38,064 nt of DNA from IMG/VR virus record IMGVR_UViG_3300035670_000617, positions 1 to 38,064 of that record; one strand, 5' to 3'. Positions 1 to 38,064 of the stretch are shown here, piece after piece; within the stretch, counting starts at the first letter, position 1, and every line of letters begins with the position of its first letter. Under the pieces are notes generated by a model. That model saw only the letters and a program-made list of their open reading frames with translations. It was not told the origin of the DNA and ran no database searches. Both the position numbers and the translations under genes were made by a program. The DNA comes from a virus.

Positions 1-120
1 CCCTTTCGCCGCCGGTCATGGTCGCCCTGTCGCCGCCGGTCATGGTCGCCCTGTCGCCGCCGGTCATGGTCGCCCCGTAGCCGCCGGTCATGGTCGCCCC
101 GTAGCCGCCGGTCATGGTCG
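1..120. repeat. 24-bp tandem repeat array, left part (5 units)
   Basis: Five consecutive 24-bp units share the core GCCGCCGGTCATGGTCG and start with CCCTTT, CCCTGT or CCCCGT. Each encodes eight residues on the minus strand. The array continues at the other end of the window, and the first 27 bases are identical to the last 27. Variation between units is concentrated in the two codons that give E/D/Y and R/G. Confidence 0.95.
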
Positions 121-454
121 CCCCGACAATGGAGCCATCGCCGCAGAGACTGCGGATTTTGTCGGTAGCGTTTTTTCGATCTCCCGCATAGATGACGCAT
201 CCGCGATCTGTTTTTATTTTGCCGCCGAGCTCGACGACCTCCCCATCGATGCGAACTACCAGCCAGACCGCATCCGGCTCCCATGACAGGAGAGACCCAT
301 CTCCGCAGCCGGACAGAAGGCCATGGAGCCCACCTCCGCACTCTGGTTTTGGCGACCAGTCCGGCGCGGCCACAGGCCCGCGACGAGGCCAGCGGAACCC
401 ACCATGAGAGGTCATATCAGCCGCGCATGTCCGCAGCATGTACTGTTTTTTCAT
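1..454 (-). CDS. DUF7666-like repeat protein, N-terminal part (continues at 38064)
   Basis: I translated this leftward frame by hand. The ATG is at 454-452, with a GGGAGG ribosome site about 7 nt before it, and it overlaps the stop of the HTH gene as ATGA. About 110 non-repetitive residues (MTSHGGFRWP, PDWSPKPECGGGLHGL, WLVV, GDRKNATDKI) match my recollection of DUF7666 phage proteins. Eight-residue repeats of the type ATMTGG(Y/D/E)(G/R) follow and run off the window start. The same frame re-enters at 38064 and ends at 37739. Merged across the 27-bp overlap the gene is 753 nt, a 250-residue protein with 12 repeats. The repeats may form a beta-helix-like rod. Function is unknown. Confidence 0.8.
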   Translation of the reverse strand, partial: MKKQYMLRTCAADMTSHGGFRWPRRGPVAAPDWSPKPECGGGLHGLLSGCGDGSLLSWEPDAVWLVVRIDGEVVELGGKIKTDRGCVIYAGDRKNATDKIRSLCGDGSIVGATMTGGYGATMTGGYGATMTGGDRATMTGGDRATMTGGER

Positions 455-645
455 TCCCGCGCCTCCCTCTCTGCGCGGATCGCCACAATGACATCCACAG
501 CGGCGGGATCTATCTCTACCAGGTGGCCGCGCAAGCCGTATGGTTTCACGGTCAGCATTTCCGGCGGGATCACGCCGGCAGCGATCCAGTTGGTCACGGT
601 CTGCGGGCTTACCCCGCAGGCGTCGGCAAATTGTTTTCTGGTCAT
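451..645 (-). CDS. Small helix-turn-helix DNA-binding protein
   Basis: This 64-residue protein has an N-terminal helix-turn-helix (QFADACGVSPQTVTNWIAAG, about residues 5-24) followed by a short wing-like stretch, as in MerR or excisionase-type minimal DNA-binding proteins. It starts with ATGA overlap on the upstream repeat gene, and its own stop overlaps the DUF7666-like gene, so all three are translationally coupled. It is one of the few recognisable regulator candidates in the genome. A role in controlling the leftward operon through the palindromes near 1736-1769 is inference. It could instead be an Xis-like or accessory protein. Confidence 0.75.
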   Translation of the reverse strand: MTRKQFADACGVSPQTVTNWIAAGVIPPEMLTVKPYGLRGHLVEIDPAAVDVIVAIRAEREARE

Positions 646-941
646 TTGTTACCTCCGATCATTTCCAGCAGTCGCGAAACTGCCGGATCGTCTTCGTCCA
701 CTCCGTTTTCCCGCGCGATTCCGCGCCAGTGTTTCGCCCAGTAATCCCATGGGTGGCATTGGCAGCCGATGCGCAAAACGCGGAATGTGATATCGATCCT
801 CGCCTCATCAGATCCGACCATGATGCCGGTTGCAACGAGATCCCCGTCCCCGGACCCGTCCCCGTCCCCGTACCCGGACCCGTCCCCGTCCCCGGACCCG
901 TACCCGTACCCGTACCCGTCCCCGGACCCGTCCCAGGACAT
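642..941 (-). CDS. Gly-Asp/Tyr repeat protein
   Basis: The N-terminal third is an alternating glycine polymer (GDG, GYG, GSG; about residues 4-34) made by hexamer DNA repeats. A non-repetitive domain with paired CxC and aromatic residues follows (IGCQCHPWDYWAKHW). I place the start at the ATG in TGATG (941), which overlaps the upstream stop; a GTG at 956 or an ATG at 947 is also possible. Its end overlaps the HTH gene as ATGA. Similar low-complexity proteins occur, from memory, near DUF7666-type genes in other phages, but I know no function. Expansion or contraction of the repeats would stay in frame. Confidence 0.65.
   Translation of the reverse strand: MSWDGSGDGYGYGYGSGDGDGSGYGDGDGSGDGDLVATGIMVGSDEARIDITFRVLRIGCQCHPWDYWAKHWRGIARENGVDEDDPAVSRLLEMIGGNK
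841..933. repeat. Hexamer repeat tract (CCCGTC/CCCGGA/CCCGTA)
   Basis: About fifteen consecutive hexamers of the form CCCG(T/G)(A/C) or close variants lie inside the Gly-Asp/Tyr repeat gene. On the minus strand each encodes Gly plus Asp, Tyr or Ser. The reverse frames also look open (PVPVPG and RVRVRVRG frames), but only the minus frame with ATGA couplings is credible. Confidence 0.9.
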
Positions 942-1249
942 CAACATGACGGCCACGCCGCGATTGCGGCGGCGGCGCTATCTGAGCACCGCATCCACTG
1001 CCGCGTCGTGTGCGCTGCCACCGGGACGGTGGCCGTGATCCTTGTCGCCGTTTTGGGGCCATCGGATGCCAGCCCCATGAGCCCGCCGCACTCGGAGGAC
1101 CACCACAGGATCATGCGGGCATCCGTCATCCGGCACTGCTCTCCGATGACTGGCTCGGTATCCACCCAGCCGAATACGACAGCACGGCCGGTCTCCCCGC
1201 CACAATTGATTACCGGGATCATTTTTGATTTCGTTTTCGTTCTGGTCAT
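941..1249 (-). CDS. DUF6948-like small phage protein
   Basis: The product is 102 residues with the pattern GRAVVFGWV, then DARMILWWSSECGGLMGLASDGPK, then TRITATVPVA and a C-terminal SDSAAAAIAAWP. This resembles the DUF6948 type of small phage protein, where an ARxLWYW segment precedes a short beta-rich end; the assignment is from memory and moderate. I chose the ATG at 1249 because GGAGGGG lies just upstream. The open frame extends to 1363 but would run over a hairpin. The stop overlaps the next start as TGATG. Function is unknown. Confidence 0.65.
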   Translation of the reverse strand: MTRTKTKSKMIPVINCGGETGRAVVFGWVDTEPVIGEQCRMTDARMILWWSSECGGLMGLASDGPKTATRITATVPVAAHTTRQWMRCSDSAAAAIAAWPSC

Positions 1250-1281
1250 TATCACCCCTCCTGCGGCTGGGCCGCTTGTTA

Positions 1282-1308
1282 TACCCGCCCGGGGATTTGA
1301 ACCCCGGG
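1282..1308 (-). other. tRNA T-arm-like hairpin with acceptor-like 3' strand
   Basis: On the minus strand a perfect 7-bp stem (CCCGGGG/CCCCGGG) closes the 7-nt loop TTCAAAT, exactly a T-arm geometry. It is followed by GGCGGGT and an A, like the 3' strand of an acceptor stem. ACCCGC, able to pair with GCGGGT, lies only about 12 nt upstream, so D and anticodon arms are absent and no CCA follows. It sits in the 74-nt gap before the DUF6948-like gene. It may be a tRNA remnant, an old attachment site or a regulatory hairpin. Confidence 0.55.
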
Positions 1309-1323
1309 AAATGCCGGTGCGGG

Positions 1324-1533
1324 TTAGTAGTTGTATTGTGGGGCAGATGATCGCGTCCGCCAATAGTCTCTACGATCCTCCGTGATTTCGGCATGTTGGG
1401 TAGTTTGGCGATCCCATCTGTCAATGGCGATATACAGCCGCTCGTCATGGCGGACAATAGACATTGCTCGTGCCTTCCCAGAAGAAACCAGCCTCATTGC
1501 CGTGGACTCTTTGATTGTCTTTTTCATTTCCAT
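1324..1533 (-). CDS. Small hypothetical protein, first gene of the leftward operon
   Basis: This about 69-residue basic protein begins MEMKKTIKESTAM and contains RAMSIVRHDERLYIAIDRWD; I recognise no family. The chosen ATG at 1533 (or 1527) follows AGAAAGGG. Longer starts at 1560 and 1590 are open but less well placed. It is the gene nearest to the non-coding control region on this strand and so probably the first translated from a leftward promoter there. The gap to the next gene contains the T-arm-like hairpin. Confidence 0.55.
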   Translation of the reverse strand: MEMKKTIKESTAMRLVSSGKARAMSIVRHDERLYIAIDRWDRQTTQHAEITEDRRDYWRTRSSAPQYNY

Positions 1534-1725
1534 TTCCCTTTCTGTTCCGTTCGCGTTCATGCCTCTATACCTATGCATCCTCCATGCCAATCTGCTAAAT
1601 CGCTAAAACCCAATAAAATCAAGGTGTAAGTATGTGTAGATACCTGTCCTACTGTAGTTCATACAGCACACATTGCCACTGGAAACAACCACTTTCTTCA
1701 ATGATTACGCCGGTTTACGTGGTAC

Positions 1726-1731
1726 GATATT
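1726..1731 (-). promoter_or_regulatory. Possible leftward -10 box beside operators
   Basis: TAATAT on the minus strand lies immediately downstream of the two TGACA palindromes and points into the leftward operon. The -35 position would fall between the two palindromes (TGGCAT, weak), as expected for a repressible or activated promoter. This is pattern-based only. Confidence 0.3.
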
Positions 1732-1733
1732 AC

Positions 1734-1769
1734 CATGACATCCATGTCATGCCATTGACAGATTTGTCA
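1734..1769. promoter_or_regulatory. Tandem operator-like palindromes TGACA-N4-TGTCA
   Basis: Two sites with the same half-sites and spacing lie at 1736-1749 (TGACAtccaTGTCA) and 1756-1769 (TGACAgattTGTCA), 20 bp centre to centre, close to two helical turns. The first extends to a full CATGACAT/ATGTCATG inverted repeat. Identical half-sites on one face of the helix indicate binding of a dimeric regulator. The small HTH protein at 451-645 is one candidate ligand, without direct evidence. Confidence 0.6.
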
Positions 1770-1863
1770 TGTAGGCAGTTGTGGGCGTCGTAGTAACTAC
1801 TACATCTATATAGGGGCATCCCAGTGCCGTCCAATCGACCCGATACATCTCATTATCTGTGGT

Positions 1864-1913
1864 CGATATTGCATATTCAGTCTACATGTAGTTAAATGTA
1901 GTCAACAATATCG
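1864..1913. repeat. Nested inverted repeats with ATGTAGT direct repeats
   Basis: Outer arms CGATATTG (1864-1871) and CAATATCG (1906-1913) enclose the palindrome CTACATGTAG (1882-1891) and two direct copies of ATGTAGT (1886 and 1896). The 11-mer CATGTAGTTAA at 1885-1895 recurs inverted at 2193-2203. These look like protein-binding iterons of an origin or regulator. Confidence 0.55.
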
Positions 1914-1929
1914 GATGGCAAGGAATCAC

Positions 1930-1955
1930 GTATGATTTTTCCGGGCAAATCATAC
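1930..1955. repeat. Perfect 9-bp inverted repeat (hairpin)
   Basis: GTATGATTT at 1930-1938 is perfectly repeated in inverse as AAATCATAC at 1947-1955 around an 8-nt loop. A smaller inverted repeat, CATCGT/ACGATG, follows at 1986-2000. Neither has a terminator-type T-run. Confidence 0.6.
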
Positions 1956-2026
1956 ATAAATCTGTACATAAAATCGTACGTAACCCATCGTCATACGATG
2001 TCCAATGATTTCAAGTACTTAGGTCC

Positions 2027-2107
2027 TATATTTATTATTAATTATTATTTATTTTTTATATATATAGGGGGATAAGGGGGGGGTACACAGCTCCCCCTCC
2101 CTCCCCG
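2027..2107. other. A/T tract followed by G-run and C-run: candidate unwinding element
   Basis: Positions 2027-2066 contain 40 bases that are only A or T. They are followed at once by G5-ATAA-G8 (2067-2083) and, after seven bases, a C-rich tract (2091-2107) able to pair with the G-run. A pure A/T tract beside iteron-like repeats is typical of origin unwinding elements. The G-run could also form a hairpin with the C-tract or an unusual structure. No replication protein is shown to bind here. Confidence 0.5.
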
Positions 2108-2148
2108 GAGATCCATCGTACGCTCATGCGCATGCCACGGGTTAGGCT

Positions 2149-2164
2149 AAAAAATGCATTTTTT
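2149..2164. repeat. 16-bp perfect palindrome A6-TGCA-T6
   Basis: AAAAAATGCATTTTTT is fully self-complementary. It follows the palindrome CATGCGCATG at 2125-2134. It may act as a binding site or a weak bidirectional terminator. Confidence 0.5.
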
Positions 2165-2176
2165 GATGCATTTCGT

Positions 2177-2205
2177 TTGACGATTTCATGACTTAACTAC
2201 ATGAT
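2177..2205 (+). promoter_or_regulatory. Possible rightward promoter overlapping an iteron
   Basis: TTGACG at 2177-2182 is followed after 17 bp by CATGAT at 2200-2205, a five-of-six and four-of-six match to sigma-70 boxes. The inverted copy of the ATGTAGTTAA motif (2193-2203) lies in the spacer and -10 box, which would let its binding protein control this promoter. A second weak candidate is TAAAAT at 2536-2541, nearer the first late gene. Confidence 0.3.
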
Positions 2206-2294
2206 ACTATTGCCAAATCGGGACACGTTTGGTTCCGTATAGAAACACGTACAGTTATATGTGTCTTATACGTACTGTATGCATCGGCACACAG

Positions 2295-2362
2295 TGTGGG
2301 ATAACCTGTCGCACACGCAACCACATGTGGACTCCGTTCTGCGTGTAGGGAACTATCCCACA
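2295..2362. repeat. Long-range 9-bp inverted repeat around CCACATGTGG
   Basis: TGTGGGATA at 2295-2303 and TATCCCACA at 2354-2362 are perfect inverse copies. The palindrome CCACATGTGG (2321-2330) lies between them, and related TGTGG/CCACATG words recur at about 2370 and 2394. This is a cluster of related short sites of unknown role upstream of the terminase genes. Confidence 0.5.
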
Positions 2363-2447
2363 AAAAATGATGTGGCATGAAAAATAGTTCTTCCCACATG
2401 GCAGCACGTGTGCGATTCTGTAGTTACCGACGGACAGCACTGTGCCC

Positions 2448-2527
2448 CGTCGCCTCGATGGGCGACGTTTGTCCTACAGCCCGTCCAGCAAGCGCCAATC
2501 GGCATCAGCTACCCTTGTTGGACGGGC
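2448..2527. repeat. Hairpin and inverted repeat before the terminase genes (possible pac/cos region)
   Basis: CGTCGCC/GGCGACG (2448-2467) forms a 7-bp stem with a 6-nt loop. GCCCGTCCA (2479-2487) and TGGACGGGC (2519-2527) form a 9-bp inverted repeat 31 nt apart. They lie directly upstream of the putative small terminase gene, where many tailed phages carry the cos or pac site. No cleavage site can be read from the sequence. Confidence 0.4.
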
Positions 2528-2577
2528 AGCCCCTCTAAAATTTGGACGCGCGCGTATACGTCTTACAAAAGGCACGT

Positions 2578-2841
2578 ATGAAATACTCAACCCCACAGCA
2601 GCGCCACGCTGCCCTGCTAGAGCTCTTGTCGGGCCATATCGAATGGGCGCAGGAGATCCAGCGTGAACGCGATAGCAGACCCCTTATGTCTGTTCAGGCG
2701 GCAATGGAGTCCACCCTGCGCATGATCGAGGTGGAGCAGCACGCAATCAATCAGCACGAAGAGACTGCCGCCCGTATGGCCGGCTACAGCATCATGTTCC
2801 GTGATGCCGTGGATGGTGACAGTGAGCAGCCGCGTGCATGA
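2578..2841 (+). CDS. Small protein upstream of TerL, putative small terminase subunit
   Basis: The 87-residue product (MKYSTPQQRHAALLELL...) is predicted helical and charged, with no recognised domain. The ATG at 2578 follows AAAAGG with 5 nt spacing, which I prefer over the open but unsupported start at 2542. Its stop overlaps the TerL start as ATGA. Position directly before TerL, coupling and size suggest a TerS that recognises the packaging site just upstream. It has no visible HTH, so the role rests on context only. Confidence 0.55.
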   Translation: MKYSTPQQRHAALLELLSGHIEWAQEIQRERDSRPLMSVQAAMESTLRMIEVEQHAINQHEETAARMAGYSIMFRDAVDGDSEQPRA

Positions 2842-4253
2842 CATCGATCCTGAACGTTGATGACCCGTACGGTGCGCAACGGCATGAACCGCAGTGCAAG
2901 TACCTAGATGCTGCTCGGGCACGCCGTCGAGTGCATGAGCAGACTAAGGGCCGCTGCGGTATCCAGTCTCTCAACTACCGAGGCGGACGCGGTGCAGGCA
3001 AGACCACCGTGGGCATCCTCGATATGGTCAACGTTGCCCTGTGTGAGCTGCCTGGTACGCGATGGAGAACAGCGTGGACCGAGCCGACGCACGGAGACAT
3101 CGACCGCATCCTGCTGAATGAGATGAGCAGGATAGTCCCGCGCGACCTGTGGAAAGTTGTTAACCGCTCGGGTGGTTATCGGTACATCGAGTGGGCATCA
3201 GGCCACACAACGGACCTGGTACCGCGCCACATAAGCAACAGCAATGCGCGGCCCGGACTGGGCGGGAATCTCGTTGGAGTATTCCACGATGAGCTCGCCT
3301 ACGGTTTCGATGAGCAGAAAATTCTCGACATCGAGAACAGCATCCGGGCACCTGGCGCGCCGTTCCTGTTTACTGCATCGTTCAGCACGCCATGGCAAAA
3401 TGGATACACGGTCTACATCCGGCGTCATGGATCGACGCTGATAGAGGCGAGTAGCTACGACAACCCGCACCTGTCGCGTGACGTGCTGGATAGCCGCGTG
3501 GCTGCGATGACGCCAGAGCAGGCGTCACAGGAGATATACGGCAAAGAGGTCGCGCTGTCAGGGCGGATCTGGAAATCGTTTGTCGAGGAGCCGTGGCCGC
3601 TGGGCAACATCGCAGAGGGGCTTGAGTGGTCGCCATCTCGACCGTGGTATCTGTCCGTTGACTTAGGCGTATCGCAATCGGCGGCCATCATCTGGCAGAT
3701 GAGCGATAACGGCAGAGTGATGAACGCGGTCGAAGAGTGGACGCCGAATCAGATGGATTTCGAGCGGCTTCTAAAAAAGATTATCGACCGGTATTGCGAC
3801 GGCAGCCCACGGCAGAACAAACCGCAGTATGTGTGGATCGGGCATGATGTCAGCAGCCCCAACAGTATCAGCGGGACAAGTGCAGCGACTGTGCTATCCA
3901 AGCTCGGATGGGATTGGACGTATCCGGCCGGCCCGTTGGCGAGTAAGGATCTACAGCGCTATCACGCGTCGTCGATGTTGCACCAGCGCAAGATCTGCAT
4001 TGCAGCGAAACGCAATGACAGAGGCGAATGGGAGCAGACAGGCCTGCACGAGAATGCAGGCAAGGCGCGATGTCTGCTGCACGTCATGAGATACGACCAA
4101 TATCCGAGTGACGGCAGCGATGATGTGTTCATCAAAGACAAAAAGCAAAATAAGAAGCACGCCCTCGAAGATGTCCGCGATTGTTTCCTGTACGCGGCGA
4201 TCTGCAAATGGCATCCGGACCTGCAAAGGAAATGGTATCTAGATGTTTCTTGA
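2838..4253 (+). CDS. terL: Large terminase subunit (TerL)
   Basis: TerL pumps phage DNA into the prohead and cuts it. The 471-residue protein has an N-terminal ATPase with Walker A RGGRGAGKT (48-56), Walker B LVGVFHDE (145-152, acidic D151/E152) and a coupling-motif-like TASFS near 179-183. The C-terminal RNase H-type nuclease begins with YLSVDLG (D275) and ends in an acidic helix, EDVRDCFLYAA. Length is normal for the family. It overlaps the preceding gene by ATGA, and the portal starts inside its last codons. Confidence 0.93.
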   Translation: MTSILNVDDPYGAQRHEPQCKYLDAARARRRVHEQTKGRCGIQSLNYRGGRGAGKTTVGILDMVNVALCELPGTRWRTAWTEPTHGDIDRILLNEMSRIVPRDLWKVVNRSGGYRYIEWASGHTTDLVPRHISNSNARPGLGGNLVGVFHDELAYGFDEQKILDIENSIRAPGAPFLFTASFSTPWQNGYTVYIRRHGSTLIEASSYDNPHLSRDVLDSRVAAMTPEQASQEIYGKEVALSGRIWKSFVEEPWPLGNIAEGLEWSPSRPWYLSVDLGVSQSAAIIWQMSDNGRVMNAVEEWTPNQMDFERLLKKIIDRYCDGSPRQNKPQYVWIGHDVSSPNSISGTSAATVLSKLGWDWTYPAGPLASKDLQRYHASSMLHQRKICIAAKRNDRGEWEQTGLHENAGKARCLLHVMRYDQYPSDGSDDVFIKDKKQNKKHALEDVRDCFLYAAICKWHPDLQRKWYLDVS

Positions 4254-5829
4254 GTACGAACCCAAGCGAAAAGTACATGCGAAGATCCCGCAGATAAATT
4301 CTGCGATGGTGATCACTGGCGTCATCGAGTGTGCAGACGCCGTGCTGTACTTGGATGGGAAGCAATACGACTATCTCATGCGCAAGATGGCGCAGCGGTA
4401 TTGCGCAACCATCCGTCGTGGCGATTCGACTGGTGCGGATACGGATGATGAGATTGAGCTGTACTATGCTGACCCCAACATCGCGGCAGAGGCTGCGGTG
4501 CGGGCTGGCATGTTTGAGATCATAGATACAGGCGTTTTCACAAAGATCAATACTGAGATGGCGTCTCTTGCACCGTCGTCTGTATTTTCGTTTGTCACAG
4601 AGTCCGGTGAAGAGGCTACTGATTTTGCGGCAGAGATAGAGGCCGCAAGGCAAATAGGGCAATTCAATTCGCGGCTGCTGCGGGCAGAGCAGATAGCCTG
4701 CGCCTGTGGATGTTCTGCGATGCTCATCCAGATCATTGGTGGGCGTCTCAACTATCAGCCCATTGTTCCCACGTCGATCCGCTTTTTGTTTGCGCCCACG
4801 ATTGTTGAAGACGATGAGGAGCGGCCTGCGGATAGTATGCTGATTGATGACGCGGTTGCTGTGATCATCCAGATGGAGTCTGAAAAGTTCTGTGCGTTAT
4901 TCGGGCGGTCCGAAGAATACCCCAACGGCCGGCAGGTTGTTTACCGCACCACGCAATGGCAGGACATTCCGCAGATCATTGGTGCGGGCGACACCGTTGA
5001 CGCAGACGGACAGCCGTACAATCCGTTGACCATGCTGCAGAATGTGACAGATGATTACTCGACTCCTGAGTATCCGGTGTCGCTGTGGTACGGCACAGGC
5101 CGGCAGATCGGAACAACGCTGCTTCCGTGCGATTTGAGCACGTGGAAGAACTCGGTAGAAGTCGATCTTGCTGCGTGCCGTGTGATGACGGCATCGCTTA
5201 AGAGTGCAACCGGCATGATCGTATTCTCCGCGCAGGCTGGGTCGTCTCCTGTCGCGCCTGAAAATGTTGGTGAAGGGCTCACAGCGCTGAAGCCTGGGCA
5301 ATCGCTGAACGTCATCAACGTTCCGGCGATCAACAGCAAGTATGCAAGTGAATTTGTGCAGGACGTGTCCGCGATGATCACAGAGGCGAGTGGGGTGCCG
5401 TCGTATAAGTTGGGCATGTCGAAGATGACGTTGATCCCGTCTGGCGTTGCGTTGCGAGAGCTGGACAAACCAGCGGTAAAAAGTCGCGACCGCCGGCGCA
5501 GTCTGAACGATTCGAACATGGCGCGGATATTTGATATCGAGTGTTGTCTGGCGCGCATGGCGAGCGATGACTACAGCATCGGCGCTGGCATCACTCAGGT
5601 GTGGACCATCAAGGAAGAGACATACTATCAGGATGAGGCATCTCAGACTGTGGCGGACGTCGCGAAGTTGAATGACATGAAGGTGGTTGGCCGTCGCGAA
5701 CTGTACCGAAAGTACAATGAGGGCGCGGACTCATTGACAGATGGACAGGTCGATGAGCGATTGCAGGCGTTGGATATACCAGAGGCTGCACCTGAGCCGG
5801 CGCTTGGTAGATTCGCGGCGTTGCGCTGA
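4243..5829 (+). CDS. Portal protein
   Basis: This 528-residue protein forms the dodecameric DNA channel at one head vertex. Its place directly after TerL, its length, and the C-terminal half with ITEASGVPSYKLGMS and IPSGVALREL (clip/crown region style of SPP1/HK97-type portals) support the call. It begins inside the 3' end of terL (11 bp overlap) and ends with TGATG overlap to the next gene. A bacteriophage portal is also required by the order of genes. Which portal subfamily it is cannot be decided by eye. Confidence 0.88.
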   Translation: MFLEYEPKRKVHAKIPQINSAMVITGVIECADAVLYLDGKQYDYLMRKMAQRYCATIRRGDSTGADTDDEIELYYADPNIAAEAAVRAGMFEIIDTGVFTKINTEMASLAPSSVFSFVTESGEEATDFAAEIEAARQIGQFNSRLLRAEQIACACGCSAMLIQIIGGRLNYQPIVPTSIRFLFAPTIVEDDEERPADSMLIDDAVAVIIQMESEKFCALFGRSEEYPNGRQVVYRTTQWQDIPQIIGAGDTVDADGQPYNPLTMLQNVTDDYSTPEYPVSLWYGTGRQIGTTLLPCDLSTWKNSVEVDLAACRVMTASLKSATGMIVFSAQAGSSPVAPENVGEGLTALKPGQSLNVINVPAINSKYASEFVQDVSAMITEASGVPSYKLGMSKMTLIPSGVALRELDKPAVKSRDRRRSLNDSNMARIFDIECCLARMASDDYSIGAGITQVWTIKEETYYQDEASQTVADVAKLNDMKVVGRRELYRKYNEGADSLTDGQVDERLQALDIPEAAPEPALGRFAALR

Positions 5830-6338
5830 TGTCCAGACTAAGCGAGTACGCGAAGTTCGCGGCTGGGCATATCCACGCGGTAGAGCAGATCGCGGTGGAG
5901 CACGCGCAGGAGATACGTGACCGGGTGCGGGTGCTGATGGACGATCCGATTGCACGCAACGATTATCTGACTGAGTGGTTTGTGCGGGACGGATTCGACA
6001 AGATGGCGGCGAGCACCGGCAACAGCGGTTTAGCGCGTGCCTATTGGTCGGCGGTGGCAGAGCTTGCGGATCGTCCGATGACAGAGCTGGCAGAAACGCC
6101 GGTAGAAAAGCGTGATGACATATGGAGTCAAGCCGCGTCGATCATTCTGGCAGTGAGTAAACTACAGGCGCGTATTGAGTCCAGCGTGGTGCAAGAGATC
6201 ATGGCGCGGTCCATCGACGTTGCGGATGAGCGCAAGCGGGCCCTGGCGCGGTTGACGCCGGAAGAGATTGCGGCGAACGATTACTTGATCAAGGACGAAT
6301 TGAGGGCGTTGAAGCATGGCGCGGTTCCGGCAGAATAA
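5829..6338 (+). CDS. Head-module protein of unknown function
   Basis: The 169-residue, strongly helical and charged product has no motif I recognise. It is coupled to the portal by TGATG and overlaps the MuF-type gene by 23 bp, so it is probably made with the head proteins. Genes here often encode minor head or portal-associated proteins. That is positional inference only. Confidence 0.6.
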   Translation: MSRLSEYAKFAAGHIHAVEQIAVEHAQEIRDRVRVLMDDPIARNDYLTEWFVRDGFDKMAASTGNSGLARAYWSAVAELADRPMTELAETPVEKRDDIWSQAASIILAVSKLQARIESSVVQEIMARSIDVADERKRALARLTPEEIAANDYLIKDELRALKHGAVPAE

Positions 6339-6852
6339 AGAGTATGGCCCTCGCGTGGTGGTGGACAAAAAGACGGGCATGCCGTCATTTATCAGCGTGC
6401 CAACGCCGGACTACCTGCGGACGATCAAGCCCAGCGATGAACGCGGGCTTGAAGAGATTCATCGGTATCTATCTGTGTACGGCCTCGACAACCCGCAGCA
6501 GTTGAGGGATTTCGAATCGCAGTACTTGCGGCGGTTTGGGATCACTCCGGAATCGCCGGAGTATGAAAAGGCGTACTCGGATCTTGCGGACACGTACAGT
6601 GACCGGGTGGCGGTATCAGAGGCGAGGCGCAATGCGCAGGTCACGGAAACCGTTGCCGGGTTGGACGGCGACATGCAAAAGCTGTGTGTGTACATCAACG
6701 ATGGTCCGGACCCGTGCGACAGGTGCGCAGAGCTGAACGGCGAGGAGATGACCTACGCTGAATTCGTTGCGGCTGGTGCGTTGCCGGGAGATCGATGTCG
6801 TGGTGGTGATAACTGCATGTGCATCCTGCAACCGGTGGAGCGTGACGCATGA
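6316..6852 (+). CDS. Minor head protein with MuF-type cysteine cluster
   Basis: The C-terminal part (about 122-171) carries VYINDGPDPCDRC (C134, C137), then C161 and CMC (C167, C169). This matches the zinc-binding end of phage Mu F/SPP1 gp7 minor head proteins, which bind the portal and help DNA delivery. At 178 residues it is short for a MuF protein, so the upstream domain may be reduced or supplied by the previous gene. It ends by ATGA overlap with the next gene. Confidence 0.72.
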   Translation: MARFRQNKEYGPRVVVDKKTGMPSFISVPTPDYLRTIKPSDERGLEEIHRYLSVYGLDNPQQLRDFESQYLRRFGITPESPEYEKAYSDLADTYSDRVAVSEARRNAQVTETVAGLDGDMQKLCVYINDGPDPCDRCAELNGEEMTYAEFVAAGALPGDRCRGGDNCMCILQPVERDA

Positions 6853-7538
6853 CAGTACAGCAGGCAATGAGTGTGCAGGGGCTTGAGGATTTAGAGGATT
6901 TCATGCGTGCCGTCAGCATGGCCGGAGTGGCTCATGCATATGCGGAGTGGACAAGCGTATCGCGTAACCCTGCGACAGTAGCGAACGATGATCTGATTGA
7001 CTATCTAGCAGAGGGCGGACGCGACATAAGGCCGTCTGACAAAGACGGCATCGACGCGACAAACGCATATGCGACAGAGGTATTGAAGCAGATTGACAAC
7101 AATACCAAGCGCGCCTTTTTTAACGAGAAGCACGCGGCTGCGATTGCGTCCGGAACGAAAAAGGCCCGCACGGTCAAAGAGCTTGACGTCATTGTGAAGT
7201 CCGGCATCACCAACGGATTGCGCAAGGGGATCACGTTGCTGGCCGAACGCATGGCAGAGCGGGCAGCCAATCAGAAGAACACAGACGGCAGCCAAATGGA
7301 TAAAGTATCCAAGGAGTATGCCGACAAACGCAAGAAGGATCACGGGATTGATCCTGGTGTCGTATACACTGCCACTGGGCAATTAGGCGATGCGCTGCTG
7401 GAACGGCGCTTCCGCATACATCTGGATAAGAAGCCGAACATTGTGCAGCGCATCAGGTTGCGTTCCGCCGCGAAGGGAAGAGGCGAGCGAACGAAGAACG
7501 CATTGCGCAGCAAGACGACAAGACGACGTAAGAAGTAA
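6849..7538 (+). CDS. Virion morphogenesis/tail completion-like protein
   Basis: The 229-residue protein is mainly helical and ends in a very basic tail (TTRRRKK). Near residue 170 it has EYADKRKKDHGIDPGVVYTATGQLGDAL, a Y-x-x-K ... V-x-x-TGxL-x-x-x-L arrangement like the end of Mu gpG-type virion morphogenesis proteins. The resemblance is partial. It lies between the MuF-type gene and the scaffold and overlaps the former by ATGA. Confidence 0.5.
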   Translation: MTVQQAMSVQGLEDLEDFMRAVSMAGVAHAYAEWTSVSRNPATVANDDLIDYLAEGGRDIRPSDKDGIDATNAYATEVLKQIDNNTKRAFFNEKHAAAIASGTKKARTVKELDVIVKSGITNGLRKGITLLAERMAERAANQKNTDGSQMDKVSKEYADKRKKDHGIDPGVVYTATGQLGDALLERRFRIHLDKKPNIVQRIRLRSAAKGRGERTKNALRSKTTRRRKK

Positions 7539-7624
7539 TGCGCTCCTGTCGTGGACAGGCAAACCCACGTAAAGAAAGCGCACCTGCAACCCTACCGTTG
7601 GCCGCGTCAAGGCTGGAGAGCAGC

Positions 7625-8257
7625 ATGGAAGAGAACAACAAGGATCTGGGCAAGGCAATCGAAACATCTATCGACACGGACGAAGGTGGCACGCTGTCCC
7701 GTGAGCAGTGGAACAAACGCGAACGAGCAATGGCAACGCAGATCACAGAGCTGCGAAATCAGATCGCGAAAATCGCGGATGAGAACGCTGCGAAGGAAAA
7801 GGCCGAGCTGGAACAGCAGCAGAAGTGGAAAGAGCTCGCCGAGAAGACGCGGCAGGAGCTCGAACAGTACAAGAGCGAATCCGAGAAGAGCAAAGCGGCC
7901 TTTGATGCAGAGCGGCTCTCCATGCGCATTGATGCGCAGTTGAAGGACGCTGGCGTACAGATCGAAGAACTGCGCGACGGAATCAGAAGCCGGTATCTTG
8001 CCACTGAAAACAGGCCGGAGATTGACGCGTTCATCACAGACCTGAAGCAGAAACGTCCAGAGCTGTTCGTCGCACCGCGAGGTGCGAATAGCGTTGGCGT
8101 CAAGGCTTCTGCGGTGGGCACGATCAATCAGTACAGCACGCTTACGGACGATCAAATCGAGCAGATGTTGAAGAGCACCGATCCGCAGGTCCGCAACGCA
8201 GCACACCGAGAGAACTTGATGCGCGCCGGGTTGGACCCCGGGCGCTATGGTGTGTAA
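7625..8257 (+). CDS. Scaffolding protein
   Basis: This 210-residue acidic protein has a long coiled coil (about residues 26-105, rich in E, K, Q and A) and a short hydrophilic C-terminus, the usual make-up of scaffolds just before the capsid gene (GP20-like). The ATG at 7625 has GGAGAG 5 nt upstream; the frame is open back to 7538, but that start has no ribosome site. It acts inside the prohead and leaves before DNA packaging. Confidence 0.82.
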   Translation: MEENNKDLGKAIETSIDTDEGGTLSREQWNKRERAMATQITELRNQIAKIADENAAKEKAELEQQQKWKELAEKTRQELEQYKSESEKSKAAFDAERLSMRIDAQLKDAGVQIEELRDGIRSRYLATENRPEIDAFITDLKQKRPELFVAPRGANSVGVKASAVGTINQYSTLTDDQIEQMLKSTDPQVRNAAHRENLMRAGLDPGRYGV

Positions 8258-8272
8258 CGAAAGGGACAAACC

Positions 8273-9178
8273 ATGGCCTATGATTTCAATGAAATCATTC
8301 AGCGACGCATCATGCCGACGCTGATTGATACTGTGTTTTACAAAGAGCTTGCGCTCCTGATGTCGCTCTTCACGAAGATGCCGAATCAGAGCGGGGATCG
8401 GATCACTGCTGGCATCCGCGCTGCGAACACCAGCAACAACGCTGCCTATGACAAGAGTTCGACCGACGTCAACTCTGCGACGCAGACCCTTGCAAAAGCG
8501 TATTGGACGAAAGCCCAGTACAACGGTTCTGCGGAAGTCTTCAACATCGACGTATACAACAACGGCGGCGGAGACATCGCGATTGACATGATGGCGGATG
8601 CGATCAAGCAGGAGCTTTCCGCAATGTCCAGTACAGTCTTTGACGCGTTCATGACGCGGCTTGCGGCTGACATTGACAGCTCTGGCACGGATTACAGTGA
8701 TGCGAGTTTGTCGCGATCTACGTACAGCACTTTGGCATCGTATGAGGAAACGTCATCGGCAGCGCAGACATTAGCCCTTTGGAGGGGTTGCGTCGCTGCA
8801 ATGCAGCTCAACAAAAATGTGTCTCGCGATGAGATCATCTGCCTGATGTGCGAGGATGTCATGGACACATTCTGGCCCTTGGCGGCTGCGACTCATACGC
8901 TGACCCATGATTCGGCTGGCACCTCGAATCAGGGCGCGTCTTACGGGTTTGCGCCCGTTGCGAAGTTCGACGGCATCCCGATCTACGTCCCGAAGGGGCA
9001 GACGTCGGGTACTGTGTTTTTCGCGCCGAAGCGCTCGCTCTGCTACGTCGAGAATATGCCCATGCGCACGGAAATCAAAAACAGCGAACGGGATAGCAAG
9101 CTGGTGCAGATTTATTACGGCATCACCCCGTTTGTGCTCTACCCGGGACTCTGCGCCAAGCAGACCGGTAAGAGCTGA
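8273..9178 (+). CDS. Major capsid protein (HK97 fold)
   Basis: The 301-residue product follows the scaffold and has a good ribosome site (AAAGGGACAAACC before ATG). The order of segments fits HK97-fold capsid proteins: an N-terminal arm, an extended region with KAYWTKAQYNGSAEVFNIDVYN, a spine-helix region and a C-terminal A-domain/P-domain part (VAKFDGIPIYVPK, FFAPKRSLCYVE). No protease gene is seen and none is needed, since the scaffold is a separate gene. It is probably the most abundant virion protein. Confidence 0.9.
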   Translation: MAYDFNEIIQRRIMPTLIDTVFYKELALLMSLFTKMPNQSGDRITAGIRAANTSNNAAYDKSSTDVNSATQTLAKAYWTKAQYNGSAEVFNIDVYNNGGGDIAIDMMADAIKQELSAMSSTVFDAFMTRLAADIDSSGTDYSDASLSRSTYSTLASYEETSSAAQTLALWRGCVAAMQLNKNVSRDEIICLMCEDVMDTFWPLAAATHTLTHDSAGTSNQGASYGFAPVAKFDGIPIYVPKGQTSGTVFFAPKRSLCYVENMPMRTEIKNSERDSKLVQIYYGITPFVLYPGLCAKQTGKS

Positions 9179-9190
9179 GAGGAGGATCTA

Positions 9191-9565
9191 ATGTCTGCTA
9201 CAGTAACCAAAGTCAAACAGTCTCATCCCATTGGTGGACTCGGTGTGAAGACGATCTTCACGGTGCTGCTTGATACGTCCTTCGCCGCCGGTGGCGAACC
9301 AATCGATATCACGTCGTACTACAAGTATGTTTACGGTGGTGCGATCCTCGGTGTGCAGGCAAATGCGGACGCGGCGTACAAGTTCGGGATCGTGTATCCC
9401 GGCGCTACAACTGCGGTGACGTCCAGCAACGTATTGATCTCTGCCTATCAGAGCAATACGGGACTGGCTGCGCTTGATGAGGCCAACACGGTTGACCTGT
9501 CTGGCGTCGGCGAGCTCACGATTGAGATCACGGGCGCACCCGCGATTCAGACCAGTTGGGCATGA
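9191..9565 (+). CDS. Putative head decoration or accessory head protein
   Basis: The small 124-residue, beta-rich protein (VYGGAILGVQANADAAYKFGIVYPGATTAV, VDLSGVGELTIEITG) follows the capsid gene by 12 nt, with GAGAGGAGG before its ATG. Size and place fit a capsid-decorating protein, but I see no family motif. It is followed by a strong terminator, so it is the last gene of the head-shell block and should be expressed with the capsid protein. Confidence 0.55.
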   Translation: MSATVTKVKQSHPIGGLGVKTIFTVLLDTSFAAGGEPIDITSYYKYVYGGAILGVQANADAAYKFGIVYPGATTAVTSSNVLISAYQSNTGLAALDEANTVDLSGVGELTIEITGAPAIQTSWA

Positions 9566-9578
9566 CGTTCTGATTCTG

Positions 9579-9615
9579 GCGCACGGCAGGAGTGATCTTG
9601 CCGTGCGCACTTTTT
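9579..9615 (+). terminator. Rho-independent terminator after the capsid block
   Basis: GCGCACGGCA (9579-9588) and TGCCGTGCGC (9599-9608) form a perfect 10-bp GC-rich stem with a 10-nt loop, followed by AC and five T. It is the clearest terminator in the window. It stands inside the late operon, so transcription must partly read through or restart to reach the tail genes. Confidence 0.9.
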
Positions 9616-9641
9616 AAAAACAACACCCCAGGAGGGAACCC

Positions 9642-10367
9642 ATGAGTAAGAAGATCAATTATGCGAATATAGCAATGGCGTCAAACGTTGGTGGCGACAA
9701 CCTCAGAACTACATTGGATGAACTGATTGCAGGGTATGACCTGCACGATCCGCCGTTTATCTCTGATGCGCTGGCGAAGATCAACAGCGGTGGATTCTAC
9801 TTGTTGAAGCGTCTCGGTGAGATGTGGGAAGATCGCAATCTCAAACATCACGTTTGGATTATCAAAATCCTGTGTGATGAGTGGGGCAACACGCCGAAGG
9901 TGGGCGATGTCATCCGAAGGTACATATCGAGGAACCTTCGAAACTCGGATGGCAATTTGATCCTGAACAAGGATCGCAATGCATCGATTGCAGCTGGCAC
10001 TGAGAGAGAAGATTTTTATTACAGCCGTGAATTTGTGGTTGATGAGAAGGGCTGTATCCGGTGTGAGTTCGACGATGCAATGTATTTCCTGAACGTGCAC
10101 GGCATCCACAGCAGGAGCAAACGCGCGTTGAATCCGCAGTACACAAAGGCGAAGAGCCGTGAGCCTGTGGTGGATCGCAACGATGGACAGAGCAAGTACG
10201 TGTACTACCATCGGCACATGGAAGTGGACAAGGAACAATATGCGGCGCTGCCGTTGATCGGCGATGCCGTTGAAGAGAAGCCGCGCAGGCGTAGAAACAG
10301 AAACAACGAGTCTGCACCAGAAGACACCGGTGCGGAAATGACTCCTGATATGGAGTCAACGGAGTGA
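9642..10367 (+). CDS. Hypothetical protein after the capsid terminator
   Basis: The 241-residue product has a strong ribosome site (CAGGAGGGAACCC) and a helical N-terminal part followed by a basic, acidic-tailed, low-complexity C-terminus (KPRRRRNRNNESAPEDTG...). No family is recognised. A charged disordered tail suggests nucleic-acid or protein contact. Being in the late operon, a virion or assembly role is likely but not shown. Confidence 0.6.
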   Translation: MSKKINYANIAMASNVGGDNLRTTLDELIAGYDLHDPPFISDALAKINSGGFYLLKRLGEMWEDRNLKHHVWIIKILCDEWGNTPKVGDVIRRYISRNLRNSDGNLILNKDRNASIAAGTEREDFYYSREFVVDEKGCIRCEFDDAMYFLNVHGIHSRSKRALNPQYTKAKSREPVVDRNDGQSKYVYYHRHMEVDKEQYAALPLIGDAVEEKPRRRRNRNNESAPEDTGAEMTPDMESTE

Positions 10368-10371
10368 CATC

Positions 10372-10722
10372 ATGGCCATGGGCGCAATCAGAACATATGC
10401 ATATGCGGCGAGCACGTCCGCGATTGACAAGGATTTTACTATCAGCTCACCGACTGGCGTTGATGGTCCTGACTTTGTGCTGCATTCCGTCACGGTGAAT
10501 TTCAACACTGCGCCGGCCACGTCGGAGAACATTGTGATCAAGTCCATCGTAGGGACTGTCACGTCCACAGAGTTGACCATTGATCCGACGTTGTACGGGT
10601 ACACCTCGTATGTGTTCGACTTCAACAAGGCGTATCAGCGTGGAACCGTAATCGGTGTGGACTACACGAACACGAATGGAAGGTCTGTCACTGTGCAGCT
10701 CACGTACCAGGAGAATGTGTAA
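10372..10722 (+). CDS. Small beta-rich structural protein
   Basis: The 116-residue protein is almost wholly predicted beta strands (SVTVNFNTAPATSENIVIKSI, YTSYVFDFNKAYQRGTVIGVDYTN). Such small proteins near the capsid genes are usually head decoration or fibre base proteins. It is coupled to the next gene by a one-base overlap (TAATG). I cannot assign a family. Confidence 0.55.
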   Translation: MAMGAIRTYAYAASTSAIDKDFTISSPTGVDGPDFVLHSVTVNFNTAPATSENIVIKSIVGTVTSTELTIDPTLYGYTSYVFDFNKAYQRGTVIGVDYTNTNGRSVTVQLTYQENV

Positions 10723-11753
10723 TGTCCACCATCCACGGGAACGGATATTTGATCGATCCTGAAAAGGCTTGGAAGTCGTACACCACAGCGGATGATACGA
10801 CTACAACGTTGAACACTGAATATCCGAACGTCATTGTAAAAGGATCTGGCGTTAATCAATGGTATCAGTGTCCTTCGGCCGCTGCGCTGTCGAGCGGATA
10901 TTTTCAGATCGTCAACGCGTCGTCTGATATCATTGGTGTCAAGAACAGTGACAGCACGTTGTGGCTTCGCGTGCTGCCGTCGCAGACCGCCGTGGTGTAC
11001 CTCATCACTGGCGGCACCGCTGCTGGTACGTGGGGCGCAACGCTGACGAAGATAGAGAAAGATTATGGATTCGAAACAGAGGATGATTTTATCTGCGGAA
11101 GCACTGTCGCCGACTATAACAAGTCAGGCATGTACTGGGTGGCAAGTGGTACAGCAGCGACAGCGCGGCCTGTGACCGTTGCGTCTACCCACGGAGCAGC
11201 GACAGGGACGCAGGGCGTTTTTCAGATCGCTACAGGAACGGACACTACAGGCGGAGGATACATCACTCTATATTCCGGATCTTTAGAGGCCGGAAACGGA
11301 ATGCCACTGCGATTCTACAAAGATCGGAACTATATCTCCGCAGCCGCGGACGAGACGAATGATTATATTCTGCGCCTTGGATTTGGCGATGCTGTCACTA
11401 ACACGGATCCCACTGACGGCGCATGGCTGGCCTATGACCGCGCGAACCATGCGACGAACTGGCGGACCGGTGTCTCAGGCGGTGGTTCTGCGACAGTGGC
11501 TGACACAGCAACGGCTGTTCCGATTGCAACATTGTTTGATCTCAACATCGAGATTGCCAGTGATTCAAGCCGTGTCGACTACTGGGTTGATCGCACTCTG
11601 ATTGCGACCGTAACAGGTGCTAACGTGCCAGCGGCAGGGGAACAGTTCGGCATGGTTGGAAGTCTCTTTAAAACTGCCGGTACGACATCGCGGACTTTCA
11701 CGACTGACAGATCAGGTATCAGCGGCGCGCGTGCAACGAGAAGGGGACTGTGA
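10722..11753 (+). CDS. Putative head fibre with lectin-like C-terminal domain
   Basis: The 343-residue protein is beta-rich. About residues 115-335 look like a concanavalin/laminin-G-type jelly roll: YITLYSGSLEAGNGMPLRFYKDR, LRLGFGDAVTNTDPTDGAWLAYDR, then LNIEIASDSSRVDYWVDRTLIATVTGANVP and a C-terminal strand. Such domains sit on phage fibres and bind sugars. Its place among head genes rather than tail-tip genes suggests a head fibre or capsid-displayed adhesin. The glucanase/lectin reading is from fold pattern only. Confidence 0.6.
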   Translation: MSTIHGNGYLIDPEKAWKSYTTADDTTTTLNTEYPNVIVKGSGVNQWYQCPSAAALSSGYFQIVNASSDIIGVKNSDSTLWLRVLPSQTAVVYLITGGTAAGTWGATLTKIEKDYGFETEDDFICGSTVADYNKSGMYWVASGTAATARPVTVASTHGAATGTQGVFQIATGTDTTGGGYITLYSGSLEAGNGMPLRFYKDRNYISAAADETNDYILRLGFGDAVTNTDPTDGAWLAYDRANHATNWRTGVSGGGSATVADTATAVPIATLFDLNIEIASDSSRVDYWVDRTLIATVTGANVPAAGEQFGMVGSLFKTAGTTSRTFTTDRSGISGARATRRGL

Positions 11754-11754
11754 C

Positions 11755-12051
11755 ATGAGCTACAAATCCACGACACTGGAAACGGCAATCACGGAAGAGG
11801 CGAAGGCCGACGCAAAGGCCGCCGACAAGCTCACGGCCAGCATAGACGCGGCGATCCTGAAATGCAAAGCGGCGAAAGCTGAGAAAGAGAAAGTACTTCG
11901 CGAAGATCAAATACGCGACGGGGTGCGGGAGGTCTGCGCGTTCGTTTCGAGGTGGGGCGCGAACCACGCGACGCCAGCCGAACTCGGCAAGGCCATCGGC
12001 TACACAGAGGCTTTCGTGGCAGGCGTGATCAAGGACATGGAGGCAGAATGA
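11755..12051 (+). CDS. Small helical protein of unknown function
   Basis: The 98-residue protein is a helical, alanine- and lysine-rich chain (EEAKADAKAADKLTASIDAAILKCKAAKAEKEKV) followed by a short HTH-like segment (TPAELGKAIGYTEAFVAGVIKDME). AAGGGG precedes the ATG at 11755. The end overlaps the lipoprotein gene by ATGA. I do not recognise a family. Confidence 0.6.
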   Translation: MSYKSTTLETAITEEAKADAKAADKLTASIDAAILKCKAAKAEKEKVLREDQIRDGVREVCAFVSRWGANHATPAELGKAIGYTEAFVAGVIKDMEAE

Positions 12052-12323
12052 AAACTATCCTGTTGATTGCAGCGCTGGCAGTGGTCGGGTGTACCGTAGA
12101 GCATCAAGAGCCTGTTGATTGCAGCGGTGAAGCAGACTGTCAGCAGTACTATGTTGAACTGTGCGAAGAGGCAAACGATCTTGATCGAGAAAGGTGCGAT
12201 GCTGTTTCTGTGGCATGGTGCGATCCCGACATCCATGGCGATACTCTCAATATGGAGATTCAACGCGTGGACGCATTGATCTCATGTCTACATGAAGAGT
12301 GCGAGTGCATCTATTCCAGGTGA
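12048..12323 (+). CDS. Cysteine-rich lipoprotein
   Basis: The 91-residue product has a hydrophobic signal (MKTILLIAALAVV) and a lipobox ending in GC at residue 15, so a lipid-anchored protein is expected. Eight more cysteines are spread over the mature part, suggesting disulphides in the periplasm. It is coupled on both sides (ATGA before, TGATG after). It lies among virion genes, where a lipoprotein is unusual. Superinfection exclusion, receptor blocking or a spanin-like role are possible; none is shown. Confidence 0.75.
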   Translation: MKTILLIAALAVVGCTVEHQEPVDCSGEADCQQYYVELCEEANDLDRERCDAVSVAWCDPDIHGDTLNMEIQRVDALISCLHEECECIYSR

Positions 12324-12919
12324 TGGACATCCCTAATCATGAAGTCGGCGTCATCATCGGCAACGGGCTATCCCGTGAGCGCATACCGCTTGAACCGCTG
12401 CGCCGGCTTGGCTACGTGGTTGCCTGCAATTGGATATACAGGGATTTTTATCCGGATGTCGTCGTGGCAATCGACAGCCCAACGCAATCGGAGTGCCTTG
12501 ATAAGTGGGGCAAGTCCCCGCCGTTCAACCAGCTCAATCAAACAATCCAGCGGTCTCATGCGCTGTGGAACAAAGAGGTGCTCTGCAAGATCCCGTTCAA
12601 CGATCCGCCGTTTTTCAATAACAGCGGGTTGTTCGGTGCGTGGTTTCTGTGCGAGCACGTCAAGGTCAAGCTCGTATACATGATCGGAATCGATTTCTTT
12701 CGGCCTGTCCCGGGACGACTGAACGAACGTGGCAAACCGACGAACGATATGTACAACGGGTTGAACACCATCAACGCTGGTGTCCATAAGTGTTGGGAAA
12801 AGATGACAGAGCTTTATCCAGACGTCCGCTTCGTCCGCGTCGGCTGGCTTCCGCCGACTGATATTGATTTTTACCGCGATGAGCTGACAAAGCGAATCGA
12901 ATTAATAGGTGACATATGA
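12323..12919 (+). CDS. GNGxS-motif Rossmann-type protein (DUF115/glycosyltransferase-like)
   Basis: The 198-residue protein begins with VGVIIGNGLSRERIPLEPL, then VVACNWIYRDFYPDVVVAID, and later KLVYMIGIDFF. This order (glycine loop GNGxS, N-x-x-Y-R-D-F-x-P-D, D at a strand end) resembles DUF115 (MptE-like)/sialyltransferase-like proteins seen in phages. A nucleotide-sugar or pterin-type substrate is possible; the true substrate is unknown. Start at 12323 by TGATG overlap with the lipoprotein. It may act on virion or host-surface glycans. Confidence 0.6.
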   Translation: MDIPNHEVGVIIGNGLSRERIPLEPLRRLGYVVACNWIYRDFYPDVVVAIDSPTQSECLDKWGKSPPFNQLNQTIQRSHALWNKEVLCKIPFNDPPFFNNSGLFGAWFLCEHVKVKLVYMIGIDFFRPVPGRLNERGKPTNDMYNGLNTINAGVHKCWEKMTELYPDVRFVRVGWLPPTDIDFYRDELTKRIELIGDI

Positions 12920-13830
12920 GTACCAACGTGATCAAATACGGGGCGAAGACCCATGCCATGAAATTGGTGATGCCGGACTCATGGACCGTCACCGCATCCG
13001 TCAAATTGACGCTGACCGATTCCGACAGCGGGACCGCTCTGGTATCGGCAGCAACGGTAACACGGCTAACTGCCAATACGACAAGCGCTGCCGCGGTGGC
13101 CGGGGCGTACTCCGTGGTCGCCACCAATGCGCTCGGCGTAGGGGAGTCCCTCATCGAGGGCGCAACGGTCGCCATCGGGTCCACAGCAGCAGGATTTAAC
13201 CGGTATACGGTCGATGGGTACGATGCCAGCACAAAGACCCTGACGCTGACCACGGGGCTTGTGGAGGCTGTAGCGAGCGGTGCCAACGTCTACTATCTGG
13301 ACTGCACCTATACGCTTGACACGACCGGAGGCGGGACGGAAGGCACGCCGTCGACTACATGGGCGAGTGTCGAGCGGGTGCATGCCAAGTGGTACACCAC
13401 AGCGTCTGACGTGCCTGTCACGGAGACGTACACGATCCTCAAATCCCGCTCCGAGCTGGCAGGGCTGGAGTTGGAATTCGCAGCGGCTTATCCGTCACTG
13501 TATGCCAACATACAGGACAACTTCGGCCGGTTCTCTACGCGCGCCCGCGAGCGGCTCCGGCAGTTGTTTGAGAGCAAGGGCAGGGACATCGAGAAGATCG
13601 TCGACACTGAATCTTACAAAGAGTTGATGCTGCTTGAAATCGCACTGCTTGCTGCGCGCGCTGGCGAGCTGGACGACGTGACGTACAATCGACTGCTGGC
13701 AGACCGGCAAGAGATGATGGACGTCATCGGCGCATTGCGCATCTGGATCGATGAGGACGAAGACGCAGCAGAGGACGACGAAGAGACGCAACCGGATCTG
13801 TCGTTTGGATATTCGCGGGGTCTGCGATGA
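12916..13830 (+). CDS. Putative head-tail connector with beta-rich N-terminus
   Basis: The 304-residue protein joins a beta-rich N-terminal half (about 1-165) to a helical C-terminal half (FAAAYPSLYANIQDNFGRFSTRARERLRQLFESKGRDIEKIVDTESYKELMLLEIALLAA...) and an acidic tail. The helical part resembles gp6-type adaptors or bundle proteins that extend the portal. It begins by ATGA overlap and ends by ATGA overlap with the next gene. The two-domain build could be a fusion of a decoration domain and an adaptor. Confidence 0.5.
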   Translation: MSTNVIKYGAKTHAMKLVMPDSWTVTASVKLTLTDSDSGTALVSAATVTRLTANTTSAAAVAGAYSVVATNALGVGESLIEGATVAIGSTAAGFNRYTVDGYDASTKTLTLTTGLVEAVASGANVYYLDCTYTLDTTGGGTEGTPSTTWASVERVHAKWYTTASDVPVTETYTILKSRSELAGLELEFAAAYPSLYANIQDNFGRFSTRARERLRQLFESKGRDIEKIVDTESYKELMLLEIALLAARAGELDDVTYNRLLADRQEMMDVIGALRIWIDEDEDAAEDDEETQPDLSFGYSRGLR

Positions 13831-14327
13831 GATTTGACTTGATGATGGTGGACGTCCTGAATCATCTGGCGCGGTGCGTGTACAACGTGACGCCGGCCGG
13901 TGAAGGGACAGCAGGGTGGAAGCGCTGGAACGATGAGAAGGATATGGTCGAGGCCGGCGACCGGGTGCGGCTGTTCGAAGTGCATCAATCGCGGGATGTG
14001 CCTGCCGAGCAGGTTACCATTGGCGCATCCACCACGGACTGGAACGTGCCAGTGGACATCGACATCTGCTACCACAAGAACGATGCACACACTGCGATCA
14101 TGGTTCGCGATTATGATGGCATTCGCCGATCTGTTTTTTCGAGTGACACCAGTGGATTGACCGGCTTCAACTTCGTTCGATTTGAAGCAATGGAATTCAT
14201 GGCCGGTCAAATGGAGGATTCGAAGGTGCGCTACATGCGCATGCATTTGATCATCCGCATGAGTGTGGAATCTGAAACGACATTATTGACCGGTCATATC
14301 TCCGGCTATGGAGTGGGGTACATCTAG
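13827..14327 (+). CDS. Putative tail terminator/completion protein
   Basis: The 166-residue protein begins MMVDVLNHLARC and contains VRLFEVHQSRDVPAEQVTIGASTTDWNVPVDIDICYH and a strand-rich end, MHLIIRMSVESE. This alpha-beta order and the site just before the tail-tube gene are like phage tail terminators (gpU-like), which cap the tail and bind the head. The assignment is positional and structural, not sequence-proven. Confidence 0.5.
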   Translation: MRFDLMMVDVLNHLARCVYNVTPAGEGTAGWKRWNDEKDMVEAGDRVRLFEVHQSRDVPAEQVTIGASTTDWNVPVDIDICYHKNDAHTAIMVRDYDGIRRSVFSSDTSGLTGFNFVRFEAMEFMAGQMEDSKVRYMRMHLIIRMSVESETTLLTGHISGYGVGYI

Positions 14328-14819
14328 ATGGGCACAACTACCGGAAGCCTTGAATTGACATATCCGGCATCGCGTGGATTGTCCGTGACGTGGGCGGATT
14401 CCTACGAAACCAATCTGCAGACTATTGACACGAACGTAACGGAGTCTGTGGATTTTCACGATGGCAAGGGCACGCTCGCATCAACAGGCGCGACGGAAGC
14501 AGTGACGGCCGGGCATATCTACCTTGCCCCGCCTCCATTCTCGATGCTGTCGTCTGCGTTGCGAATGCAGAAGTTCACAGGGCAATCTGCGGAGGCTGCG
14601 ATTCTTTTATCTGACAGTATCGGCTATGTTGTTTCTGTGTTCGGATATAACTATGCGACAGCTACAACGAAGAAATATCCAATAGGTTACAACGCGACAG
14701 GATACGAGTCCTATGTCGATACTGATATTGACGGGTCACTATTCCTTTACAGGGGAACGGCATATAACCAAGCAACTGATTCATACTCACTCATCGTGAT
14801 CTATGAACCGTTGTCATAG
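14328..14819 (+). CDS. Hypothetical structural protein
   Basis: The 163-residue protein follows directly on the stop of the previous gene. It begins GTTTGSLELTYPASRGLSVTWADSYETNLQTIDT, a type of start common in phage fibre or head-fibre base proteins, and continues as beta-rich sequence. I have no family. It lies between the terminator candidate and the tail tube. Confidence 0.5.
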   Translation: MGTTTGSLELTYPASRGLSVTWADSYETNLQTIDTNVTESVDFHDGKGTLASTGATEAVTAGHIYLAPPPFSMLSSALRMQKFTGQSAEAAILLSDSIGYVVSVFGYNYATATTKKYPIGYNATGYESYVDTDIDGSLFLYRGTAYNQATDSYSLIVIYEPLS

Positions 14820-14831
14820 GAGCAAACAGAC

Positions 14832-16094
14832 ATGACAGCATACAGCACTCAGGGGCAGCGATACGCATTCAAAAAACAGGCGTCCGGATTCGGGACGGCA
14901 GAGACGACCGGGCTGAAAGACTTCCGACCTGAAGGACAGCCCACGCAGAAGGCACCGGTCAAGGCCGCGGCTCAGCCTAACTGCCTCTATGCGAACGAGC
15001 ACCAGAACACTAAGCCCATTGTCTATGACACGTCGCACAATGACGCGATGAAGATCGCTTGGTTGCTTCGGCAGGCGGCGGCAGCGGACGGCGAAAGTTC
15101 GACGGAATCGATCTTCGAATCTGGCGGGTATACGTGCACGAAGGCGGCTGATGATACGACCGTTGCGGTTTACACTTCCGACACTTCGTTCACCGCGACT
15201 GCTGACAAATTCGGCGTTGGCTACGGATGCAATGTTGAGCTTTCCGATGGTCGATGGTGGCCGATTGTATGCGCAGACTACAACACCGGCAACGCAATCG
15301 TCCCGGGCATGGCGCTTCCGTCAGCAACAGAGGCAAGCAAGGCTCTCAATGCTGCCCTGACTGTTACGCCAGGCGCAGCGGCTGAAATCACAGGTACCAA
15401 CCTGCTGACCATCCACACCTATGTCAAGGCGTTGGACGGCACGGATCAAGAAATCATTGTCAATCAAGATTGTGCGATGGTGGGCCTCGACGACATCACC
15501 ATTGAGCCGGGTGGCATGCTTGTGCTGTCGGCTACATTTGGCGCGTCGTCTGTGACTGAGAGCGCCGGTGCATCGGCGCTATCTGTCAACGACTTCGCAG
15601 ACTATGATGGCGGAGTGCGTCATTGCGATGACGTGTTCTGTCAGTTCGCAGCGGCGAGCGCTGCCGGCGGTATCGCAGCCGCGTACCAGAACTTCCTCAA
15701 GGCGACCATCAAGATCCCAATTACGGCCGAACCGATCCCGGGCATGGGCAGCACGTCCACGGTCAACGGGGTTCAGGGCTGGATGAAAAAGGTCGCGCCG
15801 GCAGAGATCACGCTTGAGCTGTTGTACGACGCTGACAAGATGGACGATTGGAACGGCACGAATGCCAGCCGGTACATCGGGCTCGTGCGCGCAGGCGCAG
15901 CTGAGACGGATGCGTCGTGGGCGTTCATCGCGCCCAATGCGCACCTCACATCGATGGATGCGACCTATGCCGGTAACAATGAGTACCGCTGTACGGCCAC
16001 CTACAAGACACGGCCTGCCGGATACAATTCCACGACTGCCACCGCAGACCAGGGTAATCAACCTTGGTACCTGATTGTCGGGGCACGCGGATGA
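14832..16094 (+). CDS. Major tail (tube) protein
   Basis: This 420-residue beta-rich protein has the size and place of a siphophage tail-tube subunit, just before the tail chaperones and tape measure. It has TNLLTIHTYVKALDGTDQEIIVNQDCAMVGLDDITIEPGGMLVLSATF in the middle and a C-terminal strand, EYRCTATYKTRPAGY. GGAGCAAACAGAC precedes the ATG. The next gene starts inside its final codons. Hexameric rings of this protein would stack around the tape measure. Confidence 0.75.
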   Translation: MTAYSTQGQRYAFKKQASGFGTAETTGLKDFRPEGQPTQKAPVKAAAQPNCLYANEHQNTKPIVYDTSHNDAMKIAWLLRQAAAADGESSTESIFESGGYTCTKAADDTTVAVYTSDTSFTATADKFGVGYGCNVELSDGRWWPIVCADYNTGNAIVPGMALPSATEASKALNAALTVTPGAAAEITGTNLLTIHTYVKALDGTDQEIIVNQDCAMVGLDDITIEPGGMLVLSATFGASSVTESAGASALSVNDFADYDGGVRHCDDVFCQFAAASAAGGIAAAYQNFLKATIKIPITAEPIPGMGSTSTVNGVQGWMKKVAPAEITLELLYDADKMDDWNGTNASRYIGLVRAGAAETDASWAFIAPNAHLTSMDATYAGNNEYRCTATYKTRPAGYNSTTATADQGNQPWYLIVGARG

Positions 16095-16645
16095 TTAAAC
16101 GTAGAATCACAGAACAGCGGCGGGTGGTGTCCCACTTCGACGAAGCGCTTGCCCATGTACCTATGGACCAGCTGAAAGCGTATTCCAAGAGCCTTGATAT
16201 TGAAGACCTTGGAGACCTGCGTGGATTGAAAGAACGGCCAACTGTGTTTACCGTGCGACCGCTCACGGTCAAGTACGAACACCTCGCGTTTGACATTCAG
16301 ACCGGGATTGACTTCTGGGGGATCTTCTCTACGCATGTCACGGCGGTTACGGATCTTCCGTTCGAACTGACGTTCATCGATGACGTGATCAACGAGAAGC
16401 ATCGGTCTGAATTTCCGCCGCGCATTGTACAGGACATTGCCAGCATTGTTGTCACGCTGTCGAACAACAATGGAGAGTCGATCCCTTTTACGCCGCCGGG
16501 CGGATTCTGGCGATTTGTGGGCGAAGCAAAATCCCGACGTGCGAGCGAGGCGGGGGCTGTCGCTTCGGCGGCTGTGGAGTCCAGCGCTTCTCAGTTGGCG
16601 AACGCCTTGACGGTTGCTACACCGACGAATACCGACTGCCCGTAG
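16091..16645 (+). CDS. Tail assembly chaperone (G-like)
   Basis: The 184-residue protein starts at 16091, overlapping the tail-tube stop as ATGA. It begins MIKRRITEQRRVVSHFDEALAHV and its last 40 residues are an Ala/Ser-rich linker ending in CP-TAG. Place before the tape measure, size and the open -1 frame over its 3' end fit the lambda G/T arrangement. The chaperone coats the tape measure during tail assembly and is not in the mature tail. Confidence 0.68.
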   Translation: MIKRRITEQRRVVSHFDEALAHVPMDQLKAYSKSLDIEDLGDLRGLKERPTVFTVRPLTVKYEHLAFDIQTGIDFWGIFSTHVTAVTDLPFELTFIDDVINEKHRSEFPPRIVQDIASIVVTLSNNNGESIPFTPPGGFWRFVGEAKSRRASEAGAVASAAVESSASQLANALTVATPTNTDCP

Positions 16646-16878
16646 GCGATGAGCCATTGTGGCTGCGGTGTTGTCCTCATTGGTTGACCCGGCAACCTGC
16701 GATCATGGAATGCGGAGACGCGTACTACTGGACACAGAGCGGTAATCTGGCAGCTATCTACAACAGCGCGCGACCGATACCGGTAGCGCTCAAACATGCG
16801 GTGAAGGCTTTCGATGCAGGATACAACGACGCACAGCGAGAAATCAGAGAACGAGAGCAACGCGAGCGAAGTGGTTAA
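16555..16878 (+). CDS. Tail assembly chaperone extension by -1 frameshift (T-like)
   Basis: The -1 frame relative to the G-like gene is open from before 16501 to TAA at 16876-16878 and has no good start: TTG at 16657, and an ATG only at 16705 without a ribosome site. It reads ...DEYRLPVGDEPLWLRCCPHWLTRQPAI...ECGDAYYWTQSGNLAAIYNSAR. A shift at the five-G run (16552-16556; codons GCG GGG GCT) or nearby would give a G-T fusion as in lambda. The exact slip site is not certain, since no perfect XXXYYYZ heptamer is present. Confidence 0.55.
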   Translation, partial: GCRFGGCGVQRFSVGERLDGCYTDEYRLPVGDEPLWLRCCPHWLTRQPAIMECGDAYYWTQSGNLAAIYNSARPIPVALKHAVKAFDAGYNDAQREIREREQRERSG

Positions 16879-17053
16879 GCCGTATGCTGCTTTCTGTCTC
16901 GTGCTTCCTACTGCTGAATTTGACGACCTGACGAAATCCGTAATGGAGGAATGTCAGATCATTGCATCGCGGTTTGCTGATCGTGGTGTCACTCTCTCCT
17001 ATAACGTGGCGTCCGCCACGGAAATTCCAATCCCGGAGATCGCACATGGCTGA
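16814..17053 (+). CDS. Small protein between tail chaperone and tape measure
   Basis: This 79-residue protein (MQDTTTHSEKSENES...) has GTGAAGG 6 nt upstream of its ATG, overlaps the T-like frame by 65 bp and the tape-measure start by 8 bp. It has an acidic N-terminus and a compact C-terminal part (EFDDLTKSVMEECQIIASRFADRG). No family is recognised. Confidence 0.5.
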   Translation: MQDTTTHSEKSENESNASEVVKPYAAFCLVLPTAEFDDLTKSVMEECQIIASRFADRGVTLSYNVASATEIPIPEIAHG

Positions 17054-18893
17054 TGTAAACAAAGCAGTCCTGGTAACCTTTGGGGCGATAGGGCAGGAGA
17101 AGCTTGGTAAAGCTCTGTCGTCTACTGCTGCTAAGGTCGGCATTGTCATTGCAGCCGTTGCCATGCTGACCAAAAAGTTTCTTGAAGCCATGGACTCAGC
17201 ACAGGATTTCAGGGGGATGGTTGAACGCACAACGCTTCCGATAGGCAAGTTGAATGCAGAAACCAAGGGACTGATTGATACCACAACCATGTATTCACAG
17301 GCTCTAAAATTGCAACAGGCAGACAGGAAATTGACGGCGGATGAACTAGCCGCAATTGGAAAAGCTGCTGTTGTAACAGGTCAAGCGTTGGGAGAAAACG
17401 GAGATCAGTTAACGGCGCGTTTTGTAGCATTGACAGATGCCGTGATTTCAGGACGTGAACGTGCTTTGCTTCCGTACGGAATAGAGCTGAAAGAAACGAG
17501 TGATAAGGCGGAGAAGGCTGCCGATGCAGTACGTCAGTTGAAGGAAAAATTCGGTGAAGCTACCGTCGCCGTTGAGGGATTCGACGATCAACTATACGCA
17601 TTAAAGAATACCATCGGCACTGTGTTTGCTTTTGAATTCGCAGCAGCGACGAAAGACCTTGATGCTTTTCTGGGCAAGATGATCGGAGAGAACGGCGCTT
17701 CCGATGTCCTTAGGCAGTGGGAATATGATCTGACATCGACCAGTGGAAAGATGGCAGAGTTTTCAAGTGTTCTCGGCGACTCTATAACCATAGCCCTTGC
17801 GCATGATGAGCAGCTCTGGGACAACATTCGAACCGCTGAATCTTACGACAAGATTTTGAAAGACTTCATCCATACAGGGCAGTTGGATGAAGCGTTGACG
17901 CTCATGAGGGCGAAGGCATACAGACGACTTGCCGGACAGATGCGAATCAATATCGCACTGGCTGAATCGATGGGATCGAATCTTGCCAATCAGCTCGGTG
18001 GAAAAATGTTGATGGCGCAGAAGTCAGGCATGAGCGGTGCTGTGGCCGCTGCTGGCGCAAGTGTAAGCAGACCGCGCGGTGGTGGTAGAAGTGCTGCCGT
18101 ATCTCCGATTGACGATCTGTTTAATGCTCCCATGCGCGAAACCGGCATTGACATCTTTGGCGATTCTGGAATTGATCCGCTTGAAATGGGATCTATTTTC
18201 GCTCCGGAAGGCACCGGTGCCTCCGCCGCTTCCGAGCAATATGCTGCCAGCCTTGCCGGACGTCAGGCCATGCTAGAGCAGCAGGCAGACATGGCCATTG
18301 AGGCGCAGCGCATTGAACAGGAGAACGCGCGCAGTCATGTTGCGATATTGTTGGGCATAGAAAAAGATTCAATGGCAGAACGTCAACGCATGTATGAGAC
18401 GGATGCGGAGTATAGGGTCAACGCAAACTTTCAAGCGTTCCAATCCATGACATCTGCCGTCATGACATACGCAACATTGCAAGAGGCCAAAAGTGCGGAA
18501 GGCTTGGCAATGCAGAAGGCCGTATTGATTCCGGCGACAATCGCAAACGGAATTGCAGCAAGCATCGGTGCAATCCGTTCTGTGATGGTTTCTGGTATTC
18601 CGTTCCCTGCTTCGTTGATTACGGCCATCGCGGTATCTGGTTCTGTCATGGCAGCATCTGTGAAGGCGGCTGTTGACATCGGAAAGCAGAAACTCGGTGG
18701 TGTCTCTGCGCCTAGCAGTTCAATGGCTTCATCGTCCAGTTTCAACGCCGGCGGGCTTGGTGCAGCGCAAGGCGGAAGCGGGCAGACGATTGTCAATAAC
18801 ATCGTTGTCGACGGTCAGATTATTCATTCATCTCTGCTGAACGTAAACAGAAGGGCGTCGCAGGCTGGTTCTCCTGCGTTTGAAATGCGATGA
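17046..18893 (+). CDS. Tape measure protein
   Basis: The 615-residue, alanine-rich, largely helical protein has hydrophobic segments at the N-terminus (VGIVIAAVAMLTKKFL) and near 500-565 (LIPATIANGIAASIGAIRS, FPASLITAIAVSGSVMAASV), as in siphophage tape measures. ATG at 17046 has GGAG 7 nt upstream; longer starts in the same frame run over the previous gene. At about 0.15 nm per residue the tail would be about 90 nm. The hydrophobic part may enter the host membrane during DNA entry. Confidence 0.85.
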   Translation: MADVNKAVLVTFGAIGQEKLGKALSSTAAKVGIVIAAVAMLTKKFLEAMDSAQDFRGMVERTTLPIGKLNAETKGLIDTTTMYSQALKLQQADRKLTADELAAIGKAAVVTGQALGENGDQLTARFVALTDAVISGRERALLPYGIELKETSDKAEKAADAVRQLKEKFGEATVAVEGFDDQLYALKNTIGTVFAFEFAAATKDLDAFLGKMIGENGASDVLRQWEYDLTSTSGKMAEFSSVLGDSITIALAHDEQLWDNIRTAESYDKILKDFIHTGQLDEALTLMRAKAYRRLAGQMRINIALAESMGSNLANQLGGKMLMAQKSGMSGAVAAAGASVSRPRGGGRSAAVSPIDDLFNAPMRETGIDIFGDSGIDPLEMGSIFAPEGTGASAASEQYAASLAGRQAMLEQQADMAIEAQRIEQENARSHVAILLGIEKDSMAERQRMYETDAEYRVNANFQAFQSMTSAVMTYATLQEAKSAEGLAMQKAVLIPATIANGIAASIGAIRSVMVSGIPFPASLITAIAVSGSVMAASVKAAVDIGKQKLGGVSAPSSSMASSSSFNAGGLGAAQGGSGQTIVNNIVVDGQIIHSSLLNVNRRASQAGSPAFEMR

Positions 18894-19774
18894 GCGAACA
18901 ACAGGCAATCTGTAAAGCGGTTGAAGTAGCTCTTACAGATACATTCATCATCGAAGAGGATGCAACCGGCGCATCTCAAACGATCAACCCGTCGCAGACT
19001 CTATTCCCGAACGTGCTCGCCCTGTGGTCTGACATCGTGAGTCAGATCACTCTTGCCAACACAACAGGGGCATTCAACTATTACGCGTTGTTGACCACAC
19101 TGCAGACGCCATTGAAATGTTTGCTGGTAAGCACCGGCGACGACTTGATTTCTGCTACTGGCACACTTGCGGCCACATTCGGATTCACAGGATCTGAAAC
19201 TCCCTTAACGCCAGTGTCCGGTACAATGATTGAAGCTACATATCGACCCAAACACATTTGGTTTCCGACTTACGTGTCGAGCGATAGCAATTGGTTTTCA
19301 GAAGATCCGGATGAGATGTTTTCAGGCACCATGGGGCAGGATGGAAACTTGTGCGGATTGGGATTCAACGCAAAGCAAAAGCGTAAATTTCAATGGCCTT
19401 GGGATCATGCGTACAATGCAATCAAGTATGCAAATAGCGCGACAGCATATCAGACGACGCGATGCTTCCAGCAGGTCATTCATGACGCAAGGGGAATGGC
19501 ACTTGCGCAATCTGGAAGCAATAACCTGTATTGCAAGGGAGTCTACTACATCCATGACGTGGATGCATTGACCACCGCCAACAGCTCAAACACTGCTCTG
19601 CTGCCGACTACGTGGAATAGTGGAACTGTTGTAGGGACTTACGTTTTCTGTTCGCCCGGTGCGCCTGTCGTGGTTGGTGCTTCCACGGCTGAACTCCGCT
19701 CATACTACGACCTGGAACTTGAATTGACCGTTGGAACTGCACCATCGTGGGGTTGGGACATCACGCCGTCATGA
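18890..19774 (+). CDS. Tail tip protein after the tape measure
   Basis: The 294-residue protein starts by ATGA overlap with the tape measure stop. It is beta-rich with aromatic and cysteine residues (HIWFPTYVSSDSNWFSEDPDEMF, QWPWDHAYNAIKYANSA). The position after the tape measure suggests a distal tail or tip protein. No domain is recognised. Confidence 0.55.
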   Translation: MSEQQAICKAVEVALTDTFIIEEDATGASQTINPSQTLFPNVLALWSDIVSQITLANTTGAFNYYALLTTLQTPLKCLLVSTGDDLISATGTLAATFGFTGSETPLTPVSGTMIEATYRPKHIWFPTYVSSDSNWFSEDPDEMFSGTMGQDGNLCGLGFNAKQKRKFQWPWDHAYNAIKYANSATAYQTTRCFQQVIHDARGMALAQSGSNNLYCKGVYYIHDVDALTTANSSNTALLPTTWNSGTVVGTYVFCSPGAPVVVGASTAELRSYYDLELELTVGTAPSWGWDITPS

Positions 19775-20535
19775 CGCTGAACAAAACACTGCTGTCAGGC
19801 AATACACCTAATGCCTACATCTGGCACGTCTGCGGGTATCCGTGGGCGATTACCAATTCAAACGCGTGCAAGACGTGGATTGATGGTGGTAGCGCCAACG
19901 CCATACAGATGCGCAAGTATTTGTTTGGTACAATAGAAAGTCTGTCAGGTGCATACTCCTCGAATTCCGTTACCGTTCTCACATCGCTGAATGACATCGG
20001 CGAATGGAAGGTTGACTACAACGAAGACAAAGGATTGAATTGTAGCCAATGGTCTGTCAGGATCGGAGGGCAGTATAATTTCAAATGGTCCTTTGGTGCA
20101 TCGTTTGATCACTTTGGATTGATAGGTTTAGACTGGCAACCAAACCAGTACACGTCAGGCGCGGCTTGGTCTGTGGTCGGTGTTGACTTCGAACCTGATG
20201 CGACAACTTTTGAAGCCGATCTGTACTGGCCCATCAATAGAGATTTCGGATTGAAGACGTATATTGACAGCGCGTACAGCGGAGAAACGTTGACGTATGC
20301 GCGCTATCTGTGGACATCTCAGTCTTGCCTTGTTCCGATTGGTGCATCATCGACTGACGGCGATTACTACACTGTCACGTGTAGAGCGTGTCAGTTCAAC
20401 ACGCCACGCGAAGCGGTGCGGGCATCGGTTGAATACCAGAACGTTCTGATCACAAACTATCCGCAGGGCATGGCCGGAAACACGGCGCGTCTGTATGGCC
20501 TGCTGTTTGACGAAGCGGGAAACTTCATCGAGTAA
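19771..20535 (+). CDS. Tail tip protein
   Basis: The 254-residue protein begins at the ATG in TCATGACG (19771), overlapping the upstream stop as ATGA; longer in-frame starts would overlap by far more. It has a beta-rich sequence with many Trp and Tyr (WKVDYNEDKGLNCSQWSVRIGGQYNFKWSFGASFDHFG). It belongs to the tail-tip block between tape measure and hub. I have no family. Confidence 0.55.
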   Translation: MTLNKTLLSGNTPNAYIWHVCGYPWAITNSNACKTWIDGGSANAIQMRKYLFGTIESLSGAYSSNSVTVLTSLNDIGEWKVDYNEDKGLNCSQWSVRIGGQYNFKWSFGASFDHFGLIGLDWQPNQYTSGAAWSVVGVDFEPDATTFEADLYWPINRDFGLKTYIDSAYSGETLTYARYLWTSQSCLVPIGASSTDGDYYTVTCRACQFNTPREAVRASVEYQNVLITNYPQGMAGNTARLYGLLFDEAGNFIE

Positions 20536-20537
20536 CC

Positions 20538-23159
20538 ATGGCACTCACAAAACCAATATTGATGAACAGTGGTAAGGTGAAGAACAATCTATCCCGCGAT
20601 GCCAAGGGAGAGTGGAATGTTTCTACCGGCGGATTCACTGAACAGTTCAACGTATCCGTTACACCACGAAGGTTTCGAGGGCAGTTGCATGGGTTCCATT
20701 TTTCCGCTTGCACCTTGAGCGAGGCCGATGGGATCTATGTCACCAGCCCTCCGCATCTGTGGTTGCTGATTGATGCGCTAGGAACTGGCGTCTCATTCGT
20801 TGGATATCATGCCAACCTGAACAGCGGAGATCCAATCCGATATGAAGATAGGACTACGCTTGATGAAGATGCGTTGACGCTGCTTAACACTATCGCACCG
20901 ACTGGATACACGTTCACACGTGCAAGCGATGGCGACATTGTTTACGATGGCGGGACCGGTGCTGAAAACGTTCGCATCGGTGGCCTTCTCCCATGGGTTC
21001 TAGGGTGGGGTTATCTGTACAAGGATTCCGTTCCTGAACAGATCATCGAATGCCAGCGCTATGAATATCCGGGAACCAATAATTCTACTGCCAAGTGGTC
21101 ATTCCCATATGCCAAGATGGCGAGGAGTTACACAAGCGGTGAGGTTGAAACTATCTATCCGCAGGGTGATATCTCAGATCCTAACTGGCTTTCGTCGTTT
21201 GTGTATATCCGCAAGGAAACGGATGCTTCACTCGATAGATACGAGTACCTGAAAAACAAATCTACTTTTACATATTTTTACCAGTTGGATTTATCAACGT
21301 GGTCATATGCTGAAGTGATGGGAGGCCGTGACCTACACAAGATACCCGAAGACAACGATGGTAATTTTAGATTGTACTATCAGCCGCTGAACGATGTTGA
21401 ACCGAAGGTCGGTGATAAAGTTCGATTCGCAAGATCCACTCAGATGCATTTCTGGATCACGGCTACAGGTACAAGCACAAGCGGGATTGATTACATCACT
21501 GTCAAGGACAAAGAAAACAACGGCGATTACGTTGACCATGAGATCGCCAATATTCCGTATGTAATGGGATGGTGCACAGGATTCAAGGAAGAATTCGAAA
21601 CTGAATCAGAGTGGACTCGGCAGCTTGATATACTTCTATTGGCTTCAAATTCTCAGGAAGAAATCGACGGGGTCTACTCTTCCATCACCGGCACGCAATA
21701 CGACGATCCGAATGAGATCATAGACCCACGCGAGGCCGAGAGCAAAAATCTGAAAAAGCTACTTGGCGATTTCCTTGGCGACCACACGGAGAGCGCCGGT
21801 ATACCGGGTACGATTCGGCAAACTACATTCTGGAATTGCTTCACACGTGAAGACGGCAGCTATGAATTGCTAGACCTTGATTCGCTGGAACGCATAGTCA
21901 AGGCGCGAGGGATAGAAGGACTCAGATATAAGCTCATCATCGATTACGGCGAAGACGAAAACGATATTGAAGCGCAAGAGATAAACGTATTTGAATTGCT
22001 GAACGGCATCTGTCAGACGTTCGGCGCGCGAATGGCGTGGCGATACAGCGAAACGAAACGGGCTTGGTTCGTCACGTTCGTTCCGTACTTTGGCGAATCT
22101 CTTGCACAGGTTGTCTTTGGTTCGCGCGTGATAACAGACAATGACCTATCGAAGCCGTTTGTTTCTGGCGTGGCTCCTGGTACATGGCGATACAAAGGCA
22201 TTACGGCCACATACAAAAATCAAGACGATGTAGATATTGTGTTCAACGTCAAGCCGCGCGATGGTCGCTCTATCGCTGCGAATTCGGCGGAGATGTTGAC
22301 CATATCTGATACGTTGACTGTCATTCCGCCTAAGCAACCTTGTTACAATCAGTTTACTAGATTGTTCTCGGATTACATGCAGGAATTTTCTGCGGAGACC
22401 TACACACATCATGCATCCCTGAAAATGACTAAGGCAGCCATGATTCCGGTAGGAATGGGGATTGCCTTGGAAAGTGACAGCATCATAACAAGGGAGACCG
22501 GTAGACCGTATGAATCAGCGATTGAATTGCTCACACCAAAACAGTACGCAACTGTCAATAGTGCACGTTACAAATGGGGACGTGCTCCAAGCCTTGACCT
22601 TGAAATGGTCACCAGCACCATAGAACGCAAGGGCATTGGGCCTGCGTTTTTTGTGGCCGCTGCCAACATAAGCAATACCAATGCAGTCTTGACAATTTCA
22701 GCCGTTACGGCAATTGGTTTGCCAGTGCCGGCAGGGTATGCAAGCGGTCTTCCGATCATCGGATATTTTGGCTGTTGGGATTTCGACGAAGCGGACGGAA
22801 CAATCAAGGCGCGCAATTGTAGCTGTGGCAATTACGGCGTCACGATCTGGGAGCGCAACGCAACGCAAGTCACGAAGGTTGGCGCGTCAAGGAACTGTTG
22901 GGATGGTGTACTTGTTCAACCTACATCGACGAACGTTGCCAACGGCACATGCACAATATCATTGAATGGTGGTGTGGATACTAACTTCGATACTGTCAAG
23001 ACTGCCGGAAAGGGCTTCATTGTCAAGTTCTCCGCCGTGGATGCGTCCACCATGCAGCCATGTCAATTGACATTGTACGGCCATTATGGAAGCTCTGCTA
23101 ATAGGCTATCAACCACAGGCGGTGCAGCTACCGTATCGCCGATCATGATAGGCGGATGA
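20538..23159 (+). CDS. Large tail tip/hub protein
   Basis: At 873 residues this is the largest protein of the genome. The middle (about 395-560) has NLKKLLGDFLGDHTESAGIPG and VFELLNGICQTFGARMAWRYSETKRAWFVTF, followed by SRVITDNDLSKPF, like the hub domain that plugs the tail and carries receptor parts. The N-terminal part is beta-rich and the C-terminal 200 residues contain an NCSCGN cysteine cluster. It likely joins the tip to fibres or acts as receptor binder. Start at 20538 just after the preceding stop. Confidence 0.7.
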   Translation: MALTKPILMNSGKVKNNLSRDAKGEWNVSTGGFTEQFNVSVTPRRFRGQLHGFHFSACTLSEADGIYVTSPPHLWLLIDALGTGVSFVGYHANLNSGDPIRYEDRTTLDEDALTLLNTIAPTGYTFTRASDGDIVYDGGTGAENVRIGGLLPWVLGWGYLYKDSVPEQIIECQRYEYPGTNNSTAKWSFPYAKMARSYTSGEVETIYPQGDISDPNWLSSFVYIRKETDASLDRYEYLKNKSTFTYFYQLDLSTWSYAEVMGGRDLHKIPEDNDGNFRLYYQPLNDVEPKVGDKVRFARSTQMHFWITATGTSTSGIDYITVKDKENNGDYVDHEIANIPYVMGWCTGFKEEFETESEWTRQLDILLLASNSQEEIDGVYSSITGTQYDDPNEIIDPREAESKNLKKLLGDFLGDHTESAGIPGTIRQTTFWNCFTREDGSYELLDLDSLERIVKARGIEGLRYKLIIDYGEDENDIEAQEINVFELLNGICQTFGARMAWRYSETKRAWFVTFVPYFGESLAQVVFGSRVITDNDLSKPFVSGVAPGTWRYKGITATYKNQDDVDIVFNVKPRDGRSIAANSAEMLTISDTLTVIPPKQPCYNQFTRLFSDYMQEFSAETYTHHASLKMTKAAMIPVGMGIALESDSIITRETGRPYESAIELLTPKQYATVNSARYKWGRAPSLDLEMVTSTIERKGIGPAFFVAAANISNTNAVLTISAVTAIGLPVPAGYASGLPIIGYFGCWDFDEADGTIKARNCSCGNYGVTIWERNATQVTKVGASRNCWDGVLVQPTSTNVANGTCTISLNGGVDTNFDTVKTAGKGFIVKFSAVDASTMQPCQLTLYGHYGSSANRLSTTGGAATVSPIMIGG

Positions 23160-23160
23160 C

Positions 23161-23856
23161 ATGACACTTTCTCAGACAACCGGTGCCATGCTGAAAAATG
23201 ATGCATGGGAGGTGGCAGACCTTAACGCCGCTGACAGATTGCAGGCAAAGTGTAGTCATGTAATCGTTGCGCATCCGCAGTGTTCTCAATTCCAGTATGA
23301 CGATGGTCGCGAAGACAACTATGGATTCCTTGTCAAGGATTTCGAGTTCTCAATTACAATGGCTGACCCGGCTACAGGTCAAACGCCGGATTCTATTTCC
23401 ACAGTGGATGTGGAAAACAATGCAACAGGAATACTTGAATACACAATTCCTGATGATGATACACCAACATGGCACGACTCTGATACAGTCGAAGGATACG
23501 CCAACGGAACCAAGTTGAAGATCGGTGGATACAGTAACGATGACAATCCAATGATTGTAACACATACCCTGTGTTTTCAATTCGAGGATCTGTCAGGTGA
23601 AGAACCTGCCTTATGCGCATACAACTGGCAATATGGACCGGATAGCACGGAGGATGCCAACGACGCGACCTTTGAAATCGGAGCCGTTCATACACAAACG
23701 CCAACGGCTGATGACTGGGTTCCGTACGGTCCAGGCGAATCATGCAGTACATACGAAATGAAAACTTTGCTCTGTCACAATAACAACCGATTGAACTACA
23801 GAACCAACATGAAACAGTGTGTATTTGTCGGCTGGCAGGGGCAGCCTGTGTCATGA
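23161..23856 (+). CDS. Tail tip or fibre protein
   Basis: The 231-residue protein follows the hub gene directly and overlaps the next by ATGA. Its sequence is beta-rich and acidic (PDDDTPTWHDSDTVEGYANGTKLKIGGYSNDDNPMIV) with scattered cysteines. The gene order suggests a tip or receptor-binding accessory. No motif is recognised. Confidence 0.5.
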   Translation: MTLSQTTGAMLKNDAWEVADLNAADRLQAKCSHVIVAHPQCSQFQYDDGREDNYGFLVKDFEFSITMADPATGQTPDSISTVDVENNATGILEYTIPDDDTPTWHDSDTVEGYANGTKLKIGGYSNDDNPMIVTHTLCFQFEDLSGEEPALCAYNWQYGPDSTEDANDATFEIGAVHTQTPTADDWVPYGPGESCSTYEMKTLLCHNNNRLNYRTNMKQCVFVGWQGQPVS

Positions 23857-24974
23857 CGACTTGGACATCTACAGCGCCAATGTGGTGCAATTACAACGCG
23901 CATACTATCGGAGCCGTTCCGTCTTCTGGCGTCATTGGTGCGGCTCATATGTCCATGTTGTACCATGTCAATTTTGCGCGCAGCGGGCAAATCATGAATT
24001 ACATTGGGGGGGTCAGCCCTGTTGCTGCTTCACCTTCGAGCGACAATTATTTTTACGTTGCTTTTCCGCAGACGGCTCATCCGAATTCAACAAGTAAAAA
24101 GCGGTACTTTGTAATCCACTTCACCGCATACGATGATGCCGCAAGTACATCATGCACCGTCCAGATCAATGACAGCGGCGGAACACCAGTGGCAACTATC
24201 CCGGTCAGTACGTCAAAGACGAATGACATGGCAGAAGGTCCTAACGGAGCCAGCCTTTTCTATATGTGGTCGCAGGACTACGACGCCACACACGGCGATT
24301 GTGCCGGAGAAGGTTCACTTGCATACAATGTCTTCGTTGTGCACATCACAAACGTATTCATCGGAACGTTCAGCGCGTTTGAAGTTCAACCCAATGCATC
24401 AGTCATGAACACACTCACGGGGAGAGATTTCAAAATTCATCCCACTGCGTTGATGGGCGGTATGCCAGTGCGTGGATATACAGATCCAACAAACGGTCCG
24501 TTCAACGTTGGATCTCTATTCCAGAATCAACATTCAAGGGATGCCGGTTATGATTCGCTGGTGGCATCGTCGCGCCGTTGTCTGTTTGCGTGGTGCCATC
24601 CACAGGGACGTTACATCATAGGCGCAGGCGCAGCCGGTTATGATGATGTATTCGAGGATGAGATCGGTAACGCCATAACTTTCAAGGTTTTTCCACGAGA
24701 ACTTCGCGACAGTAAAGCTTGTAAATTTGATCTTGCGCTTGTTGCCAGATCCGACACTGGAACAAAGATCAAGGTAACGGCAGTTGCATCATCGACGAGC
24801 GTTGAAATTAATCTTGATGCTTCATCAGATCCTAAATTGTATGTTTCCACAAATTGGGCGGCAACGACAGGTTTAGCATTTGAAACGATTAGAATCGAAG
24901 CATACGTTTCAAGCTCTGCAGCTGTCGAATTGAAATCATTACAACTGTTCGAATCGGAGACATTGACGCCATGA
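23853..24974 (+). CDS. Putative receptor-binding or fibre protein
   Basis: This 373-residue protein starts at the ATG at 23853. It is beta-rich throughout and hydrophilic, with VFVVHITNVFIGTFSAFEVQPNAS and a C-terminal jelly-roll-like end (LYVSTNWAATTGLAFETIRIEAYVSSSAAVELKSLQLFE). It is the last virion-type gene before the lysis-like genes. Receptor binding is plausible from place and fold, not from sequence. Confidence 0.5.
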   Translation: MTTWTSTAPMWCNYNAHTIGAVPSSGVIGAAHMSMLYHVNFARSGQIMNYIGGVSPVAASPSSDNYFYVAFPQTAHPNSTSKKRYFVIHFTAYDDAASTSCTVQINDSGGTPVATIPVSTSKTNDMAEGPNGASLFYMWSQDYDATHGDCAGEGSLAYNVFVVHITNVFIGTFSAFEVQPNASVMNTLTGRDFKIHPTALMGGMPVRGYTDPTNGPFNVGSLFQNQHSRDAGYDSLVASSRRCLFAWCHPQGRYIIGAGAAGYDDVFEDEIGNAITFKVFPRELRDSKACKFDLALVARSDTGTKIKVTAVASSTSVEINLDASSDPKLYVSTNWAATTGLAFETIRIEAYVSSSAAVELKSLQLFESETLTP

Positions 24975-25333
24975 CACTTGACCCATCATCGGCAATGCTG
25001 CGGGCCATCGAGGAAATGCAACGCACGGTCAACGGAGAATTTCGGACCATCCGCGAGAACGTGCAAGAGGTGTCCTTATCGGTGGCTGAGATCCATGGGG
25101 AGCTCAAGGCGATCCGCGCGGAGAAGCCCGGGCGCGATGAAATCAGCACGCTCATCAATACGGCTATTCAGGCGTGCCCGGGACAGCGCGTGCACCCGCG
25201 CGAACGAGGCGACATCAGTGGTACGCATCCGCGCCCTGCGATGATTTCCGGCGATGCCATTGCGAAGATCGTTCTCGCGTCAATTGCTCTGGCGACAACA
25301 GCGGTTGCCATTGTGGCGGCGGTGAAGGGATGA
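24971..25333 (+). CDS. Coiled-coil protein with C-terminal membrane segment (XhlA/holin-like)
   Basis: The 120-residue protein has an N-terminal helix likely to form a coiled coil (10-55) and one membrane segment at 96-118 (AIAKIVLASIALATTAVAIVAAV). Size, topology and place after the tail genes resemble XhlA-type haemolysin/holin partners. It overlaps the previous and next genes by ATGA. A lysis role is likely; a small membrane anchor for another purpose is possible. Confidence 0.6.
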   Translation: MTLDPSSAMLRAIEEMQRTVNGEFRTIRENVQEVSLSVAEIHGELKAIRAEKPGRDEISTLINTAIQACPGQRVHPRERGDISGTHPRPAMISGDAIAKIVLASIALATTAVAIVAAVKG

Positions 25334-25875
25334 AAATCAAATCAATAGAGCGCACCGGTGATTTCCGGACGCTGCGCATTGAGCCGTGGAAGTATGAGGA
25401 TCAAGGGATCATGTGGTGGCGGGAACGGCATCAGCTCCTGCCATCGCGAGAAGAGGCAGAGCAGATCGGCGACCTCGACCAGCTCCGTGTATTGCTGCTG
25501 GACATGGTGATCACCATTGTGCTGGAATCGTCTGAGTGGTTTCAATACAAGTTTCACGCTGGTTTCATGTGGGATCTTGCGAGCGTTCCGAAATTCGCAC
25601 GGTGGGCAATCGACAATGACGACATCTACCTGATGGAGGCAGCGATTGTGCATGATGCGAATTTCAGCGCGCATTATTTCGGCGACGATCCGGAGGCCAT
25701 CGAAAAAACGAATGAGCTATTCCGTCAGATGATCCGATATCGCGGGAAGAAAGTTCGCGCATGGTTGGCGCACAAGGCGGTCAACTCTGTCATCGGGCAC
25801 GGCATCTATCAGCACATGCCGGAGCGCAGAGGGGACATGACCCGCCGCCTTGTCAATTTCGCGTCATCCCGGTAA
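25330..25875 (+). CDS. DUF1353 family protein
   Basis: The 181-residue protein contains FQYKFHAGFMWDLASVPKFARW and later YLMEAAIVHDANFSAHYF and AWLAHKAVNSVIGHGIY, which fits DUF1353, a family common in phages near lysis or tail genes; its biochemical role is unknown. ATG at 25330 gives ATGA overlap; longer open starts overlap the holin-like gene. It is the last rightward gene and meets the leftward operon tail to tail with 23 bp overlap. Confidence 0.75.
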   Translation: MKIKSIERTGDFRTLRIEPWKYEDQGIMWWRERHQLLPSREEAEQIGDLDQLRVLLLDMVITIVLESSEWFQYKFHAGFMWDLASVPKFARWAIDNDDIYLMEAAIVHDANFSAHYFGDDPEAIEKTNELFRQMIRYRGKKVRAWLAHKAVNSVIGHGIYQHMPERRGDMTRRLVNFASSR

Positions 25876-26047
25876 TGTCTTCAATGGTCTGCATGTCCAT
25901 GACTGCCATGCGTGCAAGGTCGCAATTCTTCTGCATGATAGCCACCGTGCTTTCTGGCACCGGCGTCTTGATGAGCGAATACATCCGCACGATGTCAATG
26001 GCTGCCTGATAGACTGCTACCAGTTCGCGGTATTTTTCTATGGTCAT
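25853..26047 (-). CDS. Small helical protein, last gene of the leftward operon
   Basis: The 64-residue product (MTIEKYRELVAVYQAAIDIVRMYSLIK...) is helical and has no known family. GAGGTGGTGAG precedes its ATG, inside the end of the upstream membrane-protein gene, and the two overlap as ATGA. Its 3' end overlaps the DUF1353 gene on the other strand by 23 bp, so transcripts of the two operons would overlap here. Confidence 0.6.
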   Translation of the reverse strand: MTIEKYRELVAVYQAAIDIVRMYSLIKTPVPESTVAIMQKNCDLARMAVMDMQTIEDITGMTRN

Positions 26048-26277
26048 CTCACCACCTCGCTGGTTTTCTCCGATGTTGCATCCGGCATTTCATTTTTGGC
26101 CTCCTGCTTCTGCGTGTGTTCTCGGAGTGCCAATATCTGATAACAACCAATGAATACATGCGTGACAATTGCAATACATTTCGCAATTACAAAATCGATC
26201 TTTTTCGTTTTCGCAAGTTCATCTATAATCAATTTCGCAATTCCAGAATCGATATTGAAACAGGTCATGCTTTTCAT
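26044..26277 (-). CDS. Small membrane protein next to the amidase (holin candidate)
   Basis: The 77-residue product has one hydrophobic segment (FVIAKCIAIVTHVFIGCYQILAL) between a charged N-terminus and a hydrophilic C-terminus. I start it at 26277 because this ATG overlaps the stop of the zinc-ribbon gene as ATGA; GGGAGGA is close, so the ATG at 26268 may also be used. Lying two genes after the endolysin, it is a holin or pinholin candidate. Single-segment membrane proteins are common, so this is inference. Confidence 0.6.
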   Translation of the reverse strand: MKSMTCFNIDSGIAKLIIDELAKTKKIDFVIAKCIAIVTHVFIGCYQILALREHTQKQEAKNEMPDATSEKTSEVVR

Positions 26278-26432
26278 TCCTCCCATTCCTTTCCGCATTG
26301 TGCGCATTCGAGTTCCACGCGCGTTCCACATGGTTCTGCGATGTAGTATATCTTGACCGCACGAGATCCGCATTCACAACACGGCGGATCTGAGTACGTG
26401 ATGCGAGGGTCAGTTGTGGCTTCGAAGTTCAT
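26274..26432 (-). CDS. 52-residue zinc-ribbon protein
   Basis: I read this short gene by hand from the ATG at 26432. The product has CCEC (18-21) and CAQC (43-46) separated by about 21 residues, a zinc ribbon. Its start lies in the last codons of the amidase gene and its stop overlaps the next gene as ATGA, which supports translation. Such ribbons often bind nucleic acid or act as small regulators. Its exact role is unknown. Confidence 0.7.
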   Translation of the reverse strand: MNFEATTDPRITYSDPPCCECGSRAVKIYYIAEPCGTRVELECAQCGKEWEE

Positions 26433-27030
26433 GTCTCACCATCCTCGCATATATCTGGTTTGCGATTACGTCCCGGCCTGTTTCGCTGGCCATGTATTCG
26501 GCCTCAAAGCGATTCGTCATGAAGCCAACCTCGATGAGCACAGCAGGACACGGCACGTTCAAGACTGAAAACTTCGCTGTCTTGATTCCACGGCAAGCAT
26601 CGGAAATCAGCGGTCCATCAAAGTCCTGCGCCATCTCCGGCGAATCGCGGTGGAATGTCACGGTGCCTTTTGCCGGCGTCCATCCTTGCCCGTGTGCAGC
26701 GTTCGCATGAATCGACAGCACCCGCACATTACGTGCATCCACGTGGGCACACATGCGATTGATGAACGCCTTGCGCCCTTTCAGTTGCACGTTGCCCCAG
26801 TAACAACGGCCATCGATGATAGGCACGGTGCAGTCCATTGACCACTTCACTCCGTCATATGGTGCCGGTTGCTGCATGAGCACCCTGAGACGCTCTGCAA
26901 TCGCCCGGTTGAATTCCCCCTCATAGATACCAGGTGGCACCGATGGCGACCGTTTCCCATGCGTCACGTACTTCCCAGACGGGTCTATGCCACCGTGACC
27001 GGGATCGAGTATCCAGTAATAGCGGCTCAT
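26410..27030 (-). CDS. N-acetylmuramoyl-L-alanine amidase (endolysin)
   Basis: This Amidase_3-type enzyme cuts the bond between MurNAc and the peptide of peptidoglycan. Zinc and catalytic motifs are clear in the 206 residues: DPGHGG (H12), YEGEFN (E39), SIHANA (H108) and VLIEVGFMTN (E167). It has no signal peptide, so a holin must let it out. It is encoded in the leftward operon and not with the holin-like gene at 24971. It overlaps the preceding gene by ATGA. Confidence 0.92.
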   Translation of the reverse strand: MSRYYWILDPGHGGIDPSGKYVTHGKRSPSVPPGIYEGEFNRAIAERLRVLMQQPAPYDGVKWSMDCTVPIIDGRCYWGNVQLKGRKAFINRMCAHVDARNVRVLSIHANAAHGQGWTPAKGTVTFHRDSPEMAQDFDGPLISDACRGIKTAKFSVLNVPCPAVLIEVGFMTNRFEAEYMASETGRDVIANQIYARMVRHELRSHN

Positions 27031-27218
27031 GGGGTTGCCTCATCAAAGATCATGGAAATGAATTCGCGAATATCTTGTCCACCCAGTGTTCTTGTTTTCT
27101 GCAAATCGATCTCCGCCTCCTGTTCCGGCGTTAGATCTATTTCGACTCTGCGATGTCGTACTGGTTCCTGCATTAAAATTAAAGGCGATGGGTCTGAAAT
27201 TACGAATATTATTTTCAT
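27027..27218 (-). CDS. Small hypothetical protein
   Basis: The 63-residue product (MKIIFVISDPSPL...) has a basic middle (VRHRRVEIDLTPEQEAEID) and no known domain. ATGA overlaps on both sides show it is translated with its neighbours, the Lar-like and amidase genes. Confidence 0.55.
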   Translation of the reverse strand: MKIIFVISDPSPLILMQEPVRHRRVEIDLTPEQEAEIDLQKTRTLGGQDIREFISMIFDEATP

Positions 27219-27517
27219 GGGATCACCTCTGCGAAATCGGCAGAGAATGCCCGGTCGTGGATTTCATAGATCGATCCATCCTCCCTGTAGTAAATTGTTG
27301 TTTTCCACCTTGGGTCCGGTAATGCTACTGTGACAGTGACGGCCTCTTTTTTCCCTTTCTCACCAATGCGCCGTTCCCATCTATCCATGGCCTCTTGATC
27401 CTGTGTCGTAGCAACAGGCCCCATCGCTCCGCAATCTTCACACAATACTCTTATCGATCCATCGTTTTCACGAAGAACAATCAGCGATACGCTTCCGCAC
27501 CATGGGCATGGTTTCAT
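27215..27517 (-). CDS. Lar-type restriction alleviation protein
   Basis: The 100-residue protein begins MKPCPWCGS and continues VLCEDCGAMGPVATTQDQEAMDRWERRIG. This four-cysteine ribbon followed by G-P and A-W-x-x-R is the signature of Lar-like proteins; Rac-prophage Lar relieves type I restriction. The extra C-terminal 45 residues (WKTTIYYREDGSIYEIHDRAF) are unusual and beta-rich. It starts by overlap with the previous cysteine-rich gene. The antirestriction role is from the family. Confidence 0.72.
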   Translation of the reverse strand: MKPCPWCGSVSLIVLRENDGSIRVLCEDCGAMGPVATTQDQEAMDRWERRIGEKGKKEAVTVTVALPDPRWKTTIYYREDGSIYEIHDRAFSADFAEVIP

Positions 27518-27795
27518 TCCGTCACCTCATTCCCGTACGCGTCAAACCGTGGCCGCGTGTCGCGCTCCCACTGTTCGCAAACGATATTGCCTCCGATTGT
27601 GCCTTTTAAACTTGGCATGATTCCGCAATAGATATGAGACGAATCGGAATATACCCAGTGCTGACAATTCCCGCAGCATCGATGCGGTGCGGACGGAGAA
27701 TGTCCGCGTGGAGTCACTTTGATTTCCACATTCGGAAGTCCGATGGTAAGCGTTTCCCTGCCGTCCGGAATTGTGATTGTTTTGTTTTCAGTCAT
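27514..27795 (-). CDS. Cysteine-rich small protein
   Basis: The 93-residue product starts at 27795, with GGGAGA 8 nt upstream and ATGA overlap on the previous stop; the frame is open to 27831 without support. A beta-rich N-terminus is followed by CCGNCQHWVYSDSSHIYCGIMP and a later C-EQW, a pattern for a zinc site used by many small phage proteins. Function is unknown. Confidence 0.62.
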   Translation of the reverse strand: MTENKTITIPDGRETLTIGLPNVEIKVTPRGHSPSAPHRCCGNCQHWVYSDSSHIYCGIMPSLKGTIGGNIVCEQWERDTRPRFDAYGNEVTE

Positions 27796-27965
27796 TGGTG
27801 TTTCTCCCATACTACGTTGACAATTTCGCATATACGATTTGTCAGTTGTGCGGCCTCTGCCTCTGTGATCCCCGTGATCATTATGTCATGATTCGGGTGG
27901 TCGTCTTTGTATTCCAGCGCGTACACGGGTCCGCCTGTAAGCGTGATGTTAAAGAGGGTTTTCAT
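27792..27965 (-). CDS. 57-residue hypothetical protein
   Basis: I translated this short frame by hand from the ATG at 27965. The product begins MKTLFNITLTGGPVYALEYK and ends VVWEKHQ. It is framed by ATGA overlaps with both neighbours, and its codon use looks like theirs, so it is probably real. No family is recognised. Confidence 0.62.
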   Translation of the reverse strand: MKTLFNITLTGGPVYALEYKDDHPNHDIMITGITEAEAAQLTNRICEIVNVVWEKHQ

Positions 27966-28192
27966 TTCGAAAATATGCTACGGGTTTTCACCGGCCACAT
28001 GCTTTCCGCCTGCGCCTCTCTGTTCGTGCATAGCCCTCCGCCATCATCATGTATGCACATTGGACAATCATCGCATTCTATTTCTAGATAGGGGAAACGT
28101 CGCCAATCACGTTCGAAGTACGGGCATTCGATTGGATCGAAACACTGGAAAAGAGTTTTTCTTTGTATCATTTCTTTACCTATCTCTTTCAT
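27962..28192 (-). CDS. Cysteine-rich protein with CTNRxAQA-MWPV motif
   Basis: The 76-residue protein contains CFDPIEC, CDDCPMC and the C-terminal motif CTNREAQAESMWPV. The same ending is found in the protein at 34193-34450, so the two are paralogues. Start at 28192 overlaps the upstream gene by 17 bp; an ATG at 28171 without overlap is possible. It probably binds a metal. No function is known. Confidence 0.65.
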   Translation of the reverse strand: MKEIGKEMIQRKTLFQCFDPIECPYFERDWRRFPYLEIECDDCPMCIHDDGGGLCTNREAQAESMWPVKTRSIFSK

Positions 28193-28424
28193 TGATCTTT
28201 TCCTGCATCAACACGGCAGATAAAACGTACGGAATGGCGTGCATACTAATAAATCCATCCGGCGCAATGAGCTGCGATGCGATCTGCATTTGTCGCTCCA
28301 TGCTCATGTCCAGCGATACCAGCTTAGTCAAGCTGATGGTGTCACTCCCTGCAAATAGCGGTTCCACCATCGGAAATTCATCCGCCGTGCAAACCCTTTT
28401 TATTTCGTCGATTGTGATCTTCAT
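28176..28424 (-). CDS. Hypothetical protein
   Basis: The 82-residue product (MKITIDEIKRVCTADEFPMVEPLFAG...) starts at 28424 after AAAGGTGGG, overlapping the upstream gene as ATGA; the longer frame to 28484 is less likely. It looks helical and acidic. I recognise no family. Confidence 0.58.
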   Translation of the reverse strand: MKITIDEIKRVCTADEFPMVEPLFAGSDTISLTKLVSLDMSMERQMQIASQLIAPDGFISMHAIPYVLSAVLMQEKINERDR

Positions 28425-28867
28425 TTTCCCACCTTTCTGTTTAGCCTCTTGTTGGATTGGTGCGCACGTTCTTCTGCGGTCCACCTCGATACATGGATTT
28501 CACGGGTAGGCACAGCAGCGCGCAGGATGCCCGACCTTTCCCCTTCGTCTGTCATGCCAGTCAGTGCCTCGGTTATCCATTCGCGCGCCTCGGTGGGCAG
28601 GGCGGGCCGCTCTATGGCCGCTGCTATCCATCCCCATCCACCCGTGGCCGCATCATAGTTACGGCAACCCTCTATCCGATAGATGCAATGATGCAAAGTG
28701 ACTAAGCATCCATGCGGCTCATGCGGGATAACCATCCACCGCAATGTCCGTTGCAAGTTTGCTTGTTCGCACCTTAGCGAGTCAAGCAGCTGACACGCGG
28801 TTAGCCCGTGTGGGGAAGCGGCAACCAGACGCATCAGGATGCGCCCTATCAGAGATTCATCTACCAT
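28421..28867 (-). CDS. Winged-helix-like protein downstream of the primase
   Basis: The 148-residue protein has an N-terminal segment that reads like a winged helix (MRLVAASPHGLTACQLLDSLRCEQANLQRTLRWMV, about 12-46) followed by a basic C-terminus. It begins at the last base of the primase-polymerase stop, so it is coupled to it. It could bind the origin or regulate the operon. No family is assigned. Confidence 0.6.
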   Translation of the reverse strand: MVDESLIGRILMRLVAASPHGLTACQLLDSLRCEQANLQRTLRWMVIPHEPHGCLVTLHHCIYRIEGCRNYDAATGGWGWIAAAIERPALPTEAREWITEALTGMTDEGERSGILRAAVPTREIHVSRWTAEERAHQSNKRLNRKVGK

Positions 28868-31038
28868 CAGAAACTACTCCCTATTGAGTAGCAGGGCCGG
28901 CTGATGCCGGTCTCTGCGCGTCCTGATACCTTGTAGATCACTTCTTCCTTGACCATCAGCTCCAGGGCGCGTTCAAATACCCGGTCAGCGTTTGCGCCCA
29001 ACTCAGTCAATACCCGCTTTGACATCAGCCGCCGGCGCAATACCGGCTCCGGGATCATATCCTTGTTGTCCAGCATAGGAGCCGGGCAGCCGTATGCTTT
29101 GCGCGTCTTCTTCGGCATCTTTGCCCATCCGAGTATTTCCTTTTTGATGATCGCCTGCACAGCGACATATCCGTTTGAATGTTCACCGGACTGGTACTGT
29201 GCAATCATGTTATCGACGCATACGTTGACTGTATCCACTGCCCACCTCGCTTGTTGTTCGTTGATGACAGGCCGTAGGTTGTCTTCCAGCACGGCGCACA
29301 ATGCAGACAGTTTCAGAGCGTGCAAATGCGCACGATTGCGCAATTCATCATCCACGCTATCGCCGCCGGCATTTATTTGATCCGTGGTCTTGCGCTCATA
29401 CTCTTCCAATATTTCAGCAGCTCGCGCATCCTGTTCAACGTGGATCACCTTGTCCGTCAATTCGTTCGCGCATGATGTCTCAGCTACCAATCGCACGGCA
29501 TGATGTAGATCGGCTGGCATGTTCTGCGGTGGCCTTTGATTCAAATACGAACGCGCGCCATCGTACTGGACAATCAGGAATCGCGGGATGAGTCCCTCTG
29601 CAATGTGCGCCTCCTGAATCTTTTCAAAGAACGTTTTTGATGCGCTTTCCCCGATGAACGAAAACGCCGGACCGCTGATGACATCTGTGTTCTTATCGTC
29701 TTGCGCGTAGGCATACGCGCGCAGGATGGAACCGTGCCCGCTCTTGCTGAACAGATCGAGATAAACCTTTTTCATCATCGCCATATGTCCGATGGTGGCG
29801 TCATGCATCTGTGCAAGCATATGCGCAAACTCACCATGGATTGACACAAAACACGGAGTCTTTGCCACCGTCTTCAAGAGCGCTTGTCCGCTCGCGAATT
29901 GCGCAGGCCCCATGCGTAGCGTGATACCGGCCACGTCTTTAATCAATTCGGAGATGACAGATTCCACACCACGCGCGACGCCCTCTTTGCCTCTACCAGT
30001 TCCGGCTATCAGGATGATATACAGATTCAGGCCGGCAGAGCTGATATTGTACGCGCGTCCAGAAATGCCGGCCATGACACCAAGGGCAGCGACAATGCCA
30101 ACTTCGTCAAACGGCCGGCGCGCGTTGTCCGAGATATGCCGTGCCAGTTCTCCCATGCGCCCTGGCGGGAATGCGATCTTCTTTTTCGGTTCTTCCTTGT
30201 ACGCTGCGGTTGCTGTAATTGCTTCGATTGCTGTATGTGTTTTCAGTTCCTCTTGCCTAGGTGCGTTACGGATAGTCCGGCGCAGGTAGTCATCCCGCTT
30301 GGCCTTGTCGCGCTTGCCTAATCCGGACGCGCGGAACATGCGCATCACTTGATCCTCGTTCTGCGTGTAGAAAAGCAAATGCGAAATCAATGCTGAGTCC
30401 GCCTCCGATTGCGATCCGTATCGCGACCAATCGCCGCCTAGCAATGCCTTCACAGCATGGGCATTGCTGGCCCTGCCGATGCGCTCCATGATGTCATCAT
30501 CTGATTCGGTGGCCTCTCCTGTGGTTGTCACTACGGCCGGCCGATCCTGCAAGAAGAACCAGTCGAGGAACGGCTGACGGTTTTCGATCTGATGCGCTCG
30601 CACAACATCGCCGGTACAGATCATGTATCTGTCAAACGAGTACGCCTCAATCTGTCGCTTCGCATCTTTGTAAGCACGTGGAATTTTCCCGCGGACGATG
30701 ATGTGATAGCCGGACTTCTGGCAGCTTCTCTCCGTGTAGCTATCCACCAGGTCTATGATCCATTCATGTTCTTCTTTGATTTCCGGATCGCTGATTTCGG
30801 TCTTGTCCAGATCGATGATGGTGAAATCGTCGTCATGGGTGAGCACGTATCCACACCACGGAAAATCTTTGACGACTTGGCACGCTTCGAACGATGACCA
30901 CGTTTTCGGATCTGTGCTGGATGCGTATTGTCCATTTGGTTGGAACGGAGGTTTCGTAATATTTCCATCCCTGATGACAGGACGGGATACCACCCACTGT
31001 GGACGTGCGATTAGCGGCTTCAGAAAATCAGAATTCAT
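28867..31038 (-). CDS. Primase-polymerase with DUF3987 helicase-like domain
   Basis: This 723-residue protein joins an N-terminal PrimPol domain to a C-terminal DUF3987-type ATPase. PrimPol motifs are IIDLDKT (D76, D78), SGYHIIV (H112) and AYSFDRYMICTGD; a PriCT-like helical part (about 210-260, ASGLGKRDKAKRDDYLRRTI) follows. The ATPase has a Walker A, AGTGRGKEG (345-353). Such proteins prime and may copy DNA and unwind it. It appears to be the only DNA polymerase-type gene here. It overlaps the SF2 helicase gene by 11 bp. Confidence 0.85.
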   Translation of the reverse strand: MNSDFLKPLIARPQWVVSRPVIRDGNITKPPFQPNGQYASSTDPKTWSSFEACQVVKDFPWCGYVLTHDDDFTIIDLDKTEISDPEIKEEHEWIIDLVDSYTERSCQKSGYHIIVRGKIPRAYKDAKRQIEAYSFDRYMICTGDVVRAHQIENRQPFLDWFFLQDRPAVVTTTGEATESDDDIMERIGRASNAHAVKALLGGDWSRYGSQSEADSALISHLLFYTQNEDQVMRMFRASGLGKRDKAKRDDYLRRTIRNAPRQEELKTHTAIEAITATAAYKEEPKKKIAFPPGRMGELARHISDNARRPFDEVGIVAALGVMAGISGRAYNISSAGLNLYIILIAGTGRGKEGVARGVESVISELIKDVAGITLRMGPAQFASGQALLKTVAKTPCFVSIHGEFAHMLAQMHDATIGHMAMMKKVYLDLFSKSGHGSILRAYAYAQDDKNTDVISGPAFSFIGESASKTFFEKIQEAHIAEGLIPRFLIVQYDGARSYLNQRPPQNMPADLHHAVRLVAETSCANELTDKVIHVEQDARAAEILEEYERKTTDQINAGGDSVDDELRNRAHLHALKLSALCAVLEDNLRPVINEQQARWAVDTVNVCVDNMIAQYQSGEHSNGYVAVQAIIKKEILGWAKMPKKTRKAYGCPAPMLDNKDMIPEPVLRRRLMSKRVLTELGANADRVFERALELMVKEEVIYKVSGRAETGISRPCYSIGSSF

Positions 31039-32566
31039 ACGCCTTCACCTCAGCGAACTTGCCAGCAGTTGAAACGAAAATTTTCTTTGGAACTTTGAAC
31101 GTGTTACACAATCGCACGGCATCATCGGCATTGTCAACTTTGAACGGGGTGCGCTCTGCAATCCATTGGTCCGCCTTGCGACCTGCGAAGCCGGGGTAAC
31201 CAATGCATATCCATTCGCGGAACACCGCAAACCCGCAATGATACAGGACGTTCAGCGACCGGCGATCCCCTTTGTCGTGTATGCGATATTGCACGCTGTC
31301 CACTGTGGCCCACCGTTCCGTTTGCGTTCCGCGGTATTCCGCAGAGTGCTTAGTCAGGTTGACCGCCTGCGGAAACTCATGACCGCACGGGCAGATGCGG
31401 ACAGACGCATGAAGCAGCAGGTAGCAGTCAGGACACATTTTCATGGGAGGCGGATCGCCGGTCTTGTGTGCCCTTCGAGGCGGGACGATCATATCGATTG
31501 GCCCCATGCGCATCGTATTCCTTCCGTAGTCCAGTACCATGCAATCGGTTTTGTCCGGTGCCGGGCGCGTGCCTCTGCCAAGCATCTGCACCCATAGCCC
31601 GGGCGATTGCGTTGGTCGAAGTACCGCAATCAGATCGATCTCTGGACAGTCAAAACCAGTGGTAAGAATTCCTGCGTTGACTATCGCGCGCAGTCCGCCT
31701 GCTTTGAATCGCTCTATTGTTTCGTCTCGTTCTGCGGTTGGCATCCGACTGTGTACCGCTTCGCAATCGATGCCGCGCGCCTGCAGGTAATTCCGCATGT
31801 GTTCTACATTCGCGATGGACGCGCAAAAGATCAACCACCGTTTGCGCTCTTGCCCCTGTAGGCATATCTCATCAGCAGCGCTGGACAATACGCGATCCAT
31901 GGCCTTGGACAGTTCCTCCGGCTGGTAGTCTCCGCAGCGCGTATGGATGCCATGCAGGTCAACATCATTGCGCGGTGCCTTGGCTACCAATGGCGCAAGG
32001 TATCCGGATTTGATCAACTCATCAAAGTGCTTTTTCTTAGTCAGGTCATAAGCAACTTGATCCCATAGTTCACCATCTGTCAGCAGCCCATACCGCAGGC
32101 GATATGGCGTCGCAGAAAATCCAACTACCTTCACGGCGGGATTGTTCCGCCGTGCCGATGCGATAATCCGCGAGTACATGGTATCCTCTTCGTCGTTGAC
32201 TAGGTGACACTCATCAATGACTATCAAATCAGCACGAGGAACTTCCCTGTTGGCGAGCGTTGCGACTCCTGCGAAGGTGACCTGCTTGCATTCATACCGG
32301 CGCAGCCCTGCGGACATGATGCCGATCTCTACATCCGGCAACAATCGCTGTAATGCTTTCGCGTTCTGTTCTATCAATTCCTTCCGGTGTGTGATCATGA
32401 GCACGTGTTGATCCGGGTATGTCAATGCGTGCTCAATCAATCCGGCGATCACAACTGACTTGCCAGTGCCGGTCGGCATGGCAACGATTGGATTCCCGGT
32501 GTATTGCCGGAAGTAGCTCATTACAGCGCGCAGGGCTGCGCCCTGATATGGACGCAATTGGATCAT
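31028..32566 (-). CDS. SF2 DEAD/DEAH-type helicase
   Basis: The 512-residue protein shows SF2 helicase motifs in order: MPTGTGKS (30-37), THRKELIEQ (Ia region), DECH (118-121), SAT (151-153), ILTTGFDCPEIDLI and QMLGRGTRPA (motif VI). After the helicase core comes a four-cysteine ribbon (CPDCYLLLHASVRICPCG) and a C-terminal domain of about 120 residues. It likely remodels DNA during phage replication or recombination. It lies between the DUF669 and PrimPol genes. Confidence 0.88.
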   Translation of the reverse strand: MIQLRPYQGAALRAVMSYFRQYTGNPIVAMPTGTGKSVVIAGLIEHALTYPDQHVLMITHRKELIEQNAKALQRLLPDVEIGIMSAGLRRYECKQVTFAGVATLANREVPRADLIVIDECHLVNDEEDTMYSRIIASARRNNPAVKVVGFSATPYRLRYGLLTDGELWDQVAYDLTKKKHFDELIKSGYLAPLVAKAPRNDVDLHGIHTRCGDYQPEELSKAMDRVLSSAADEICLQGQERKRWLIFCASIANVEHMRNYLQARGIDCEAVHSRMPTAERDETIERFKAGGLRAIVNAGILTTGFDCPEIDLIAVLRPTQSPGLWVQMLGRGTRPAPDKTDCMVLDYGRNTMRMGPIDMIVPPRRAHKTGDPPPMKMCPDCYLLLHASVRICPCGHEFPQAVNLTKHSAEYRGTQTERWATVDSVQYRIHDKGDRRSLNVLYHCGFAVFREWICIGYPGFAGRKADQWIAERTPFKVDNADDAVRLCNTFKVPKKIFVSTAGKFAEVKAYEF

Positions 32567-33016
32567 TTACTTCCGTGCCCACGGCGGTGCCGCAACTGTG
32601 GACGTTGCGGGCTTATTGTCAAAAGGGAGCCAGCGCTTGACATCGTTGGACGCCTGGTATTGTCCGACAGCAGGGCGCACGACAACAGAGATGACATGAT
32701 CGATCCCAATGAGCTGATTGGTGTCGTTTACTTTTTCAAAGTCCAGCCCCATCGCGTCGCACATCTTTTTGAGCTGTCCGTTGGCGATCTGCACCGTCTT
32801 TTCGTTTGGATTCCACAGGTTCAGGTTCATGTACAGCCGGCGGTTCCGGTACTGCCCTTCTGTGATCACATAGGTGATCTTCAGATATGAGCCGGTGCCG
32901 GATTTCGTTTCTTTCTTTTCCACTTCGATGATCTGTGCCTGATACTCCCCTTCCGGCAGTGGCTCAAAGTCGTTTTCTGGCAGGTTTGTTCTGTCAATTT
33001 TCAATTCCATTTTCAT
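32567..33016 (-). CDS. DUF669 protein (ssDNA-binding type)
   Basis: The 149-residue protein has FEPLPEGEYQAQIIEVEKKETKSGTGSYLKITYVITEGQYRNRRLYMNLNLWNPNEKTVQIANGQLKKMCDAMG, the OB-fold-like core of DUF669. These genes stand beside Sak4-like ATPases in many phages and are thought to bind single-stranded DNA. Here they are neighbours and overlap as ATGA. The start at 33016 follows GGAGA; the ATG two codons on is also possible. Confidence 0.82.
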   Translation of the reverse strand: MKMELKIDRTNLPENDFEPLPEGEYQAQIIEVEKKETKSGTGSYLKITYVITEGQYRNRRLYMNLNLWNPNEKTVQIANGQLKKMCDAMGLDFEKVNDTNQLIGIDHVISVVVRPAVGQYQASNDVKRWLPFDNKPATSTVAAPPWARK

Positions 33017-33741
33017 TCTCCTACTTTTGTGAACACGCTATCAAGTTCTGCGTTGTCTCTTTTATCCGCTGCCACCACGGCGGCGGAAATTTTGCTGAAA
33101 ATTTTGGACAGGTCCGGTTCTTCGATTTCGTCAAGCACTCCGGAGCGATCTTTCGCGATGGCCTTGCCATCCCCCTGTGTGAGCAGATAGCGGTATGATG
33201 TGCCATCCGCGAGCTTGCCGATACTCATGCGGAAAACCTCATCGTACCAGTATGGCAGGCGCGGGCCGAGCTTGGAGCCTGGAAGCAATGGACCATATGC
33301 GGTGGTGTCGTCGTCTGCGGCGATGCGCTCCTCTTGCGCGCTGAAATAGACGTGCTTGCCTCGCATGTCTCGGAATGATTTGATGATCTGTGTCATCTCA
33401 TCGATTAGCTCGCCGTATGCCTTGCGGACATCTTTGTTGTTCTTCTTTGCGTTGGCGAGAACGACTTCGCCCAACTCCGTGATTGAGTCAATACAGATCG
33501 TGTCAAACCCTTTCGCCTCTTCGCCAGTGGTCCATAAGTACGCGTCCCGCAGATCGTCCATCGTCGCAATCTCAATCATCGGGATGTCATATCCGCGTAA
33601 TGACAGCGTGCCGGATTCTGCACTGATAAGGATCGGCCTCGGTGCCGTAGCAATCAGACGCGTCTTGCCGACGCCGGAGCGACCGTACACGAGCACTTTG
33701 ATTCCGTTCTCTGCTGTGTTTTTTGTTGTTGTGAGTTTCAT
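33013..33741 (-). CDS. Sak4/RecA-like AAA ATPase
   Basis: The 242-residue protein has a Walker A, YGRSGVGKT (19-27), and Walker B, FDTICIDSIT (79-88), in a RecA-type core, as in phage Sak4/NTP-binding recombinases. They help single-strand annealing together with an SSB, here probably the adjacent DUF669 protein. AGGAGGAATGAA precedes the ATG. At 242 residues it is near the usual Sak4 size. Confidence 0.85.
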   Translation of the reverse strand: MKLTTTKNTAENGIKVLVYGRSGVGKTRLIATAPRPILISAESGTLSLRGYDIPMIEIATMDDLRDAYLWTTGEEAKGFDTICIDSITELGEVVLANAKKNNKDVRKAYGELIDEMTQIIKSFRDMRGKHVYFSAQEERIAADDDTTAYGPLLPGSKLGPRLPYWYDEVFRMSIGKLADGTSYRYLLTQGDGKAIAKDRSGVLDEIEEPDLSKIFSKISAAVVAADKRDNAELDSVFTKVGE

Positions 33742-33742
33742 T

Positions 33743-33985
33743 TCATTCCTCCTGTGATTCCGTTTTAAATCCTCGTTGAATGATCTGCCAGCCTCTGTGG
33801 GATGTCATGTCGATTGCCACAGCATTGCCATTGTCATCTGTGGCAAGCAGAAACCATGTTCCATCGTCTAGTAGATTGATCGTCACGTCTGATATGTAAT
33901 TCATGATATGCGGTGAAATAGGGATTCCACCAAGGCTGACATCCATTATGCGATCATCCTGCTGAATCTGCCACTTCGTTGTCAT
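33743..33985 (-). CDS. Small hypothetical protein
   Basis: The 80-residue product (MTTKWQIQQDDRIMDVSLGGIPISPHIMNYISDV...) looks like a single alpha-beta domain of unknown type. It is coupled by ATGA to the zinc-ribbon gene upstream and lies directly before the Sak4-like gene. Confidence 0.55.
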   Translation of the reverse strand: MTTKWQIQQDDRIMDVSLGGIPISPHIMNYISDVTINLLDDGTWFLLATDDNGNAVAIDMTSHRGWQIIQRGFKTESQEE

Positions 33986-34188
33986 CTTTCTTTACTCCAT
34001 TCTCCGCAGTCTTCGTTCTGGCATACTTCCTCTGTCCATTCTGAGTATCGCTTTATGTAAGTGATAGATCCGCAAGTTTCGCATCTGCCGGTTCGCGCAT
34101 GGACCGGTCGAAACTGCCAACGACCGTTGACGTAATCTTGAAACGGTCCATATCCGCTTTCAAACAGTTCGCTTTCTTTTTCGTTCAT
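33982..34188 (-). CDS. Small zinc-ribbon protein
   Basis: The 68-residue product carries CETC and, about 18 residues later, CQNEDC, a typical zinc ribbon, after an aromatic N-terminal part (GPFQDYVNGRWQFRP). It is coupled to the genes on either side and the role is unknown. Confidence 0.62.
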   Translation of the reverse strand: MNEKESELFESGYGPFQDYVNGRWQFRPVHARTGRCETCGSITYIKRYSEWTEEVCQNEDCGEWSKER

Positions 34189-34192
34189 TTCG

Positions 34193-34450
34193 TCACCTCA
34201 ACACCTCGCTTGTTTTATCCGGCGTTCTGGTCGCATCGCTGCCATGTCGAAACGGTGTAGTGTTCTCCACCGGCCACATAAATTGCGCCTGTGCTGCGCG
34301 GTTGGTGCAGCATGTACTGTAACCTGCACGATATTTACAATATCTGTTGTGAGGATAACTTTTGTTTATTTCAAAGTAGTCACAGGCAGAAGGGCTCTCA
34401 TGCATGCATTGAAAGTATGTTGTGACCATGATTGCCGTTTGCTTTTTCAT
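34193..34450 (-). CDS. Cysteine-rich paralogue with CCTNRAAQA-MWPV motif
   Basis: The 85-residue protein has C-x6-C, CKYRAGYSTCC and the motif TNRAAQAQFMWPV, shared with the protein at 27962-28192. It therefore belongs to the same small metal-binding family, duplicated in this genome. The last codons also carry the ribosome site for the next gene (GAGGTG). Confidence 0.62.
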   Translation of the reverse strand: MKKQTAIMVTTYFQCMHESPSACDYFEINKSYPHNRYCKYRAGYSTCCTNRAAQAQFMWPVENTTPFRHGSDATRTPDKTSEVLR

Positions 34451-34451
34451 T

Positions 34452-34964
34452 TCATCTCCACCTTTCTATCTTCCGCATTCGTGCGGATATTTTGCGTTCG
34501 ATCTGCTCTGTCCGTGCGTCACATGCGCCGGTCGCGTAGGCCGTGAGCGCTCCACGCTCATCACCGCAATGGTCAAGGCAGCGACGATACCAGCGCGCAC
34601 CGCAGAGCAATTGACCGGCCCGCGTGGTCATATCATGCGGACATCCGCGAAGTGCGACGCCGTGCAATTGCAAGATACCGATTTCCTGCCGTGCCTCGCC
34701 GATGGCCTCCGTTCGAAACGACGATTCCAAGAAAGCAAGCAGCGTAATCGTCGTCCGGTCCACGCCGTACTCATCCGCAGCGGTCACAATCTCAACGGCA
34801 AGGGCTCGTTGTTCGTCAATGTCCGTGGCAAGTGTCCGCGTGGGTGCCGGCTCCATCAGATCTGCGATGATCGTCCTGACGTGTTCCACGTGCGCATCGT
34901 CAACAGCCGCGCACATATGCGGGATCGCGAGTAGGATGATTAGGATGGTGAGTAGTGGTTTCAT
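34452..34964 (-). CDS. Exported lytic transglycosylase (SLT-type)
   Basis: The 170-residue protein has an N-terminal signal peptide (MKPLLTILIILLAIPHMCAA, likely cut after residue 20) and an SLT-type domain: LLAFLESSF (catalytic E80), GILQLH (96-101) and LTAYATGAC near the end, in the order of soluble lytic transglycosylases. It would cut glycan strands in the periplasm. A Sec-exported enzyme in the early operon differs from the cytosolic amidase and could act in lysis or in exclusion of other phages. An R-x-E-R basic end follows. Confidence 0.78.
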   Translation of the reverse strand: MKPLLTILIILLAIPHMCAAVDDAHVEHVRTIIADLMEPAPTRTLATDIDEQRALAVEIVTAADEYGVDRTTITLLAFLESSFRTEAIGEARQEIGILQLHGVALRGCPHDMTTRAGQLLCGARWYRRCLDHCGDERGALTAYATGACDARTEQIERKISARMRKIERWR

Positions 34965-34979
34965 TTCATTCCATTCTTT

Positions 34980-35174
34980 TCAACCATGACAAGCGCTGTG
35001 CGTTGTCGTGTCATGGGTTGCCTTTGCTACGCCGAGCGGTGCTCCGCGCCGCAGTGCCTTTGCTGCGCAAAGCGTTGCACCGCGCCGCAGTGCCTTTGCT
35101 GCGCCGGGCTTGGCGCTGCTGTGCCTTTGCACCGCGATGCCCGGCCCGGCCGAGCCATTGCTACTCTCTTTCAT
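34980..35174 (-). CDS. Small basic repeat protein (possible)
   Basis: A 64-residue frame starts at an ATG overlapping the stop of the RAMP-like gene and consists largely of 12-residue repeats (AKALRRGATLCA, AKALRRGAPLGV, AKATHD...) encoded by 36-bp direct repeats. Repeat length divisible by three and the overlap favour a gene. The GC-rich repeat could also be a non-coding element that happens to be open. It is only modestly supported. Confidence 0.4.
   Translation of the reverse strand: MKESSNGSAGPGIAVQRHSSAKPGAAKALRRGATLCAAKALRRGAPLGVAKATHDTTTHSACHG
35019..35130. repeat. 36-bp GC-rich direct repeats
   Basis: Two full 36-bp units (35019-35054, 35055-35090), a shortened third (35091-35121) and a degenerate fourth all begin TGCCTTTGCT or TGCCTTTGCA. 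Each contains short complementary segments that can form hairpins. They lie between the RAMP-like and transglycosylase genes. Confidence 0.8.
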
Positions 35175-35763
35175 AGCTGGCAGAGAACCGGCCCTTTCCG
35201 CTGTTGCGCCACTGTCCGAGTCCGCGTTTCGCACCGTATTCCAGCCACTCGACCACGACCTTTTCCAACTTCTTGTCGAGGCATTCGACTTCGAATTCAA
35301 TCGACGTTCCAGCCGGTGCGCTGTCACTGCACGAAAGGGAAACGCGCTCACCCTGTGCCGTCTGCGCGCGCAATGGCCGCTGACATTCTCCGATCTTTTT
35401 CCCATCCGGGATGATGATCGGGATCTCGCGCGGATACACGAAGATCAACCCGTCGATGTTCTTCTTGTATGCCTTCAACTCTTTCGACTTCGTGCCGGCC
35501 ACGCGCGTCAACATCCCGCAGGCGTCCTTGAAGAAGCCCTTGATCTGATAATCCCACAAGTGAGGCACGCCATCGGCGTTGCGCGGGAAAACGGTTTTAC
35601 CCTTCGCGGCAACTTCATCAACGCCGACGGATTCAATCTCTTCCTCCCGTGACGGCGCATCCGGTGCGTTCGCCGCAATGAATTCTCGGTACACTTCCGG
35701 ATTGTTCGGCGCAGTACCAAGCAACTCTTCTTCAAATACAATTCTTACTTTCATTCTTTCCAT
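35161..35763 (-). CDS. Phage protein with RAMP-like glycine-rich loop
   Basis: The 200-residue protein is of a type I recall as uncharacterised in other phages (FPRNADGVPHLWDYQIKGFFKDACGML, then KKNIDGLIFVYPREIPI). Near the C-terminus GLGQWRNSGKG (181-191) matches the RAMP pattern GhGxxxxxGhG except for the last hydrophobic position. The alternating strands and helices could be ferredoxin-like folds as in Cas5/Cas6/Cas7. No CRISPR array or cas genes are near. A nucleic-acid-binding role is inferred. Start 35763 (or 35754) follows AAGGAAAGG. Confidence 0.6.
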   Translation of the reverse strand: MERMKVRIVFEEELLGTAPNNPEVYREFIAANAPDAPSREEEIESVGVDEVAAKGKTVFPRNADGVPHLWDYQIKGFFKDACGMLTRVAGTKSKELKAYKKNIDGLIFVYPREIPIIIPDGKKIGECQRPLRAQTAQGERVSLSCSDSAPAGTSIEFEVECLDKKLEKVVVEWLEYGAKRGLGQWRNSGKGRFSASYERE

Positions 35764-35931
35764 TGTTCATTTTCCTTTCCTTGTTGTCGTTTATGATCCC
35801 CATCAATGCGCCCGGGAATCGGACGTTCAGTATGCGTCAAATGCCGATCATCCTTCGTTGTTTACATGGGCCACGCGCTGCACCCCATGTGCAACGCGCG
35901 GTTTGACTCACGGGCGCATGGACAAGGATCA

Positions 35932-36135
35932 TCAAAGCACATCCTTGCAAAACTCACAGATTGCTCGATGGAACGGATCTCTGCTGACCTCGGCACTTTT
36001 CGGAATCAAATTGTTAGGATCTGTAACTTCAATCACTCCTTGTCCAGAACACATTCGGCACGTTTCGGAACTTCGTTCTTCATCGATAATCCAACCGCGC
36101 CCAGAACATGATTGACAGTATACCAGTTTCTTCAT
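35932..36135 (-). CDS. DnaJ-type zinc-finger small protein
   Basis: The 67-residue product has CQSCSGRG and CRMCSGQG, the CxxCxGxG repeats of the DnaJ zinc finger, followed by VTDPNNLIP. A second copy of this kind is at 37294-37485 (with DDPENLIRPE). The ATG at 36135 overlaps the VRR-NUC stop as ATGA. Such short proteins may be metal-binding cofactors. Its two extra C-terminal cysteines (CEFC) are not in the paralogue. Confidence 0.68.
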   Translation of the reverse strand: MKKLVYCQSCSGRGWIIDEERSSETCRMCSGQGVIEVTDPNNLIPKSAEVSRDPFHRAICEFCKDVL

Positions 36136-36512
36136 GGCATATACCCTTCGCAATAGTCTTCTATCATCCGGACGGCTTCACTAATCGATCTAGCTACCCT
36201 GGCACAATACCCGCTTTCGGCTAGATCTTCAAGCCACATTTTTTGTTCAGGAGAAATTTTTCCTCTCTCCGTTTTCATCTCGATGAACATCCCGCAATAC
36301 TGACCACAAGGACGCGCGAAGAACAAGTCAGGCACGCCGGACCGCAGGCCTTCGGCTTTCATGTAGATCGCTGCGCCCATACTGCGCCGGCCTGCGTTCG
36401 GAATTGCAAACATCGGAGCCCTTCCATCCTTCATAATCATGTCCGGCCATTTCGTGCGTACCAGTGTGTTGACGCGGTTGATCACTTCGCGCTGCATTTC
36501 ATGTTCAGTCAT
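36132..36512 (-). CDS. VRR-NUC domain nuclease
   Basis: The 126-residue protein contains the VRR-NUC core: FAIPNAG (N39), EGLRSGVPDLFF (D62), FIEMKT (E78, K80) and SPEQ (Q90), with an ordinary single-domain phage length. Such enzymes resolve branched DNA (Holliday junction resolvase-like). I start it at 36512, where ATGA overlaps the methyltransferase; the frame to 36794 is a shadow of that gene. It likely works in recombination or before packaging. Confidence 0.85.
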   Translation of the reverse strand: MTEHEMQREVINRVNTLVRTKWPDMIMKDGRAPMFAIPNAGRRSMGAAIYMKAEGLRSGVPDLFFARPCGQYCGMFIEMKTERGKISPEQKMWLEDLAESGYCARVARSISEAVRMIEDYCEGYMP

Positions 36513-37081
36513 GCCTTCCACCACCACCTTCGCGGACGCTCCTGCGGGAACACCACAAGGCCCAGTTCTTCCAGCCCGTTGATCTGCGCCTGCGTCAACT
36601 TCATGCCGATCACTACCAGCGCGGAGGGAAACGGTGCTGACGGTTTCCCACCACCGAATTTCAACCGGCCAGACAGGAAGCACACGCACGAACATCGCGG
36701 AGATTCTGCGAGATCCTGAAACCATGTGGTATCCGTGCGCGCCGGAAGCAACATAACCACGGCACAGGATTCCGCCTCTGCCTTCGTGGTCCATCGTCCG
36801 ATCCCTCTGCCGTAGGGTGGATTGCAGAAGGTGATGTCAGTCCATGCGCGTTCAAGGCCACTGATCTGCTCACTAAAAAATCTGTCCGCAAGTGAATTGC
36901 CATAATTCGCAGCTGCATCAAGCGAGAATTTCCCGAAGATCTCCATCATCCTAACCCGCAACCATTGCGGCGTCGTCCAGTCGCCGCGCTGCGATGAGTA
37001 GTGCGCCTTCATGGCGGGGCGCACGGTTTCCGGATCTGGCTCCGGATTTATTGCGTTCCTGGTTTCGTTTTCGTCAGTCAT
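36509..37081 (-). CDS. Phage DNA N6-adenine methyltransferase (Dam-like)
   Basis: The 190-residue protein fits the phage N-6-adenine methyltransferase family: DWTTPQWL (34-41), FSLDAAAN (52-59), TFCNPPYGRGIGRW with the catalytic NPPY (87-90), VVMLLPARTDTTWF and GRLKFGG...PFPSALVVIG. The target sequence is unknown. Methylation could protect the phage DNA from host restriction, together with the Lar-like protein. It overlaps the nuclease gene by ATGA. Confidence 0.88.
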   Translation of the reverse strand: MTDENETRNAINPEPDPETVRPAMKAHYSSQRGDWTTPQWLRVRMMEIFGKFSLDAAANYGNSLADRFFSEQISGLERAWTDITFCNPPYGRGIGRWTTKAEAESCAVVMLLPARTDTTWFQDLAESPRCSCVCFLSGRLKFGGGKPSAPFPSALVVIGMKLTQAQINGLEELGLVVFPQERPRRWWWKA

Positions 37082-37090
37082 TTTTTCCTA

Positions 37091-37297
37091 TCATTCCATG
37101 ATGATTTGCACAAGCGCGGCGACCATCGCCGCCAACGACAGCACAAGGCCGACGATGATCGATCTGATGTTGATGCGCCGAGCTGGATAACGCTGCACGT
37201 CAGTCGGATTTTGTTCGCGCGACTGGACCGTGATGACAATCGATTCGCCGGGGCGGAGTGTAATCAGGCCACATCCGATCTCGTTTTCGTCGGTCAT
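37091..37297 (-). CDS. Small protein with C-terminal membrane segment
   Basis: The 68-residue product has a hydrophilic N-terminal 44 residues and a hydrophobic end (SIIVGLVLSLAAMVAALVQII). Its first residues, MTDENE, equal those of the methyltransferase, and the DNA at both starts is nearly the same. It may be a lysis or membrane-modifying protein; no family is recognised. Confidence 0.58.
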   Translation of the reverse strand: MTDENEIGCGLITLRPGESIVITVQSREQNPTDVQRYPARRINIRSIIVGLVLSLAAMVAALVQIIME

Positions 37298-37485
37298 CTC
37301 TGCACCTCCTGTTCCGGCCGTATCAGGTTTTCAGGATCGTCGATTTCGATTTTCCCTTCGCCGCTACATGTCGCGCAACGTTTCAGCTCTCGCGTCTCGC
37401 CATGCTGGCAATCGTGGGACCACCACATGACACTCAGATGCCAACCGCGCCCTTCGCATACTGGACATGATACGGTTTTTTTCAT
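37294..37485 (-). CDS. DnaJ-type zinc-finger small protein (paralogue)
   Basis: The 63-residue product carries CPVCEGRG and CATCSGEG separated by about 26 residues, then IEIDDPENLIRPE, like its paralogue at 35932-36135. It starts at 37485 with ATGA overlap on the upstream gene. The longer stretch between the two motifs (WHLSVMWWSHDCQHGE) includes extra Trp, His and Cys. Confidence 0.66.
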   Translation of the reverse strand: MKKTVSCPVCEGRGWHLSVMWWSHDCQHGETRELKRCATCSGEGKIEIDDPENLIRPEQEVQR

Positions 37486-37742
37486 ACGCCGGTCTCCCAC
37501 GCACGCATATTACTCTGCGCCTCTGCTGTCGCCATGATCATCTCGCGGATCGTAATCGCATCCTCGTGTCCGATGATGCACTCACCACACGCCCATCCGC
37601 CTCGCCACCATGTCAGCCTGCCGTGGTCACGCGATACCGGTGGCCGTCCGCAGTGGTCGCAGGTGCGCCCACGCGCGTGGATCGTGCGGTGTTTGTTCGA
37701 GTCGCCTGCGATATTCCGCGCGGCTATGGATTCGAGGCTCAT
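37482..37742 (-). CDS. Small zinc-binding protein (CxxC/CxxC)
   Basis: The 86-residue product begins at 37742 with GGAGGTGGG upstream and ATGA overlap on the DUF7666-like stop; the longer frame to 37775 is not needed. CDHCGRPPVSRDHGRLTWWRGGWACGECIIGHED gives a four-cysteine site with nearby His. It reads like a recombination-endonuclease or HNH-type treble-clef start but lacks an HNH. A nucleic-acid role is possible. Confidence 0.62.
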   Translation of the reverse strand: MSLESIAARNIAGDSNKHRTIHARGRTCDHCGRPPVSRDHGRLTWWRGGWACGECIIGHEDAITIREMIMATAEAQSNMRAWETGV

Positions 37743-38064
37743 ACTCCCACCTCCATGAATTTCCCATTTTCGCATCTGTATTTTTTCCCGGCCTCAATCC
37801 CATCCTCTCCGACATAGGCGACTGCGATTCGATACTGATTTCCGTCGTACCATTTAATCATCATAGTCGCCCTTTCGCCGCCGGTCATGGTCGCCCTGTC
37901 GCCGCCGGTCATAGTCGCCCTGTCGCCGCCGGTCATGGTCGCCCTTTCGCCGCCGGTCATGGTCGCCCCGTAGCCGCCGGTCATCTGCGCCATGTAGCCG
38001 CCGGTCATGGTCGCCCCGTAGCCGCCGGTCATAGTCGCCCTTTCGCCGCCGGTCATGGTCGCCC
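37739..38064 (-). CDS. DUF7666-like repeat protein, C-terminal part (starts at 454)
   Basis: This is the other end of the gene that begins at 454. The frame continues from the window end through eight 8-residue repeats (one is YMAQ instead of YGAT) into MMIKWYDGNQYRIAVAYVGEDGIEAGKKYRCENGKFMEVGV and the stop at 37739-37741. The end domain (WYDGxxYRIAVAYVGEDGI) is the usual close of this family, to my memory. The stop overlaps the next gene. Annotated alone it would be a fragment of 105 codons. Confidence 0.8.
   Translation of the reverse strand, partial: ATMTGGERATMTGGYGATMTGGYMAQMTGGYGATMTGGERATMTGGDRATMTGGDRATMTGGERATMMIKWYDGNQYRIAVAYVGEDGIEAGKKYRCENGKFMEVGV
37870..38061. repeat. 24-bp tandem repeat array, right part (8 units)
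   Basis: Eight 24-bp units continue the array seen at 1-120. One unit contains ATCTGCGCC in place of ATGGTCGCC. After removing the 27-bp end overlap there are 12 units in all. Sequencing-read length or collapse may make the true number different. Confidence 0.93.

Follow-up and report, generated by a model that had tools for sequence, protein, structure and literature searches.

A solitary phage RAMP gene and its adjoining pentanucleotide array: a likely VIPR-like system

What does a RAMP (Cas5/6/7 superfamily) protein do in a phage that carries no CRISPR locus? The gene that raises this question lies in IMG/VR virus record IMGVR_UViG_3300035670_000617, and "the window" refers throughout to the whole stretch of 38,064 nucleotides that was analysed (Table 1). 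The original prediction, made from the sequence alone, recognized the gene by a glycine-rich loop in its product and proposed that the protein binds RNA or ssDNA, acts in replication, or interferes with host CRISPR complexes as a mimic. It placed the gene correctly between a VRR-NUC/zinc-finger group and a transglycosylase gene, and its remark on the missing CRISPR locus agrees with our analysis, which found neither a CRISPR array nor another cas gene. Its assignment to the RAMPs is also supported, its mimic and replication or ssDNA readings are not, and it overlooked an array of pentamers directly behind the gene.

Table 1. Coordinates of the features discussed
Feature	Coordinates	Strand	Basis or remark
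RAMP / Vipr-like protein	35161..35763	minus	200-aa ORF; relatives' alignment, AF2 fold, Foldseek/VIA, hhalign to SUSP1 Vipr
vrRNA-like array	35018..35155	minus	~27 units; GCNNN pentamers, 4 segments delimited by GCAAAG
Hairpin directly behind the array	34984..35016	minus	8-bp stem CCATGACA/TGTCATGG; sequence and fold (196 nt, z -2.56)
SLT transglycosylase, downstream of the array	34452..34964	minus	Not a conserved partner
Small CxxCxGxG zinc-finger protein, upstream	35932..36153	minus	Not a conserved partner: not found in relatives
VRR-NUC nuclease, possible accessory gene	36132..36512	minus	Near the RAMP gene in only 4/74 relatives
Replication block	28867-33741	minus	NrS-1-like primase (phrog_3022), DEAD/SNF2-type helicase, Sak4-like protein

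The RAMP protein and its family

The glycine-rich loop, GLGQWRNSGKG, lies near the C-terminus, as originally described, and was said to fit the motif GhGxxxxxGhG. The strict form is not fully satisfied: the last variable position is K here and K, Y, F, W or A in relatives. On its own the motif is weak evidence for a RAMP, because this lysine is not hydrophobic and because the open frames of the window hold six loose matches (GhGx5GxG; 0.54 expected from shuffling) and one strict match (0.18 expected). The RAMP assignment is upheld instead by the predicted fold, the sequence profile and the conserved residues.

An AlphaFold2 model built from a 47-sequence alignment (pLDDT 86.4, pTM 0.80, with residues 21-50 weak) contains an RRM/ferredoxin-like core, and its top PDB matches are Cas7/Csm3, which bears out the check by AlphaFold and Foldseek proposed with the original prediction. 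The best 50 PDB matches listed by Foldseek are all chains of class 1 CRISPR effectors of type VII or type III, mainly Cas7, Csm3, Cmr4 and Cas7-11, led by 8z4l_F (E 3.9e-8). VIA-align gives a Z of 12.9 over 164 residues (rmsd 4.1) with Lactococcus lactis Csm3 (6xn3_F). Since both the model and the Foldseek and VIA matches point to Cas7/Csm3-type chains, we take the RAMP call to be right.

Sequence comparisons reach the same superfamily. The family profile matches type VII Cas7 (E 1.6e-4) and Csm4 (E 0.011) in the PDB, 19 of 48 members match the PADLOC Cas7 type III-D model (best 6e-5), and a 64% identical protein in BFVD is auto-named "Cas system-associated RAMP superfamily protein". The C-terminal loop, G(L/I/M)GQWRNSGKGRF, is conserved in the family and aligns with the G-loop of Cas7 and Csm4. 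Residues conserved in relatives are Y176, G181, QWRN 184-187 and G191-R192; the invariant ones include L15-G16, T57, F59, WDYQIKGF 70-77, K79, RPLR 129-132, S146, W185 and G191. Most relatives start at the position of M4 (35754), an alternative start for the window gene. The catalytic-aspartate motif of Csm3 (VDS) aligns by eye with the segment before T57, where no aspartate is conserved in the family, and target cleavage is therefore not expected. With no conserved nuclease partner either, a complex built from this protein probably does not cut.

More than 70 relatives occur in phage and prophage contexts. Those at 35-70% identity comprise 56 loci in IMG/VR, 17 on contigs of bacterial genomes (chiefly Clostridia MAGs, but also Synergistaceae and Atopobiaceae) and four in unannotated faecal phages; the plasmids searched hold no relative. 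The 33 phage records with relatives give no other RAMP-family match above the cut-off. The RAMP gene is thus a solitary, minimal locus that lacks a CRISPR array and cas genes.

A pentanucleotide array beside the gene

VIPR systems are described in a 2026 preprint from the Doudna laboratory (PMC13142463 / bioRxiv 2026.04.26.720920), which reports phage-encoded RAMPs with adjacent vrRNAs of 9-16 YNNGG repeats. According to the preprint, VIPR complexes bind dsDNA by a non-contiguous code in which two bases are paired and one is skipped, and their targets are mostly other phages. Seven types are distinguished, all with GGY/NN "or a related consensus", and arrays that are long, staggered or interspersed with hammerheads are mentioned. 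The experiments it reports were done on SUSP1 and P. fulva, and the SUSP1 VIPR silences genes of competing phages. A 5-nt periodicity was looked for in the window because the preprint describes pentanucleotide vrRNAs with this latitude of consensus and length.

Over the 200 nt that follow the RAMP stop codon, the G autocorrelation at lag 5 is 0.44 (z 6.4), and no other window on that strand scores higher. Five bases beyond this codon an array starts, also on the minus strand; it contains 23 GCNNN pentamers, with GCAAAG recurring every 31-36 nt. Its four segments read GCTCG GCCGG GCCGG GCATC GCGGT GCAAAG; GCACA GCAGC GCCAA GCCCG GCGCA GCAAAG; GCACT GCGGC GCGGT GCAAC GCTTT GCGCA GCAAAG; and GCACT GCGGC GCGGA GCACC GCTCG GCGTA GCAAA. 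On the minus strand the order is RAMP gene, array, hairpin and SLT gene. Judged from its sequence, the hairpin could be a vrRNA tail or a terminator without a U run; Rfam gives no match in the window.

The array recurs across the family. It adjoins the gene, within 1.3 kb, in 65 of 71 relatives in addition to the window, the remaining six having no array by the score used. Downstream of the gene, mean G autocorrelation is 0.283 (lag 5) and 0.193 (lag 10), as against -0.018 (lag 5) in control stretches. Scores above 20 occur in 47 of 157 windows beside the gene and in 19 of 5007 elsewhere in 61 stretches of fetched phage sequence, an enrichment of about 80-fold. Arrays also stand behind the INPHARED relatives L177, L178 and the one in Hydrogenobaculum phage 1, at 28% protein identity.

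Could the array belong to something else, such as regulatory repeats or a replication origin, and flank the RAMP gene by chance? Some arrays do lie upstream of the gene instead of downstream, and a few relatives have none. This reading is nevertheless very unlikely given how closely and how often the array accompanies the gene, a link that persists at the 28% identity just mentioned. The array also lies on the gene's strand wherever composition permits the test, as in the lower-GC phages, where the signal is confined to that strand (81 against 9.5 in L010, 73 against 11 in L012), and its segments are hypervariable, unlike origin iterons.

Pooled over the family, the unit is G (95%), then C, A or T, then three variable bases, that is, GHNNN with H mostly C. 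GCRANG hexamers typically follow every 5-6 units (31-36 nt), and the longest arrays reach 163 units. Almost all of the 923 segments pooled are unique. In the few pairs of near-identical segments or stretches, position 2 changes half as often as positions 3-5, and position 1 almost never. No universal 3' tail was seen among the arrays.

Several further features were noted in individual relatives. In the L010 array, the segment GAAAA GCGGA GCATT GGTAC GACAA GAAACG and the one next to it are nearly identical, with differences confined to unit position 2 and to position 5 of the hexamer, which suggests segment-wise duplication. Two related phages carry a type II hammerhead ribozyme (L010:4458-4523 and L015:4378-4443) ~0.5 kb upstream of their RAMP genes; the preprint, as noted above, mentions hammerheads interspersed in VIPR arrays. 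Two Clostridia prophages carry a FuFi-1 RNA (Rfam RF02986) ~2.5-3 kb from the RAMP gene (L061:2326-2488 and L068:80-245).

Relation to VIPR, CRISPR effectors and anti-CRISPR proteins

The locus of Escherichia phage SUSP1 (KT454805.2) encodes a 195-aa protein with repeat-bearing flanks, matching the preprint's description, and we read this ORF as the SUSP1 Vipr (type II). In hhalign comparisons the window family aligns with it end to end (E 1e-5, probability 82%), a match not decisive alone; an alignment made from seven phage Viprs gives E 1e-5 too, again end to end (171 columns). Against a Csm3/Cas7 alignment the match (E 1.8e-5) covers only 54 C-terminal columns, and SUSP1-type Viprs match Csm3 at E 0.07. 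Because its profile matches both SUSP1-type Viprs and Cas7/Csm3, the family is relevant to the proposed descent of the CRISPR backbone proteins from phage systems.

Like SUSP1 VIPR, the window locus has one phage or prophage RAMP of ~20 kDa with a G-loop, no CRISPR array, and long intergenic flanks in which tandem pentanucleotides, seen here at the DNA level, combine fixed and hypervariable positions. The two differ in the unit, which is GHNNN in the window family rather than GGYNN/YNNGG and has a single near-invariant base (G, 95%) and three variable positions. They also differ in the length of the arrays and their GCRANG punctuation, and in that neither a conserved vap gene nor a tail was found in the window family. 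The Vipr locus of Vibrio phage 1.266.O, whose protein is 33% identical to SUSP1 Vipr, carries GCANN pentamer arrays (L114:679-1000 and 1592-1837) with a repeated GGGTAAAACTCAAG leader, and these stand between the GGYNN of SUSP1 and the GC-purine-NN of the window family. As the preprint allows "a related consensus", the exact YNNGG unit marks SUSP1-like clades and not all VIPR, and the GHNNN unit is a variant of VIPR rather than a ground for exclusion. In its punctuation and its three variable bases per unit the array departs from the published consensus, and it may represent such a variant or an unlisted type.

Since a single gene for a Cas7-like protein is followed by a guide-like array of pentamers, membership of VIPR is the most likely explanation, and gene and array likely constitute a VIPR-like RNA-guided DNA-binding system. 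The window system probably belongs to the kind already described in the preprint. By analogy with the experiments on SUSP1 and P. fulva, we infer RNA binding, DNA targeting and an anti-phage role for it. The RAMP protein would coat the array RNA with one subunit per pentanucleotide, holding the near-invariant G and the following H, while the hypervariable bases would recognize target DNA through a gapped code. Like the SUSP1 VIPR, such a complex would act against competing phages by binding their genes and silencing them. Among the functions originally suggested, RNA binding fits the protein best. A gene that no Pfam or PHROG model matches would thereby become a probable RNA-guided DNA-binding system. 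Phages of the gut, the rumen and the environment supply no fewer than 65 arrays, ~6,000 repeat units in all, for working out the recognition code. It is more doubtful that the system forms a distinct VIPR type beyond the published seven, with every 31-36-nt segment, up to its closing GCRANG, serving as a separate guide and each pentamer offering three variable bases. If true, one RAMP would read long arrays of several guides, much as in CRISPR, and would do so by a different non-contiguous code.

The window protein shares with type VII Cas7 and type III Csm3/Cmr4 its fold, its G-loop and a WDYQIKGFFK segment similar to the xGSSLKG motif, but the gene lacks a cas operon and a CRISPR array, no catalytic Asp is conserved by eye, and the RNA array has a different design from that of CRISPR. 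This resemblance also invites the reading that the protein is an anti-CRISPR subunit mimic, an idea that the original prediction raised in general terms: as a Cas7/Csm3-like protein it would join host type III complexes and poison them. A solitary gene for a Cas7 fold in a mobile element, unaccompanied by other RAMPs, would suit such a role, and there is a precedent in AcrIB3, which mimics Cas5 and is 38% identical to the host protein (PMC13131331). A mimic should be close in sequence to host Csm3 and should follow hosts that have type III systems. Identity of the window family to Cas7/Csm3 chains in structural alignments is only ~8-17%, however, and single-sequence hhalign to host Csm3/Cas7 gives E-values of 0.43 and 0.043. 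The family is broad and old and has invariant motifs of its own, WDYQIKGF and RPLR. Type III RAMPs occur in 4 of 17 prophage hosts and, by a different HMM, in 25 of 148 of a class sample, which is no enrichment, and a link to type III hosts was rejected. The mimic reading also leaves the constant, guide-like companion array unexplained, an RNA-like array of its own that sets the family apart from AcrIB3, and we regard it as highly improbable.

Targets and genomic surroundings

Natural targets of the VIPR-like system were searched for in 3.1 Mb, counted on both strands, by pairing variable positions 3-4, 4-5 or 2-3 or the triple 3-5 with 0-3 skipped bases; under no skip rule did any target rise above shuffled controls. 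Apparent excesses came from unmasked arrays, whose spacing equals the 5-nt period, or from simple repeats, and were rejected. Scans of IMG/VR for the exact decoded patterns returned no match. These results are compatible with the existence of targets, because the databases are small, matching was exact, and the code of the array is not given.

The gene's position suggested another role. In the window it sits among early genes of the minus strand, in one block with those for Sak4, helicase and primase, and relatives are often near SSB, ERF or primase genes. Such surroundings in early DNA metabolism would suit a phage ssDNA-binding or recombination factor built on a RAMP fold. Yet an ordinary SSB is also encoded in 12 of the 33 phage records, the neighbours vary widely, Cas7 folds bind RNA guides, and the array would again have no explanation. 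A factor of this kind is thus a most improbable identity for the protein, and the ssDNA-binding or replication role of the original prediction gives way to the guide-like array as the gene's constant companion. Replacement of SSB as a general role was rejected on the same SSB count.

In the relatives' neighbourhoods no constant vap gene was seen and no gene cluster recurs beside the RAMP gene in most loci; an obligate partner gene was accordingly rejected.

Repeats of other kinds occur elsewhere in the window. An identical 24-nt tandem repeat (CCCTGTCGCCGCCGGTCATGGTCG) is found at both contig ends (1-123 and 37861-38064) and encodes a repeated MTGGxRAT on the minus strand; the phage genome probably has either a circular form or terminal redundancy, with the cut falling inside the CCCTGTCGCCGCCGGTCATGGTCG minisatellite. 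A tandem CCCGTA hexamer/18-mer repeat lies at 843-931.
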